Assembly (NCBI GenBank): GCA_903875465.1
Contig: CAIQWB010000148.1
Span: 1-60,509 of the forward strand
DNA: 60,509 nt
Source: an uncultured Verrucomicrobia subdivision 3 bacterium
Lineage (GTDB): Bacteria > Verrucomicrobiota > Verrucomicrobiia > Limisphaerales > UBA11358
Direction of reading: 5' to 3'
The position numbers and the translations under genes are program-made. The first letter of the stretch is position 1. Each line of letters begins with the position of its first letter. The notes under the pieces are model-generated. The model was not told where the DNA came from, ran no database searches, and worked only from the letters and a program-made list of their open reading frames with translations. Below are positions 1 through 60,509 of the stretch, in pieces.

Positions 1-909
1 CTGGCCGCCCTCGACGCCGGGGCGGTGCACGTTCAAGGCACCATTAATGGCTATGGCGAGCGCACGGGCAATTGCAACCTCACCAGCATCATCCCGCTGG
101 TGCATTTTAAGCAGAAGAAGACCTGTGTCCCGGCGAAATCACTGCCCAAGTTGAAGGAACTTTCCTTGTTCGTGGATACAGTGGCCAATTTCCGCCATAA
201 TCCACGGATGCCCTGGGTGGGGTCGGCCGCCTTTGCCCACAAAGGCGGAACCCATGTGAACGCCGTGCAGAAACTGGCCTCCAGCTACGAGCACATTAAT
301 CCCGAGAGCGTGGGCAACCAGCGCAATGTGCTCATCAGCGACCTGGCCGGGCGCAGCAATATTGTGATGAAGGCCCAGGAACTGGGCGTCAAGCTGACGA
401 ACGACACGCCAGAATTGCGGGCCATTTTGGAGGCCATCAAGTTGCGCGAGCATGAAGGCTATGAATATGAGGCCGCCGAGGCTTCCATGGCCCTGATTAT
501 CCGCAATACACTGGATAAGCATCCGGCCCCGAAATTCACCGTGGAAGCGTACCATGTTTCCATGCGCCGGGACCTTAAAGAGTCCATTTGCGAAGCCACC
601 CTCAAGGCACGGGTGGGCAACACCGTCCATCATGAAGTGGCCGAAGGCGACGGACCCGTAAATGCCCTGGATGGAGCCCTGCGCGCCGCCTTGGTGAAGT
701 CCTATCCCAAATTAAAAAATATTTCCCTCACGGATTACAAGGTGCGGATTCTGGATGGCATCGCCGGCACAGCCGCCCGCACGCGGGTGCTGATCACCTC
801 CACGGATGGCAAACGTGAATGGGGCACGGTGGGGGTGAGCGAAAACATCATCGAGGCAAGCTTGCAGGCCCTGGTCGATTCGATGGAGTATGCTTTGTTG
901 AAAAAGTAA
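1..909 (+). CDS. cimA: (R)-citramalate synthase, C-terminal part (5' end outside window)
   Basis: The reading frame is open from base 1, so the gene starts upstream; 302 codons are visible. It would condense pyruvate and acetyl-CoA to citramalate, the first step of the threonine-independent isoleucine route, in the cytoplasm. The visible part begins in the end of the HMGL-like TIM barrel (HVQGTINGYGERTGNCNL, with the asparagine/cysteine signature of the family), followed by FAHKGGTHVNAV and the linker SVGNQRNVLISDLAGRSN that is typical of CimA rather than LeuA. The remainder is the C-terminal allosteric (LeuA_dimer-like) domain. The citramalate rather than isopropylmalate assignment is by motif recognition. 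The end is followed by about 100 bp without a gene. Confidence 0.88.
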   Translation: MAALDAGAVHVQGTINGYGERTGNCNLTSIIPLVHFKQKKTCVPAKSLPKLKELSLFVDTVANFRHNPRMPWVGSAAFAHKGGTHVNAVQKLASSYEHINPESVGNQRNVLISDLAGRSNIVMKAQELGVKLTNDTPELRAILEAIKLREHEGYEYEAAEASMALIIRNTLDKHPAPKFTVEAYHVSMRRDLKESICEATLKARVGNTVHHEVAEGDGPVNALDGALRAALVKSYPKLKNISLTDYKVRILDGIAGTAARTRVLITSTDGKREWGTVGVSENIIEASLQALVDSMEYALLKK

Positions 910-1014
910 TTAATTTCGGAGTTCGGGATTAGAGTATCGTCTAAACGAAAGTTTGCCAGCCGTGATGTGGCCGGATAAATCCGCAGGCGGCCTTCGCCTC
1001 CCGGAAATGAAACC

Positions 1015-1515
1015 ATGCATTTTCGGGATCTAACTGAAGCGCAAATTCTCGCCCTGGCCGTCACGGCTGAGGAGGAGGAGGATAACCGCATTTACCGCGA
1101 TTTTGCCGAGGGGGACCGGAAAGATTACCCAGCCACGGCCGCACTGTATACCATATTGGGCGGCGAGGAGAACGGCCACCGGCACCGGCTCATCACCCTG
1201 TATCAAACCCGGTTTGGCAACCACATCCCACTCATCCGCCCGCAGGATGGCACACGCTTCAGCGTCCGCCGCCCCTCCTGGCTGGCCGTCGCCCTGGGCC
1301 CCCAGCGGGCCTGTGAGGAGGCCGCCCTCATGGAAATCGAAGCGCACCGCGCCGGTGAAAATCTCGTTTTGGACAATGAGGTTGCGGCACTGCAAACCCC
1401 GGATTTGCTGGCAGTTATTCAACACCGCTTTAACATTGACTCTCGCAAATTGACGTTGGAAAGTATTAACCTATGTTTTTCCGGACAAGTCTGGTCGCCC
1501 TGGCAGCGTGGTTAA
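1015..1515 (+). pseudogene. Truncated ferritin-like/erythrin protein (MbfA N-terminal domain only)
   Basis: Residues 1 to about 115 match the N-terminal ferritin-like domain of membrane-bound ferritin/VIT-type proteins (MbfA): FRDLTEAQILALA, EEEEDNRIYRDFAEG, ENGHRHRLITLY and LMEIEAHR carry the expected Glu and His metal ligands. In the family this domain continues through another helix into a VIT1-like membrane transporter domain of about 170 residues. Here the similarity stops just after the last EAHR motif. The frame then runs about 50 residues through unrelated sequence and into the start of the next gene, which it overlaps by 43 bp. No membrane domain is found downstream in any frame. It is either a remnant or a soluble iron-binding fragment that still makes protein. 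Confidence 0.6.
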
Positions 1516-2324
1516 GCACCGCCTGTTTTTGCCAGGCTATTCCCAACACCATCTACCTCAGTTCGCTCGACTCCGCCGGGCATTTGCGTTGGCAGAACAC
1601 AACCACTGCAGCGTTTACGGAACCAGTTTCGAACGCGGTCTACCAGGTGCAAGCCACCACTAATTTGCTTCAGCCATGGACTCCCTTGCCCGGCTTTACT
1701 TCAGTCCACGCTTCCAACCTCACCGTCAGCGTTCAGGTGCCCACCAATAACTCCACAACATGCTTTTACCGGGTCGCCCTTTTAACTCGCATATTAGCCG
1801 ATTCAACTGCCGATTTCAGTGGGGTTCAGGGCAGCAACAACTGGTATTATGGCTATTACGACGGCACCTCGACCACCCCCTTCACTACCGGCGACTTTAA
1901 GCCCATGACGAATTTTTTGGCGGCGGGGGCCGGGGCCTTTGGGGACGCCTGGTTTGCTTCTCCAGGGAACGTTTGGACCTCCTTGTGGGCCATCGGCGGT
2001 CATCCCAACGGCGTGACCACCAGCGGTGGTCGCGAACAAGTGAACCAGTGGTCCGTCCGGCGCTGGGTGAGTCCCGTGTCCGGCACGATTCATATTTACG
2101 GTGCGCTGGTTGATTTGAATGCCGGTGCCGGAAACGGTGTGATTGGCCATTGCATGATTGATGGCGTGGAAGTTTCCTCTTATGTCATCAACGATGGTGG
2201 GCATGCTGATTTTGTTTTTGATGCCACCGTTCGCATTGGCTCATTGGTAGACCTGGCCATTGACCCGCGGGAAAACTGGGATGTGGCTGACTCCTCCGCT
2301 TTCTACGTGACCATCAGCCAATAG
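1473..2324 (+). CDS. Secreted protein with FYR module and YYGYYDG-type beta domain
   Basis: A 283-aa exported protein. Residues 1-22 form a signal peptide (hydrophobic stretch, cut near CQA-IP). Residues about 40-102 resemble the verrucomicrobial module seen also at the ends of the multicopper oxidase and the FG-GAP protein in this window (YQVQATTNLL..PW..P, ending CFYRV). Residues about 110-283 form a predicted all-beta, jelly-roll-like domain containing NNWYYGYYDG, a motif found in secreted proteins of several phyla, where it is often attached to carbohydrate-related proteins. No catalytic motif is visible. The start ATG lies inside the 3' end of the preceding truncated frame. The role may be surface or glycan binding, but this is unproven. 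Confidence 0.7.
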   Translation: MFFRTSLVALAAWLSTACFCQAIPNTIYLSSLDSAGHLRWQNTTTAAFTEPVSNAVYQVQATTNLLQPWTPLPGFTSVHASNLTVSVQVPTNNSTTCFYRVALLTRILADSTADFSGVQGSNNWYYGYYDGTSTTPFTTGDFKPMTNFLAAGAGAFGDAWFASPGNVWTSLWAIGGHPNGVTTSGGREQVNQWSVRRWVSPVSGTIHIYGALVDLNAGAGNGVIGHCMIDGVEVSSYVINDGGHADFVFDATVRIGSLVDLAIDPRENWDVADSSAFYVTISQ

Positions 2325-2498
2325 CGGCGGCTGTGTTATGCTTGCAACGGACGTCATCGGGTTATGCCCAAACCCGGACCAAGGCCTTCACCCCGCCTGA
2401 ACGCCCCCCCCAAAGCAGGGTTCAATCATTCGCCAACCAGTTGGCTTTCAAGTCTTTAAAATAAACACACATGAAGTTTGAGCCTTTACCAAAAACCC

Positions 2499-3014
2499 TC
2501 ACTTCCGCTTCTCAATGCATTTAAGATCTTCAGCCAGAAACTGGGTGACATCCTTGAACCGCGCCACATTTTCCGGATTCACTTCCATCAAGGTTTGATG
2601 TGCTTGCAAACTCGTCCGTGTAATCTCCTCATGGGTGGGCTGGGATGCTTCCGGGGTGCAGGCTTTTACTACCCCGGGCAATTCCAAAGGCTCATTGACC
2701 ACCCGGAATAAATGCAATGCCCCCAAGTTTTCCAGCAATTCCCCCACCCGCGCATTGAGGTTGTACAGTTCAATACCTTTTTCACCATCCGGATTAAGCT
2801 TCATGCCAAAGCCCGCGAGCACGCCCAGAAAGGTGCTGTCCATCAAAACGCATTCCGCCAGATCGAGCATAAAATGCCTGTAGCCCTTTTGCGCCAGTTC
2901 CTGCAGGAGCGTCTTGAAATCGGGACTGGAGCTGAAATTGGCCCGGCCGGCGATCTTGATGCAGGCAAAGTCCTTGCCAACGAGCACGAGTAAATTTGCA
3001 GAGGGCAGCGGCAT
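2499..3014 (-). CDS. STAS-domain protein (anti-sigma factor antagonist-like)
   Basis: A 171-aa protein. The first ~110 residues are a STAS domain: beta strand ACIKIAGRANFSSS, then FMLDLAECVLMDSTFLGVLAG, where S60 in the MDST motif sits at the position phosphorylated in SpoIIAA/RsbV-type antagonists. The tail of about 60 residues (from VKACTPEAS) is extra compared with minimal antagonists. It would act in a partner-switching pathway controlling a sigma factor or an output protein. No anti-sigma kinase lies beside it. It is third in a minus-strand operon, 21 bp after holA, so it may be cotranscribed with BFN and holA. The partner is unknown. Confidence 0.8.
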   Translation of the reverse strand: MPLPSANLLVLVGKDFACIKIAGRANFSSSPDFKTLLQELAQKGYRHFMLDLAECVLMDSTFLGVLAGFGMKLNPDGEKGIELYNLNARVGELLENLGALHLFRVVNEPLELPGVVKACTPEASQPTHEEITRTSLQAHQTLMEVNPENVARFKDVTQFLAEDLKCIEKRK

Positions 3015-3035
3015 GTGATGAATAACAGGTTGAGC

Positions 3036-4172
3036 TTAGGCGGCGGCCGCCTGCGGGGCAATGATTTGAACCAAAGTTTGCTGCAAGACCAGCGCCTCAT
3101 CCAGGCCGCTGGACACCAGTCGCAAATTGCATTTTAAAAGCAAATCCATGGCCCTAATTAATTCTTTCTGCGAGTATTTTTTGGCCTGTGGCAGGGCTTT
3201 GTAAAGAATATAAGGATTCAGGGCGAGCGGGTTAAAGCGTTTGTCCGCCGGCACCTTGTCGGCTGGCACACGCTCCAATTGCGTTTTGAAACGGGTGTAA
3301 TCCGCCTCCGCCTTGATCCAACCTTCGTTCAACATTTCCTTGAGCAACAGCATGGCCCGAACTTTGCCGATCAAGCCATATAGCAGGCCAATCTCCGATC
3401 GCCCCTTGTCAAACTTCATTTCCCACAGTTCCTCATCCAAACGCCGCAGCAACCGGGGCAAATCGCGATCCCCCAGCGCATCCCCCAGGGCAAATGCCCG
3501 GGCCGATTTGTTGCGCGAACAGATGGCCGCCACATCAGAAAATTCAATGCGCGGACGGTGCCCAACATAAAGCGCCAATTTTTCCACCTCCGTTTCCAGT
3601 TGCCGGGCATTGGGCCCCACCCGGCTGACCAATTCGCCCAGTGCCTCGTCGGAAATGTCCTTGTGGCGGGCGCGAAACCCATTGAGAGCCGCGCTTTCCG
3701 CACGGTTCACCCAGTCTTTGTCATCCACCGACCAGGCGGTGTAAGCTTCCACCCGGCCAAGCTTGTCGAGGGTCTTGTAAAAAGATTTGCGCTTGTCCAC
3801 CTTGCCCGCGCTGATAAGGAGCCGGATGTTTTGCCAGGCAAAGCCCTTCAATTCCTCGCCAAGGGCCGCCAGGCTTTCCGTAACTGCCTGGGCTGATGCC
3901 GCCCGTTCCTCGCCCAGAAAATTGCAATCCCGCAGCCATACCGCCTTGCCCGAACCAAAAAACGGCAGCGTTTGCAGCGCCTCCCGCAACCGGCCAAGAA
4001 TGCGCAACGCATCCCCACCATTCGTGGCCGTGCCTTCAATAATTTCGTGATCCATGCCCCCCAGCTCCGCGCACCATTGCTGATAGAGGTCGCGGGCGTG
4101 TTGTTTGACAGCGAATTCGTCGTCGCCGCAAAACAACACCAAGGGAGCAGACTTGGCCGGGGAAGAAGCCAT
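3036..4172 (-). CDS. holA: DNA polymerase III subunit delta
   Basis: A 378-aa HolA homologue, close to the usual 330-350 aa. The N-terminal AAA+-like domain begins LVLFCGDDEFAVKQHARDL. VWLRDCNFL and LLISAGKVDKRKSFYK correspond to the delta sensor regions, and VGPNARQLETEVEKLALY is the conserved delta motif before the C-terminal collar domain. Delta opens the beta clamp in the clamp-loader complex. Its ATG directly abuts the stop of the BFN gene (4173), so translation is probably coupled. STAS follows after 21 bp. Confidence 0.9.
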   Translation of the reverse strand: MASSPAKSAPLVLFCGDDEFAVKQHARDLYQQWCAELGGMDHEIIEGTATNGGDALRILGRLREALQTLPFFGSGKAVWLRDCNFLGEERAASAQAVTESLAALGEELKGFAWQNIRLLISAGKVDKRKSFYKTLDKLGRVEAYTAWSVDDKDWVNRAESAALNGFRARHKDISDEALGELVSRVGPNARQLETEVEKLALYVGHRPRIEFSDVAAICSRNKSARAFALGDALGDRDLPRLLRRLDEELWEMKFDKGRSEIGLLYGLIGKVRAMLLLKEMLNEGWIKAEADYTRFKTQLERVPADKVPADKRFNPLALNPYILYKALPQAKKYSQKELIRAMDLLLKCNLRLVSSGLDEALVLQQTLVQIIAPQAAAA

Positions 4173-4631
4173 TTAATCCGCCTCAGTGCCGGTTTCGTTG
4201 ATTTTGTTCAGGACCTCAGTCATGTCCTCCACCTGCTCAAAAAGCCGGGTGGTCACAAAAATTGGCTTTTTCTGGGCGGCGGCAATGGCCAGGCAATCGC
4301 TGGGGCGGGCATCCAGTTCCACAATTTTGCGCTCCGTGTGCAGTTCATTTTGCTGTTGGAGCACCAGCCGGGCAAAATAGGTGGAGCTTTTCAAATCCGT
4401 GATAATCACCCGTTCCACCGTGATGCCAAAGCCCTGAAAAATTCGATTGATCAAGTCATGGGTCAGCGGCCGTTCCTTGGGAGTGTCATGGAGAAACATG
4501 CGGATTACCGCCCCCATTTGGGGTTCCACCTGGATGACAAATACTTTTTCCTCATTTCCCACGAACAAGGCGCAGCCGCTGTTCGCCGGGAGAATGCCGC
4601 GAATTTGTACCTGCATCACGTCGTTCTTCAT
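4173..4631 (-). CDS. Bifunctional nuclease (BFN/DUF151) domain protein
   Basis: A 152-aa protein covering the single DUF151/BFN domain: IRGILPANSGCALFVGNEEKVFVIQVEPQMG, then VIITDLKSSTYFARLV and the hallmark ELDARPSDCLAIAAAQKKPIFV. Plant BFN1 members were reported to have RNase and DNase activity; the bacterial role is not established. First gene of the minus-strand operon BFN-holA-STAS. Upstream, 160 bp separate it from a divergent lipoprotein gene. Confidence 0.85.
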   Translation of the reverse strand: MKNDVMQVQIRGILPANSGCALFVGNEEKVFVIQVEPQMGAVIRMFLHDTPKERPLTHDLINRIFQGFGITVERVIITDLKSSTYFARLVLQQQNELHTERKIVELDARPSDCLAIAAAQKKPIFVTTRLFEQVEDMTEVLNKINETGTEAD

Positions 4632-4799
4632 GGAGTTAAATTAAGCCCGGGCGTTTCTAAAAACAAGTCCGGTGTGCAGCAAGTTTACTCCCCGGGCAGG
4701 CGGGGTGCGGCCGGCCGGGGGGCCGGGTAAAAGCCCGCCCGCATCACCAATTTAGCTTGGCATCGAACCGGCTGCCTGCGAACGTGACACCTGTTGCCA

Positions 4800-5312
4800 A
4801 TGAACTCGCTCCTGCTCCACCAACGGCCCACATTCCTGAATTGGGGCCTGAATCTCTTACTCTTTCTTGGTCTGGCGCTGACTGGTTGTGCGAGCCATCA
4901 AGCGGCCAAAGAAGCCCTGGCATATCATCTGGCCATCCAAAAGGTTTTGGACGCCCGGCAGGACATCCGGCAAATCATCAGCCATCCCCCGCGCACGGCA
5001 GAGGAAATCGCCGGCCCCGCCCAAGGCGACCCGGCAGCCACCATTTTCCGGGTGGCCGATTATGCTGAAAGACTGGCGGAAATTCAGTTAAAAGGCTGTC
5101 CGCCGGAGTTCACAGCGGTCTTCAGGAATTATGTGACTGCCTGGCAGGAACGAGCCGTCCTGACTCCCGAGCTGGAACTTCCCACCGCGCCTGCCAATCG
5201 TTTGCCGGGGGCTTCGCCAGCCAGCCGCCAGGGCGCCACGGCCACCGCCTGGCTGGCGGTGCAAAGGGTGGTGGAGAAATACGCGCAAAACCCGGGTGAC
5301 TCAAACTTTTAG
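4800..5312 (+). CDS. Small lipoprotein of unknown function
   Basis: A 170-aa protein with a signal peptide and lipobox LTGC (cysteine near residue 28), so it is probably membrane-anchored in the envelope. The mature part is mostly helical and Ala/Gln/Arg-rich (AYHLAIQKVLDARQDIRQII), with no catalytic motif I recognise; the C-terminal ~50 residues are Pro/Ala-rich. The ATG at 4800 is preferred over the in-frame TTG at 4794. No clear Shine-Dalgarno is visible. It lies divergent from the BFN operon and upstream of the copper module, but 168 bp separate it from the oxidase, so a functional link is not shown. Confidence 0.6.
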   Translation: MNSLLLHQRPTFLNWGLNLLLFLGLALTGCASHQAAKEALAYHLAIQKVLDARQDIRQIISHPPRTAEEIAGPAQGDPAATIFRVADYAERLAEIQLKGCPPEFTAVFRNYVTAWQERAVLTPELELPTAPANRLPGASPASRQGATATAWLAVQRVVEKYAQNPGDSNF

Positions 5313-5480
5313 CCGCGCGTGCCGGTTGGAACCCTCGCCGACGGCAAGCTCTGCCCGGCACTTGGCGGCGCTTGAATCCGCTGCCGGTCCGCCATGGCCG
5401 AAACGAAATCTGGCTTCACTTGTGCAATTTTTGCACAGCTTCATGCTGGCTTAAGGTTGGAAGGTTTATGTTGTCGGCAT

Positions 5481-7229
5481 ATGAAGCTACCCATCATACT
5501 CGCCTCCCTGATCACCGCCGCAGGCTCCGCCCTGGGCGTTCAAAGTTACACTCCGTTGTGGATTCCCCCCACCCTTACGGAGCCCACGTTTAACCTCAAC
5601 CTGCACGTGACCAACAAGTATTATCTCCCCGGCTCAAATACCATCACATATGCCTATAATGATGGTGATTTTTGGGGGCCAACGCTAATTATGACCAATG
5701 GGGACAACGTGCAGATCAACCTGACCAACAATCTCCCGGACACCACAACCACCCATTGGCATGGTTTGCACATCCCCGCCATCATGGATGGCGGCCCGCA
5801 TGAAACGATTCCCAAGGGGACCACTTGGTCCCCCACCTTCACCGTGCTCAACCGAGCTTCTACTTATTGGTATCACCCGCACCTGCATACCCTCACCCAA
5901 AATCATTTGGGCCATGGGGCCGGCGGATTCATCATTGTCAAGGATGCGCAGGAAGCCGCCCTGCCACTGCCCCGCACCTACGGCGTGGATGACGTCCCGC
6001 TGGTCCTTACCAGCCGTCGGTTTTACACCACCGCAGCCCAATTGAATCAGTTTAATGTGACCAATGGTGCGACCGGTTGTTCCTACGGGGATTATGAAAT
6101 GGTAAACGGCGTGATGAATTTTGGCACCACGAATGTCCAGGTTATTTTACCCCGGCAATATGTGCGCCTGCGCATTCTGAATGCGGAAATTGAGCGGGTT
6201 TACAACCTGGGTTTTAGCAACAACCTGACGTTTTACCAAATCGGCACGGACGGCGGGCTGGTGAATGCGCCAGTGCCGCTCACCCGCTTGGTCCTGGCCC
6301 CCGGGGAGCGCGCCGAAATCCTGCTTAACTTGAGCACCAATGCGGTGGGCTCCGCCGTGAATTTAATGGCCTTCAACTCCACCGCCTCCCTGGGGACCCA
6401 ACTGGCATTTGCCTTTCCCGGCCAGGAAACCGGCACCACCGGCCAGTTTGGCAGCCTGTTGAACAATATAAATTTCCAAATCCTGCATATCGTGGTGACC
6501 AATGCCACCACCAATCCCATCCTGGCGCTGCCCACCGTGCTCTGCACGAACTCTTTCCTGACTTCCGCCAATGTGACCAAGACCCGCACCATCACCCTTT
6601 CCGGCGGCCAGCCACCCTCCGGTGTGTTCGTGTTTGACTCCAGCCCCTTCAGCATCCACGTCGTCAATCAGTACGTCAGTTTGAATGCGGTGGAGCAATG
6701 GACCATCGTGAACAGCTCCATCTTCAGTCATGCCTTCCACATTCATGATGTGGAATTTACCCCGCTGTCACGCACGGGCAGTTCCAGTGTCATTACCGGC
6801 ATTCAGGCCTATGAACAAGGCTGGAAGGACACGATTTACATCCAACAAAACTCCACCGTGAGCTTCCTGGCCAAATTCGACAATTTTGCCAGCCCTTACA
6901 ATCCGTTCATGTATCACTGCCACATGATTGACCATGAGGACGAGGGCACCATGGCCCAGTTTGTGGTGCAGAACACCAACACCGCAGATTTGTATATAAC
7001 AAGCTGCACCCGCACCGGCACCAACCAGAGTGTCAGTCTGAACTTTAAAGCCACGCCGGGAACCACCTACCAGTTGCTGTTTTCCACGAACTTCACCACG
7101 GGGAGCTGGAACCCCGTTGCCACCGTCACCAGCGATGGCACCTCGGTCAATTATTTGGAGACCAATGCCAGCCGGCTGACCCTGTCCCGCGGTTTTTATC
7201 GGATCAATGAGCCGACCAATAATTACTAA
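5481..7229 (+). CDS. Secreted multicopper oxidase (CueO/laccase-like)
   Basis: A 582-aa exported three-domain cupredoxin oxidase. The ATG at 5481 gives a proper signal peptide (KLPIILASLITAAGSALG). Copper ligands are in the four family motifs: HWHG (domain 1), WYHPHLH, HAFHIHDVEF and HCHMIDHEDEGTM (domain 3). By analogy with CueO it would oxidise Cu(I) or organic substrates with O2 in the periplasm. At the type 1 axial position (CueO Met510) the residue here is Thr490, with a Met one residue later. After the oxidase, residues about 505-580 form an extra beta module ending GFYRI, shared with two other secreted proteins here. CusB follows after 6 bp, so this is the first gene of an MCO-cusB-cusA operon. 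Confidence 0.9.
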   Translation: MKLPIILASLITAAGSALGVQSYTPLWIPPTLTEPTFNLNLHVTNKYYLPGSNTITYAYNDGDFWGPTLIMTNGDNVQINLTNNLPDTTTTHWHGLHIPAIMDGGPHETIPKGTTWSPTFTVLNRASTYWYHPHLHTLTQNHLGHGAGGFIIVKDAQEAALPLPRTYGVDDVPLVLTSRRFYTTAAQLNQFNVTNGATGCSYGDYEMVNGVMNFGTTNVQVILPRQYVRLRILNAEIERVYNLGFSNNLTFYQIGTDGGLVNAPVPLTRLVLAPGERAEILLNLSTNAVGSAVNLMAFNSTASLGTQLAFAFPGQETGTTGQFGSLLNNINFQILHIVVTNATTNPILALPTVLCTNSFLTSANVTKTRTITLSGGQPPSGVFVFDSSPFSIHVVNQYVSLNAVEQWTIVNSSIFSHAFHIHDVEFTPLSRTGSSSVITGIQAYEQGWKDTIYIQQNSTVSFLAKFDNFASPYNPFMYHCHMIDHEDEGTMAQFVVQNTNTADLYITSCTRTGTNQSVSLNFKATPGTTYQLLFSTNFTTGSWNPVATVTSDGTSVNYLETNASRLTLSRGFYRINEPTNNY

Positions 7230-7235
7230 GCCCCC

Positions 7236-8459
7236 ATGAAAACCCCGATGTTACTGATGGCGGTGGTGGCCGGCGCCGCGGGCTGCCTGGCCGCCTGCTG
7301 GTGGCCCAGCGCTCCGGGACTGCGGCTGGCCACCGCCACGGCCGCCGAGTCACTGCCGGCCAGTTATCAATGTCCCATGCATCCCTGGGTGCAGGCGGCC
7401 CACGCCAGCCAATGCACCCTTTGCGGGATGAATCTGGTCGCGGCGCGGCGCCCGGCCACGCCATCGTCTGCCGGTCAACCCGGTCGCGAGCTGGTGGTGC
7501 TGGATGCCGCCACGGTTCCCGTGGCCGGCGTGCGGACCATGGCGGTGGCGGTCCGGCCATTATCCCGTACGCTGCGGGTATCCGGCCGGCTGGCCGAGGA
7601 TGAATCCCAGCACGGCATCCTTTGCGCGCCGGTAGAGGGCCGGATTGACGGACTGGCGATGAACTGCGCCGGCCAGGGTTTGCACACCCTGGAGCCGTTT
7701 GCCACCATTTTCAGCCGCACACTGTTACAGGCCGCCACGGCTTACCAAAAAGCCCTCCAAACCGGCGGTCCCGCGCTGACCGCTGCCACCGCGGTGCTGC
7801 TGCAGGATGGTTTGTCCCCCCTGCAAATCACCGCCATTCCCAACCGGCAACCGGAAGATATTCACTTTGGCCTGCTCGCCCAGCTTTCCGGCACGATCGT
7901 GAAAAGTTACGTCCATGAGGGCCAGTATGTCAGCAGAGGTCAAAAATTATTTGAACTCGCCGATTTCAGCCGCTTGTGGTTTGAATTCCCCGCCTACGAG
8001 CAGGATTTGCCCTGGTTGCACCGGGGCCAGATGGTGACCGTCACCGCCGCCACTCTGCCGGGAGTCAGTTACCGGGCAAAAATTGACTTTATCGAACCCA
8101 GCCTGGATGAAACCACCCACACCGCCATGGTCCGGGTGGTGGTGGAAAATCGCGACGGCCGGTTTCGCCATAACACCCTTGCGGAGGGCTCGGTGGAACT
8201 GGACGCGCCGGAGGTCCTGACCGTACCCCGCAGTGCCGTGCTCTGGCCGGGCGGATCACCGCGCGTCTATGTTGAGCAAACCACCGGCACCTACCAACCG
8301 CGCGAACTACAATTAGGGCGGGCCGGGGATTCCGACTGGGAAGTGCTCGCTGGTCTCAACGCGGGTGAGCGGGTCGTGGTGGCGGGCAACTTTTTGCTGG
8401 ACAGCCAGGCACAACTGGACCGCGAGGCTATGGGCACGGTTTCGGAAAATGCCCCATGA
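7236..8459 (+). CDS. cusB: Heavy-metal RND efflux periplasmic adaptor (CusB-like) with N-terminal metal-binding domain
   Basis: A 407-aa membrane-fusion protein. An N-terminal hydrophobic segment with Cys residues (GAAGCLAACWW) is either a signal anchor or a lipoprotein signal. Residues about 44-68 form a heavy-metal-binding domain (YQCPMHP and CTLCGMNL). The hairpin/lipoyl part (ILCAPVEGRIDGL, LLAQLSGTIVKSYVHEGQYVSRGQ) and the beta-barrel/membrane-proximal part (LTVPRSAVLWPGGSPRVYVE, LNAGERVVVAGNFLLDSQ) follow in the usual CusB order. It would link the CusA pump to an outer-membrane channel and hand over Cu(I)/Ag(I). The stop overlaps the cusA start (ATGA). No CusC/TolC-type gene is adjacent. 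Confidence 0.88.
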   Translation: MKTPMLLMAVVAGAAGCLAACWWPSAPGLRLATATAAESLPASYQCPMHPWVQAAHASQCTLCGMNLVAARRPATPSSAGQPGRELVVLDAATVPVAGVRTMAVAVRPLSRTLRVSGRLAEDESQHGILCAPVEGRIDGLAMNCAGQGLHTLEPFATIFSRTLLQAATAYQKALQTGGPALTAATAVLLQDGLSPLQITAIPNRQPEDIHFGLLAQLSGTIVKSYVHEGQYVSRGQKLFELADFSRLWFEFPAYEQDLPWLHRGQMVTVTAATLPGVSYRAKIDFIEPSLDETTHTAMVRVVVENRDGRFRHNTLAEGSVELDAPEVLTVPRSAVLWPGGSPRVYVEQTTGTYQPRELQLGRAGDSDWEVLAGLNAGERVVVAGNFLLDSQAQLDREAMGTVSENAP

Positions 8460-11400
8460 TCGAAGGTCTCATCAACGCCTCCCTCCGGCACCGCCTGCTC
8501 GTCGTTGGTGCCACGCTGCTGCTCGCAATTTTGGGCTGGCACGCACTTTACCAAACCCCGGTGGATGCGCTGCCCGACTTGAGTGAGAATCAAGTCATTG
8601 TATTTGCCGACTGGCCCGGTCGCAGTCCCCAAGAAGTGGAGGATCAGATCACCCATCCCTTGTCCACCAGTATCCAAGGCCTGGCGGGAATGAAAACCGT
8701 CCGCGCCAGCAGCATGTTTGGTTTTGCCCTGCTCACCGCAGTGTTTGCTGACGCCATCAATCCCAACCTGGCCCGCGAGCAGGTATTGGAACGGCTGAAC
8801 ACCCTTGGCGACACCCTGCCTGCCGGGGTGACTGCCCGGCTCGGGCCGGATGCCACCGGGCTGGGTTGGGTATACCAATATTACCTTGCCGTGGATCCGG
8901 CCAGATCGCCCGGCGGCCATGGTTATGATTTGGGGGAATTGCGAACCTTGCAGGACTATGTTGTCCGCCCCGCTCTTGGTGCGGTTACCGGGGTGGCTGA
9001 GGTGGGCAGTGTGGGCGGCTTCGTGCAGCAATACCAAATTGAAGTGGATTCTCAAAAAATGCGCGCGGCGGGCGTCTCGCTGAATGAGGTTATGACGGCG
9101 GTGAGCGAGTCCAACCTCAATGTCGGCGGCCGGACGATTGAAGAAAACGGCATGGAATTTGTGGTGCGCGGCGTGGGGTTGATTCGCACGGCGGCAGATT
9201 TGGAGCAAACGGTGCTGGTGGTAAAAAACGGCGTGCCAGTCTGCCTGAAGGCAGTGGCGCGGGTGGAATTGGGCGGGGATTTCCGGCGGGGGACCCTGGA
9301 TGTCAACGGCCGCGAAGTCGTGGGGGGCACGGTGGTCATGCGGACAGGTGAAAATGCCCGCGCGGTGATCGCGCGGGTTAAGGATAAAATCGCCAGTCTG
9401 GCGGCCAGCCTGCCCCCCGGGGTCACCCTCACTCCGTTCTATGACCGCAGTGAGTTAATCAATCGCACCCTGGACACGCTCCGGCGGGCATTGGTGACGG
9501 AGATTGTCCTGGTGGCCCTGGTGCAATGGCTATTCGTGGGCCACTGGCGCAGCCTGTTGATCGTCACCCTGCCCTTGCCAGTGAGCGTCCTGATCGCCTT
9601 TTTGCTCATGCACTGGGGGGGCGTAAGTTCAAATTTAATGAGCCTGTCGGGCCTCGCAATCGCGATTGGGGTGCTCGTGGATGCCGCAATTGTGCTGGCA
9701 GAAAATGCCCTCCGCCAGTGTGCCCTGGCGGAACAACGCCAGGGTGGCCGGCTCACCGCCACCGAGCGGATCGCCACTGTGCGCATGGCCTGCCAGCAAT
9801 TGGGGCGTCCCATGGCCTTTGCGCTCATGATCATCATACTGGCCTTTGTGCCCGTGTTTGCCCTGTCGGGTCCGGAGGGCAAACTGTTTCAGCCATTAGC
9901 CTTTACCAAAACCTGCGCCATGCTCGGTTCGCTGCTGCTGGCACTGACCTTGGTGCCGGTGCTCGCCAGCTTCCTGGTGCGCGGTCCGGTGCAAACGGAG
10001 GCGGACAATCCGGTGATGCGTTGCCTGTTAAAATTATACGATCCGGTGCTGGAGTTGGGCTTGCGCCACCCCCGGGGGGTGCTCCTGATGGCCATCGGCC
10101 TGCTGGCCGTGGCCTTGTGCCTGGCGGCCCGCCTGGGTGGCGAATTCATGCCGCCATTAAACGAAGGCAGCCTGTTATACATGCCCAGTCTGGTGCCTTC
10201 CGCGTCCCTCACCGAGGTCCAGCGGGCCATGGCGTGGCAGGATCAGGTGATCCAGAGCTTTCCCGAAGTGGTCTCGGCCGTGGGCAAGCTGGGCCGGGCG
10301 GATACCGCCACGGATCCCGCCCCCACTGAAATGATCGAGACCACGATTCAGCTCAAACCCGAGCGGGAGTGGCGTCCGGGCATGAACCGGGATAAGCTGG
10401 TGGCCGACATGACGGCGGCCCTGCGCCGGTTGCCCGGCTTTGTGCCTGGCTTCCTCCAGCCGATCCAGGGGCGCATCTTGATGATTTCCACCGGCATTCG
10501 CGCGCAGTTGGGGGTGAAAATAATCGGGGATGATCTGGATAAATTAACCGCCGCCGCCCAAGCCGTGGAACGCGTCGTCCAATCGGTGCCTGGCGCCACG
10601 GGAGTCAGCCCCAGCCGCGTGGCTGGCAAACCCTGGCTGGAGGTGCGGGTCAACCGGGCGGCGCTGGTGCGTTATGGTCTGCGAGCGCAGGATGTCATGG
10701 ACGTGGTCGAGGCCGGCTTCGGTGGGCGGAACGTCAGCACAGCCATCGCCGGCCGTGTGCGATATCCGGTCCAGGTCCGGCTCCAGCGCAGTGAACGGGA
10801 AGATTTAACCCGGCTCCGCGAGGTACTGGTCACCAGCCCCGCCGGCCAGGTCATTCCCCTCGGCCAACTGGCCGATCTTGAGCGGGTGGCGGGCCCAAAT
10901 GAAATTGCCAGTGAAAATGGCCGGCTGCTCACCTATGTGCAGGCCAATGTCAGCGGCCGCCCCCTGGGCGGCTTTGTGCAGGAGGTAACCGCCCGCTTGG
11001 AAAGGGAAGTTGCACCCGCATTGGCCACCGGGGGCATGGCGCTGGAATACAGTGGGGAATATGAAAATCAATTGCACGCGGAACACTGCCTGGCCTGGAT
11101 CATTCCCGCAGTCCTTCTGGTGTGCTTTCTGCTGCTTAACGGATTGTACGGCCAGATCAGGGAAGCCGCGCTCGTGCTCCTCACCCTGCCCTTCGCCCTG
11201 AGCGGCGGCGCCCTCCTCCAATATATGATGGACCTGCCGTTCAGCGTCGCGGTCTGGGTTGGCTATTTGGTGCTGCTGGGCACCGCCATCCAAACGGCGG
11301 TGGTCATGGTGGTGTACCTCGAGGAGGCGGTGGCCCGCCAACGCCTTAAACTTGGTCCCGCCTTTGGCCCCTGGGATTTGATTAACGCCGTCAAGGCAGG

Positions 11401-11626
11401 GGCTCGCCTGCGGTTACGCCCCAAAGTCATGACCGTCGCCACCATCGTCGCCAGCCTCCTGCCCATCCTGTGGAGCCATGGAACCGGTTCGGAGATCATG
11501 CGCCCCCTCGCCGTGCCGGTGCTGGGCGGCATGCTCAGCAGCCTGCTGCACATCCTGATCATCACTCCGGTGCTGTTTGTCTGGCTGCGGTCCCGCGACC
11601 TGCCCGCCGCCCGCCCGCCCGGGTGA
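8456..11626 (+). CDS. cusA: CusA/CzcA-family heavy-metal RND efflux pump
   Basis: A 1056-aa proton-driven inner-membrane pump of the HME-RND family with two repeats of TM segments and two periplasmic loops. Family signatures include YQTPVDALPDLSENQVIV near the N terminus, AIGVLVDAAIVLAENA in TM4, and the pore-domain stretch GRADTATDPAP. The three methionines that bind Cu(I)/Ag(I) in E. coli CusA (M573, M623, M672) have counterparts in LLYMPS, TEMIETTI and ILMISTGI, so Cu(I)/Ag(I) is a better guess than Zn/Co/Cd. It is translationally coupled to cusB. The N-terminal 'IEGLINASLRHRLLVV' helix and overall length are typical. Confidence 0.92.
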   Translation: MIEGLINASLRHRLLVVGATLLLAILGWHALYQTPVDALPDLSENQVIVFADWPGRSPQEVEDQITHPLSTSIQGLAGMKTVRASSMFGFALLTAVFADAINPNLAREQVLERLNTLGDTLPAGVTARLGPDATGLGWVYQYYLAVDPARSPGGHGYDLGELRTLQDYVVRPALGAVTGVAEVGSVGGFVQQYQIEVDSQKMRAAGVSLNEVMTAVSESNLNVGGRTIEENGMEFVVRGVGLIRTAADLEQTVLVVKNGVPVCLKAVARVELGGDFRRGTLDVNGREVVGGTVVMRTGENARAVIARVKDKIASLAASLPPGVTLTPFYDRSELINRTLDTLRRALVTEIVLVALVQWLFVGHWRSLLIVTLPLPVSVLIAFLLMHWGGVSSNLMSLSGLAIAIGVLVDAAIVLAENALRQCALAEQRQGGRLTATERIATVRMACQQLGRPMAFALMIIILAFVPVFALSGPEGKLFQPLAFTKTCAMLGSLLLALTLVPVLASFLVRGPVQTEADNPVMRCLLKLYDPVLELGLRHPRGVLLMAIGLLAVALCLAARLGGEFMPPLNEGSLLYMPSLVPSASLTEVQRAMAWQDQVIQSFPEVVSAVGKLGRADTATDPAPTEMIETTIQLKPEREWRPGMNRDKLVADMTAALRRLPGFVPGFLQPIQGRILMISTGIRAQLGVKIIGDDLDKLTAAAQAVERVVQSVPGATGVSPSRVAGKPWLEVRVNRAALVRYGLRAQDVMDVVEAGFGGRNVSTAIAGRVRYPVQVRLQRSEREDLTRLREVLVTSPAGQVIPLGQLADLERVAGPNEIASENGRLLTYVQANVSGRPLGGFVQEVTARLEREVAPALATGGMALEYSGEYENQLHAEHCLAWIIPAVLLVCFLLLNGLYGQIREAALVLLTLPFALSGGALLQYMMDLPFSVAVWVGYLVLLGTAIQTAVVMVVYLEEAVARQRLKLGPAFGPWDLINAVKAGARLRLRPKVMTVATIVASLLPILWSHGTGSEIMRPLAVPVLGGMLSSLLHILIITPVLFVWLRSRDLPAARPPG

Positions 11627-11747
11627 CGTTTCCGCAACCCGGCGAAACCTGCTTTCCTTCCCCCTGCCCATACCCAGGAAACTGCAACCATTATTGTCTG
11701 TTTTTTTTATTGTATTTTTAACAACGGTTTACTATATTGTGTCCGTT

Positions 11748-12437
11748 ATGAATCGCAAACCCTGTCATATGGTGCGTTCACCGGAAGACTGGTGTGTACT
11801 GGTCTCCCCGGTCCGCACGGAGATTGTGGAAACCCTGCGACTCCTCGGGCCCTGCGGTGCCGCGGAAATCGCCAACTCACTTGGACGCCCGGCCGACTCC
11901 CTTTACAAGCATATCGAACTCTTGCAAAAAGCTGGCTTTGTCGCCGAGGCCGGCTTCCGGAAGGGCGAACGAAACGTCGAGCAATTGTTCGACGTGGTGG
12001 CGGAGGACTTTTTGATCGATTTTTCGGATGCCACCGGCGTGGCCGAAAGCAAAGCGATCGTCACCACCGTCAACTCATTTTCCAAAGCCATGGTTCGCGC
12101 CGTCCGCGATTCCGCCCGGGCGCGTCAGTTGGAGCTGCAACCGGAGCACCGGAATTTGTCCATCAATTATGAATTGAGCTGGCTGACACCGGAAGCATTC
12201 CAGGAATTGCGCGGATTGGTTCGCCGCGTCAAACAACTCATGGATGAAGGCAAGAAACGACGCGAAGGGCGGCTCTACTTGAGCCTGGTCGTGGCCACCC
12301 CGGTGACCCGCAAGCGCGGCGCCGGTGAGCGTCGGCGCCAACCCAAGGCCCCGACCAGTAAGCCCCCTGCCAAGCCGTCCCGGAAATTTTCCAAAACCAA
12401 ACCTCAAAAAACCCAGGATTCCAATGAAAAAAATTAG
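11748..12437 (+). CDS. Winged-helix (ArsR-like) transcriptional regulator with basic C-terminal tail
   Basis: A 229-aa protein starting at the ATG at 11748; the frame is open further upstream, but that part is not protein-like. Residues about 15-75 form a winged helix-turn-helix: VRTEIVETLRLLGPCGAAE, IANSLGRPADSLYKHIELL, KAGFVAEAG. The middle is helical and of unknown role. The last ~45 residues are rich in Lys, Arg, Pro and Ser, possibly a nonspecific DNA-binding tail. It lies 121 bp after cusA, across an AT-rich gap (11691-11747) that could hold its own promoter, and its last 14 bp overlap the start of the subtilase gene. It may control the protease, itself or the copper genes; the sequence does not decide. 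Confidence 0.75.
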   Translation: MNRKPCHMVRSPEDWCVLVSPVRTEIVETLRLLGPCGAAEIANSLGRPADSLYKHIELLQKAGFVAEAGFRKGERNVEQLFDVVAEDFLIDFSDATGVAESKAIVTTVNSFSKAMVRAVRDSARARQLELQPEHRNLSINYELSWLTPEAFQELRGLVRRVKQLMDEGKKRREGRLYLSLVVATPVTRKRGAGERRRQPKAPTSKPPAKPSRKFSKTKPQKTQDSNEKN

Positions 12438-14325
12438 CTGCCTGCTGCTGGCCCTGTCATGGTCGATGGCTTTGTTTTTAACCCAGAACCAGGCCTTCGC
12501 AGATTCACGCATCCCAGTAAAAACTGCCGATGACCTGCCCCGGCACACCTATAAGATACCCGGCAAGTCATTGGACCTGCTCAAGGACGAAGCCGCGTTC
12601 TATGCGTTGCTGGAACAAGGCATTGTCGATGCCCAAAGCGACCTGCAAAAATATCAGATTGAGGATCCCTCCACCCTCCGGGGTTACTACGACTTCTTGC
12701 AAATTTCCTATCTGGTCAAAGGGGATTTGAAAACCTCCCTGGAGTACTCCGACAAATCGACCGCGCTCCAAACCAAAGAGGCGGAAAAACTCATGGGCGG
12801 GGTCAACCTGCGCGCCCGGATCGAGGCCCTCAAGACGGCCGGCAGCGTGAGCGATCCCCGGTTTGACGCGGCCTTCAAAGCCGCGCTGCACAAAAGCGTG
12901 GCCCAGCTCCCCTACGAACCCATTAAGGACCGGCTGGTGGGCTTGCGGGGCCAGGCCAGCATGCTGAACCGCACCTTGGTCGAAGATTCCCTCTCCACCC
13001 AAATGGACCCCATTATTGCGGCGAACCATGGCTCCGTGCCCACGGAGGTCCTGGCGGCGCTGATCAACACCAAATTCGTGCTGGATTACGGGCTCCATGC
13101 GCTGCCCTTGATGGCCGAGGTCTACGGCGAGATTATCGATTCGCATGCCAGCGCTCCCGAATCAGTCGATTTATGGAAGCCGCGACTGGTCAACTTGAAG
13201 AGCTACATGAAAGGCACCCCGGTGGTTGTCGGTATCTGGGATTCAGGCGTGGACACCAGCCTGTACCCGCGGCAATTGTGGACCAACCCCGCCGAGGAAG
13301 CCAATGGCAAGGATGAGGATGGCAACGGGTTCGTTGACGACATTCATGGCATCGCTTACGGCGAAGATCACCGTCCCACCGCCGGACCGCTCTCCTCACT
13401 CGCCGGTTTGAAAGGTGAAAAGGACCAGTTGGTCGGCTTCATCATTGCCTCGCAAGATATGCAGGCCGGGATTCAGAACGAAGGGGTGACCGCCTTCCAA
13501 AACTACGTCAAAAATCTCAAAGGTGACCGGCTCAAGGATTTTAATGACGACCTGTCGCTGCTGGGCAGCTATGTGCACGGCACCCATGTTGCCGGCGTCG
13601 CCGTGGCCGGGAATCCCTTCGCACGCATTCTTCATGTCACCGAAAACTGGCCATACAAGGCCATCCCCGATGCGGCCCCTACTATCGAAGACGGGGCGCG
13701 CTGGGGTGCGACCACCCAACAATCGGTGGACTATATGAAAAAAGCCAGCGTGCGCGTCGTCAACATGAGCTGGCGCGTGGGCCGCTCCGCCTTTGAAAGC
13801 ATGCTCGAGGCCAAGGGCGTGGGGGCCACCCCAGCTGAACGCGCGGAGCTGTCCCGCAAAATCTTCGCCGGATTGCACGACGGCCTGGAAGCGGCGATTC
13901 GCAGCGCGCCAGACGTTCTCTTCGTCGCGGGTTCGGGGAATGAGGATAATGATGTGGACTTTGCCGAGTACGTCCCGGCCGGCCTGCGCCTGCCCAACCT
14001 CATTACTGTCGGTGCCATCGACGACCAGGACAAATTCACCTCCTTCACGACCACTGGTAAGAACGTCGAACTCTATGCCAACGGCTACCGCATTGAGAGC
14101 TTCATCCCCGGTGGCCAGAAAGTGAAACTCTCCGGCACCTCCATGGCTTCCCCCCAGGTGGTTAACCTGGCTGCCAAAATTCTCGCCTTAAAACCGGAAT
14201 TGAAACCTGCTGCGGTGATTGAACTCATCCGCAAAAATACCGACCCGGTGCCCGGCCAACCCGGCCGGTTCATCATAAATCCCAAGCGCACCATCGAGTC
14301 CCTGGGTGCCGCTGCCCAACTCTAA
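12424..14325 (+). CDS. Secreted subtilisin-like serine protease (S8 family)
   Basis: A 633-aa protease beginning with a signal peptide (ending NQAFA-DS). Residues about 30-260 form a helical N-terminal region with one TPR-like stretch (LQISYLVKGDLKTSLEYSDKS). The catalytic triad is D273 (VVGIWDSGVD), H385 (HGTHVAG) and S573 (SGTSMASP), with the oxyanion Asn in GSGNEDN. The distance of 112 residues from Asp to His is far longer than in subtilisin (about 32), so there is an insertion, part of it acidic and possibly calcium-binding (GKDEDGNGFVDD). The start codon lies inside the regulator gene, suggesting translational coupling. It acts outside the cytoplasm; the target is unknown. Confidence 0.9.
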   Translation: MKKISCLLLALSWSMALFLTQNQAFADSRIPVKTADDLPRHTYKIPGKSLDLLKDEAAFYALLEQGIVDAQSDLQKYQIEDPSTLRGYYDFLQISYLVKGDLKTSLEYSDKSTALQTKEAEKLMGGVNLRARIEALKTAGSVSDPRFDAAFKAALHKSVAQLPYEPIKDRLVGLRGQASMLNRTLVEDSLSTQMDPIIAANHGSVPTEVLAALINTKFVLDYGLHALPLMAEVYGEIIDSHASAPESVDLWKPRLVNLKSYMKGTPVVVGIWDSGVDTSLYPRQLWTNPAEEANGKDEDGNGFVDDIHGIAYGEDHRPTAGPLSSLAGLKGEKDQLVGFIIASQDMQAGIQNEGVTAFQNYVKNLKGDRLKDFNDDLSLLGSYVHGTHVAGVAVAGNPFARILHVTENWPYKAIPDAAPTIEDGARWGATTQQSVDYMKKASVRVVNMSWRVGRSAFESMLEAKGVGATPAERAELSRKIFAGLHDGLEAAIRSAPDVLFVAGSGNEDNDVDFAEYVPAGLRLPNLITVGAIDDQDKFTSFTTTGKNVELYANGYRIESFIPGGQKVKLSGTSMASPQVVNLAAKILALKPELKPAAVIELIRKNTDPVPGQPGRFIINPKRTIESLGAAAQL

Positions 14326-14349
14326 AAGGACACAAGTTCGGTTCGTCAA

Positions 14350-14380
14350 AGAGCGTCAACCACCACCCGGTTGACGCTCT
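14350..14380 (+). terminator. Perfect 12-bp hairpin after the subtilase gene
   Basis: The arms AGAGCGTCAACC (14350-14361) and GGTTGACGCTCT (14369-14380) are perfectly complementary around a 7-nt loop, 24 bp after the protease stop. There is no T-run after it on either strand, so it is not a classical intrinsic terminator. It could stabilise the 3' end of the mRNA, act with Rho, or be a protein-binding palindrome between the convergent protease and GH106 genes. Confidence 0.5.
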
Positions 14381-14573
14381 CCAGCGCAAACTGACCGTGG
14401 TTACTGCTCACAGTTCAACTCCGCCGATTCGCGATTGCCAGCGGGTGTGCACGATGTTTTGGGCCACTAGTGTCCTGCCAGTGTGTTGGCTTTGAAACTC
14501 AGGTCCAACGAGCTGGGAAATCATCCTCGCAGGTTGGCCGCCTGAATGGACGCCATACGCTGCGCCAACTTGG

Positions 14574-17438
14574 TTAGGGCACCTGAATCGTTTGCTGCAA
14601 CGTCACCGGCCCCAGCAACCCCGCCGGCTCCAGCGGCGTCTTCGCGGTCAGTTTCTTGATATTGGTGCGCGTCAGTCGCTGATCTGCCGGCCGGCTGGCA
14701 TCCCCAATCATGCGGTTGGGCCAGAAGTTTACCACCTCAACTTGCAATTGGTTGGCTCCGGCTTTGACCGCATCAGTCACGTCCACGCGCCACGGCGGGC
14801 ACCAGACAATGCCGCAGGAACGGCCGTTGACCTTCACCTCCGCCAGTTCGTGCACCCTCCCCAAATCAAGATAGAGTCGCGCCGGGGCGAAGGGGGTGGC
14901 GGGGAGGTCAAAGGATTTTTCATAAACGCCGGTGCCGGAATAATGTTTGATTCCCGGCTCCGACCGCGTGGGCCAGCTCACCAGTTCATCAAACTGAACC
15001 GCTGCCGGACCACCCCATTTAGGATCGAAATGCACCGTCCAGGGGCCGGTCAGAGTTTGCTGGGCTTGTCGGTCCGGTTGGTTGTGGCGAGCCACGGCGG
15101 GATGCCCGGATGCCGGGGAACGAAAGACCACCAGCAAAGAGCCATACGGCGCCAACTGAATCGGCACCAACGTACGTCCATCCAGCTCCGTATAGGCCTC
15201 GGCAAACCGGTGTTCGCCCGTCACCGCATTCCACAACTCGGGGGCTTTGCCCGCTACCCGAAAAGCCACCGTCGTATCCACCATGTAATTGGTATGATTG
15301 GCGACGAAATAAATCTCCGTGTCCCCGCTTGTGCGATGGAGATAGTCCAGGGAAAAGCCATCCGCGCCCATGAATTCGCAATCCGTACGCACCCCGTCTG
15401 CCAGCAGCACTTCCCGCGCGGTTTTCCCAGCGATCACCCGCCCCGGCCCAACCTGGTTACCCCACAATTGATCTGCGAGTTGTTTCACCTGTGCATCGTT
15501 GGTGGTAAAGTCCTCCAATGTTTCAGCCTGCCGTGGCTTGGGGCCAATGACCGTGGCCCCGGCGGCCACGAGTTCCTGAAGCTTTTTCAAAGCCGGCAAG
15601 GAAATCACTTCGCGATTCGGCAGCACCAAGAGCCGGTAATTGATCCCATCCGGGAGATAAATCCGGCCGTCCCGTGCACTCGCCCGCTCGATGAGCGCCT
15701 CTTCGGTGATGACGTCATAGTCGTAGCCCGGCAGGATATGCACTGGGTCGGTGTGCTTGTGCTGCGCGAAGTTGGGCACGTGGTCACCATAATAAAACAG
15801 CACATCGGCCGCGAAGTGGCCCTGCTGCATCATGAATTGGTTGCGGTCAATATAGCTGAAGAATGGCGCAGATTTGTCCCACCACGTCACCTTGGGATTC
15901 AAGTGCGTGCCCGCAAAGTATTGCTGGCCCGGGATGCCCGTCTCTTCCGGCGAACACACAAACGCGTGCCAGACTAATACATTCAAGCCCTCGCAAATCG
16001 CCTTGTCAAAGGCCGGCTTGAGGTTGTCCCAAATCTTCTCCTGCCAGTTGGGTCCAATGGTGGTGAAACCCTCGGCAAATACCAGCGGATGACCATAGGT
16101 GTGCGCCGCACTGGCGGGTTGTTTGACAAAGAAACGGTTGAAATCACCAATCCGATGTTGCCAGGACCAGGCCCAAAACTCACTCATTGGCGCATCGTCC
16201 CAGCCCAGGCACCGCTGGGCATCAATCGGCACCGCATGCGGACCGCCCGATTCCGGATGAATCTGAATCCCATATTTGTGGGCATTGTCCCGGAACAACC
16301 GGTAATGACCATCAATCGCCAGGTCACCGAGGGTTTTACGGTAATCGAACAGGAAACGGTCGCTTTCCGCCCGGGAATTCACGATCCGTCCCGCCAGCAC
16401 CGGCAGCCAGGGCAGCAGGTCATAGTGATGCCGCTCAAGGAATTCCGCACGCAGCGTGGGCGTCCAGTTGGCCAGCTCAATTTCCCAACTGTCCGTGTGC
16501 AAATATTTCAACGTTTTACCAGCCAGTGGACCGGCATCCACGATCAGGGGCTGGACGATTTTATCCCAGTAATGTTGAAACGCCGTGGCGCTGTAAACAT
16601 CAATGGCAAAGCCGCCCCACCCCTCACTGCTCGTGGAGACATAGGCGTGATCGCCAATGGTGTAACCAAACCGGAAGACCTGCCAGTCACCGGCCGGCGC
16701 GTTCCAGCGCAACTGGCCATCCGCGCCAAGCTGACTGGTCACATCCACCACTTCGGCGGCTTGCGCATCCGCCTCACCGGCTGCGGCGGGTAATTCCTCA
16801 AACAACGCCGAGGAATCCGGGGTGGAGAATGGCATTAACGATGCCTGCAACGCCTTTTGGCGCCAGTTTTTTAAGGGCGGATGAATCGTCGCATTCGGTT
16901 TAAGCTGGTAGGCCACCACCGCGACATCGCGGTAGAAAGCTTCGCGCGTGGCTGGTTGTTCCAAGGTAACGGCCAGTACCTTACCGCCAGTGACCCGCGT
17001 CTCTGACCACACATATTTTTTGGCGGCATCCTCCTTCGTCACCACCGGACCGCCCAAATTCCAACCACTTTGAATGTTGAGGCTGATTTCCATCCCGAGT
17101 CGGTCCGCCTCCGTCAGTGCAAATTTGTAGAACTCCCGCCATTCCGGTGTAAAAAAGGTCGGGCCATGCGGCACCTTGCCATTTCCCTCCTGTTCGGCCC
17201 CCCCGGCGTCCACCAGCACGGCACCGGCAAAACCCTTAAGCTTCATTTGCTCCAGGTCACGTGTGATTGAAGCTCGGGTGACATTCCCATTCAACCACCA
17301 CCAATAAGCCCGCAACCGCGCCTCCGTCGGCGGGTTATTCCACCCTTCCTCCAGCGTGGGTGCCGCAGTGGTGGTGCCCGTGGCTGGCCCCATCCAGAGC
17401 AAAACCAACCAAACCATTAAAATACTACGTTTATGCAT
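14574..17438 (-). CDS. Secreted glycoside hydrolase, GH106 alpha-L-rhamnosidase-like
   Basis: A 954-aa exported enzyme; the ATG at 17438 puts a signal peptide (ILMVWLVLLWMGPATG) at the start. It begins with the GH106 pattern NPPTEARLRAYWWWLNGNVT and DLEQMKLKGFAGAVLVD. A TIM-barrel core follows (LKYLHTDSWE, KYGIQIHPESGG, PLVFAEGFTTIGPNW), where the conserved acidic residues of the family lie, then C-terminal beta-sandwich domains with a galactose-binding-like fold (GVYEKSFDLPATP, WRVDVTDAVKAGANQLQVEV). It would remove rhamnose from rhamnogalacturonan or similar glycans, which fits the pectin genes at 25-30 kb. It stands alone, divergent from kdsB with 297 bp between the starts. Confidence 0.82.
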   Translation of the reverse strand: MHKRSILMVWLVLLWMGPATGTTTAAPTLEEGWNNPPTEARLRAYWWWLNGNVTRASITRDLEQMKLKGFAGAVLVDAGGAEQEGNGKVPHGPTFFTPEWREFYKFALTEADRLGMEISLNIQSGWNLGGPVVTKEDAAKKYVWSETRVTGGKVLAVTLEQPATREAFYRDVAVVAYQLKPNATIHPPLKNWRQKALQASLMPFSTPDSSALFEELPAAAGEADAQAAEVVDVTSQLGADGQLRWNAPAGDWQVFRFGYTIGDHAYVSTSSEGWGGFAIDVYSATAFQHYWDKIVQPLIVDAGPLAGKTLKYLHTDSWEIELANWTPTLRAEFLERHHYDLLPWLPVLAGRIVNSRAESDRFLFDYRKTLGDLAIDGHYRLFRDNAHKYGIQIHPESGGPHAVPIDAQRCLGWDDAPMSEFWAWSWQHRIGDFNRFFVKQPASAAHTYGHPLVFAEGFTTIGPNWQEKIWDNLKPAFDKAICEGLNVLVWHAFVCSPEETGIPGQQYFAGTHLNPKVTWWDKSAPFFSYIDRNQFMMQQGHFAADVLFYYGDHVPNFAQHKHTDPVHILPGYDYDVITEEALIERASARDGRIYLPDGINYRLLVLPNREVISLPALKKLQELVAAGATVIGPKPRQAETLEDFTTNDAQVKQLADQLWGNQVGPGRVIAGKTAREVLLADGVRTDCEFMGADGFSLDYLHRTSGDTEIYFVANHTNYMVDTTVAFRVAGKAPELWNAVTGEHRFAEAYTELDGRTLVPIQLAPYGSLLVVFRSPASGHPAVARHNQPDRQAQQTLTGPWTVHFDPKWGGPAAVQFDELVSWPTRSEPGIKHYSGTGVYEKSFDLPATPFAPARLYLDLGRVHELAEVKVNGRSCGIVWCPPWRVDVTDAVKAGANQLQVEVVNFWPNRMIGDASRPADQRLTRTNIKKLTAKTPLEPAGLLGPVTLQQTIQVP

Positions 17439-17735
17439 AAAACAATCCGTAAGAAAAATGAGACACCACATGAAAGAAGAAAACTCCGATCTTGGCAAAG
17501 GCTTAATTGGGTGATGGTATTTCTTTTTACCAAAATGCGGAGGCCGCACCTTCCTGCCGCTGCCCCCGCTTGCCGGTAAAACCGAGCGCCACTATTCAAA
17601 AATCGAAACTTTAACCAACCGCTGAAAGCATCCCCTGAAAGTGAAATAACTTTCCCCTTGCAATCGAACTACGATTTTCCGTGTGTTTCCACCATTTTAT
17701 GGCTAATAATCCCCGTTTGACCTTGCATTCATAAA

Positions 17736-18470
17736 ATGAAAATCACCGGCATCATTCCCGCCCGCTACGCCTCCACCCGCTTCCCCGGCAAACCGCTTCA
17801 TTTGATTGCCGGCAAAACCCTGATCCAACATGTGGTGGAACAGTGCCAAAAAGCCCAGTCGCTGGCTGAAGTCATTGTGGCCACCGATGACACCCGCATT
17901 TGGGAGGTGGTCCAGAATTTTTGCCGGGTGGAAATGACCCGCCCCGAGCATCCCAGCGGCTCGGACCGCATTGCCGAGGTCGCCGAACGGTGCCAGTGCG
18001 AGGCGGTGATCAATATTCAGGGGGATGAACCGATGATAGACCCGACGGTGATTGATGCCGTCGCCGGCGCGCTGGCCGGGGCCGAGATGTCCACCGCGGC
18101 CACGGCGATCCGGCGCGTGGACGAACTGGATAATCCTAATGTCGTGAAAGTTGTTGTCAACGCCGCCGGTCGGGCCTTATACTTTTCCCGTCGCACGATT
18201 CCCTACGTGCGCGAGGCCGCCAGTAGTTCGATGAGCGAACAGTTGGCGGCGTTTCCTTTTTTGAAACATCTGGGGATTTACGGCTACCGGCGGGAAACCC
18301 TGCTACGGCTCGTCCAGTTTCCAGTGTCACCATTGGAAAACGCGGAAAAACTCGAACAGTTACGGGCCTTGGATCAGGGCATTTCTATTGCGGTGGTGAC
18401 CGTGGATTACGACAGTATCGGGGTGGATGTTCCGGCGGATGCGGCGCGGGTGGAAGCTTTATTATTATGA
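17736..18470 (+). CDS. kdsB: 3-deoxy-manno-octulosonate cytidylyltransferase (CMP-KDO synthetase)
   Basis: A 244-aa cytoplasmic enzyme, CTP + KDO to CMP-KDO, for LPS core synthesis. The N-terminal [16 protein letters not shown] is the nucleotide-binding signature; [24 protein letters not shown] and [10 protein letters not shown] follow as in the family. The stop overlaps the pyrG start as ATGA, so CTP-using and CTP-making enzymes are translated together. The presence of KDO synthesis supports an LPS-containing outer membrane. Confidence 0.95.
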
Positions 18471-20080
18471 AATTCATTTTTGTCACGGGTGGCGTGGTGA
18501 GTTCGCTCGGCAAGGGCCTGACGGCCGCCGCGCTGGGTACTCTGCTGGAAAATCGCGGCCTCAAAGTCGCCCTGCAAAAGTTTGACCCCTACCTCAATCT
18601 GGATCCAGGCACCATGTCCCCCTACCAGCATGGTGAAGTGTATGTGCTGGATGACGGCGCGGAAACCGACCTCGATTTGGGCCACTATGAACGCTTCACC
18701 AATGTCAAACTGACCCGCATCAATAACATGACCAGCGGCCAGGTGTACCAAACCGTGCTGAATAACGAGCGCGAAGGCAAATACCTGGGCAAGACGGTGC
18801 AAGTGATTCCCCACGTGACGGATGAGATCAAGAACCGCATCCATGTGCTCGCCGAAAAGAGCAATGCGGACGTCATTATCACCGAAATCGGCGGTACGAC
18901 CGGCGACATCGAGGGGTTGCCGTTTTTGGAGGCGATTCGCGAATTTGCCCTGGAAGTGGGCTACAACAACGCCATCTTTCTGCACGTCACCTACGTGCCC
19001 TACATTGCGGCGGCCGGGGAACTCAAAACCAAACCCACCCAGCAGAGCGTGGCCAAGTTGCGCGAAATTGGCATCATGCCGCACGTGCTCGTCTGTCGTT
19101 GTGAAAAGCCCCTGGACAAGGAATTGCGCCAGAAAATCTCCATGTTTTGCAACGTACCCCTCGAAGCCGTCATTGAGGAAAAGGACGTGGATCATTCCAT
19201 CTACGAAGTGCCCCTCATGCTCCAGCGCGAGCGCATGGATGACCTGGTGTGCCGCTTGCTCCACCTCACCACCCCCGTGCCCAACATGGCGCACTGGCAG
19301 GAAATCATCCGCAAATTGATCGCCCCGCAGCACCGCGTGCGCATCGGCGTGGTCGGCAAATATATCGGTCTGCAAGACGCTTACAAATCCGTTTACGAAG
19401 CCATCATCCATGGCGGCGTGGCAAATGATTGCGGCGTCGAAATTGTCCAAGTGGACTCGGAAGACATCGAAAAGCAGGGTGCCGCCAAGATTCTAACGGG
19501 TTTGGGTGGTATCCTCGTTCCCGGCGGCTTTGGCGAGCGGGGCGTGGAAGGCAAGATTCTGGCCGCCCAGTTCGCCCGCGAGAATAAGATCCCCTACCTG
19601 GGACTGTGCCTGGGCATGCAAATCGCCACCATTGAATTCGGGCGCAATGTTTTGAAGTTGAATAAAGCACATTCGACTGAATTTGACCCTTCGACTCCCA
19701 ATCCCGTCATCGCCATGCTTGACGATCAAAAGCGCGTGACCAAAAAAGGTGGCACCATGCGCCTCGGGGCACAGCCCTGCCAGTTGGTGGTTAAATCAAA
19801 AGCCGCCACGCTTTATGGCTCGTTTTTGATTCATGAACGGCATCGGCATCGCTATGAGTTCAATAATTCCTACCGGGAACGCTTTGAACAGGCGGGTTTC
19901 ATGTTCAGTGGCCTGTCGCCGGATGGCAAACTGGTGGAGGTAATCGAACTGCCCAGCCACCCGTTTTACCTGGCCAGCCAGTTTCATCCGGAATTCCAAA
20001 GCAAGCCGCACATGCCGCATCCCTTGTTTAAGGGCTTCATTGCCGCCGTGCATGAGCACATGCACAAAAAGCCAATTTGA
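18467..20080 (+). CDS. pyrG: CTP synthase
   Basis: A 537-aa protein of normal length. The N-terminal amidoligase/synthetase domain ([18 protein letters not shown]-loop, [21 protein letters not shown]) is followed by a class I glutamine amidotransferase domain with the nucleophile in [10 protein letters not shown] and the His-Glu pair in FHPEFQSKP. It makes CTP from UTP, ATP and glutamine. It overlaps kdsB by 4 bp, and folC follows 34 bp later, so the three probably form one operon. Confidence 0.97.
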
Positions 20081-20114
20081 GCCCGGACCGGCGGGAGCCG
20101 GCGGTCAGGATAGC

Positions 20115-21383
20115 ATGACGTACGCGGAAGCCATCGAATTTCTCCAGGGGCTGCGCCAATTTGCGGCCACGTTTGGGCTGGAAAACACCCGCCGGCTGGC
20201 GGCCCTCGCCGGTAATCCCCACCGCAAATTGCGGTTTATTCATGTGGCGGGCACCAACGGCAAGGGCTCGACCTGCGCCATGCTCGAGAGCATTTATCGC
20301 GCGGCCGGGCTGCGTGTGGGACTCTACACCTCCCCTCATCTAATCTCCTTTCGCGAGCGCATCCAAATGAATCGCGTCCTGATCCCCGAGGGGGACCTGG
20401 CCCGCCTGACGGGGCAGCTGCGCGCCCAAAACCAGGGCGAACCCTTAACCTTGTTTGAATTCACCACCGTCCTGGCCCTCGCCTGGTTTGCCGAACAGCC
20501 GTGCGATCTCGTGATCTGGGAAACAGGCTTGGGCGGCCGGCTGGATGCCACGAACATTGTCACGCCCCTGGCGAGTGTCATCACCCAAATTGGCTTTGAC
20601 CATGAACCATGGCTCGGCAACACCCTGGCCAAAATCGCCGCGGAAAAAGCTGGCATTATCAAGCCCGGGGTGCCCGTTTTCACCGCCACCGAGGAACCGG
20701 AGGCCCGGGCGGTCATTCGCGCCACGGCCTTGGAACACCATGCGCCCCTCACCTGCGTGTCCGCGACCGCGGGCGAGCCGCTGGAATTTCCGGTGTCCCT
20801 CATCGGCGCGCATCAAAGAACGAATGCCAACCTGGCTCTGGCGGTCGTGGCGGGTTTGCAACCCCTCATTCCCGTGCCCCCGGCCGCCCGGCGAGCTGGC
20901 CTCGCCTCGGTGCATTGGCCGGGCCGGTTACAGCTGCTTAAAAATGACGCTGGCTCCACAATTTTGCTGGATGGCGCGCACAATGCCGCGGGCGCGGCGG
21001 TGCTTCGGACTGCCTTGGAAACCGAATTTGCCGGCCGGCGTCCCACCCTCATATTTGGTTCCCTTGCCGACAAAAAATGGCCGGAGATTTGTGAAATATT
21101 AGCCCCGCTCGCCGACGTGATCTTCACCGTGCCGGTCGCCAGCCAGCGCACCGCCGCTCCGGCCGATGTCGCGGCCGCCTTCCGGCAAACCCGCCCCGCG
21201 CTGGAGCTTCATGTGTGCGCCAATTTAGCCGAAGCGTTAAAAGCCTGTAAACACAAGGGTTTTATCGTGATCACGGGATCTTTATACCTGATCGGAGAAG
21301 CGCTGGACCGGCTCGGCCATGAGCATGCCGGCACCAGTGAACGGGACTTGAACGAGTGGTCCGGCCGCCCCAAATTGGAATAA
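20115..21383 (+). CDS. folC: Folylpolyglutamate synthase / dihydrofolate synthase
   Basis: A 422-aa Mur-ligase-family enzyme that adds glutamate to folates. The ATG at 20115 (TYAEAIEFLQGL) matches the family start; the in-frame codons upstream overlap pyrG. Visible motifs are the P-loop VAGTNGKGSTC, the Omega loop TSPHLISFRERIQ, ETGLGGRLDATN, GFDHEPWLGNTLAKIAAEKAGI and the C-terminal-domain motif LLDGAHNAAGA. It is third in the kdsB-pyrG-folC run. Confidence 0.93.
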   Translation: MTYAEAIEFLQGLRQFAATFGLENTRRLAALAGNPHRKLRFIHVAGTNGKGSTCAMLESIYRAAGLRVGLYTSPHLISFRERIQMNRVLIPEGDLARLTGQLRAQNQGEPLTLFEFTTVLALAWFAEQPCDLVIWETGLGGRLDATNIVTPLASVITQIGFDHEPWLGNTLAKIAAEKAGIIKPGVPVFTATEEPEARAVIRATALEHHAPLTCVSATAGEPLEFPVSLIGAHQRTNANLALAVVAGLQPLIPVPPAARRAGLASVHWPGRLQLLKNDAGSTILLDGAHNAAGAAVLRTALETEFAGRRPTLIFGSLADKKWPEICEILAPLADVIFTVPVASQRTAAPADVAAAFRQTRPALELHVCANLAEALKACKHKGFIVITGSLYLIGEALDRLGHEHAGTSERDLNEWSGRPKLE

Positions 21384-21470
21384 GGGTCGGGCAAGTGCAC
21401 GCCAAGCTGGGCTAATACTTTTGCTCGCACGTTGACGGTAAGCTCCAAGATAACTACTTTAGTAAAAGTT

Positions 21471-22283
21471 ATGCCATACGCAGACACGCTCCCCGCCCAA
21501 CGTAAATTCGGGCAAACCACGCGACCAGATGCGTGGTGGATTCAACCCCTTCTGGTGTTCCTCGGTTTCTCCGCCTTCATCGTTTACTCGACTTGGGCCG
21601 GCGTGCAGGGAACGAATTATTTCCTGGATGCCCAAGGCCAGGACTATTTGTCGCCCTTTTATTCACCCGAACTCTGGGGCCGGACCGGCCACAGTTTGTT
21701 CGGCGCCACCCAGCCCTCCTGGTGGCCCGCCTTCATCAAATTCTCCCCGGCGTTTTTAATCATGTGGATTCCCGCCGGCTTCCGCTTCACCTGTTATTAT
21801 TATCGGGGCGCCTATTACAAGGCATTTTGGGCCGACCCGATTAACTGCGCCGTGGGCGAACCCCGCAAAACCTTCCTGGGAGAACGCTATTTCCCGCTCA
21901 TCATTCAAAACGTGCACCGTTATTTCCTCTATCTTGCCCTGATTTTTATCGTCCTTCTCTCTCATGATGCCTGGCGGGGCCTCTGGTTCACGGATGCCAC
22001 CGGCAAACATTTTGGCGTGGCCGTGGGCAGTTTGGTGCTCATCATCAATGCTGTCCTCCTGGCCAGTTACACCCTCGGTTGCCATTCACTCCGCCATTTA
22101 GTAGGCGGTTTTTTGGATTCCAAATCCAAGGCGCCGACTTGCGCCAAAGCCTATTCCTGTGTGGGTTGCCTGAACAAACGGCACATGATGTATGCTTGGT
22201 TCAGCCTTTTCTGGGTCGGTTTTACGGATCTCTATATCCGCCTGTGCTCCCTGGGCATCTGGCATGACGTGCGGTTGTTTTAA
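21471..22283 (+). CDS. sdhC: Succinate dehydrogenase cytochrome b membrane anchor (actinobacterial-type)
   Basis: A 270-aa integral membrane protein with about five or six TM segments. RPDAWWIQPLLVFLGFSAF, FRFTCYYYRGAYYKAFWADP and QNVHRYFLYLALIF closely follow the long single-chain anchor known from Actinobacteria. His residues in QNVHRY and GCHSLRHLVGG are likely haem ligands. A Cys cluster near the C terminus (CAKAYSCVGCLNKRH) is a further feature. The ATG at 21471 is chosen; an in-frame TTG lies at 21432. It is first of sdhCAB, 20 bp before sdhA. Confidence 0.85.
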   Translation: MPYADTLPAQRKFGQTTRPDAWWIQPLLVFLGFSAFIVYSTWAGVQGTNYFLDAQGQDYLSPFYSPELWGRTGHSLFGATQPSWWPAFIKFSPAFLIMWIPAGFRFTCYYYRGAYYKAFWADPINCAVGEPRKTFLGERYFPLIIQNVHRYFLYLALIFIVLLSHDAWRGLWFTDATGKHFGVAVGSLVLIINAVLLASYTLGCHSLRHLVGGFLDSKSKAPTCAKAYSCVGCLNKRHMMYAWFSLFWVGFTDLYIRLCSLGIWHDVRLF

Positions 22284-22303
22284 CCTGAATCCTGTTTAAA
22301 TTT

Positions 22304-24127
22304 GTGGCTACTAATTACGAAACCTTTGATTACGACGTGCTGGTGATCGGCGCGGGCGGGGCAGGCCTGCGCGCGGCGATTGAGGCATCGGCGGCCGGTG
22401 TGAAAGTAGGTCTAATTTGCAAATCACTGCTGGGCAAGGCCCACACCGTGATGGCGGAAGGTGGCATGGCGGCGGCCATGGGCAACGTCGATGACCGCGA
22501 TAGCTGGAAAGTGCATTTTGCCGACACCATGCGCGGTGGCCAGTATGTCAACAACTGGCGCATGGCGGAACTGCATGCCAAAGAGGCTCCCGAACGCGTT
22601 CATGAACTGGAAGCGTGGGGTGCCGTGTTCGACCGCACCAAGGAAGGCAAGATTTCGCAGCGTAATTTCGGCGGCCACCGCTATCCGCGCCTCGCCCACG
22701 TGGGTGACCGCACCGGCCTCGAACTCATCCGCACCCTGCAAGACCATGGCATCCATCAAGGCATCTCGGTGCACATGGAATACACCATTGTTTCCCTGTT
22801 GAAAGACGGCGACCGCGTGGTCGGCGCCTTCGGCTACGAACGCGAACGCGGTCGTTTCCGGATTTTCAAGGCCAAGGCCGTGGTCGTTTGCACCGGCGGT
22901 CTGGGCCGCGCTTACCGCGTGACCAGTAATTCTTGGGAAGGCACCGGCGACGGCGTCTCCCTCGCTTACCACGCCGGCGCCGAGCTGCTGGACATGGAAT
23001 TCATCCAGTTCCACCCCACCGGCATGATCTGGCCGCCCAGCGTGCAGGGCATTCTGGTCACCGAGAGCGTCCGGGGCGAAGGTGGCGTCCTCAAGAACAA
23101 GGAGGGCCGCCGTTTCATGTACGATGACATTCCGGAGAATTATAAATCGCAAACTTCCCTGGATCCCGAGGAAGGCTGGCGCTACACCCAGAATGACAAG
23201 AACGCCAAGCGTCCGCCCGAGCTCCTCACCCGCGACCACGTCGCCCGCTGCATCAACCGTGAGGTGAAAGCCGGCCGCGGCAGCCCCCATGGCGGTGTGT
23301 TTCTCGATATCGCCTGGATCAAGGAAAAAATTCCGAACTCCGCCGAGCACATCAAGCGCAAGCTCCCCTCGATGTATCACCAGTTCATGCAACTCGCGAA
23401 CTTGGATATCACCAAGGAACCGATGGAAGTCGGCCCCACGACACATTACGCGATGGGCGGTATCCGCGTGAATGGCGACACCCAGGCCACCAATGTTCCC
23501 GGCCTGTTTGCCGCCGGCGAATGCGCCGCCGGTCTGCACGGGGCGAACCGCCTCGGTGGCAATTCGCTCTCCGACCTCATCGTCTTTGGCAAACGCGCGG
23601 GCGAATACGCCGCCAAATTTGCGAAGGAAAACCCCGCTGGCACCATCAGTGAAGCGCAGATTGCCGCCGCCTACCGGGAGGCAGTCGAGCCGTTCGAGCA
23701 TCCCGCCGGCAGCGGCAGTGAAGGCCCCTATCAGGTGCAATACGACCTGCAGAACCTGATGCAGAGCAACGTCGGCATCGTGCGCTTGCAGAACGAAATG
23801 GAAGCCGCCCTCTCCGGCATTCAACAACTGAAAGCCCGCGCCGCCAAGGTGGCCGTGCAGGGGCACCTTGAGTACAACCCCGGCTGGCACACGGCGATTG
23901 ACCTGAAGCACCTGCTGACGGTGTCTGAAGCTATCACCATCGCCTCCCTCGACCGCAAAGAAAGCCGTGGCGGCCATTTCCGCGAGGATTTCCCGAATAA
24001 GGATGCCGAAGCCGGGAAATATAACAGCGTCATTTCCAAGGCCGCCGATGGCTCCATGAATTTCCGGCGCGAACCGATTCCCCCCATGCCCGAAGCCCTG
24101 AAACAAGTCATCGAGGAGATGAAATGA
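22304..24127 (+). CDS. sdhA: Succinate dehydrogenase flavoprotein subunit
   Basis: A 607-aa FAD subunit oxidising succinate to fumarate. The FAD-binding N terminus is DVLVIGAGGAGLRAAIEAS, and the FAD-attachment His region is SLLGKAHTVMAEGG. The active-site segments are EFIQFHPTGM, LVTESVRGEGG and THYAMGGIRVN, and AAGECAAGLHGANRLGGNSL is the C-terminal FAD contact. The start is GTG at 22304. Its stop overlaps the sdhB ATG (ATGA). Confidence 0.95.
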   Translation: MATNYETFDYDVLVIGAGGAGLRAAIEASAAGVKVGLICKSLLGKAHTVMAEGGMAAAMGNVDDRDSWKVHFADTMRGGQYVNNWRMAELHAKEAPERVHELEAWGAVFDRTKEGKISQRNFGGHRYPRLAHVGDRTGLELIRTLQDHGIHQGISVHMEYTIVSLLKDGDRVVGAFGYERERGRFRIFKAKAVVVCTGGLGRAYRVTSNSWEGTGDGVSLAYHAGAELLDMEFIQFHPTGMIWPPSVQGILVTESVRGEGGVLKNKEGRRFMYDDIPENYKSQTSLDPEEGWRYTQNDKNAKRPPELLTRDHVARCINREVKAGRGSPHGGVFLDIAWIKEKIPNSAEHIKRKLPSMYHQFMQLANLDITKEPMEVGPTTHYAMGGIRVNGDTQATNVPGLFAAGECAAGLHGANRLGGNSLSDLIVFGKRAGEYAAKFAKENPAGTISEAQIAAAYREAVEPFEHPAGSGSEGPYQVQYDLQNLMQSNVGIVRLQNEMEAALSGIQQLKARAAKVAVQGHLEYNPGWHTAIDLKHLLTVSEAITIASLDRKESRGGHFREDFPNKDAEAGKYNSVISKAADGSMNFRREPIPPMPEALKQVIEEMK

Positions 24128-24873
24128 ACAAGACTGTTACTTTTCGCATCTGGCGCGGCGACGCCACCGGCGGCAAATTCGTCGATTACACCACCGAGAT
24201 CACCGAAGGCCTCGTCGTGCTCGACGTCGTCCACAAAATCCAGGCCACCCAAGCGAATGACCTCGCCTGCCGCTGGAATTGCAAGGCCGGCAAATGCGGC
24301 TCCTGCTCGGCGGAAGTCAACGGCATGCCCAAGCTCATGTGCATGACCCGCATGGACACCCTCGATATTTCCAAACCCATCACCATCGAGCCGATGCGGG
24401 CCTTCCCCAGCATTCGCGACTTGGTCACCGATGTTTCCTGGAATTTTCGGGTCAAAACCAAGATCAAAAAATTCAAGCCCCGCACCCCCGATGCCCCGGA
24501 CGGCTCCTGGCGCATGCAGCAGGAGGATGTGGACCGGGTCCAGGAATTCCGCAAATGCATCGAATGCTTCCTCTGCCAGGACGTTTGCCACGTGCTGCGC
24601 GACCATCACAAGCACGAAGAATTCATCGGCCCCCGCTTTCTGGTTTACACCGCTGCCTTGGAAATGCATCCATTGGACACCGAGGACCGGTTGGAAGAAT
24701 TGAAGCAAGCCCACGGCATAGGTTTCTGCAACATCACTAAATGCTGCACCAAGGTGTGCCCCGAGCACATTACCATCACCGACAACGCCATCATTCCGCT
24801 CAAGGAACGCGTGGTGGATGAATACTACGATCCGTTTGGCTGGCTCTGGAAAGCCCTGCGTCCCAAAGGCTGA
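24124..24873 (+). CDS. sdhB: Succinate dehydrogenase iron-sulfur subunit
   Basis: A 249-aa Fe-S subunit that carries electrons from SdhA to the membrane anchor. The 2Fe-2S ferredoxin-type domain has CRWNCKAGKCGSCSAEV plus a later LMCMTR Cys; the C-terminal domain holds the 4Fe-4S/3Fe-4S motifs CIECFLCQDVCHV and CNITKCCTKVCPEH. All expected cysteines are present. It is the last gene of sdhCAB, followed by a strong intrinsic terminator. Confidence 0.95.
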   Translation: MNKTVTFRIWRGDATGGKFVDYTTEITEGLVVLDVVHKIQATQANDLACRWNCKAGKCGSCSAEVNGMPKLMCMTRMDTLDISKPITIEPMRAFPSIRDLVTDVSWNFRVKTKIKKFKPRTPDAPDGSWRMQQEDVDRVQEFRKCIECFLCQDVCHVLRDHHKHEEFIGPRFLVYTAALEMHPLDTEDRLEELKQAHGIGFCNITKCCTKVCPEHITITDNAIIPLKERVVDEYYDPFGWLWKALRPKG

Positions 24874-24884
24874 AATCCGCTTTG

Positions 24885-24914
24885 CCCGGTCGGGGTTCCT
24901 CGACCGGGTTTTTT
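24885..24914 (+). terminator. Intrinsic terminator of the sdhCAB operon
   Basis: CCCGGTCG (24885-24892) pairs with CGACCGGG (24901-24908) around an 8-nt loop and is followed by six T residues, 11 bp after the sdhB stop. Confidence 0.88.
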
Positions 24915-24956
24915 ATTTGCCTTGGCCAGTCCCGGTGGTTTGGGTGATTATCAAGT

Positions 24957-24979
24957 GCATATTTCTCAAATAGAAATGC
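24957..24979. promoter_or_regulatory. Imperfect palindrome upstream of uxaE, possible operator
   Basis: GCAT-A-TTTCT (24957-24966) and AGAAATGC (24972-24979) form an inverted repeat with one extra base, about 80 bp before the uxaE ATG. Further TGCAT half-sites lie nearby (24956-24960 and 24993-24998). It does not resemble the E. coli UxuR/ExuR box. It could be a regulator site for the uronate genes; no regulator gene is present in the locus. Confidence 0.3.
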
Positions 24980-25057
24980 AGAATGCCGAGAGTGCATTGT
25001 TGGCTGACTTTGCTACCCTGCGGCAAACAAACTGACTCACACAGCACTATTTTATTT

Positions 25058-26320
25058 ATGAATCAATACCTGCCCCTGGGCAAATATTCCTTCGGCATGG
25101 GCGACCGTTTTGCCCACCAGGGCAAGGCGCAGTTGCAAGCCTGCCGGCTCGCCACGGAGCTGGGCGCCAGTTTCATTCCGGTCTGGAACAAATCCAACCG
25201 CGAGCACACCTTCATTGGCACTGAACCCGCCAGCACCCGCGCTGCGGCTGATGCCGCCGTCCAGGCCCTGGGCTGGTCCCAGCCTTACCATGTGGATGCG
25301 GATCATATACGCCTCGAAACCGTGGACCGGTTCATCCCCCATTCCGACTTTTTCACCATTGACGTCGCCGATTCCATCGGCAAGCCCCCCGCCGCCGAAA
25401 GCCTGGCCGCTTTTGTGGCCCGGCACCCGGAGCTGGTGGGCACCCTGGCGATTCCGCACATTGACCAGCCGTTTCACACCACCCCTGAATACGTGGCGAA
25501 AATTGCGGGCAAATTCCTCCTGGCCGTGCAGGAAGCCGGCGTCATTTACCAGCACATCGCGAAGGCCAAAGGGGCGGCCAACTTCATCACCGAGGTGTCC
25601 ATGGATGAAACCGACAGCCCCCAGACGCCCCCGGAATTGCTGATCATTCTCGCCGCCATCGCGGACGCACAAATCCCGATTCAAACCATCGCCCCCAAAT
25701 TCACCGGCCGCTTTAACAAGGGTGTGGATTACGTGGGCGACGTGCAGCAGTTTGAGAAAGAATTCACCGAGGACCTCGCGGTGATTGCCTTTGCCATTGG
25801 TAAATACGGCCTGCCGCCCTCCCTCAAGTTGAGCGTCCACTCGGGCAGCGATAAATTTTCCATTTATGCGCCCATGCGCCGGGCCTTGCAAAAATTTGAT
25901 GCCGGGGTGCACATCAAGACGGCCGGCACCACCTGGTTGGAAGAATTGATCGGCCTGGCCGAGGCTGGCGGGGACGGTCTGGAAATTGCCCGGGAAATTT
26001 ATGCCTACGCCATTGAGCACGTGGACGAGTTCTGCGCGCCCTATGCCTCGGTCATTGACATCGACAAGGCCAAACTCCCGTCGGCCGCCGCGGTCAACGG
26101 CTGGAGCTCTGAACAATTTGTCGCCGCGCTGCGGCACGACCAGCAGAACCCCGCCTATAACCCCAGCTTCCGGCAGTTGCTCCACGTCAGCTTCAAAGTG
26201 GCCGCCAAAAAAGGCGACCGCTATCTGCAAGCCCTCAAAAAACACGAGGCCGTGGTCGCCCGCAACGTCACCGAAAACCTATTCGTCCGGCACATGAAAC
26301 CCCTGCTGCTTGGCCAATAA
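25058..26320 (+). CDS. uxaE: Tagaturonate epimerase (UxaE family)
   Basis: A 420-aa cytoplasmic protein starting at the ATG at 25058 (YLPLGKYSFGMGDRF). It matches the tagaturonate/fructuronate C3-epimerase family first described in Thermotoga: YHVDADHIRLETVDRF, ANFITEVSMDETD, IQTIAPKFTGRFNKGVDYVG, LSVHSGSDKFSIY and LFVRHMKPLL. It converts tagaturonate to fructuronate, so galacturonate can join the glucuronate branch without tagaturonate reductase. Its neighbour uxaC starts 3 bp after the stop and makes its substrate, which strongly supports the call. Confidence 0.87.
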   Translation: MNQYLPLGKYSFGMGDRFAHQGKAQLQACRLATELGASFIPVWNKSNREHTFIGTEPASTRAAADAAVQALGWSQPYHVDADHIRLETVDRFIPHSDFFTIDVADSIGKPPAAESLAAFVARHPELVGTLAIPHIDQPFHTTPEYVAKIAGKFLLAVQEAGVIYQHIAKAKGAANFITEVSMDETDSPQTPPELLIILAAIADAQIPIQTIAPKFTGRFNKGVDYVGDVQQFEKEFTEDLAVIAFAIGKYGLPPSLKLSVHSGSDKFSIYAPMRRALQKFDAGVHIKTAGTTWLEELIGLAEAGGDGLEIAREIYAYAIEHVDEFCAPYASVIDIDKAKLPSAAAVNGWSSEQFVAALRHDQQNPAYNPSFRQLLHVSFKVAAKKGDRYLQALKKHEAVVARNVTENLFVRHMKPLLLGQ

Positions 26321-26323
26321 GTT

Positions 26324-27775
26324 ATGCCCTTCATCCACGACCACTTTCTCCTGGGGACCAAAACCGCCCGCGAGCTTTACCACGAGTTTGCGGCGGATGA
26401 ACCGGTCTTTGATTATCACTGCCACATTTCCCCGAAGGACATCGCCGAAAACCGGCAGTTCAAAAACCTGTTTGAGATCTGGCTCGAGGGGGATCATTAC
26501 AAATGGCGCGCCATGCGCTCCAATGGGGTCGCCGAAACCTATTGCACCGGCGCCGCCACACCCTTCGACAAATTCAAGGCCTGGGCCGCCACCGTGCCCC
26601 ACACGCTGCGCAATCCGTTATATCATTGGACGCACCTGGAACTCGCCCGCTATTTCGGCATCAGCCAGTTGCTGGATGAAACCACCGCGGAAAAAATCTG
26701 GCACACGGCCAATGCTAAACTGGCCCGGCCGGAACTGACCACCCAGGGCATCTTGAAGAAATTCAAAGTGAAGGTCGTCTGCACCACGGATGATCCCGTG
26801 GATGACCTGGGCTATCACCAAACCTTTGCCGCGTCCGGACACCCCACCCGCATGCTGCCCGCCTTCCGCCCCGACAAGGCGCTGACCGTCCATCAACCCG
26901 ATGGCTTCAATCGATGGGTGAATCAACTGGCCCATGCAGCCAATGTGGATATCAACAGTTATGGGGCCTTCCTCAGCGCCCTGCAAAAGCGCCACGAATT
27001 TTTCCATGCCCAGGGCTGCCGCCTCTCGGACCACGGCATGAATCATTGCTTCGCGGACTTTGTCCCGGAAGCCACCGCCGCCGCCATCTTTAAAAAAGCC
27101 CGCCAGGGCAAGGCCGCCTCGCCGGCGGAACACGCCCAGTTCGCCGCCAACCTCATGCTCTACTTTGGCCAGTTGGATGCCCGTGCGGGCTGGACGAAAC
27201 AACTGCATCTCGGCGCGCTCCGCAGCAACAACACCCGCCTGCTCAAACAACTGGGTCCGGATACCGGCTTTGATTCCATCGGTGATTTTCCGCAGGCCCA
27301 AACCCTGGCCGCCTATCTGGACCGGCTGGACTCCGAAAACGCCCTGCCCAAAACCATCATCTACAATTTAAATCCCGCCGATAATTACACCTTCGCCACG
27401 ATGATTGGCAATTTCCAGGACGGCACCATTCCCGGCAAAATTCAATACGGCTCCGGTTGGTGGTTCCTGGATCAAAAAGAAGGCATGGAATGGCAGATCA
27501 ACGCCCTGTCCAATCTCGGCCTGCTGTCGCGGTTTGTGGGCATGATCACCGATTCACGCTCGTTCATGTCCTATCCCCGCCACGAATATTTCCGGCGCAC
27601 CCTGTGCAACCTGATTGGCCAGGACGTGGAAAATGGCGAGCTGCCCAAGGATAAAAAACTCCTCGGCTCAATGATCCGGAATATTTGTTTCACCAACGCT
27701 AAAAATTACCTGGCCTTTCCCGGTGTGGAGGAAAACTCCCCGGCCAAAGCCCCGGCTGCCAAAAAACGCCGGTAA
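26324..27775 (+). CDS. uxaC: Glucuronate/galacturonate isomerase
   Basis: A 483-aa amidohydrolase-fold isomerase of normal length. YHEFAADEPVFDYHCHISPKD carries the N-terminal His pair; VVCTTDDPVDDLGYH and KTIIYNLNPADNYTFATM are family motifs; GSGWWFLDQKEGMEWQINAL and MITDSRSFMSYPRHEYFRR complete the active site. It isomerises D-galacturonate to tagaturonate and D-glucuronate to fructuronate. It forms an operon with uxaE. GH28 pectinases lie 134 bp downstream. Confidence 0.95.
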   Translation: MPFIHDHFLLGTKTARELYHEFAADEPVFDYHCHISPKDIAENRQFKNLFEIWLEGDHYKWRAMRSNGVAETYCTGAATPFDKFKAWAATVPHTLRNPLYHWTHLELARYFGISQLLDETTAEKIWHTANAKLARPELTTQGILKKFKVKVVCTTDDPVDDLGYHQTFAASGHPTRMLPAFRPDKALTVHQPDGFNRWVNQLAHAANVDINSYGAFLSALQKRHEFFHAQGCRLSDHGMNHCFADFVPEATAAAIFKKARQGKAASPAEHAQFAANLMLYFGQLDARAGWTKQLHLGALRSNNTRLLKQLGPDTGFDSIGDFPQAQTLAAYLDRLDSENALPKTIIYNLNPADNYTFATMIGNFQDGTIPGKIQYGSGWWFLDQKEGMEWQINALSNLGLLSRFVGMITDSRSFMSYPRHEYFRRTLCNLIGQDVENGELPKDKKLLGSMIRNICFTNAKNYLAFPGVEENSPAKAPAAKKRR

Positions 27776-27909
27776 ATTTTAAAAACCAACGCCTGCCATC
27801 GTTGGCTGGATTCCGGGTCATACTGCCATGAACTTCCTGGCCTTGCCCCGGCCTCAGAATGTCAGGCATGGCGGCCGGTCAGCGGCCGCGTCCGTCCGCG
27901 TAATCTATC

Positions 27910-29226
27910 GTGAAGCTTATGCCACCACTTACCTTTGCAGTCGCGGGCGCGTTGTTAGTTTGCCTGGGTGCCCAGGCCGCCGCGCCCGTCTTCGAAGTCC
28001 GCACTTATGGTGCCCGCGGGGATGGCACCAATGACGACACCGCGGCCATTCAGCAAGCGCTCGATGCCTGCGCCGGCACGGGCGGCACCGTGCATTTTTC
28101 CGCCGGCACCTGGTGGAGCCGGCCGCTGGTGCTCCATGCCAAAACCACCGTGCAACTGGACCAGGGTGCCCGGTTGCAGGCTTCCCCGGTGCCCGCAGAT
28201 TACCTCAAAGATGGTGGCGATTGGTTAAAGGTCAAAAGCAGTGGCGCCTTCCAGTCCTTCATTTCCGGCAATAATCTCACGGATGTCGTGATTGCCGGTC
28301 CCGGCACCATTGATGGCAATGGCCAGGTCTGGTGGCCCGAAGCCGAGCGGGCCCGGCAAAAAGTTTCGGGTTACACCCTGCCCCGTCCCAATCTCATTTC
28401 CCTGACCCACGTAACCAACCTGCGCGTGCAAGACATCACCCTCCAGAACTCCCCCAAGTTTCATTTGGTGCCCAGCGAGTGCACCGGGGTCGTGATTTCC
28501 AACACCACCATTCTGGCCCCCGAACACGCTGCCAACACCGATGCCATTGACCCCAGCTCCTGCCAGCAGGTGTTGATCACCCATTGCACCATGGATGTGG
28601 GGGATGACAATGTGGCCATCAAAGCCAGCCGGCCCGTGCCCGGCCGGGAATTTGCCTGTGAGGATATTACCGTGACCGACTGCACCTTCCGGCATGGCCA
28701 TGGGCTCTCCATCGGCAGCGAAACCGCCGGCGGCGTGCGCCGCGTTCTGGTGCGCAATTGCACCTTCACGGACACCGAGAATGGCCTGCGCATCAAGTCC
28801 CAAACCGGCCGGGGTGGGCCGGTCCAGGACATCCACTACGAGCATCTGCGCATGACCAATGTGGACCCGGCCATCACATTCACCATGGCTTATCGGAACA
28901 ATTCCGCCCGCGATGCCGGCACCAGCCAGCCGGCCGCCACCACCCCGGGCCGGATTGACAGCGCTGCGGTGCCGGCCTATCGGGATATTTTCATCACCGA
29001 TCTTGCGGCCACCTGTCCGCGCGCGGCCGGTCTCATCAACGGCCTGCCGGAAAGTTGCATTTCCAATGTGGTGTTGGAAAATGTGACCATCAACGCCGCC
29101 CGGCCGTTTGCCATCAGCAACGCCCGGGGCATTCAAATGAAAAATTCCCGGGTTCACGTCTTTCACGGCCCCCCGTTCCTGCTCACGAACGCCCAAATCG
29201 ACGGCGTTTCGCCCCAAACCAATTAA
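27910..29226 (+). CDS. Secreted GH28 pectinase (polygalacturonase-like)
   Basis: A 438-aa right-handed beta-helix enzyme with a signal peptide (LTFAVAGALLVCLGAQA). The start is GTG at 27910, or the ATG at 27919, which would lose a positive charge from the signal. GH28 catalytic motifs are all present: NTDAID, GDDNVAIKA, GHGLSIGS and RIKSQTGRGG. It hydrolyses alpha-1,4-galacturonan linkages outside the cytoplasm, supplying galacturonate for UxaC/UxaE. The next GH28 gene begins 7 bp after its stop. Confidence 0.9.
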   Translation: MKLMPPLTFAVAGALLVCLGAQAAAPVFEVRTYGARGDGTNDDTAAIQQALDACAGTGGTVHFSAGTWWSRPLVLHAKTTVQLDQGARLQASPVPADYLKDGGDWLKVKSSGAFQSFISGNNLTDVVIAGPGTIDGNGQVWWPEAERARQKVSGYTLPRPNLISLTHVTNLRVQDITLQNSPKFHLVPSECTGVVISNTTILAPEHAANTDAIDPSSCQQVLITHCTMDVGDDNVAIKASRPVPGREFACEDITVTDCTFRHGHGLSIGSETAGGVRRVLVRNCTFTDTENGLRIKSQTGRGGPVQDIHYEHLRMTNVDPAITFTMAYRNNSARDAGTSQPAATTPGRIDSAAVPAYRDIFITDLAATCPRAAGLINGLPESCISNVVLENVTINAARPFAISNARGIQMKNSRVHVFHGPPFLLTNAQIDGVSPQTN

Positions 29227-29233
29227 TTTGCCC

Positions 29234-30589
29234 ATGAAAAAATCCCTGCTCGTTTTGCTGGTTCCGCTGCTTTGCGCCCCCCGGCTCCACGCCAGCGCCC
29301 CAGAGTGGAGCCAGGTGCCGGAAATCCTGCAACGCCTCGTGCCCCCCGTATTTCCCGCCCATGAATTTCGCATCACCGACTATGGGGCCATCAGTGGCGG
29401 CACTAACGATGCCAGTCCGGCCCTGGCTAAAGCCCTGACCGCCTGCACGCAGGCGGGCGGCGGCCGGGTGACCGTGCCCGCCGGTGAGTTTCTGACCGGT
29501 CCCATCCATTTGCCCAGCAATGTGGAATTGCATCTGGAAACCAATGCCACCCTCAAATTCAAGACCGACCCGGACGCCTATCTCCCCGCCGTGTTCACCC
29601 GGTTTGAGGGCATTGAATGCTATAACTATTCTCCCCTGATTTACGCGTTCCAGCAAACCAATGTCGCCGTCACCGGCGCGGGCACTCTGGATGGCCAGGC
29701 CACCGAGGCCACCTGGCTCGCCTGGAAGGGGCGCAAAGGCAATGTGACGGGCACCCAAACCGCCGCCCGCAAACGCCTGGATGCCATGAATAACGACCAG
29801 GTGCCCGTGGACCAGCGGCGCTTTGGCACCGGCGATTTTCTGCGGCCCAATTTCCTCCAGTTCCACCAGTGCCGTAATGTGTTGGTCGAAGGCGTGCACC
29901 TGCGCCGGTCACCCATGTGGGAAATTCATCCCCTGCTCTGCACCAATGTCACGGTCCGCGACGTGGACATCCTCTCCCACGGCGCCAACAATGACGGCTG
30001 CGATCCCGAAAGCTGCCGCGATGTCTTGATTGAAGGCTGCACCTTCGACACCGGTGATGATTGCATTGCCATCAAGTCCGGCCGCAACAGCGACGGCCGC
30101 CGCGTGGGCGTGCCTTCCGCGAATATAATCATCCGGCATTGCGTGATGCGCGATGGCCATGCCGGCACGGCCATTGGCAGCGAGATTTCCGGCAGTTGCA
30201 CCAATGTCTTTGTGGAGGATTGCGAGATGAGCAGCCCCAATCTCGTCTGCGCGCTGCGATTGAAATCCAATGCCGTGCGCGGTGGCCTGGAACGCAATAT
30301 CTTCATGCGGAATGTTCACGTGGGCCGGGTGGCGGACTCGGTGCTGCAGATCAACTTTCTCTATGAGGAAGGCACCAATGGCAACTGGCCGCCGGTCGCC
30401 CGGAATGTTGTCCTGGAAAATATCACCGTGGACCACACGCCCCGCGTGCTCAACATCACCGGCTTTCCCGCCGCCAGCATCACCGGCATCCGCATGGCCG
30501 ATTCCACCTTCAAGGAAATTGCCCACCCCGACAAAGTGGTCAGCGCCGAGGTGCAATTGGTCAACTGCCAGCTCGACCGGCAATATTGA
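29234..30589 (+). CDS. Second secreted GH28 pectinase, divergent motif set
   Basis: A 451-aa GH28 enzyme with signal peptide KKSLLVLLVPLLCAPRLHA; the ATG at 29234 is the start. Motifs: NNDGCDPESC (for NTD), FDTGDDCIAIKSGRN, DGHAGTAIGSE (for GHG) and LRLKSNAVRGG (for RIK). The aspartates proposed to act in catalysis are kept, but the sites around them match the exo-acting or rhamnogalacturonan/xylogalacturonan-type members better than endo-polygalacturonases; this subtype is an inference. It lies in tandem with the first GH28 and ends 6 bp from a convergent ABC-2 permease gene. Confidence 0.85.
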   Translation: MKKSLLVLLVPLLCAPRLHASAPEWSQVPEILQRLVPPVFPAHEFRITDYGAISGGTNDASPALAKALTACTQAGGGRVTVPAGEFLTGPIHLPSNVELHLETNATLKFKTDPDAYLPAVFTRFEGIECYNYSPLIYAFQQTNVAVTGAGTLDGQATEATWLAWKGRKGNVTGTQTAARKRLDAMNNDQVPVDQRRFGTGDFLRPNFLQFHQCRNVLVEGVHLRRSPMWEIHPLLCTNVTVRDVDILSHGANNDGCDPESCRDVLIEGCTFDTGDDCIAIKSGRNSDGRRVGVPSANIIIRHCVMRDGHAGTAIGSEISGSCTNVFVEDCEMSSPNLVCALRLKSNAVRGGLERNIFMRNVHVGRVADSVLQINFLYEEGTNGNWPPVARNVVLENITVDHTPRVLNITGFPAASITGIRMADSTFKEIAHPDKVVSAEVQLVNCQLDRQY

Positions 30590-30595
30590 TCCGGG

Positions 30596-31399
30596 TCACG
30601 AACTGGCGCTTGTATACCGCCGCACCGAAATCCGCCAGAACCATTCCGAAATCACCGCCCAGATCACCCCCAGGGCCAGCAGCGAGATCCAGGCTACCGG
30701 GCTGACAATTTTGTCCGCCAGCAACCGCACCGGCACGTTGGAGACCAGCAACACCGGCAGCGCAAAGGTAAACATCGCCTTGAACGCACCGTGAAACGCC
30801 TCGTCCGGCATGCGGGCCACATTGAACAAATTATAATACCCGTAAACAATCCCCTGCGCCCGCACGGTCCAAAAGCCAATGGCCGCCAGCATAAACATCA
30901 GCGAATAATGAATCAGAATCCCCACCAGGCATAACGCGCCAAACCCGGTGATTTGCCCCGCCGTCGGCTGCAAATGCAGCTTCCCCGCCGCATACAGCAT
31001 GACGCACAACCCAAACAAGGCGTTGATGAACGCCCCCAAATCCACCTGCCGCAGCGACACGATGAACCGCGTATTCACCGGCAGCAGCAGTAGAAAATCC
31101 ATCTTCCCCGTCCGGATCAGCTCCGAGAGGTTGGTGCAGTTGACCAGAAAAAACGCCTGGTAAATCTGCTGGATGAAATTACTTGCCCCCACCAGCAGCA
31201 CCATTTCCCATTGGCTCCACGTCCCCACCGCGCCCGTTTCCCGGAAGATCACGCCCACGAAACTCAGCTGGAGGCCGAACCAGCAAAGCTCCACCACGAT
31301 CCATAGGAGGAAATTCCCTTTGAAGCTCATCTCCCGCGCCACGGAATTTTTCCAGAGCGCGGCATAAATGGTCAGATATCGTCGCCAGTTCATAAGCAT
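30596..31399 (-). CDS. ABC-2 type transporter permease (DUF990-like), second of pair
   Basis: A 267-aa membrane protein with about six TM helices. NWRRYLTIYAALWKNSVAREMSFKG and IRTGKMDFLLLLPVNTRF are typical of the uncharacterised ABC-2 permease family whose genes come as an ATPase plus two permeases. It follows the companion permease after 11 bp. The substrate is unknown. No ATPase gene is present on either side. Confidence 0.82.
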   Translation of the reverse strand: MLMNWRRYLTIYAALWKNSVAREMSFKGNFLLWIVVELCWFGLQLSFVGVIFRETGAVGTWSQWEMVLLVGASNFIQQIYQAFFLVNCTNLSELIRTGKMDFLLLLPVNTRFIVSLRQVDLGAFINALFGLCVMLYAAGKLHLQPTAGQITGFGALCLVGILIHYSLMFMLAAIGFWTVRAQGIVYGYYNLFNVARMPDEAFHGAFKAMFTFALPVLLVSNVPVRLLADKIVSPVAWISLLALGVIWAVISEWFWRISVRRYTSASS

Positions 31400-31410
31400 T
31401 CCGCCGCCCT

Positions 31411-32217
31411 TCAGCCCCCGAAGGCCGCGTATTTTTTAATGCCCCGGTACCACATGAACCGCGCGAAACCGTAGGCGGCCACCACCCAGGCAAATTGCAT
31501 CACCAGGCCCTGCACCAACTCCGCCCCCGCCGCCCGGCCCATGTAAACGCTCACCGGGAAATACATCTGGTAGGGAAACGGCGTGAACGCCAGCACCCGT
31601 TGCAGTCCGGGCGGCAGCATGTCCAGCGGGAACATGTGGCCACTCGCCAGGTATTCAAAAGCAAAGAGGATGAAAATGAAGGTCGAGATTTCCAGGAGCC
31701 AGAATGCCAGCATCGCCATGGCATACGAGAGAAAAAATTGCAGCAATGCCGTCATCACCAGGGAGAGCGGAAACGCCAGCGCCGCCGCCAGACTCGCCGG
31801 GGCCGCTACATTGGACCGGAAACACCAGAGGAACAGCACCAGCGGCAGACTCGCCATCGCCACATAGGCCAGCCGCCCGGCCACAAACAGGCTGAGCCGG
31901 TAAGTCAGATAATCCACCGGCTTTAACAGAAACTGGCTGATATTCCCCTCCCGGATGTCCGCCGCAATCTGCCAGTCATCCTCGTTCACCGCCGTCAGCA
32001 CATCCACCACCGCCACCAGCAGATAATAAAACAGGATTTGCGTCTCCGTGTAGCCGGAATGCTCCCGGGCACTGTCCCCACTGGCATAAACCGTCCGCCA
32101 CAACGAGAGCATGGCAAACAACGGAATGAAGCTAAACAGCGTCCGCGTCAAATAATTGAAGCGATACGCCAGATTGCTCTGGATTCCGATATTGATGACG
32201 TGCAGATATTTGCGCAT
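31411..32217 (-). CDS. ABC-2 type transporter permease (DUF990-like), first of pair
   Basis: A 268-aa membrane protein with about six TM helices, of the same superfamily as its downstream partner: NIGIQSNLAYRFNYLTRTLFS near the N terminus and DIREGNISQFLLKPVDYLTY in the middle. Permeases of this kind form a heterodimer with a separate ATPase, which normally lies just upstream. Here the upstream side is the decayed repeat-rich stretch from 32300, so the ATPase must be elsewhere or lost. The cargo cannot be read from the sequence. Confidence 0.82.
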   Translation of the reverse strand: MRKYLHVINIGIQSNLAYRFNYLTRTLFSFIPLFAMLSLWRTVYASGDSAREHSGYTETQILFYYLLVAVVDVLTAVNEDDWQIAADIREGNISQFLLKPVDYLTYRLSLFVAGRLAYVAMASLPLVLFLWCFRSNVAAPASLAAALAFPLSLVMTALLQFFLSYAMAMLAFWLLEISTFIFILFAFEYLASGHMFPLDMLPPGLQRVLAFTPFPYQMYFPVSVYMGRAAGAELVQGLVMQFAWVVAAYGFARFMWYRGIKKYAAFGG

Positions 32218-32338
32218 GAACGAACCCTCCCATTTTAAAGCCTGCCCCGGGGAACGCGAGGGTTTTATTTGGCTTCTGCCGGGGATGTGCCAACGAACCC
32301 GCGTTTTTGGCCGTCGCGTGGCAACGTTATGCTGATCG

Positions 32339-32359
32339 CCGTGTGGCTTCAGCCCACGG
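32339..32359. repeat. Palindromic short repeat, copy 1 (CCGTG-GGCT type)
   Basis: An imperfect palindrome reading CCGTG.GGCT..AGCCCACGG. A second copy at 32978-32998 differs at two positions. Copy 1 ends 4 bp before the ATG of the truncated TPR fragment. The form is like dispersed REP-type elements. Confidence 0.6.
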
Positions 32360-32363
32360 AATA

Positions 32364-32585
32364 ATGACCAGCCGGCATCTCAATGCCGCGTGGCAGCGCG
32401 ACCTGGCCGTTTCGCATCATAAGCTGGCCAGCTTGGCGGAGAAAGCAGCCGACCAGAACAGGGCGGGGACGGCGTGGCAAGCCTGCTTCACCGTGTTGGA
32501 CAGCATGAAACAGCGTGGGATGCAATTGGATCCACCGATTGCCAAACTACATGAGCATCTGGCCAGAAAATTGGGTGGGAAGTAG
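32364..32585 (+). pseudogene. Fragment of a TPR-repeat protein
   Basis: A 73-codon frame (open also upstream to 32307). NAAWQRDLAVSHHKLASLAE is the repeat signature found many times in large TPR/NB-ARC-like proteins, and the following MKQRGMQLDPPIAKLHEHLA is the usual C-terminal end of such proteins. Only about one repeat remains, with no upstream domain in any frame, so it is best read as the 3' remnant of a deleted gene. The deletion border coincides with a palindromic repeat. Confidence 0.5.
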
Positions 32586-32674
32586 CCGATGAAGAACCGG
32601 TTGCCGACTGGCGAACAAGGATTTCAATCCCGAAGGGAATGTCTGGGGCGCTCCAGCGTGAGTATGCTTGCCCC

Positions 32675-32688
32675 AGTCGCGGAGCGAC
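32675..32688. repeat. Short hairpin repeat AGTCGCGGAGCGAC, copy 1
   Basis: GTCGC-GGA-GCGAC forms a perfect 5-bp stem with a 3-nt loop. It is preceded by CCCC and followed 5 bp later by ATGGTAG. The same arrangement recurs at 32951-32964. Confidence 0.6.
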
Positions 32689-32950
32689 CCACAATGGTAG
32701 GGCGGGCGCTGCGGTGCCGCCCATGATTCACCGCGTTAGCCCGCGCAGCATGACGAGCGAAAAGGCACCCGCCCCCCGTGCGAGCGCCACGCACGTTTGT
32801 TCCGCCACGGCTTCTGAGCGACGGCGGAAGTACCTTGCCCCATGTCGCGGCGCGGCCTTCCACCTCTCGGCGCGGCGTTCACGCCGCTTCCACGGCGAAA
32901 CCACCTTGCCCGCCAGGATTTTCTTCCCATCACCGCTCAGAGTTCCCCCC

Positions 32951-32964
32951 AGTCGCGGAGCGAC
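32951..32964. repeat. Short hairpin repeat AGTCGCGGAGCGAC, copy 2
   Basis: Identical to the copy at 32675-32688, again preceded by CCCCCC and followed (6 bp later) by ATGGTAG, then directly by the second CCGTG-type palindrome. Confidence 0.6.
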
Positions 32965-32977
32965 TGTCCGATGGTAG

Positions 32978-32998
32978 CCGTGGGGCTTTAGCCCACGG
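32978..32998. repeat. Palindromic short repeat, copy 2 (CCGTG-GGCT type)
   Basis: CCGTGGGGCT..AGCCCACGG, matching the element at 32339-32359 with two differences. Confidence 0.6.
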
Positions 32999-33360
32999 AC
33001 CCCATGGCCGTTAAATTCCCCGCGTCGCGTCGCGACGCCTGATCGCAGCCCCCTGCCCTGGCTCTGCCGTGGTAGAATTTGACAAATTCCCCCCGCCATC
33101 ATAAACTCATCAAGTGAGTTGATTCGGGAGTCACCAACTGGAGCGTGCAACCCCACCGCCCCCCTGGCCGTGGCAACCTTGCCCCCCGGAGCGTTAGCGA
33201 AGGCGGACTCTTTGACAAATTAAATTGGGACCTGGAAAATTCGCGAAATTCGCGGATCACATCCGGGCTATTTCGGGTTATTCCGGCTAATAAAAAAAAT
33301 AAAAATCCGCCCCTGGATCCCCGTCATTGCCCAAGTTCCCTAGCACGGGGGTGGCAGATC

Positions 33361-33393
33361 AAATCCAAGCCAATCGCGCCTAATCGTGCCTTT
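33361..33393 (+). repeat. 33-bp direct repeat, copy 1
   Basis: It has 30 of 33 bases identical to 33514-33546; the shared core is CCTAATCGTGCCTTT. The copies are 153 bp apart and flank two GC-rich stem-loops. Confidence 0.65.
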
Positions 33394-33425
33394 CAATGCT
33401 TCCTCGTGCTGGCGCACTCGTCACG

Positions 33426-33492
33426 CCCGGTGAGGGAACCGGGCCTGCAAGGTGGGAGTTGCCAACCTGTAGGCCGGGTCCCCTGACCCGGC
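33426..33492. repeat. Two adjacent GC-rich stem-loops
   Basis: CCCGGT (33426-33431) pairs with ACCGGG (33438-33443); GCCGGGTC (33473-33480) pairs with GACCCGGC (33485-33492) around a 4-nt loop. They have no T-run and lie between the two 33-bp repeats. Confidence 0.5.
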
Positions 33493-33513
33493 GTCGGTGG
33501 GTAGAATCCAGCC

Positions 33514-33546
33514 AAATCCAGGTCAATCGCACCTAATCGTGCCTTT
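33514..33546 (+). repeat. 33-bp direct repeat, copy 2
   Basis: Second copy of the repeat at 33361-33393, 21 bp from the stop of the convergent transglutaminase gene. Confidence 0.65.
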
Positions 33547-33567
33547 GGACCTTGGACTTTGGCCCAG

Positions 33568-34398
33568 TCACCCCACCGGGGTGATGGCCACGGTGACGTG
33601 CATTTGGTGGATCAGGGTGCCCCGGTATTTGCCGCTGACGGGGGGAACATCCGCGTAATCGCGTCCATGGCCGATTTTGATGTAGATCTCATCCGTTTGG
33701 CGGTTATGCGTGGGATCGAGGCCGCGCCAGCCGTGGCCGGGGAGAAACACTTCCACCCAGGCGTGGGTGGCGCTGGCCGCTTCGGTGGCGAGGTAACCGC
33801 TGACGTAGCGCGCGGGGATTTGCAAGGCATGGCACAATCCAATGAGCACATGCGCAAAATCCTGGCAGACCCCGCGCTGGTCGCGCAGAACCTCGGCCAT
33901 GTGGGTGTGCACGTGGGTGGAGAAGGATTCGTATTTGAGAAAGCCATGGACGAAAGCGAGCAAGGCCACCACCGCCTGCCAGGCGTCCTCCCGGCCAAAG
34001 GTGGCGGCCAGGGCCAGCCGCCCAGCCTCCGGCGAATTCTCCACAAACCGGCTGGGGGACAAATAATCCACCTCGCCCGCGATTTTGGGGATGGCGAGCA
34101 TATCTGCCCAAGCGCAGAGGGGTTCGGACAGGGACAGGGGCGCCGTGGGATGGGTGCGGACCCGCGAGCTGGCTTCCACGGTCAGGGTGGTATGCGGCTC
34201 GGTAATGACAAAATGGCTGATGGAGTTGCCAAAAGAATCGACCAGATGGGTAAGCCGGGTGGGCGGCAGGATTTTTAACAGGAAGGACTCCACCGTCTGC
34301 TCCGTCGAGGCCATCGGTTGGAGGCACACTTCGTTGGCATTGTCGCACACGGCACTGGCGTAATCGTATCGCGTCCGGTGTAAAATATCCCACTTCAT
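33568..34398 (-). CDS. Transglutaminase-like cysteine protease family protein
   Basis: A 276-aa protein. Residues 1-80 form the bacterial transglutaminase N-terminal beta domain (WDILHRTRYDYASAVCDNANEVCLQP), and residues about 150-225 form the transglutaminase core. The catalytic Cys is in QRGVCQDFAHV, His in ATHAWVEVFLPG and Asp in GLDPTHN. No signal peptide, so it is probably cytoplasmic. Members are thought to be peptidases or amidases; the substrate is unknown. It lies alone, 109 bp after a histidine phosphatase gene on the same strand. Confidence 0.88.
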   Translation of the reverse strand: MKWDILHRTRYDYASAVCDNANEVCLQPMASTEQTVESFLLKILPPTRLTHLVDSFGNSISHFVITEPHTTLTVEASSRVRTHPTAPLSLSEPLCAWADMLAIPKIAGEVDYLSPSRFVENSPEAGRLALAATFGREDAWQAVVALLAFVHGFLKYESFSTHVHTHMAEVLRDQRGVCQDFAHVLIGLCHALQIPARYVSGYLATEAASATHAWVEVFLPGHGWRGLDPTHNRQTDEIYIKIGHGRDYADVPPVSGKYRGTLIHQMHVTVAITPVG

Positions 34399-34506
34399 AA
34401 TATATCCCCGGTTATCCTAACCGGAGGCTTGGGTGAAAGCGATGGGGGAATACCCGTATCAGGCGCAGAGCGCGCCCGCCAGCAAACCGGGTTGTCTGGC
34501 TGAAAG

Positions 34507-35118
34507 TCAGCGCAGGGAATTCCACAACCCAATCACCGGCCGGCTCCGGCTCGACTCATAGGTCAGCATGCTCACCGAGGCAGTATTAATCAGTAAATGA
34601 CTGGCGATGGGCACGGGCAGGCCAACCCACCGGACCGTGAGAATACGACTGAAATGCCCGTGGGAAAACAATGCCAGATTCCCCTCCAGCGTTCGGAGAC
34701 GGGCAATCAAACGGTCGGCCCGCGCGGCAATTTGCTCCGGCGATTCGCCCTGCGGGCAACCATCGCGGTAAATGTTCCAACCGGGGCTCTGGGCCCGGAT
34801 TTCATCAACCCGTAGCCCCTCATAAGCGCCGTAATCCCACTCGGCCAAATCCGGCTCAATCTCGATTTTGCCTCCCAAGCCGGCGAGTTCACAAGTCTGG
34901 CAGGCGCGCAGGCGCGGGCTGCTGTACACCCGGTCAAAGCCCAGGCCACTGAGGCGTCCGGCCAGAGTCCGGGCTTCGGCCTCACCCGCCGGCGTCAGCG
35001 GCAAATCCGTGCGGCCGGTATGCTGTCCGGTCAGGCTCCAGGCAGTTTCGCCATGCCGGATTACATAAATTCGCGGCAGGGTGGCGGAGGATTCGGCTTG
35101 GCCGGGCGCCTTTGTCAT
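34507..35118 (-). CDS. Histidine phosphatase family protein (phosphoglycerate mutase-like)
   Basis: A 203-aa cytoplasmic enzyme; the ATG at 35118 is preferred because the longer frame upstream has no family similarity. The signature IYVIRHGETAWSLTGQHTGRTD carries the phospho-accepting His and Arg. VYSSPRLRACQTCELAG, EWDYGAYEGLR and ALFSHGHFSRIL (second His) complete the active site. The branch cannot be told from sequence alone; it resembles GpmB/CobC-type phosphatases more than glycolytic mutases. Confidence 0.88.
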   Translation of the reverse strand: MTKAPGQAESSATLPRIYVIRHGETAWSLTGQHTGRTDLPLTPAGEAEARTLAGRLSGLGFDRVYSSPRLRACQTCELAGLGGKIEIEPDLAEWDYGAYEGLRVDEIRAQSPGWNIYRDGCPQGESPEQIAARADRLIARLRTLEGNLALFSHGHFSRILTVRWVGLPVPIASHLLINTASVSMLTYESSRSRPVIGLWNSLR

Positions 35119-35279
35119 GCGGCGGCAATATTGCGCACCGTGGCGAAAATAGCCAATCAAATGCACCTTTATTGCCCGGGCCCATGGTAAAAAACGAGAA
35201 TGACGTTGACCCACCGGGGTTTTTGGCGCAAGGTTACCGCTGTGAATTTGAAATCCGCCACGCCGCTGTTTGTAGCCAA

Positions 35280-35385
35280 CCATGCTTGGTTTGCATGGCT
35301 GCGTGTCCTGCCTCGGTCGGGTTTTCAAATCAATTAACCAACGATTTTATCCAAAAACCCGCCAGGAATTTCCGGCGGGTTTTTT
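35280..35385 (+). promoter_or_regulatory. Structured leader with antiterminator/terminator switch before the DMT gene
   Basis: Four elements can be read directly. (1) A 6-bp stem CCATGC/GCATGG (35280-35285, 35293-35298) with the 7-nt loop TTGGTTT. (2) The loop segment TTGGTT is complementary to AACCAA at 35336-35341, which would allow a pseudoknot. (3) CGGGTTTT at 35318-35325 is a perfect 8-bp complement of AAAACCCG at 35354-35361. (4) The latter overlaps the left arm of an intrinsic terminator (35358-35385). Pairing 3 and the terminator are mutually exclusive. The gene's ATG is 46 bp further on. No known riboswitch class is recognised and no promoter is clear. Confidence 0.5.
35358..35385 (+). 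terminator. Intrinsic terminator upstream of the DMT transporter
   Basis: CCCGCC-A-GG pairs with CC-GGCGGG around an AATTT loop, followed by six T. An A-run on the other side makes it potentially bidirectional. On the plus strand no gene ends before it, so it must end a leader or a small RNA starting in 35119-35357. Confidence 0.85.
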
Positions 35386-35431
35386 ATTTCCCCGCCGGCA
35401 TTTTTGGCCAGCCAACCGGAAAACCAAATCA

Positions 35432-36352
35432 ATGAATGCCCGCCTCACCCCCCAAGATCGCCAAGCCCGCACCTGGATGCTCGTGGCTTTCGCGATTGTT
35501 TACACCGTCTGGGGTTCAACCTATCTGGCCATCCGCGTGGCGGTGGCCACCCTGCCCCCCTTCCTGCTGGCCGGCATCCGCTTTTCCGTGGCGGGGCTGG
35601 GGCTGCTGCTCTGGCTGCGGCTGCGCGGAGTGACCTTGCCCACCGCCCGTCAATGGGGCCATGCGGCCGTGGCCGGCGGCTTGTTGCTACTGGGCGGTAA
35701 TGGCCTGGTGGTCTGGGCGGAACAGACCGTGCCCTCCAATCTGGCCGCGCTGTTGGTGGCCCTCACCCCCGTATGGTTCGCCCTGCTGGAATGGGCCCGC
35801 CCCACCGGGGTGCGCCCCACCTGGCAGACCGCCACGGGCATCGTCGTGGGCTTTAGCGGCATCGCCTTGCTGATGGCCGGGCGGCCGCCACTCCAGCCTG
35901 GGGAAACCATGAATCCTTGGGGATTACCCGCCCTGGTGCTCGCCGGGGTGTGCTGGGCGGCGGGATCATTATGGTCGCGCCATCATTCCCGGCCAGAATC
36001 GCCCTGGATGAATGCAGCGGCGCAAATGTCGTGCGGCGGCATGGCTTTGCTGATGGTGGCCGTCCTGCGGGGTGAGCCCAGCCAGTTTCACGGCCATGCC
36101 GTGGCCACGCGGTCATGGCTGGCGTTGCTGTACCTGGTGGTGTTTGGTTCCTGGATCGCCTTCAGCGCTTACGTCTATTTATTGAAGGTGAGCACCCCGG
36201 CGCGGCTGGCCACGTATGCGTATGTGAATCCGGTGATTGCCGCGATCCTGGCGTGGCTGATGCTGGGGGAAACGTTAACCCGGCAAACCCTCTGGGCCGC
36301 GGCCATCAGCCTGGCGGGAGTGGTCATTACCACCCTGCCGCGGCGGGAATGA
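35432..36352 (+). CDS. EamA/DMT-family transporter
   Basis: A 306-aa integral membrane protein with ten predicted TM helices in two EamA repeats: AFAIVYTVWGSTYLAIRVAV begins repeat 1 and LVLAGVCWAAGSLWSRHHS repeat 2. The C-terminal YAYVNPVIAAILAWLMLGE is the usual end of YdcZ/RhaT-like exporters. It probably exports amino acids or other small metabolites; the substrate is unknown. The ATG at 35432 is chosen because the open frame upstream runs through the leader and terminator. It is likely controlled by attenuation in its leader. Confidence 0.88.
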   Translation: MNARLTPQDRQARTWMLVAFAIVYTVWGSTYLAIRVAVATLPPFLLAGIRFSVAGLGLLLWLRLRGVTLPTARQWGHAAVAGGLLLLGGNGLVVWAEQTVPSNLAALLVALTPVWFALLEWARPTGVRPTWQTATGIVVGFSGIALLMAGRPPLQPGETMNPWGLPALVLAGVCWAAGSLWSRHHSRPESPWMNAAAQMSCGGMALLMVAVLRGEPSQFHGHAVATRSWLALLYLVVFGSWIAFSAYVYLLKVSTPARLATYAYVNPVIAAILAWLMLGETLTRQTLWAAAISLAGVVITTLPRRE

Positions 36353-36418
36353 GACCTGCAGCGCCACGGACTAAAAAATCATCCATTGACTTTATAATTA
36401 ACCGTCCGAGGTTGCCTT

Positions 36419-36619
36419 ATGAACCCTGTGATCCAAATTATGGTTTCTCATGTCAACGGCGAGAATCGCGATCAGGCACCGGCGGATCAGGCAGAACCAG
36501 TGCCGAGCTTTGAGACAGTTGTCGCAGCAATCGACCAGCGGGCCAATTATGTCGGCCCGGTACTCGAATACCTCCTGCAATTGGACCGTGATACCTGGCC
36601 TGGAACGCTGCGCGAATAA
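36419..36619 (+). CDS. Possible small protein, unknown
   Basis: A 66-codon frame starting with ATG 7 bp after a GAGG ribosome-site-like sequence. The translation is acidic and partly helical (VVAAIDQRANYVGPVLEYLL) and has no recognised family. It lies in the 400-bp gap between the DMT gene and the tRNA. Coding is plausible but unproven. Confidence 0.35.
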   Translation: MNPVIQIMVSHVNGENRDQAPADQAEPVPSFETVVAAIDQRANYVGPVLEYLLQLDRDTWPGTLRE

Positions 36620-36680
36620 ATCGTGGTGAACGAGCAAAGGAATCGAGGAAAATAGCCGGTCAAACCAGCTAAACGGAGCA

Positions 36681-36712
36681 TAAAATACACCAGCCCGAAG
36701 TAACCGGGCTGG
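36681..36712 (-). terminator. Terminator downstream of tRNA-Ala
   Basis: On the minus strand CCAGCCCG (36712-36705) and CGGGCTGG (36697-36690) form an 8-bp stem with a 7-nt loop, followed by a T-rich stretch (TGTATTTTA). It lies 43 bp beyond the tRNA 3' end. Confidence 0.65.
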
Positions 36713-36754
36713 CTTGAGAATTTACTAGTCCCAAAACTAACGCTCGCTGAAGGA

Positions 36755-36830
36755 TGGTGGAGCCGACAGGGATCGAACCTGCGACACCCACAATGCCATT
36801 GTGGTGCTCTACCAACTGAGCTACGACCCC
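36755..36830 (-). tRNA. tRNA-Ala (anticodon GGC)
   Basis: Read on the minus strand: acceptor stem GGGGTCG/CGGCTCC with one G-U pair, D-arm TAGCTCAGTTGGTAGAGCA, anticodon stem CCACA/TGTGG with loop ATGGCAT (anticodon GGC, reading GCC/GCU), T-loop GGTTCGATCCC, discriminator A and an encoded CCA end. All arms pair, 76 nt in total. Confidence 0.96.
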
Positions 36831-36848
36831 ATCCGGAGCGGGAAACAA

Positions 36849-36874
36849 ACTATACTTTTGCCGCCATTTGTCAA
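36849..36874 (-). promoter_or_regulatory. Possible promoter of tRNA-Ala
   Basis: On the minus strand a perfect TTGACA (36874-36869) is followed by TATAGT (36854-36849), which ends 18 bp before the tRNA 5' end. The spacer is 14 bp, shorter than the usual 16-18, so the pairing of the two boxes is uncertain. Confidence 0.4.
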
Positions 36875-36910
36875 AACTTTTTAAAGAAGTTTTTGAGATG
36901 CCGGGCAGGT

Positions 36911-36934
36911 GCATAAAACCCTTAATTTTAAGGG
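36911..36934 (-). terminator. Weak hairpin overlapping the GH2 stop codon
   Basis: CCCTTAA and TTAAGGG (36919-36934) form a 7-bp stem with a 2-nt loop; on the minus strand GGG is followed by TTTTAT. The hairpin includes the TAA stop of the GH2 gene (36928-36930) and could end its transcript before the tRNA. Confidence 0.45.
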
Positions 36935-39531
36935 GCGGCGACCACGGCCAGTGCCGAGGGTAATTGCGAACTCAGCCCGTCAGAAATTTTCACCGGCTGG
37001 GATTCGAGGGTGATGGTGGCAGGAGCCAGACCGGCACGCGTGGCCTGGAGAGTAATGGTTCTGGCCGCCAGCGTGGAACGAATGGCCACCCGGTTGATGC
37101 CGCATTCGGTGTCCAGCCAGGGGTTGTTGATGGAATTGATTTTACCGCTGTTGTAACCGCCGCGCCAGATGGCCGGACCAGTCAGCTTAAAGTCCACGCG
37201 GGCCTCATCGGTGGGACAACGACGGCCCTGCGCATCCAGCACTTCCACATCAAAGAACGCCACATCCGCGCCATTCGCCTGCAACCCGCCGGGCCCGGTA
37301 TGCGCGGTTAATTTAATCTGGGTGGCCACCCCAGTGGTCGCAATTTTGTCCTTTGCAACGACCTGCCCCGCGAATTTGCCCACGCATTGAATGATGCCCG
37401 GCGTGAATTTGATATGCGGGAAGGCAAAGATATAGCCATTAAGCGGGTGCGTGACCACGCCTTGCGATTGCTCGTTCACAAAGAGTTCCACCGCATCGCA
37501 ACCGCTGGCGGCCACATAAACGGTTTTAACCGTGTTGGCGGGGTAAGTCCAATGCCCGATGAGGTGAATGTCCGGCGTTTCGCTTTGCATGACCCGATAG
37601 ACAAAATAAGCTTCCTTGGGCAGCCGCACGGAATCCACCTTGCCGCTCACCCGGCAGACTTCGCTGCTATCCTGCCGGCCATCGGCATTGCTATCCGACC
37701 AGTAAATGGAGGCATAGGCGGACCATTTGGCATGGGCCGGATCGGGATTGGAAATGCGGTTCAGATAATAATCGTGGTAGCGTTCGGCGGCGGCGATGCA
37801 AAAGCTCTCCGAATTCCAGGCATAGGTATCATCCGGACCTTTTTTAAAGCCGAAATGCGGCGGGGAAAAATCATCCCAGAACCGGCGGGCAGCCTCGTCG
37901 CGAAAATCCTCGGTCTCGATAAGCGGGGCCAAATCGCGGCGTTCGGCGCTGTAAGCGCGGAAAAGTTCCGTGCGATTAGTCAGGGCATCCGTCCGACGAT
38001 CCTGGCCGATCATGACACCGAAGTAACCGGCAATCGGCGTGTTTGCCGGATCATTGAGTGTGCGGCAGCCGGTCACCCGGCCGCCCTGCGGATCCCATTG
38101 CTTTTGCAGTTCCACCATTTGCCGCATATGTTCGGGGGTCACTCCATTATTGCCCGCCTCCCAAAAGAGGATGCTGGGATGATTCCGGTAATAAATCATG
38201 GTGTCGCGCATCACCTCCAGGCGCTGCGCCCATTGCCGGGCAGCCGTCGCCGGTGCCAGTCGATGGTCCAGCGCCGGGTCACCTTCCTTGTCACCGGCCG
38301 GACAAACTTCAGTAATTCCAGCCGCGTCACACGCCCGCACATCAACGGCTTGGGGGGCGATATGCATCCAGCGAATATAATTGGCATGGGTGCTGCGAAT
38401 CAGTTGCGCATTATAATCATGGAGCCAGTCCGGATAAGCCTGCCCCAACCCGGCCCAGTCATCCGTGGAACGTTGGGCGTAGCCCGTGAGCCAGACAAAA
38501 TGGTCATTGAGCCAGACCCCGCCCGTTCCTGCGCCGCCGCGGAATTCCGCTTTGCGAAAACCCGTGTGAATTTTGCATACGTCCACTACCTTGTCGTTGA
38601 CGGTGAGGACGGTATAGACATCGTAGAGGTAAGGATCCTTCACGGCCCAGAAATGGGCGTCGGCCAGGGGACCGCTGGCGGTAAGCTGCTCCGTTTCGCC
38701 ACTTACCAAATCCGCGGCCTCGCTGGCAAAGGTTGCGCGCACCTCGCCATTCGCATCCACCACCACCGCCGACAGGATGATGGACTGCTGATCACCCGAT
38801 TCATTTCGCACCTGGGCTTCCACGGTCACATCACAGGTATGGTTGGCCATGGAGAAATGGCCCGGGTAAACATAGACCCCCGTGGTCTGAAGATTTTCAT
38901 AAAGGGGCAGCGTTTGGTACACTTTGCCCGTCAAGTGCAGCCAGATATCGTGATTCAGCCCGCCATAATTGGGATTGAAAGCCCGGCCCATCCATTCATA
39001 ACCCACCCCGGTGGCTTCCTCCACATAATCGTTGCGATTGTCCACTTTCACCGCGATCACATTGTCTGTCTCACCAAAATTTACCAAGCCCGTCAGGTCA
39101 AGACCCAGCGGAGTGATGCCATTTTCAAATTTGCCGGCAAATGTGCCATTCACCCAAAAACGGCCGGCTTGTTTCAAGCCCTCAAATTCGAGGAATACTT
39201 TGCCATCCTTGGCACTGGCCGGCAGTTTGAAATGCTTGCGATACCACGCAATGCCCGTCCATGCGTGGCGGTCCCCGCCACTGTGGCTGATGAGATTGTT
39301 ATAGGAGTCAGCGTCATTGTAGGTGTGTGGCGTACTGACCGTGGTCCAAGCCGAGTCGTCAAAGTCCACTCGCTCCGCATGGGTAACATCGGCGCGCATG
39401 AACTTCCAGTTCAGGTTAAAACTGAAAAGGCCGCGCGGCGAGGCGGGCACGGTATAAGGCGTGGCGTGGGCGGCGGGGATAAGCGCACAGGCGAGCACAG
39501 TTAGCCAGCAGAAACAGGCAATTCTTTTCAC
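36928..39531 (-). CDS. Secreted glycoside hydrolase family 2 protein (beta-galactosidase-like)
   Basis: An 867-aa exported enzyme with signal peptide (CFCWLTVLACALIPAAHA). Domain order is the GH2 one: sugar-binding jelly roll (SFNLNWKFMRADVTHAERVDF, FEGLKQAGRFWVNGTFAGK), immunoglobulin-like domain, TIM barrel (NHPSILFWEAGNNG, APLIETEDFRDEAARRFW), then C-terminal beta domains. In classical GH2 enzymes the acid/base Glu follows the Asn in the GNE motif; here the motif reads GNN (second Asn about residue 462), so that residue is missing. The nucleophile may be a Glu in LIETEDF. It could be a divergent subfamily or an enzyme with altered chemistry. Monocistronic. Confidence 0.82.
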   Translation of the reverse strand: MKRIACFCWLTVLACALIPAAHATPYTVPASPRGLFSFNLNWKFMRADVTHAERVDFDDSAWTTVSTPHTYNDADSYNNLISHSGGDRHAWTGIAWYRKHFKLPASAKDGKVFLEFEGLKQAGRFWVNGTFAGKFENGITPLGLDLTGLVNFGETDNVIAVKVDNRNDYVEEATGVGYEWMGRAFNPNYGGLNHDIWLHLTGKVYQTLPLYENLQTTGVYVYPGHFSMANHTCDVTVEAQVRNESGDQQSIILSAVVVDANGEVRATFASEAADLVSGETEQLTASGPLADAHFWAVKDPYLYDVYTVLTVNDKVVDVCKIHTGFRKAEFRGGAGTGGVWLNDHFVWLTGYAQRSTDDWAGLGQAYPDWLHDYNAQLIRSTHANYIRWMHIAPQAVDVRACDAAGITEVCPAGDKEGDPALDHRLAPATAARQWAQRLEVMRDTMIYYRNHPSILFWEAGNNGVTPEHMRQMVELQKQWDPQGGRVTGCRTLNDPANTPIAGYFGVMIGQDRRTDALTNRTELFRAYSAERRDLAPLIETEDFRDEAARRFWDDFSPPHFGFKKGPDDTYAWNSESFCIAAAERYHDYYLNRISNPDPAHAKWSAYASIYWSDSNADGRQDSSEVCRVSGKVDSVRLPKEAYFVYRVMQSETPDIHLIGHWTYPANTVKTVYVAASGCDAVELFVNEQSQGVVTHPLNGYIFAFPHIKFTPGIIQCVGKFAGQVVAKDKIATTGVATQIKLTAHTGPGGLQANGADVAFFDVEVLDAQGRRCPTDEARVDFKLTGPAIWRGGYNSGKINSINNPWLDTECGINRVAIRSTLAARTITLQATRAGLAPATITLESQPVKISDGLSSQLPSALAVVAAP

Positions 39532-39764
39532 AGTTTAAATAGTCTTCGGATGCAGGGATCAGACGCGGCCGGGGGCGGGAAAGTGACAGGCAAAATGAAC
39601 CAGCCCATCAGCGGGATTATCCGGTTCGGGATGCGGTTAAACACGACCGAAACCAAGCGTGGGAAAAGCCAGCCGGGTTTTACTTGGACCCAAGGTGCTT
39701 TTTTGCCACCGGCCCGCCAATTTAGGGTGCCATTGCATATCAAATAATCACTAAAAAGCTTTGA

Positions 39765-39805
39765 CGGAAAAGGACTTGCTCCATAAACTAAAGGAGCAAT
39801 TTCCG
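39765..39805 (+). promoter_or_regulatory. Two-tier leader hairpin before the FG-GAP/cohesin gene
   Basis: The inner stem TTGCTCC (39776-39782)/GGAGCAA (39793-39799) lies inside the outer stem CGGAAA (39765-39770)/TTTCCG (39800-39805), with a 5-nt bulge on the left side. It lies 36 bp before the ATG in the otherwise empty 310-bp gap 39532-39841. There is no T-run, so it is a 5' UTR structure or a protein site rather than a terminator. Confidence 0.4.
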
Positions 39806-39841
39806 ACGTTCCCAATTATTTGTGATTGGAGTATTTAATTT

Positions 39842-42800
39842 ATGAAACTTGCATCCCGCGTTCACGATCGGTTGCTCCTCATCCCCTTGGCCTTGGGCTT
39901 GATGGCCTGGCCGGCCTTCGCCCAAACCAATCTTCCCATTATCGACTCATTGAGTCCGGTGGCGGGAGCGCCCGGTACCAGGGTTACCATTAATGGTCAA
40001 AATTTTAACCCGGTGGCGGCGAGCAATGTGGTTTATTTTGGCGCCGTACAGGCAGCGGTAACCTCGGCGAGTGCGAACAGTTTGACAGTCAGCGCACCTT
40101 CGGGCGCTACTTATGTGCCGGTTACCGTAACCACTGGCGGTCTGACGGCATCTTCTGCCGTGCCGTTTCTACCCACATTCCCAGGCAGCGGTGGCATCTC
40201 CAGCGGCTCGCTGGGCCAGCCGTTTACCCTCCCCACCGGTATTAGTTCCGGCTCTTCGACCGTTGCGGATTTGGACGGGGACGGCCGTCCAGACCTGATT
40301 GTGGTCGCGGATGACCAGCACATTTATATTTACCAAAATATCAGCACCAACCGCCCCTTGGGGACCGCCTCCTTTGCCCCACCGCTGGCCTTGCCCATCC
40401 CGGTGCTGCATAATGGTAACTTCGGCATGATTCAGGCTGTTGACCTCACGGGCGACGGCAAATTGGACCTGGTAACTGCGGATTTCATGAATAGCGAGTT
40501 GGTAGTCCTTAAAAATGTCAGCACGCCGGGCGGCCTCCTAACCACCAACTCGTTTGCACCGGCCGTATTTTTCCCCACCGGACCGACGCCGATGGCCGTC
40601 GCCGCGGCGGATTTGGACGGCGATGGCAAACCAGAAATTGTCACGGCTGGCGACGGGAACAGCATCTGGGTTTTCCGCAATCTCAGCACCCCAGGGGTGT
40701 TCAACACAAATTCACTCGCCGCACCGGTCACCTTTACAGTGAAACCCAACATCAAAACCATGGTGCTGGCTGATATAGACGGTGATGGCAAACCCGACAT
40801 GGTGACGGCCAACAATCTCAACGGTGGCAACCAGGCCATGACCATTTCCCAAAATCTAAGCACCCCGGGACATCTGCTGTTTGGAACCAATGTGGTCTTT
40901 GCGGCGCCCACGGGCAGTTATGCCGTGGCGGTGGGCGACCTGGATGGCGATGGCAAACTGGATGTAGTCGTGGGATCCCAAAATGCACAAACCATTTCTA
41001 TTTTCCGGAACACTAGCAGCCCAGGATCTATTTCGGCGGGTTCATTGGCCCCACGCGTTGATTTCCATACCGGGGGCTGGGCCAATTCGTTAGCCGTTGG
41101 CGACCTGGATGGCGATGGCAAACCCGACATCGCCGTGGTGGAGCAGTTACCCAGCCAAATGGAGATATTCCGCAATACCAGCCACCCTGGTAGCTTTTCC
41201 AGCACCGGGCTGGCAACCCCGGTCACGTTTGGATCCGGGTATAACCCCATCTCAATCAACCTCGCCGATTTGGATGGGGACGGCCGGCCAGATATCGCCT
41301 TTCCCAATGATTACGACGGCACCGTAACCTTTTATCAAAACCTGACGCTGCAAGCCGGACCACCGGCGATTACGCAGCAACCGGCCAGCCAGACCGTCAT
41401 TTCCGGAAGTCCGGTTAGCTTCTCCTCTACTCTGACCGGATCGGGGGCGCTCAGCTACCAGTGGAATTTCAATGGCACCAATATTACTGATGCCACCAAC
41501 GCTATCTTTAGTTTGGACGCGGTGACCACGGAGGATGCCGGATTTTACCAATTAACAGTGACGAATGCCTATGGCAGTGTCACCAGCACCAAGGCCACAC
41601 TCAGCGTGGTGCTGCCACCGAACATCACTCAGCAGCCCCAGAGCCTCACGGTTTTGACCTATAACCCCGCCACCTTGAAGGTGGTCGTAAATGGAACTGG
41701 ACCTATTACTTATCAATGGCGCAAAAACGGTGCCAATTTAAGCGATGGCGGCAACGTGTCCGGCACCGCCACCCCCCAGTTGACGCTGGCCAGCGTAACC
41801 TTGAGTGATGCCGGCAATTATGACGTGCTGATCACTACGCCTTACGCCACCACCAATAGCACTGTGGCTGTGCTGACGGTGCCGGAAACCATGGTGAGCC
41901 TCGGATTTACCAACACCCTTTCCGGTGGCCTGATAGCCGTGCCGGTTTGGCTGAATGCATTGGGCGTGGAAAACATTTTGAGTGGTAGCATCGGTTATGA
42001 TCCAGCCAAATTGGTGCTGCAAAGCGTGCAATTGGGGCAGGCTGCCACCGGGGCTTATCTGGCCGAGGTAGATTCCCTGACCAACCATGGCCAGGTGGGT
42101 TTTGCGATCTATTTTTCGAGTGTGCTGCCGGCGGGTAACCAACCCGTCGCGCAGTTGGTTTTCCAAGCGCTGCCAGTCACTAATACCGCCATCACGTCGC
42201 TGGCTTGGGGCGATGCCCCCACCACCCGGCAATTGGTGGATGCCAATGCGAATTCGCTGCCCCTCCTGACTCAGGATGGTTCCGTGACCCTGGAACCGGC
42301 TGAATATGAGGCGGATGTTTACCCTCGCTTTGCTGGTGATCATCAACTGAATTTACAGGACTGGCTGGAAATCGGCCGCATGGTGGCCGGCTTGGACACA
42401 CCGACTAACAGCGATGAACTGCTGCGGGCGGATTGCGCGCCCCGCAATGCCCCAGACGGAGTATTAACGGTGGCAGATTGGGTGCAGGCAGGCCGTTATG
42501 CCCTGGGCCTCGATCCACTGACCCTCGTGGGAGCCCCGGGCACCATGAACATCCAGCCCGTGCCGCTGGGTGGTTTTACCTCCCTAAGCCGGATATTGCA
42601 AATCGCCTCGGTATCCAGCTTGCGCGGGCAGTCCGTTTCGGTGCCTGTGCAGTTGGTTTGCACGAATAATGAAAACGCCGCTGGGCTGACCGTCAACTAC
42701 AACCCGGCCATGTTAAAACTGACCGGCGCCACCTTGGGTTCCGCCATGGCGGGCGGCCGTTTGAACATCAATACGAACTCGTTACTGGGCAAGGTTGGCC

Positions 42801-43207
42801 TGGTTCTCGCCCTGCCGCCCGGCAGCGCATTGCCAGTGGGCACCAATCAGGTGGCGGTTCTGCAATTTACGGCCGGAACCAACGCCTGGAGTTCCCAACC
42901 CCTCATCTTGGATGGCAGCCTGGTCAAATTACAAGTGGCCGACAAGTCCGCCGGCGTGCTTTCGGCAAGTTATGTCAACGGTGCGGTCGTGCTACCACCT
43001 GCCCCCACCTTGCAAGCGACAGGGTCGGGGAAAAACATAATATTGTCCTGGCCCGTGGGTCAGGGGAATTGGCAAGTTGTCTCCGCCAGCAGTCCAACCG
43101 GCCCTTGGCAACCGGTCGCAGCGCTGATTGCCACCAACGGACTCAACACCGCCGTGTCGGTACCCGCCACCAATCATCAACAGTATTTCCGTTTGTTGGG
43201 GCAATAA
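39842..43207 (+). CDS. Large secreted FG-GAP beta-propeller / Ig / cohesin-dockerin-cohesin protein
   Basis: A 1121-aa exported protein; signal peptide cut after AFA (27). In order: IPT/TIG domain (~31-110); seven FG-GAP/VCBS repeats with DLDGDGKPD-type calcium loops (~140-505), enough for one seven-bladed propeller; two Ig-like domains (~507-590 and ~592-680, each with YQW and DAG.Y cores); a cohesin-like domain (~683-818: LIAVPVWLNALGVENI, GYDPAKLVLQSVQLG); a dockerin-like pair (~820-895: ADVYPR..NLQDWLEIGRMVAGL and ADCAPR..LTVADWVQAGRYALGL); a second cohesin-like domain (~910-1045: VSVPVQLVC, NYNPAMLKLTGATLG); and a C-terminal FYR-type module ending QYFRLL. Likely a surface adhesion or scaffold protein; cohesin calls are by pattern and the binding partners are unknown. 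Confidence 0.82.
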   Translation: MKLASRVHDRLLLIPLALGLMAWPAFAQTNLPIIDSLSPVAGAPGTRVTINGQNFNPVAASNVVYFGAVQAAVTSASANSLTVSAPSGATYVPVTVTTGGLTASSAVPFLPTFPGSGGISSGSLGQPFTLPTGISSGSSTVADLDGDGRPDLIVVADDQHIYIYQNISTNRPLGTASFAPPLALPIPVLHNGNFGMIQAVDLTGDGKLDLVTADFMNSELVVLKNVSTPGGLLTTNSFAPAVFFPTGPTPMAVAAADLDGDGKPEIVTAGDGNSIWVFRNLSTPGVFNTNSLAAPVTFTVKPNIKTMVLADIDGDGKPDMVTANNLNGGNQAMTISQNLSTPGHLLFGTNVVFAAPTGSYAVAVGDLDGDGKLDVVVGSQNAQTISIFRNTSSPGSISAGSLAPRVDFHTGGWANSLAVGDLDGDGKPDIAVVEQLPSQMEIFRNTSHPGSFSSTGLATPVTFGSGYNPISINLADLDGDGRPDIAFPNDYDGTVTFYQNLTLQAGPPAITQQPASQTVISGSPVSFSSTLTGSGALSYQWNFNGTNITDATNAIFSLDAVTTEDAGFYQLTVTNAYGSVTSTKATLSVVLPPNITQQPQSLTVLTYNPATLKVVVNGTGPITYQWRKNGANLSDGGNVSGTATPQLTLASVTLSDAGNYDVLITTPYATTNSTVAVLTVPETMVSLGFTNTLSGGLIAVPVWLNALGVENILSGSIGYDPAKLVLQSVQLGQAATGAYLAEVDSLTNHGQVGFAIYFSSVLPAGNQPVAQLVFQALPVTNTAITSLAWGDAPTTRQLVDANANSLPLLTQDGSVTLEPAEYEADVYPRFAGDHQLNLQDWLEIGRMVAGLDTPTNSDELLRADCAPRNAPDGVLTVADWVQAGRYALGLDPLTLVGAPGTMNIQPVPLGGFTSLSRILQIASVSSLRGQSVSVPVQLVCTNNENAAGLTVNYNPAMLKLTGATLGSAMAGGRLNINTNSLLGKVGLVLALPPGSALPVGTNQVAVLQFTAGTNAWSSQPLILDGSLVKLQVADKSAGVLSASYVNGAVVLPPAPTLQATGSGKNIILSWPVGQGNWQVVSASSPTGPWQPVAALIATNGLNTAVSVPATNHQQYFRLLGQ

Positions 43208-43369
43208 AAAAGCTCCTCGTAATTTCCCAGGCAACGGGTCACCCGGCTTGCGGCAAATCCTTTTGGTTTGCCGATAATCAAAATGTCACTGTTCCGGCCT
43301 GAACTTTTGCTAGTAATGCTCGCCGCATAAATTATCTTGTGCACGATGCGGTTCTGCGGAACCCATCAA

Positions 43370-43390
43370 AACCCGGCCGGCTGCCGGGTT
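43370..43390 (+). terminator. Hairpin between the FG-GAP gene and the ParA-like gene
   Basis: AACCCGGC (43370-43377) pairs with GCCGGGTT (43383-43390) around CGGCT. Only CCATTTT follows, so it is a weak terminator at best; 28 bp later the ParA-like ATG begins. Confidence 0.5.
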
Positions 43391-43418
43391 CCATTTTAAA
43401 CAAATTAATAGAAAGATT

Positions 43419-44114
43419 ATGACGAACATTCATTTGATTGGCGGCGAAAAGGGCGGCGTGGGCAAATCGCTGGTGGCGCGGGTGATGGCACAATATTTTA
43501 TCGACAAGGCCATTCCCTTCATGGGTTTTGACACGGACCGGTCCCACGGCTCCCTGCTCCGGTTTTACCACGAATTCGCCAGTTCGGTGGATGTGGATGA
43601 TTACGGCAGCTTGGACACCATCGTGGAAGCGGCGGCAGAGAACCCCGGCTTGCGTATCCTGGTGGACCTGGCCGCGCAAACCCACGCGCCCATGGTGAAA
43701 TGGATGGATGAATCCGGCGTGCTGGAAACCGTGCAGGAATTGGGGCTGAACCTGGCTTACTGGCATGTGATGGATTCGGGCAAGGACTCCACGGATTTGC
43801 TGAAAAAGGTACTGGACCAGTTCGGCTCCCGCCTTAACTACGTCCTGGTGTTAAACCAAGTTCGCGGCGAGACCTTCGATATTTTTGAAAAGTCCGGTTT
43901 GAAGGACCAAGCCCTGGGATTGAATGCCAAAATCATCACACTGCGCAAATTGCATGAACCCGTGATCACGAAGATCGACGCGGTCAGCTCCAGTTTTTGG
44001 GCGGCCCAAAATCGCAGCACCAACGAACCCAACGGCCTGGGCTTGCTCGAGCGGCAGCGCGTGAAAGTCTGGCTGCGCAATGTCTATGACCAACTTGACA
44101 CGGTCGGAGTTTGA
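43419..44114 (+). CDS. ParA/MinD-like P-loop ATPase without partner gene
   Basis: A 231-aa SIMIBI-class protein. The N-terminal deviant Walker A GGEKGGVGKSLVARV contains the signature lysine of the ParA/MinD group. FDTDRSHGSLLRFYH and LRILVDLAAQTHAPM take the places of switch I and Walker B. The C-terminal part (LNYVLVLNQVRGETF) has the family's NKxD-like strand. ParB, MinE or mobilisation partners are absent nearby, so no role in segregation can be claimed. An AGAAAG ribosome-site-like sequence precedes the ATG. Confidence 0.78.
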   Translation: MTNIHLIGGEKGGVGKSLVARVMAQYFIDKAIPFMGFDTDRSHGSLLRFYHEFASSVDVDDYGSLDTIVEAAAENPGLRILVDLAAQTHAPMVKWMDESGVLETVQELGLNLAYWHVMDSGKDSTDLLKKVLDQFGSRLNYVLVLNQVRGETFDIFEKSGLKDQALGLNAKIITLRKLHEPVITKIDAVSSSFWAAQNRSTNEPNGLGLLERQRVKVWLRNVYDQLDTVGV

Positions 44115-44144
44115 CCCGGAGCGTGATTCCGTTTAAATGGAGTC

Positions 44145-44636
44145 ATGACGCCGAGCTTCTCCACCATTGACCCGCAGGTGCGGATCGGGCATGTCCATCT
44201 TAAAGTGGCCGACTTGGACCGGGCGCTCGCATTTTGGCATGGCGTCCTGGGTTTTGCCATTACCCAGCGTCTGGGACGGCAGGCGGCCTTTCTCTCAGCG
44301 GGCGGGTATCACCATCACATTGGTTTGAATACTTGGGAAAGTGCTGGGGGGGCTCCGCCGCCCGTCCATGCCACGGGACTCTATCATGTGGCCATCCTTT
44401 TTCCCACCCGGGCGCTGCTCGCCGACGCTTTGCGCCGGCTGGTGGCGGCCGGTGTGGAGCTTCAGGGTGCGGCCGACCATGGCGTCAGCGAAGCTTTGTA
44501 TTTGCGGGATCCGGATCAAAATGGGGTGGAACTCTATTGGGACCGGCCGCAGCATCAATGGCCACAGCAAGCCGACGGGACGCTGGCGATGCACACCCGC
44601 GCCTTGGATCTAGCGGGATTACTGGCGGAAAAATAA
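44145..44636 (+). CDS. VOC/glyoxalase superfamily protein (CatE-like)
   Basis: A 163-aa single VOC unit. Probable metal ligands are His in IGHVHLKVADLDRALAFW, His in GLYHVAILFP and Glu in DQNGVELYWDRP. HIGLNTWESAGG and VSEALYLRDPD match proteins annotated as catechol-2,3-dioxygenase-like. True extradiol dioxygenases usually have two such units, so the reaction is uncertain. It is followed 12 bp later by an SGNH hydrolase gene. Confidence 0.8.
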   Translation: MTPSFSTIDPQVRIGHVHLKVADLDRALAFWHGVLGFAITQRLGRQAAFLSAGGYHHHIGLNTWESAGGAPPPVHATGLYHVAILFPTRALLADALRRLVAAGVELQGAADHGVSEALYLRDPDQNGVELYWDRPQHQWPQQADGTLAMHTRALDLAGLLAEK

Positions 44637-44648
44637 ACACCCACCAGC

Positions 44649-45401
44649 TTGAACTTGGTCTTGATAACCATTGTCTGGCTGGCGCTTGGCAGCCAAATGC
44701 TCGATGCGCAAGTCATGGAGGCCAGGATCGCACCCGGGACCAATGCCGTTCCAGCCTGGCCAACCGTGCACCGGCCGATTGTTCCTCCACCCGCTGTGCG
44801 GCAGCACTGGGCAGACCGGGTCCGGTCTTTTCGCTCCGAAAAATTCACCGGCGGCCACGTGGTGTTGCTTGGGGACAGTCTTACCGAAGGCTTCACCCCA
44901 GCCCAGTATTTCCCGGGCCGTCCGGTACTGAACCGGGGCATTAACTCCGATTTGATTGGCAACGGTCTGGACCCGAGGGACAACCGGGGAATACTGCAAA
45001 GACTGGATTGCCCGGCCATTGATTGCTCCGCCACCGATATCTTTATTTTGATTGGCATTAATGATTTGGGGGACGGACATGAGCTGGCCGTCATGGAACT
45101 GGGCTACCGTGAAATTTTAAAACATCTCCACACCTGCGCACCGGCGGCGCGAATCCATGTGGAATCATTGCTGCCCACGCGCGGCAATTTTGCCCGGCAC
45201 AACGCCAATATCCGGAACTTCAATGAGCGCCTGCGCCGCCTGGCCGGCGAATGGGGGGATGATTACCTGGATTTGCACGCACTCATGCAGGATGACCAAG
45301 GCGAGTTAAAACCGGCATACACCCGCGAAGGACTGCATTTGAACGCCGCTGGTTACGCCGTCTGGCAGGCGGCCATCCAACAAAGGCTGGGCTGGCAATG
45401 A
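44649..45401 (+). CDS. Secreted SGNH/GDSL-family hydrolase
   Basis: A 250-aa esterase-type protein. The TTG start at 44649 gives a hydrophobic N terminus ([11 protein letters not shown]) that looks like a signal; no upstream ATG exists. Block I is [11 protein letters not shown] (nucleophile Ser), block [14 protein letters not shown], block III IGINDLG. Block V is [11 protein letters not shown], with His230 kept but Glu227 where the catalytic Asp (DxxH) is expected. It could be an acetylesterase or a platelet-activating-factor acetylhydrolase-like enzyme. rnhA follows 4 bp later. Confidence 0.78.
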
Positions 45402-45405
45402 CATA

Positions 45406-45903
45406 ATGATGACCCTGCAAAAAGTAGTGGTATTTACCGATGGCGGTTGCCATGGGAATCCGGGCCCGGGCGGCTGGGCGGCGGTGCTAACCTGTGGCCC
45501 GCATCGGCGGGAACTCAGCGGTGGCGTGCCGGCCACCACCAACAACCGCATGGAACTGCAAGCGGCCATCGAAGCGTTTAATATTCTCATCAAACCCTGT
45601 GCCGTGGAAGTACACACCGACTCCAACTATGTGCGCGACGGCATCACCAAATGGCTCACCGGCTGGAAACGCAATGGCTGGCGCACCAAAACCAAAGAAC
45701 CAGTTAAGAACGAGGATCTCTGGCGGCAATTGGACGAGGCGGCCAGCCGTCACCAAGTAGTCTGGCACTGGGTAAAAGGCCATGCAGGTGATGCGGGCAA
45801 TGAACGCTGCGATCAACTCGCCCAACTGGCCATCGCCGCCGTGAAAGCCAAACATACGAAGGCAGAATTAAAAGCAGGATTGGCGAAATTCAATAACGAC
45901 TAA
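45406..45903 (+). CDS. rnhA: Ribonuclease HI
   Basis: A 165-aa cytoplasmic nuclease cutting RNA in RNA-DNA hybrids. The four catalytic acids are in [18 protein letters not shown] (Asp), [10 protein letters not shown] (Glu), [10 protein letters not shown] (Asp) and GNERCDQLA (Asp). The basic handle [20 protein letters not shown] is present, so it is of the E. coli type. The start is one of two adjacent ATGs (45406 or 45409). Confidence 0.95.
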
Positions 45904-46121
45904 AAAGCAGCCGATCTAAAAAATCCCCAAAATCAGAACTTTGGTTGTCAGCCAAGTCATTCGCCTGCGGGAAGTAGCATAGTGGCAAAATTCCTGATTT
46001 TATGCTAATCAAACCCCATGCTTCGAAAAGCCAGTCCGATTCCAGCGGACGCTTGTTGGTACATTTAAATTTTGGAACAAAACCAGTTGATGAATCGCCG
46101 GCCATTCGCCAAAGTGGGGTG

Positions 46122-46439
46122 ATGGAAGCCGAAACCTTCAAAGCCAGCCGCTGGACGCGGGGGAATTTCCTGTTCCCTACCGTTATTGAAGTCACGGACA
46201 AGGCGGTGATCCGCCATAAACGCTCGTTTTTCAGCGAGGATGAAATCAGCATCAGCATTACCAAAATTGCCTCGGTTCATATTAAGACCGGACTGGTCTG
46301 GTCGGACATTCTGATCGAATCCAGCGGCGGCAGCGACCCGCTCGCCAGCCACGGACATACGAAAGCGGACGCCCGGCGGATTCGCACCCTCGTGGAGGAG
46401 TCCCAAAGTGTGCTGGAACCTGCTGAACGGAAAATTTAG
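46122..46439 (+). CDS. Small PH-domain-like protein
   Basis: A 105-aa protein; the ATG at 46122 is preceded by GGGGT, a better start than the open frame from 46002. FPTVIEVTDKAVIRHKRSFFSEDEIS and ITKIASVHIKTGLVWSDILIES resemble the strands of the bacterial PH-like (bPH2/YdbS-type) fold. There are no membrane segments. The last 4 bp overlap the convergent lipocalin gene. Function unknown. Confidence 0.55.
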   Translation: MEAETFKASRWTRGNFLFPTVIEVTDKAVIRHKRSFFSEDEISISITKIASVHIKTGLVWSDILIESSGGSDPLASHGHTKADARRIRTLVEESQSVLEPAERKI

Positions 46440-47011
46440 GATGCGGGCGGTTGCGGCACCCGCACCACCTGATTGGTGTCGTAGCCTTGGGCTGCAATTC
46501 TCTGAAGAATTTCCCCATACGTGGCTTCATCCATCTGCCGCGTGCGGCATAATACCCAAAGCAGATTGCGCCCGGGAGTGGCCACCACCGACCAACGGTA
46601 TTGCGGGTCCAGTTCCAAGACCAGATAAGTGGCAGTGAACGGCCAGATAAAACGCACCTTCCATTCGGCGTTCGATTCTTTGTTTACAACCCACGCCACG
46701 CCATGCCAACTCTGCTCAGGCGCGTCAAAAGTTCCCTTTCGAAAGGTAAAAACGTTGTTCATGCGACCATCCGGCCGCATCGAATAGGTGTCGTAAGTGG
46801 CCACTTTGCCTTTTTCCAAAAAATAAGGAATGTTGGCCATCACATACCAGTTGCCCAGATAGCGATTTAAATCCACATGGGGAACGGTCCGAAGCGGTGG
46901 CTGGCTGGTGTCGCAGCCGGCCATTCCCAACGCGGCGACCACCAGCCCGCACCAGCGCCAGAGGGTCGCCCAAGAGCAGGTTGAATGTTGCCGTAAATAG
47001 TTCATGTTCAT
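46436..47011 (-). CDS. Lipocalin family lipoprotein (Blc-like)
   Basis: A 191-aa protein with a lipoprotein signal (LVVAALGMAGC, Cys near residue 33), probably in the outer membrane. The lipocalin signature is DLNRYLGNWYVMANIP (GxW motif); YLVLELDPQYRWSVVATPGR and LLWVLCRTRQMDEATY are the later conserved blocks of bacterial Blc. It would bind a lipid or other hydrophobic ligand. It lies 5 bp after a DCC-family gene on the same strand, so they are likely cotranscribed. Confidence 0.88.
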   Translation of the reverse strand: MNMNYLRQHSTCSWATLWRWCGLVVAALGMAGCDTSQPPLRTVPHVDLNRYLGNWYVMANIPYFLEKGKVATYDTYSMRPDGRMNNVFTFRKGTFDAPEQSWHGVAWVVNKESNAEWKVRFIWPFTATYLVLELDPQYRWSVVATPGRNLLWVLCRTRQMDEATYGEILQRIAAQGYDTNQVVRVPQPPAS

Positions 47012-47016
47012 TAAAT

Positions 47017-47433
47017 TTATGACCGCGGCGTTTTAGACAATGGAACGGCGCAAGCACCCGTTTCACAATGGCGCCCCAATAACCGGCCGATGTCCATTCG
47101 GTGGCGGGCAAACCATTCATACCCCAGGTCGGCCAGCCAGCGCAGGCCCGGCCAGGCGGTCGGGGCCAGCAGCCAGCCCAGGCCAATGGCCCGGTAAGCT
47201 TCGCGAAATACCGCCACCTTCTGGACCATGCGTCCGTCAGGAAAAACCCCGTGGATTACCCCCATGAGGGCCGCTTGGGTGGTGCCATAGGCTGCGGCAT
47301 CGAAACCCGGCGCGGCAATGTCCTCAAAGGCCAGCCAGCCATGACGATTGCGGCTTTGCAGAAAACGCGCCTCCCGTTGGCAAAGCGGACAGTCGCCATC
47401 ATATAACAGTTTGAAACGCCATTGATTCATCAA
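47017..47433 (-). CDS. DCC family thiol-disulfide oxidoreductase-like protein (DUF393)
   Basis: A 138-aa protein with the family hallmark LLYDGDCPLCQREARFL (thioredoxin-like CxxC), then DGRMVQKVAVFREAYRAIGLGW. Substrate unknown. It is upstream of and nearly contiguous with the lipocalin gene. The C-terminal CETGACAVPL is an extra short Cys pair. Confidence 0.85.
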   Translation of the reverse strand: MMNQWRFKLLYDGDCPLCQREARFLQSRNRHGWLAFEDIAAPGFDAAAYGTTQAALMGVIHGVFPDGRMVQKVAVFREAYRAIGLGWLLAPTAWPGLRWLADLGYEWFARHRMDIGRLLGRHCETGACAVPLSKTPRS

Positions 47434-47506
47434 CGTGGGTACTATAGCTCAGTTTTGGGTGGGTGGCGAATTTTAAGCGGCGGTCCCAACTTCAACCCCA
47501 ATACCC

Positions 47507-50419
47507 TCACCCCAGCATGGCTTTCAAATATTTGCCCGTATGACTTTCGGCGGCGGCCATGATGGTCTCTGGCGGCCCTTCGGCAATGATCCGCCCCCCT
47601 GCCCCGCCACCTTCGGGCCCCAGATCAATAATCCAATCCGCCGTCTTGATCACGTCGAGATTATGTTCGATGATCACCAGCGTATTACCAGTGGCGCGTA
47701 ATTTGAAGAGCACCTCCAGCAACTTGGCCACATCGTGGAAATGCAATCCGGTGGTGGGCTCGTCGAGGATGTACAGCGTGCGACCCGTGGCTTTGCGGGC
47801 CAGTTCAGTGGCCAGTTTCACGCGTTGTGCCTCGCCGCCGCTCAGCGTGGTGGCCTGCTGGCCCAGGCGCAGGTAGCCAAGCCCGACCTCGGCCAGAGTT
47901 TGCACTGGATCATAAATCTTGGGCACTGCCCGGAAGAAAGTTACCGCCTCATCCACGGTCAGGTCCAGCACCTCGGCGATGTTCTTGCCTTTGTAGGTAA
48001 TATCCAGCGTCTCCCGGTTGTAACGTTTGCCATTGCAGGCCTCGCAGGTCACATACACCGGGGGGAGGAAATTCATCTCAATTTTCAAGAGGCCGTCGCC
48101 CTCGCATTTTTCGCAGCGCCCACCTTTCACATTGAAGCTAAACCGCCCCGGCTCATAGCCCCGGATCTTCGCCGTGGGCAGTTTGGCAAACAAATCCCGG
48201 ATGTGGTTGAACATGCCAGTATAGGTGGCTGGATTACTGCGCGGCGTCCGGCCAATGGGGGTCTGGTCAATCACAATAACCTTGTCCAGGGCCTCGTCCC
48301 CTCGCAGCAACCGGTGCGCCCCGGGCTTTTCCTTCGATCCGTAAAATTTGCGGAACAGCGCCCGGCGCAGGATGTCATCCACCAGCGTGCTCTTGCCCGA
48401 ACCGCTCACCCCGGTGATGCAGGTGAAGGTGCCCAGCGGGATGCGCACATCCAGATTGCGGAGATTGTTTTCCTTCGCGCCCAAAACCTCCAGCCATGGC
48501 CCGTCCTCGGCCGGCGTGATGCGTTCCTTGGGCATGGGGATCGTCAATTCGCCCCGCAAATACTGGGCCGTGAGCGATTTGGGGCTTTTCAGAATTTCCG
48601 GCAGGGTGCCCGCCGCCACCAGTTCACCACCATGCACCCCGGCCCCGGGCCCCAGGTCCAGAATGTAATCCGCCGCCAGAATGGTGTCCGCATCATGCTC
48701 CACCACCAGCACGGTGTTGCCCAGGTCGCGCAGTCCCTTCAGCGTGGCGAGTAACCGGTCGTTGTCCCGCTGATGCAATCCGATGCTGGGTTCATCCAGC
48801 ACATATAGCACCCCCACCAAGGCCGCGCCAATTTGGGTCGCTAACCGGATGCGCTGTGCTTCGCCGCCGGAAAGCGTGCTGCTTTCCCGGTCCAGGGTGA
48901 GGTATCCCAGTCCCACATTTTTCAAAAACCCCAGCCGTGCCCGCACTTCCTTGATCACCTCTCCGGCAATCTTCATTTGGAAATCCGTTAGTTTCAGATT
49001 GGCCAAAAAGTCATCCGCCTTTTCCACTGACAGCCCGCAGACATCCATGATGGAAAGCCCCGGAATTTTTAATTTGTTTGGCTTGAGGCCATACTGCCCG
49101 GCCATCGCGGTATCGCCCAGGGTGACCGCGAGGATCTCCGGTTTTAACCGCCGCCCCTTGCAGGCCTCGCAAAATTCCGGGGCCATGTAGGCCTTGAGCC
49201 GGTTGCGAATAAACTCGCTTTCACTGTCCGTGGCCAGGCGCTCCAAATTCGGCAGCACGCCTTCAAACGGCCGGTTGATGCTGCTGATCTTGCCACCACG
49301 CCAAAACTTGAATTCCACATCCTTGTCACCCGAGCCATGCATCAACAGCTTGGTGAAGGACTCTGGCAAATCTTTATAGGGCGTCTCCGTGCTGACCCCG
49401 CCATGCTCCGCCACCGACCGCAACATCGCCTTATAATAAATCGCCAGCCGCTTGCCCGCCCGGCGCCAGGGCTGGATCGCCCCATCCAGCGGCAGTTCCG
49501 GATCCGGCACCACCAGCGCCTCGTCAAAAATCATCTTCTGCCCCAGACCATGGCACACCGGGCAGGCCCCGGCCGGCGCGTTGAAGGAAAAATGCTTGGG
49601 GGTGGGCGGATCATAGCTCTTGCCCGTGGCCGGACTGCACATTTTGTTTGAATGCAGGGTCTCGATCCACGTGTCGGCCTTCGTGCCACCTTCCTGATGC
49701 AGTGTGAAAATCACCCCTTCGCCCCAGCGCAGTGCCGTTTCCACCGAATCACTTAACCGCACCCGGATTTTTTCATCCATCACCAACCGGTCCACCACCG
49801 CCTCAATATTATGGAATTTCTTCTTGTCCAGTTTGATCCGCTGGGTGGTGTCGCCTAGTTCCAGCAATTCGCCATCCACCCGGGCCCGCACAAACCCCTC
49901 CCGCCCCAGCCGCTCGAATACGTCGCGAAACTCCCCCTTCTGCCGGCGCACCACCGGGGCCAGGATCATGATTTTCGTCTTGGGCGGCAGCGCCAGGATT
50001 TTATCCACGATGTCACTGGCGGATTGTGCCACAATCGGCACCCCGCTCTCCGGACAATGCGGCCGCCCAATATGCGCATAAGCCAGGCGCAGATGGTCGT
50101 AAATCTCCGTGGTGGTGGCGATGATCGAGCGCGGACTGCTCCCTGAACTCCGCTGCTCAATCGCAATCGCCGGGGATAGCCCTTCGATAAAATCCACGTC
50201 CGGTTTCTGCATCTGGTCCAAAAACTGGCGGGCATAGGCGGAGAGCGACTCCACGTATTTGCGCTGGCCCTCGGCATAAATGGTGTCGAAGGCCAGGGAC
50301 GATTTCCCGCTGCCGCTCAGCCCCGTAACGACCACCAGTTGGTCCCGGGGAATTTGAAGCGTGAGGTTTTTTAAGTTGTGCTCACGGGCACCGCCAATCC
50401 GAATAAATTCCTTGCTCAT
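47507..50419 (-). CDS. uvrA: Excinuclease ABC subunit A
   Basis: A 970-aa nucleotide-excision-repair ATPase. It starts FIRIGGAREHNLKNL; the two Walker A sites are VVTGLSGSGKSSLAFDT and CITGVSGSGKSTLVDDI. Zn-binding cysteines occur in CEACKGRR and CEKCEGDG..CEACNGKRY. The signature blocks STLSGGEAQRIRLATQIG and TTLSGGEAQRVKLATELA and the Walker B VLDEPSIGLHQRD and ILDEPTTGLHFHD are complete. It recognises DNA damage with UvrB. Standalone gene. Confidence 0.97.
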   Translation of the reverse strand: MSKEFIRIGGAREHNLKNLTLQIPRDQLVVVTGLSGSGKSSLAFDTIYAEGQRKYVESLSAYARQFLDQMQKPDVDFIEGLSPAIAIEQRSSGSSPRSIIATTTEIYDHLRLAYAHIGRPHCPESGVPIVAQSASDIVDKILALPPKTKIMILAPVVRRQKGEFRDVFERLGREGFVRARVDGELLELGDTTQRIKLDKKKFHNIEAVVDRLVMDEKIRVRLSDSVETALRWGEGVIFTLHQEGGTKADTWIETLHSNKMCSPATGKSYDPPTPKHFSFNAPAGACPVCHGLGQKMIFDEALVVPDPELPLDGAIQPWRRAGKRLAIYYKAMLRSVAEHGGVSTETPYKDLPESFTKLLMHGSGDKDVEFKFWRGGKISSINRPFEGVLPNLERLATDSESEFIRNRLKAYMAPEFCEACKGRRLKPEILAVTLGDTAMAGQYGLKPNKLKIPGLSIMDVCGLSVEKADDFLANLKLTDFQMKIAGEVIKEVRARLGFLKNVGLGYLTLDRESSTLSGGEAQRIRLATQIGAALVGVLYVLDEPSIGLHQRDNDRLLATLKGLRDLGNTVLVVEHDADTILAADYILDLGPGAGVHGGELVAAGTLPEILKSPKSLTAQYLRGELTIPMPKERITPAEDGPWLEVLGAKENNLRNLDVRIPLGTFTCITGVSGSGKSTLVDDILRRALFRKFYGSKEKPGAHRLLRGDEALDKVIVIDQTPIGRTPRSNPATYTGMFNHIRDLFAKLPTAKIRGYEPGRFSFNVKGGRCEKCEGDGLLKIEMNFLPPVYVTCEACNGKRYNRETLDITYKGKNIAEVLDLTVDEAVTFFRAVPKIYDPVQTLAEVGLGYLRLGQQATTLSGGEAQRVKLATELARKATGRTLYILDEPTTGLHFHDVAKLLEVLFKLRATGNTLVIIEHNLDVIKTADWIIDLGPEGGGAGGRIIAEGPPETIMAAAESHTGKYLKAMLG

Positions 50420-50572
50420 GGATGCGAATTTCTCAATGTCAACAATCTGTTAATCTAAGCCAGAAACTGCCGGATGCAAAGGAGGATGTGAAATTTTAGA
50501 ATTTTGGAATTTCCCGCCCGCCGGGCATGGTTTTGCCTTTCGCCCGGGCCACATCTCGCTATAAATAAACAC

Positions 50573-51373
50573 ATGCAGTTGCCCGCCGATTACCACATGC
50601 ACACCCCGCTCTGCCGCCATGCCCGCGGCGAGCCCACCGAATATGCCCGTCACGCCGTCCGCCTCGGCCTGGACGAAATTGGTTTTAGCGATCATTCACC
50701 CATGCGGCAGGATGATTTTGATAATTGGCGGATGCGTTTCGATCAGTTGGATGCATACGTCGCCGGCGTTCACCAAGCCCGGGCCGACCACCCTGGGCTG
50801 AACATTCGCCTGGCCTTGGAGGTGGATTACCTGCCTGGCCACGAAGCCTGGATTCGCGAGCTGGCCGCCCGCCATCCGTGGGATTATTTCATTGGCTCCG
50901 TGCATTATGTCTCCGAATCCTGGGACATTGATAACCCAGCCAAACTTTCCGAATGGCGCCATCGCGATGCCTTCGAAGTGTGGGCCGCTTACTTTGAGCG
51001 GCTCGGCCAGGCCGCCGCCAGCGGATTATTCGAGATTATCGGCCATTGCGACCTCCCCAAAAAATTTGGCCACCGCCCCAGCCGCGATTGCACCCCCCTG
51101 TACGAAAAATTCCTCCAAATCGCCCGGCAGCACAACTGTGCCATCGAACTCAATACCGCCGGCCTGCGCAAGGAATGCCAGGAAATTTACCCCAGCCGCG
51201 AATTGCTTCAAATCGCCTTCCAACTGGGCGTACCCATTACGTTTGGCGCGGATGCCCATGCCCCGGAGGAAGTCGGTATGAATTTCGCCGAGGCTATCCA
51301 GCTCGCGCGTGCCGCGGGCTACCGCGAAACCTGCCGCTTTGCCAACCGGCAGCGACGCCTGGTGGGTATTTAA
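50573..51373 (+). CDS. hisJ: PHP-family histidinol-phosphatase
   Basis: A 266-aa metal-dependent phosphatase. DYHMHTPLCRHARGEP, EIGFSDHSPMRQDDFD, ALEVDYLPGHE, FIGSVHYVSESWDID, EIIGHCDLPKKFGHRP and TFGADAHAPEEVG supply the His/Asp/Glu metal ligands of the PHP domain and match the HisJ/HisK type. It removes phosphate from histidinol phosphate; other PHP substrates cannot be excluded as no his gene is nearby. The start is ATG 50573. The stop overlaps the convergent transglutaminase gene by 4 bp. Confidence 0.82.
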   Translation: MQLPADYHMHTPLCRHARGEPTEYARHAVRLGLDEIGFSDHSPMRQDDFDNWRMRFDQLDAYVAGVHQARADHPGLNIRLALEVDYLPGHEAWIRELAARHPWDYFIGSVHYVSESWDIDNPAKLSEWRHRDAFEVWAAYFERLGQAAASGLFEIIGHCDLPKKFGHRPSRDCTPLYEKFLQIARQHNCAIELNTAGLRKECQEIYPSRELLQIAFQLGVPITFGADAHAPEEVGMNFAEAIQLARAAGYRETCRFANRQRRLVGI

Positions 51374-52800
51374 TGCCCCGGTGGCAATTCCGCCACCTGA
51401 AAACTCCAATCCCACTGGTCAAAATACAGATTTCCTCCGCGCCATTCCACCTCGCCACGCTGAAAATCCACAATCTCGGACCTAAACGCCATTTTCGCCG
51501 GGTACAACGGCTGCGTGTGATCCGTATTGACGGCCACCCGGAATCCATCAATACCCCCCAGGTAAAACCACTTTTCTCGCTCCACCGGGCTGTTGACCAA
51601 TCCATAACACACATCCACCGGGACCCAGCCATAGGGCGCCAGATAAATCTCGCACCAATCATGCATGTCCTGGGTTGGTCCCGTCGCCCAGCCGGATTCC
51701 CATCGCGCCGGAATCCCATTAAAACGGCAGAGCGTCATAAACGTCATGGTTTCAATCCCGCAATCCCCGTGCCGGTTCTGGAGGGCATATTCAGGCAATC
51801 CACCCAGCGTGGAATATTCCCGTGCCGAGGCCCAGGGCAAATGTTCATAAACCCATTGAAATATCAACCGCGCCTGGCGATAGGCATTCGTCTCGGTCCC
51901 AATAATCTGGCGGGACAGCGACTGAATCCCCGCTGAAAAAACTTCTTGGGCTGGCTGCTCCGCCAAATAAGACTTGAGCGCCGGATCGCTCCGGTCCGCC
52001 GAAACCACCCGAGCCGGATCAATTGGCTCGTAAAACGCCCGGCTGGTGCAATCAAATACGACCTGAAAAACCGTCGTCTGGCGGCTCACGGCCGGTTTTT
52101 CCAGATAAACCGAGGCAATGCCTTCATTATTGGAATTGGCCACCACACCGCACTTCGGATCCGACGAAACCAGCCGGATATTAGATTGCCGGTTCAACTG
52201 ATGAGGAAACGGCAGCCAGGCCCGAACCATTTCCCCCGCTGGCACCGCCTCTGGTCGTATCCGCACCCGATAAGTAACGCGAAAAGTCTTGGGTGTATTA
52301 ATTGTTTCACCCGTTCGGTCGTAATTGGTCAAAATCTCCCGCAAGTCCGCCAACCGGTAATTCTGCTGTTGAAAAAGGGCCTCCTCACTCTCCCGGCTCA
52401 GGAACCCCCGGGCGGCGGAGTTGATCCGGAAGAGGTTCTTGGCAGCCTGGCTGAAATACCAGCGCGTGCCATCCACCTCCAAAAACTCGAGCGCCCCGGC
52501 TGTTTCCCAGCCTGAGAATTTCTCGGCGGTCACCGTGGGGGCCAGTGCCCGCACCTGCAGCCAAACCTCCTCGCGCGTTCGGTTGAAATCAAGTTGCATC
52601 CGCCGCATCCGGTCACCTTGAAACCGCAACGCCTCCCGGCTCGCGAAGTCCAGATTGGTCCCTGCCAGCTCCCGAGCAATCGCCGACCGTGCCGCCTGCC
52701 AATGCCCCGCCCCCACCCATTGGTCGATTTCAGGCAAGCTGGCGGCCCCGCCCCTGGCCATAGCGAAAACCAGCCACCACCCTAAAAACACCCGTCTCAT
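51370..52800 (-). CDS. Secreted transglutaminase-core protein
   Basis: A 476-aa protein; the ATG at 52800 gives a signal peptide (VFLGWWLVFAMARGGAA). Residues about 25-260 are an N-terminal domain I do not recognise (helical, then beta: YRVRIRPEAVPAGEMVRAWLP). Residues about 310-410 are a transglutaminase core with Cys in RHGDCGIETM, His in DMHDWCEIYLAPYGW and Asp in VPVDVCYG. It probably acts in the periplasm as a peptidase or a cross-linking enzyme. It is divergent from the CaCA-like gene with 157 bp between starts. Confidence 0.83.
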   Translation of the reverse strand: MRRVFLGWWLVFAMARGGAASLPEIDQWVGAGHWQAARSAIARELAGTNLDFASREALRFQGDRMRRMQLDFNRTREEVWLQVRALAPTVTAEKFSGWETAGALEFLEVDGTRWYFSQAAKNLFRINSAARGFLSRESEEALFQQQNYRLADLREILTNYDRTGETINTPKTFRVTYRVRIRPEAVPAGEMVRAWLPFPHQLNRQSNIRLVSSDPKCGVVANSNNEGIASVYLEKPAVSRQTTVFQVVFDCTSRAFYEPIDPARVVSADRSDPALKSYLAEQPAQEVFSAGIQSLSRQIIGTETNAYRQARLIFQWVYEHLPWASAREYSTLGGLPEYALQNRHGDCGIETMTFMTLCRFNGIPARWESGWATGPTQDMHDWCEIYLAPYGWVPVDVCYGLVNSPVEREKWFYLGGIDGFRVAVNTDHTQPLYPAKMAFRSEIVDFQRGEVEWRGGNLYFDQWDWSFQVAELPPGH

Positions 52801-52957
52801 GGCCCTGCAAAATGCTCTCATCGCCGCCCAAAGTAAACCCGCAAACAGGTTTCTCCGCCTTTTGCTCTGGGACGGTTGCCATGCTTCCGAATGTTGCCCC
52901 TTCCCTCGTTGGAGGATTGTATCGCCCACCGGGGTGCATTTTGCTTACCTTCGACGC

Positions 52958-53965
52958 GTGGCAAACCCATTCATTCATTGGATCGACGCCCGGGGCCCTT
53001 GGGCTCCCTGGCTGTTCGTGGCGCTTTTTCTCGCCGCGTCCTTCCTCATGATCTGGCGGCTGGAAGTAATGAGCCATCGTGGCTTCCAAGGCACGGTCCT
53101 GGGCACTTTGATCATGCCGTATTGCTCCGGCCTGGGAAATTTAATGTTCGCCTTTATGCTCGGCCGAAACGGGGGCGCGGGGGCGGATGTGATGGTCAAT
53201 TCCCTGGTCAACAACATCACCAATATGACGCTCGTCATTGGCCTGCCCGCCCTGATCTGGGGCATGAGTATCCTGCCTCGGGAGAAAACCTCCACGAAAG
53301 CGCACGTGCTGCCCGAGAACCAGGCACATCAATTAAATCGTCTTGCCCTGCTCCTCACCCTGACGGCGGTTTTATTTTTCACCGGTGCAGTCTGGGCCAT
53401 GGGCCGCAAAGGCCGGCTGGACTTTAACGATGGCCTGGTGCTGGTCGGATTATTCCTATTCTGGCAGTGTTTTCATCTCTTTGAAGTCTTAAAATCCAAC
53501 GTACGCGAGAACAAGTCGCTGGGCTGGACCCTGCCACTGGACCTGGGCTTGCTGGCCGTTGGCGCCTATGGCATTTATGTCAGCACCGACTGGCTGGTGG
53601 CGTGGATCTCCAGCATCCATGGCGGCTTTGTAAGCGCCGCCCACCTGGGTTGGTTGAGCGGCTGGTTGATGGTCCTGCCCAATGGACTGCTGGCCATTTA
53701 TTATGGGTGGCATAAACAGCCGGAAACCGTTTACGCCTCCCAGGTCGGGGACGCGCATGTCTCCATCCCCCTCTGCCTGGGTATTTTTGCACTCTACCGG
53801 CCTTTGGAGATTCCCCCGCTCTTCCACAACGCCATGCTCATCCTGCTCGCGGCCACGCTCCTGCATTTTTTCTTTGTCGCGGTGCTGGGCAAATTGCCGC
53901 GTGTGGCTGGCCTCATTCTAGTGGCCGCCTACGGATATTTTATCTACACCGGCCTGCTCAAATGA
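52958..53965 (+). CDS. CaCA-superfamily-like membrane transporter (sodium/calcium exchanger-like)
   Basis: A protein of about 335 aa with some ten TM helices. Two inverted alpha-like repeats are visible: GTVLGTLIMPYCSGLGN..VNSLVNNITNMTLVIGLP in the first half and WLSGWLMVLPNGLLAIYY..SQVGDAHVSIPLCLG in the second, matching the internal repeat plan of cation/Ca2+ antiporters. The acidic residue that follows the Pro in each canonical alpha-repeat (PE/PD) is Tyr and Asn here. The start is uncertain: GTG at 52958 is preferred, GTG 52934 is possible. The ion is unknown. Confidence 0.7.
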   Translation: MANPFIHWIDARGPWAPWLFVALFLAASFLMIWRLEVMSHRGFQGTVLGTLIMPYCSGLGNLMFAFMLGRNGGAGADVMVNSLVNNITNMTLVIGLPALIWGMSILPREKTSTKAHVLPENQAHQLNRLALLLTLTAVLFFTGAVWAMGRKGRLDFNDGLVLVGLFLFWQCFHLFEVLKSNVRENKSLGWTLPLDLGLLAVGAYGIYVSTDWLVAWISSIHGGFVSAAHLGWLSGWLMVLPNGLLAIYYGWHKQPETVYASQVGDAHVSIPLCLGIFALYRPLEIPPLFHNAMLILLAATLLHFFFVAVLGKLPRVAGLILVAAYGYFIYTGLLK

Positions 53966-54093
53966 GCCGCTCCACCAAATGCTGGTGCCGCTTGCCCGCG
54001 CCGGGCGTTCCGGAACTGCCTGGCGGCGGGTGCCAGTGGAATTTCCCCGAGGCCGCCCTTGCTTTTTGAGCGGGAAAGGGCGAATTATTCTTC

Positions 54094-54921
54094 ATGTCAT
54101 CGTCCATGTCTGCCACGCAAATTTCGGCCCCGGTCAAAGACCACCTGCATTTGCTGGCCTCGCTTGTATTGCTGGTGCTGTTCGGCTGGGTATTGATCCG
54201 GGAATTCACCGGCTTCCGGGTTGCCGGCGCGGTCGATGGCCCCTTGCAAGCCCTCATCCTCCTGGCCGCTGTCAGCTCCCTTGTCGCCCACGCGCGGCAG
54301 TTGCAATGGCAATATGTGCTCTCCGCAGCCGCCATCTGCGGAGGCCTGGGCAGCGTCGCCTTCCTGACCAGTGAGAATGCCGGCATTCCCCTGGGACCGC
54401 TGGTGTTTGGCCCGGCCGCCGGCACGCAACTCACCAGCAAACTGCCCTGGACTGTGCCCTGTTTATGGATCGTTGTCGTATTCAATTCACGGGGCGTTGC
54501 CCGTTTGATGCTCCGTCCCTGGCGCAAGTTGAAAACCTATGGCTACTGGCTGATCGGCCTCACGTCCACGCTGGCCATGTTGTTCGATCTGGGCATGGAT
54601 CCGTTTTTGGCCCGGCTCAACCGTTACTGGATCTGGCAGCCCACCAAATTCCCCCTGACCTGGGCCGGGGCCCCGCTCATCAATTTTCCCGGCTGGGGTT
54701 TGGTCACCCTGTTTATGCTGGCCTTTGCCACCCCGTTGCTCATCAAGAAACAGCCCGGTCAAAAGCACCACCCGGATTATCATCCCCTGCTTGTCTGGAC
54801 GGGTGCTTTGCTGCTTTTTGCCCTGGCGGAAGGGCAGCACGGACTTTGGGCCGCCGTGGCCATGAATGCCACGGTCATCGTGGCGGTCTTGATTCCCGCC
54901 ATTCGCGGCGGGCGGTGGTAA
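54094..54921 (+). CDS. Carotenoid biosynthesis protein (CruF/DUF422-like hydratase)
   Basis: A 275-aa membrane protein with about seven TM helices. The hallmark lies at residues ~150-210: YGYWLIGLTSTLAMLFDLGM, DPFLARLNRYWIW and PLINFPGWGLVTLF follow the CruF/bisanhydrobacterioruberin-hydratase family, which adds water across the psi-end of carotenoids. No other carotenoid gene is in the window, so the exact carotenoid is not known. It ends 4 bp from the convergent FAD/Fe-S dehydrogenase gene. Confidence 0.78.
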   Translation: MSSSMSATQISAPVKDHLHLLASLVLLVLFGWVLIREFTGFRVAGAVDGPLQALILLAAVSSLVAHARQLQWQYVLSAAAICGGLGSVAFLTSENAGIPLGPLVFGPAAGTQLTSKLPWTVPCLWIVVVFNSRGVARLMLRPWRKLKTYGYWLIGLTSTLAMLFDLGMDPFLARLNRYWIWQPTKFPLTWAGAPLINFPGWGLVTLFMLAFATPLLIKKQPGQKHHPDYHPLLVWTGALLLFALAEGQHGLWAAVAMNATVIVAVLIPAIRGGRW

Positions 54922-54925
54922 TCTC

Positions 54926-57766
54926 TTAAACCAGCGCTTCGGCCAGCACTTCCGCCAGGTGCGCGGTGCGCACCGTGGCCAGGTGCTGGATTTGATGCCG
55001 GCAACTGGTGCCCGAGGCCACCACGATGTTACCATAAGGCTGGTGCTTGATTTGCTCAATCAGCGGTTGGGCAATTTTAACCGAGAGCTCGTATTTGGCT
55101 TCGAGCGCACCAAAAGCCCCCGCCATGCCGCAGCATCCGGTATCCAACAACGTCACGTGTCGTTGGGGCAGCCGTTCCAGCAACCGCCGCAAGTAGACCG
55201 GGCTCGCCAGCGATTTGGCATGGCAATGCGCATGGATGGTTAGGTGCTGTGGATCCGCTTTGAAAGCCAGCGCTTCCGGCTCGCTATCCAGCAAATTGGC
55301 CACAAACGTTTCGAATTGAAAACAGCGCTTCGCCACGTCCGTCGCCCCGGGAAGGTTCAATTCCGGGTAATCTTGCACGAACATGGAATAACAGGATGGT
55401 TCCAAAAAGAGAATGGGCAGGTCCGGGTCGGTGGCCTGCAACAGCGCCAGATTATGCGTCTCCAGCCGGGCCGCCTCGGTCAAATTGCCCTGGCTGAAGG
55501 CCGGGCGGCCACAACACTTGCGGCGTTGCGGGAGCACCACTTCAAATCCTGCCGCTTGGAGCACCTTGACCGCGGCCTGGCCAATCCCCGGTTCATGGTA
55601 ACGCACAAATGTGTCGTCCCACAGCATCACCGCACCTCGTGGGGCGTTGGCCGCCGGCGGTTGCCGCGCAAACCAATGGTCAAACCGCTGGGTCGCGTAA
55701 GCCGGCAGCGGACGTTCCGGGGCCAGCCCCAAAACCCGGTTGATCAATAAGCGCACCGGTGACCACCGGGATAAACCGTTCGCCAAGGCCGGCACGGCAC
55801 AGCCCAATTTCCCCACCGTATCCAGCGCGGAAAGGAAGCGTTCGCGCACCTTCAGACCTCGCCGCTGAATCCGCGCATGCAACAACTCCGATTTCAACAG
55901 GGCCATGTTCACGTTGGAGGGACACTCGGTGGTGCAGGCTTTGCAGGACAGGCAATTACTCAAGGCCGCCTCGAGTTCTGGTGAAAACAATGGGTCCCCG
56001 GCCCCGCCCCGCAGCTCCAGGCTGGCCCGGATGGTATTTGCCCGCCCCCGCGTGGACATAATCTCTTCACCCGTGGCCAGATAGGTCGGACACATGGTCG
56101 GCACCTGTTTGAGACAGCCGCCGCAGCCATTGCACTGTTCCAGATTACCCGTAAACGAGCCATCCCGGGCCGCAAATGCCAATCTCGGCTCAAACGGCAA
56201 CTTCAAGGTATAATCGGCCCCCAAGCGCAAATGACTGTCAATTCGGTACCGGCCGTCCCCGATGATTTTCCCCGGATTAAAAACGTTCCCCGGGTCAAAC
56301 GCCTGCTTAATCTGCCGCATGAGGGCGTAAATATCCGCGCCCACTTGGGCGGGTAAAAACTCCGTGCGCGCCATGCCCACCCCATGCTCTGCCGCCAGGG
56401 AGCCTTTAAATTGCGCTACCAGCGCGGCCACTTCATCGGCAATCGTCCGGTACTTGACCAGGTCGCTGGCACGCTGCATGTCCAGCACCGGTCGCACGTG
56501 CAACAAGCCAGCCGCCGCGTGCCCATAATAAGAAGCCTGGACTTCCTGGCTGGCCATCAATTGTTGCAGTCCTGCCACATAAGCCGGCAAATCCTGCGGC
56601 CGCACTGCGGCATCCTCAATGAAGCACGCCGGCTTGGCATTCCCCTTGCAACTGGTGAGCAGCGAGAGCCCCGCCTTGCGCAAGGACCACACCAGCGCGG
56701 CTTCGGCCGGCGTTTTTAAGATGCGATGCCGCATGCCTAGCCGGCGTTTGGCCAGTTGGGCCAGTTTCTCTTGGGAATGCTCAAAAAACTCCACCAGCAA
56801 AATCGCTTCGCAAGGCTGCTCGTCCAATTGCAGCAAATCCCGCGCGGCTTTGAATTCCAATTGCCCGCGCGTTTGATCAAACAGTGGCCGGTCAATGTGC
56901 TCCACCGCCGCCGGTGCCAGATCGGTCAGTTCCAGCGCCGCCTGCATGGCCTCTGTTACCGACGCAAAAAAGACCAGCCCTACCCCCCGCTCTTCCGGTA
57001 GGCGCACAATTTTTAATTCCGCGCCGATGATCGCCGCCAGGGTCCCCTCGCTGCCTGTGAGGATGTGCAATAAATTATGCGGCGTTTGGGCTGCCCGGGC
57101 CAGGGCATAACCGGGCCAGCGCTTGAGCAATCCCGGCGGAAAACGCTCGGCAATCACCAGCGAGTTCAGGGCCACCAGATCCTCCACCAAATTCCGCTGT
57201 TTTTGCAGGGTGTGCCGGTCGGTGGCATCCACTTTGACGTAACTGCCATCGCTCAGGATCAGTTCCAGGCTGTTGACGTGCATCCCCGTGGTGCCATAAA
57301 CCGGCGTGTGGGATCCCGAAGAATCATTGGCCAGCATCCCCCCCAGCGTCGCGCGCGAACTGGTGGCCACATCCGGTCCAAAACCAAAGCCATGTGGTCG
57401 CAGCGCCGCGTTCAGTTGATCCAATACCACCCCGGGACCGACATGCACGGTCTGGCGCTCCATATCCAGTTTGGTAATTCGCCGATTGTGGCGGGCGAAA
57501 TCAATCACCAACCCGTCGCCGATGGCGCCGCCGGACAAACCCGTGCCCGCCCCCCGTGGCGTAATCGGCAGACCCACCTGCACCGCCGCCTTCACGATGG
57601 CCCCCGCCTGGGCTGCCGAATTGGGAAAGGCCACCGCCTGGGGCTCGATCCGATAAGGCGAGGCATCCGTGGCATAGAGCTGCCGGGTGAGATTGTCAAA
57701 GGCAACCTCACACCCCGTGGCATTCAGCAAAGCCTGTTGTTGGGCGGGCAACATTTCAGTGACCAC
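54926..57766 (-). CDS. FAD-linked oxidase fused to Fe-S/CCG subunit (D-lactate dehydrogenase or glycolate oxidase type)
   Basis: A 946-aa fusion. The N-terminal half is an FAD-binding type 4 oxidase (ITPRGAGTGLSGGAIGDGLV, FGPDVATSSRATLGGMLAND) with its C-terminal cap domain. The second half has two 4Fe-4S sites (CNGCGGCLKQVPTMC and CLSCKACTTECPSNVNM) and two CCG domains (KCCGRPAFSQGN and DTGCCGMAGAFG). It would oxidise D-lactate or another 2-hydroxyacid and pass electrons to the quinone pool; the substrate is inferred from the family. The start is GTG 57766 or ATG 57754. It is divergent from the SIS gene with under 50 bp between starts. Confidence 0.87.
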   Translation of the reverse strand: MVTEMLPAQQQALLNATGCEVAFDNLTRQLYATDASPYRIEPQAVAFPNSAAQAGAIVKAAVQVGLPITPRGAGTGLSGGAIGDGLVIDFARHNRRITKLDMERQTVHVGPGVVLDQLNAALRPHGFGFGPDVATSSRATLGGMLANDSSGSHTPVYGTTGMHVNSLELILSDGSYVKVDATDRHTLQKQRNLVEDLVALNSLVIAERFPPGLLKRWPGYALARAAQTPHNLLHILTGSEGTLAAIIGAELKIVRLPEERGVGLVFFASVTEAMQAALELTDLAPAAVEHIDRPLFDQTRGQLEFKAARDLLQLDEQPCEAILLVEFFEHSQEKLAQLAKRRLGMRHRILKTPAEAALVWSLRKAGLSLLTSCKGNAKPACFIEDAAVRPQDLPAYVAGLQQLMASQEVQASYYGHAAAGLLHVRPVLDMQRASDLVKYRTIADEVAALVAQFKGSLAAEHGVGMARTEFLPAQVGADIYALMRQIKQAFDPGNVFNPGKIIGDGRYRIDSHLRLGADYTLKLPFEPRLAFAARDGSFTGNLEQCNGCGGCLKQVPTMCPTYLATGEEIMSTRGRANTIRASLELRGGAGDPLFSPELEAALSNCLSCKACTTECPSNVNMALLKSELLHARIQRRGLKVRERFLSALDTVGKLGCAVPALANGLSRWSPVRLLINRVLGLAPERPLPAYATQRFDHWFARQPPAANAPRGAVMLWDDTFVRYHEPGIGQAAVKVLQAAGFEVVLPQRRKCCGRPAFSQGNLTEAARLETHNLALLQATDPDLPILFLEPSCYSMFVQDYPELNLPGATDVAKRCFQFETFVANLLDSEPEALAFKADPQHLTIHAHCHAKSLASPVYLRRLLERLPQRHVTLLDTGCCGMAGAFGALEAKYELSVKIAQPLIEQIKHQPYGNIVVASGTSCRHQIQHLATVRTAHLAEVLAEALV

Positions 57767-57814
57767 AACCTATAGGCGTGACAGCGCGTTGACAATTTCA
57801 TTAAATAAGTTTTG

Positions 57815-59680
57815 ATGAGTAACACCGCCCGGCTGCGTTCTGATGAATTTTTGCGAATCAGCTCCCAATTCAAATTGGGCTCGCTGGTCACCGAATCCTC
57901 GCACCCCGTCACTGCCAACTTAAGCGAGACGGCCAGGCAGGATATCGCCGCTGCCCTAAAACTGCTGTTCGAGGTCGATCGGGATGTCCTGCAAACCTAC
58001 CGCGCCTTCGTAGCTTCGGGCCGTGCTGCCGCGATGACCGCCGAGATTCTAAAATCGCTGTCGCTGGGGGGAAAACTCTTTTTCACCGGCTGCGGTTCCA
58101 CCGGCCGGCTGAGCATCTTGCTCGATTCCGTCTGGCGCGATTTCTGGCGCAGCCAGCCCGCGCGTGCCGCCGACTTTGAAAACCGCACCTTCAGTGTCAT
58201 GGCCGGGGGCGATTTTGCCCTCATTAAATCGGTCGAGGGCTTCGAGGATTTTACCGCGTTTGGCCGCCAGCAAATGAATGATCTGGGTGTCGGGGCGCAG
58301 GACGTGGTCATGGCTATCACCGAGGGCGGCGAAACGTCCTTCGTCATCGGCACCGCGTGGGCTGGCGTGGCCGCCGGCGCCCGGGTCTATTTTGTTTATA
58401 ACAACCCGGATGAGATCCTCAACGCCACCTTGGAACGCAGCCGCGAGGTGATTGCCGATCCCCGCATCGAGAAAATCAATCTCACCACCGGCCCCATGGC
58501 CATCACGGGTTCCACCCGCATGCAAGCCACCTCCATCCAACTTTGTGTGGTGCTGACGGTGCTGGAAATGGTCGTGCGCGAACTGTTGGGCGGCGATGCC
58601 GCCAGTGTGCCCCAAACCTTTTTGGGCCACCTCACCACCCTGCTCACGGACTTGCAGTCCCCCGCCCTGCTTGCGGATCTCGCCCGGCTCGTGGCCTTGG
58701 AGGAATCCGTCTACCGCTCCGGCCACAAAAATAATTACTTCGCCGACCGCTTCGGCATTGATGTACTGACCGACACCACCGAGCGCTCGCCCACCTACTG
58801 CACCCCGCCCTTTCGCAAGTTTGACGACACCACCGCCACCGAATCCTGGGCGTTTCTATTTTTGCCCAGCGCCGAAACTCCGGCCGCCTGGCAGCACATC
58901 ATTAAGCGCGCCCCCCGCTGTGTGGAATGGCCCGAGGCCACCATCCTCCCACTGGTGCCCGAAGACAAATTACCCCGCACCTTGGAAACGATCCGCAAAA
59001 TCAGCCGGACCGAACTGCTCCGCTTCAAAATCGGCCAGGATGGCTCAGCGGGCCGCCTTCTCGGCCCCGGCGATTGCGCTGTCGCAGTACTGGATCAGAC
59101 GGAGCCACTCGCGTTTTACCAAAACCAACTGGCCGCCGCCGCCGCCCAGGGAGCCACCACTGGCTGCCTGCATTTCGGCAACTCCCCCATTGTCCCGCCG
59201 TCGTCCCCGCCTGCGGGTTCCCGCACCGTCGCGGTGCGTGATGATGCAGCCAGCAATACTAATGCCGGAACACCGCCACCACCCCCGGGCGAAACCTCCC
59301 TCGCCCCCGCCATTTCCGTCTTCATCCCCGTGCCCACCACCGGCCTTTTGTTGGATGGTGTCACCCGGCTTGCCGTAAAACTCGTGATGAACGCCCTCTC
59401 TACCTGCACCATGGTCCGCCTCGGCCGGGTCATGGGCAACTACATGATCTGGGTGGTGCCCTCAAACCTAAAGCTCATCGATCGGGCCACCCGCTACATT
59501 ACCCGCCTCACCGGGCTGGAATACGAAACCGCCAACCAGCTCCTGTTCGAAATCATCGAGTACGTCGAACCGCGCATGAAAACCGACCAGGCCTACCCCC
59601 CGGTGGTCGGCATGGCGGTCCTCCGCACCCGCGAAGGCCTGACCAACGAGGCCGCCGAAAAAAAATTGATGCCCGGCTGA
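57815..59680 (+). CDS. Double-SIS-domain protein, GKRP/MurQ-like
   Basis: A 621-aa protein, twice the length of MurQ and equal to the vertebrate glucokinase regulatory protein. The first SIS unit (~65-250) has FFTGCGSTGRLSILLDS, VMAGGDFALIKSVEGFEDF, ITEGGETSFVIG and GPMAITGSTRMQATS. The second (~300-600) ends with VKLVMNALSTCTMVRLGRVM and SNLKLIDRATRY, the MurQ C-terminal pattern. The MurQ catalytic Glu in SECPPT is replaced (LDSVWRDFW, ~102-110), while the second Glu (VEGFED, ~139) is kept. A Pro/Gly-rich insert lies at ~465-510. A sugar-phosphate-binding regulatory role is more likely than MurNAc-6-P etherase. The ATG at 57815 is chosen over a TTG. Confidence 0.8.
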   Translation: MSNTARLRSDEFLRISSQFKLGSLVTESSHPVTANLSETARQDIAAALKLLFEVDRDVLQTYRAFVASGRAAAMTAEILKSLSLGGKLFFTGCGSTGRLSILLDSVWRDFWRSQPARAADFENRTFSVMAGGDFALIKSVEGFEDFTAFGRQQMNDLGVGAQDVVMAITEGGETSFVIGTAWAGVAAGARVYFVYNNPDEILNATLERSREVIADPRIEKINLTTGPMAITGSTRMQATSIQLCVVLTVLEMVVRELLGGDAASVPQTFLGHLTTLLTDLQSPALLADLARLVALEESVYRSGHKNNYFADRFGIDVLTDTTERSPTYCTPPFRKFDDTTATESWAFLFLPSAETPAAWQHIIKRAPRCVEWPEATILPLVPEDKLPRTLETIRKISRTELLRFKIGQDGSAGRLLGPGDCAVAVLDQTEPLAFYQNQLAAAAAQGATTGCLHFGNSPIVPPSSPPAGSRTVAVRDDAASNTNAGTPPPPPGETSLAPAISVFIPVPTTGLLLDGVTRLAVKLVMNALSTCTMVRLGRVMGNYMIWVVPSNLKLIDRATRYITRLTGLEYETANQLLFEIIEYVEPRMKTDQAYPPVVGMAVLRTREGLTNEAAEKKLMPG

Positions 59681-60509
59681 AAACCCCACTCGCACCGCAG
59701 GTTGCTGCCAAGTGGGTCGGCCTGCTCCCCGCTTCAAAGTCCCCCGGATCACGGCCCGGCCTTGTATTAATCGGAGCGCGGCGCTTTAGCCCGCCTCATC
59801 GTCAAAATCATGAGCAGTGCTAGGCTTTCATCCCCGGGTCCCAGCCTGGTCGCCCCGCATCGTGTTCATCTCCCGAGCTCGGAAATGACAGCGGATCCCC
59901 AGTCATGGGCAAGTCCCCACCCCTCATTTGACAACTCATCATCCGATGCTATTTTAACGAGGCGGCTCAGACTTTTAATCCGCGAGCGAGTGGCGGAAAC
60001 TGATTTTGGCTTCGACCGCGGGTCCGTGCCTCGCCAGGCGGGCAGGCAGAGACTTACGGTGAATTGCGCTAAATTGCCGCAAAAAATTCCCCGCGGGGAT
60101 GTGGCCCCAGACTTTCCCGGAGGTTCCTGTGGTTGGGTGCTGGCCAGCCAGTCCATCGCCATGTTCTTTGACATCCCAAATTCCCGCGGCAACTCATTCG
60201 TGCCCCTTCGCGAAAGTGGCGGATTAAATCCGGCTGATACGGGTAAAATACTGGGCAAGCGCACCTTTCAGCCGCTGGCAGCCCCACCGAACCGGGAGCC
60301 ACTTCGGACAATGGCTGGCCGCCCGCCTCTCCTCACGGGTCAAAACGAATCAAAGCAAATCAAGCCTTACAATTGGTCGGGGGCATAACCAGTCGAATTG
60401 CGCCGTGCCAGTCGGGCAGATCGGCCCACATTAAGTGTTAAGCCAAACTTTAACCCAAACTCCGAAATTAAAATGGCTGGGATGTGTCCAGATGTTGGAG
60501 CAGAAACAC
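59681..60509. other. Terminal 830 bp without a convincing gene
   Basis: A 192-codon frame at 59810-60388 is rich in Ser/Pro/Arg and resembles no family; the opposite strand has a frame of similar low quality. GC content falls after 60430. A GGCGCTTTAGCCCGCC stretch (59781-59796) resembles the TTTAGCCC core of the palindromes at 32339 and 32978. It is probably intergenic, perhaps with a decayed gene, ahead of a gene beyond the window. Confidence 0.5.

Follow-up and report, generated by a model that had tools for sequence, protein, structure and literature searches.

Upstream of the gene for an EamA/DMT transporter in a verrucomicrobial genome lies an element which, judged from sequence comparison, is probably a ribosome-mediated (leader-peptide) transcription attenuator; on balance, the signal that it reads would be the charging of tRNATrp. 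The element was found in a stretch of 60,509 nucleotides (hereafter the window) from an uncultured Verrucomicrobia subdivision 3 bacterium. Comparison supports the attenuator because an upstream ORF (uORF), its in-frame Trp codons, a matched R2:R3 duplex, a terminator and their position relative to a TTGAC box all recur; transcription, translation, their coupling, the signal and the substrate of the transporter are inferred. The features of the window are as follows.

35206..35211, plus strand: TTGACC, the −35-like box of the putative leader promoter; the TTGAC box is kept in most of the curated leaders
35242..35337, plus strand: predicted leader-peptide uORF MNLKSATPLFVANHAWFAWLRVLPRSGFQIN, GTG start, TAA stop; from orthologue comparison
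35280..35298, plus strand: 6-bp hairpin CCATGC-TTGGTTT-GCATGG; part of the uORF, not conserved
35287..35289, plus strand: first Trp codon, TGG, with a proposed regulatory role; in-frame TGG occurs in all non-redundant DMT leaders
35296..35298, plus strand: second Trp codon, TGG, its first base 18 nt before R2; in-frame TGG conserved
35314..35332, plus strand: R2, 5' strand of the antiterminator, in the last uORF codons and containing CGGGTTTT; from the R2:R3 duplex
35343..35365, plus strand: R3, 3' strand of the antiterminator, made of the left arm of the terminator and the preceding 10 nt; from the R2:R3 duplex
35353..35385, plus strand: intrinsic terminator AAAAACCCGCC-AGGAATTTCC-GGCGGGTTTTT, T-run to 35385; from the fold and its conservation before orthologues
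35432..36352, plus strand: controlled gene, EamA/DMT transporter, ATG at 35432; PF00892, YedA-like

The uORF is 31 codons long and its GTG at 35242 stands 36 nt past the TTGAC box. As this start coincides with the predicted transcription start, the uORF is apparently leaderless, for which there is a precedent in the trpL transcript of Sinorhizobium meliloti, described in PMC7298713 as beginning with its ATG. The −10 candidate of the window, CAAGGT, 17 nt from the −35-like box, is weak, which was counted against the attenuator, and a sigma-70 scan of the window called no leader promoter. Given the conserved TTGAC box before the uORF, a transcript that begins only after 35385 is unlikely.

The original prediction had described a riboswitch-like leader, composed of a hairpin with a loop pseudoknot followed by alternative antiterminator and terminator pairings. 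Inspection of the sequence located every one of these elements where they had been placed, including AACCAA, the complement of the loop, at 35336–35341, and the complementarity of CGGGTTTT (35318–35325) to AAAACCCG (35354–35361); the uORF, within whose final codons CGGGTTTT falls, had been missed. The fold of 35240–35400 was better than those of all 200 dinucleotide shuffles (z −2.35), the R2:R3 duplex of the window amounts to −14.7 kcal/mol, and the antiterminator/terminator pair proved to be real, mutually exclusive and conserved before orthologues. The terminator at 35353–35385 was absent from the list produced by the program's terminator scan of the window. The hairpin with its pseudoknot fared differently: both are present in the window, and the fold of 35270–35345 is at chance level (z −0.23; 74 of 200 shuffles equally good). 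This hairpin is coded by uORF codons H-A-W-F-A-W, both Trp codons of the window among them; when the codons of the uORF were shuffled, one of equal size arose in 152 of 2000 trials, and 11 of 50 related leaders have one. A hairpin together with a 6-nt loop complement is rare by chance (6 of 5000 mononucleotide shuffles), and was found in two of the 50 leaders, that of the window included. Thus, among orthologous leaders, the R2:R3 helix and the terminator are kept and the 5' hairpin and pseudoknot are not.

At gathering score, an Rfam search of the whole window returned one tRNA only and no family at the leader, in agreement with the earlier view that the leader fits no known RNA class. Searched by E-value, the segment 35150–35480 gave sub-threshold matches alone, mostly over the terminator, the best being RcsR1 on the minus strand (27 bits versus 60); the terminator is nearly symmetrical. 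Scores against the Rfam families representing the same kind of element as the window leader, Trp_leader (RF00513), Leu_leader (RF00512) and His_leader (RF00514), were 18.1, 16.1 and 18.2 bits, far below the gathering scores of 41, 50 and 49. No conserved aptamer emerged from Rfam or from the leaders, and Trp codons are conserved in frame, so that a metabolite-binding transcriptional riboswitch, with which a mutually exclusive antiterminator and terminator and a fold that needs no protein would agree, appears largely refuted by the comparative data and is very improbable. What stood of that proposal was a transcription attenuator before the EamA/DMT gene.

The transporter belongs to the EamA family (PF00892) and is YedA-like (NF008432, 258 bits, below the cut-off of 270); a PDB search with its sequence gave no match. 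At E ≤ 1e-60 the protein was found in 51 of 320 genomes of the order. It was found in 53 of 384 genomes of the class, 14 of these 53 belonging to the same order, and 80 further relatives, the closest from a Verrucomicrobia MAG, were taken from named genomes across many phyla. Once identical upstream regions were dropped, 168 of 176 loci were kept, and 65 of the 168 upstream regions contained a terminator hairpin by a simple test. When the DNA of relatives was searched for the leader, the best-scoring matches were mostly terminators of the same shape, which made this search useful only when combined with gene position. By hand curation, homologous leaders, whose presence upstream of orthologous DMT genes the original prediction had asked about, were found before the DMT gene at 41 of 51 loci of the order and in 9 of 39 further class members. 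These 50 leaders form the curated set, for which frames containing Trp were picked, unlike in the Trp-blind scan described below. The leader is lacking at eight of the 49 informative loci of the order (L129, L139, L140, L141, L143, L148, L151 and L157; L149, on a short contig, and L150, masked, were excluded) and in 30 of the 39 further class members, both of which were counted against the attenuator. One class member, L201, whose contig breaks off so that just the tail of a leader is seen, was not counted.

From 5' to 3', the shared anatomy consists of a TTGAC box, a start codon, an ORF, its stop, a G+C-rich hairpin with a T-run, and the DMT gene. The box was found in 45 of the 50 curated leaders, with the start codon 36–43 nt after it in 39 of these 45, and where it was found the ORFs are 28–54 codons long. 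One exception, counted against, is L131, in which the ORF stop falls inside the terminator. At six loci (L155, L156, L158, L159, L160 and L168) an ORF of about 60–67 codons separates the leader from the DMT gene and looks like the first gene of a two-gene unit with it. Kinship among these ORFs is shown for L155 and L156 only, a search of 313 genomes found the 66-aa L156 protein in just four, and a Pfam search with the small intervening proteins returned no family. At L205 no convincing gene was seen.

This arrangement bears on two other readings of the locus. An independent small RNA, or a bare terminator between divergent genes that leaves the DMT gene uncontrolled, would agree with the near symmetry of the terminator, and an attenuated leader would yield a short RNA too; but leader and terminator precede the DMT gene in most genomes of the order that carry it, and the order leader, small ORF, DMT gene recurs at the six loci, which makes this reading improbable. 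That ATG 35282 is the true start of the transporter, the leader being its N-terminal extension, draws on a frame open from 35282 to 36352. Its translation would, however, cross the terminator, and the corresponding frames of the two nearest orthologues (328 and 330 codons from stop to stop) end short of the uORF, so that we regard this reading as barely credible.

The Trp codons were assessed by a scan blind to Trp, in which each of the 168 loci was searched for TTGAC, a start codon 34–46 nt further on, an ORF of 24–60 codons and a terminator. In the 40 loci that qualified, a short predicted ORF thus precedes a terminator, and every one of the 40 ORFs contains Trp. Start codon excluded, TGG is the sole codon common to all 40 leaders, followed by GCC in 39 and others in at most 34. 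After removal of near-identical leaders, all of the remaining 34 have an in-frame TGG, versus a mean of 13.9 in shuffles that preserve codon position, none of which reached 34 in 2000 trials; in the other two frames TGG occurs in 22 and 19 of the 34. Several observations were counted against a special role for Trp: Val and Ala, as amino acids spread over many codons, are likewise present in all 40 leaders; ORFs without a detected terminator have Trp at 7 of 9 loci; and DMT leaders have one to three Trp codons each, whereas typical Leu or Val leaders have more of their cognate codons. With respect to position, TGG starts 10–40 nt upstream of R2 in 45 of the 50 curated leaders.

R2 lies at the 3' end of the uORF in most leaders and is matched to its own R3. 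The mean energy of the R2:R3 duplex was −22.4 kcal/mol for own pairs, −18.2 when R3 was swapped between leaders and −15.9 when R2 was shuffled, own R3 being better than swapped R3 in 42 of the 50 leaders; among the 34 non-redundant leaders the same holds for 28 (Wilcoxon p 1e-6). Both strands vary in step between leaders, as in GGCGATGGG with CCCATCGCC and GGCGGTGGG with CCCACCGCC. With a ribosome placed at the Trp codon the antiterminator had a mean energy of −21.0 kcal/mol, and with the ribosome at the stop, −0.7; the gap was at least 6 kcal/mol in 49 of 50 leaders, although, the Trp codon having been picked by its place before R2, this shows geometry and not codon identity. In the leader of the window, the antiterminator forms as long as R4 is still unmade (−14.4 kcal/mol), while folding of the complete leader favours the terminator; kinetics would thus decide the outcome.

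In the mechanism that we propose, ribosomes would begin at the very first codon of a transcript from about 35240 and make a short peptide. A fast ribosome would reach the stop and cover R2, leaving R3 free for R4, and the resulting R3:R4 terminator would halt transcription before the DMT gene. A ribosome pausing at the Trp codons (35287 and 35296), most likely from scarcity of charged tRNATrp, would leave R2 free to pair with R3 before R4 is made, allowing the polymerase to read into the transporter gene. Why a shortage of an amino acid should induce an exporter is not obvious, which was counted against the proposal; the signal would suit a transporter that takes up Trp or a relative, and equally one that exports a Trp antimetabolite.

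Leaders of other amino acids served as an internal control. A covariance model, R1, built from 45 of the 50 DMT leaders was run over 59 genomes, and sets of 30, then 39, then 40 were fetched from among the matches listed. Besides DMT leaders, R1 retrieved leaderless leaders of the same layout, Leu-rich before leuA and Val-rich before ilvB, among them the leuA leader peptide MNRNLNLLLTNALLNGAAVGF in the window's own genome and ilvB leaders such as MLKNVSQAVILVVVVVSDAVGAC and similar ones. The 40 further matches comprised 24 leaders (18 Val-rich and 6 Leu-rich), 13 without a leader and 3 doubtful cases. NCBIfam identified five downstream genes, as 2-isopropylmalate synthase (L306, L222 and L212) or acetolactate synthase (L310 and L358, both cut by the fetched stretch, with TIGR00118 scores of 530 and 447 versus a cut-off of 538); the remaining leuA and ilvB genes were named from their first residues alone. 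Many genomes of the order have leuA or ilvB with such leaders and terminators (L209–L226 and L351–L389). The genome of the window itself holds leaders for leuA (L306, contig C23), ilvB (L310, C122), a 112-aa protein (L307, C26) and the DMT gene. Since the Leu- and Val-rich leaders code for the product of their own pathway, the simplest reading of the Trp codons in DMT leaders is that they are regulatory too.

The 112-aa protein, for which Pfam gave no family, was found in 50 of 59 genomes, behind a leader with a Trp codon (L307 and L321–L350). Twenty-nine of 32 loci could be aligned over the last 22 codons, leaving out L323 (other frame), L340 (short) and L346 (contig edge). Exactly one Trp is present in this block in 28 of the 29 leaders, at codon −15 from the stop in 20, −19 in seven and −8 in one; all seven leaders of the −19 group have Cys at the usual Trp site. 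The sole leader without Trp, L322, was counted against the Trp reading. A single Trp that shifts its site suggests that the codon matters more than the place. Substitutions at codon positions 1, 2 and 3 numbered 308, 406 and 452, a slight third-position bias which points to no strong protein-level selection and was counted against; translation of these leaders stays a prediction. An MFS gene occurs in 36 genomes, from 30 of which loci were taken, with upstream sequence for 28 (L391–L420). A leader ORF and terminator were found at 15 of the 28 and Trp in 12 of these 15, so the Trp signal is weaker here, and the three leaders without Trp were counted against. In the window's own genome the MFS gene (L407, G000:C115) has a terminator and a single-Trp ORF in front of it.

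The expected target of Trp control, trpE, had a leader with terminator at none of 30 loci, and any terminator-like hairpin at five; this absence weighs against the Trp reading. It is one of the reasons, together with the one to three Trp codons per DMT leader and the presence of Ala before 34 of the 78 Trp in these leaders, for keeping a rival in which the attenuator is the same and the stall comes from ribosome-targeting drugs or another arrest, Trp marking a favourable arrest context; the Ala residues, explicable by such a context, were counted against the tRNATrp reading. The exporter-like families among the targets (DMT, and MFS L227 and relatives) and the three MFS leaders without Trp agree with a drug-dependent stall, as does the precedent of bmrB-bmrCD in Bacillus subtilis, where, according to PMC4191407, read-through into the genes of a drug transporter depends on the translation of a leader peptide; that system differs in being antibiotic-stalled, in its ABC transporter and in its Firmicute host. 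Yet the peptide sequence of the leaders is otherwise poorly conserved, the substitution pattern of the 112-aa leaders is unlike that of a peptide kept for its sequence, their Trp shifts by 4 or 7 codons and is still single in the examined block, and leuA and ilvB follow leaders of this layout that are rich in Leu and Val. We consider a drug-dependent stall rather unlikely, and charging of tRNATrp remains the preferred signal.

The element resembles the trp operon attenuator (trpL) of E. coli and S. meliloti in its short Trp-codon peptide and its antiterminator competing with a terminator. It is unlike trpL in that its target is a YedA-like DMT transporter and not trpE, that the family has one to three Trp in about 30–50 codons, and that the antiterminator strand lies within the end of the uORF. 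It also resembles the leu and ilv leaders of the same genomes, which share the TTGAC box, a leaderless uORF with R2 at its stop, and the terminator, and differ in their Leu- or Val-rich peptides and biosynthetic targets. As a tentative proposal, which may well prove wrong, the order could read shortage of charged tRNATrp through dedicated leaderless attenuators on DMT and MFS transporters and small proteins (about 112 and about 60–67 aa), and not on trpE, a response to Trp starvation or Trp antimetabolites wired to transport beside ordinary attenuators for Leu and Val that are built alike.

The attenuator reading predicts a trigger for an uncharacterised DMT transporter family and for the small 112-aa protein, and makes the function of the transporter approachable through the signal that switches it on; leaders for Leu, Val and Trp that share a single, simple leaderless plan coexist in one order. 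Among the papers listed by a literature search from which subscription journals were mostly absent, none was recognised as an account of a Trp-codon attenuator on a DMT transporter or of this leaderless family in this group. The attenuation principle is classical, familiar from amino-acid operons; its use on a DMT transporter appears new.

Around the locus, the divergent neighbour gene encodes a histidine phosphatase, and an 81-aa ORF called on the minus strand at 36669–36914 overlaps the tRNA-Ala gene at 36755–36830 and is probably spurious.
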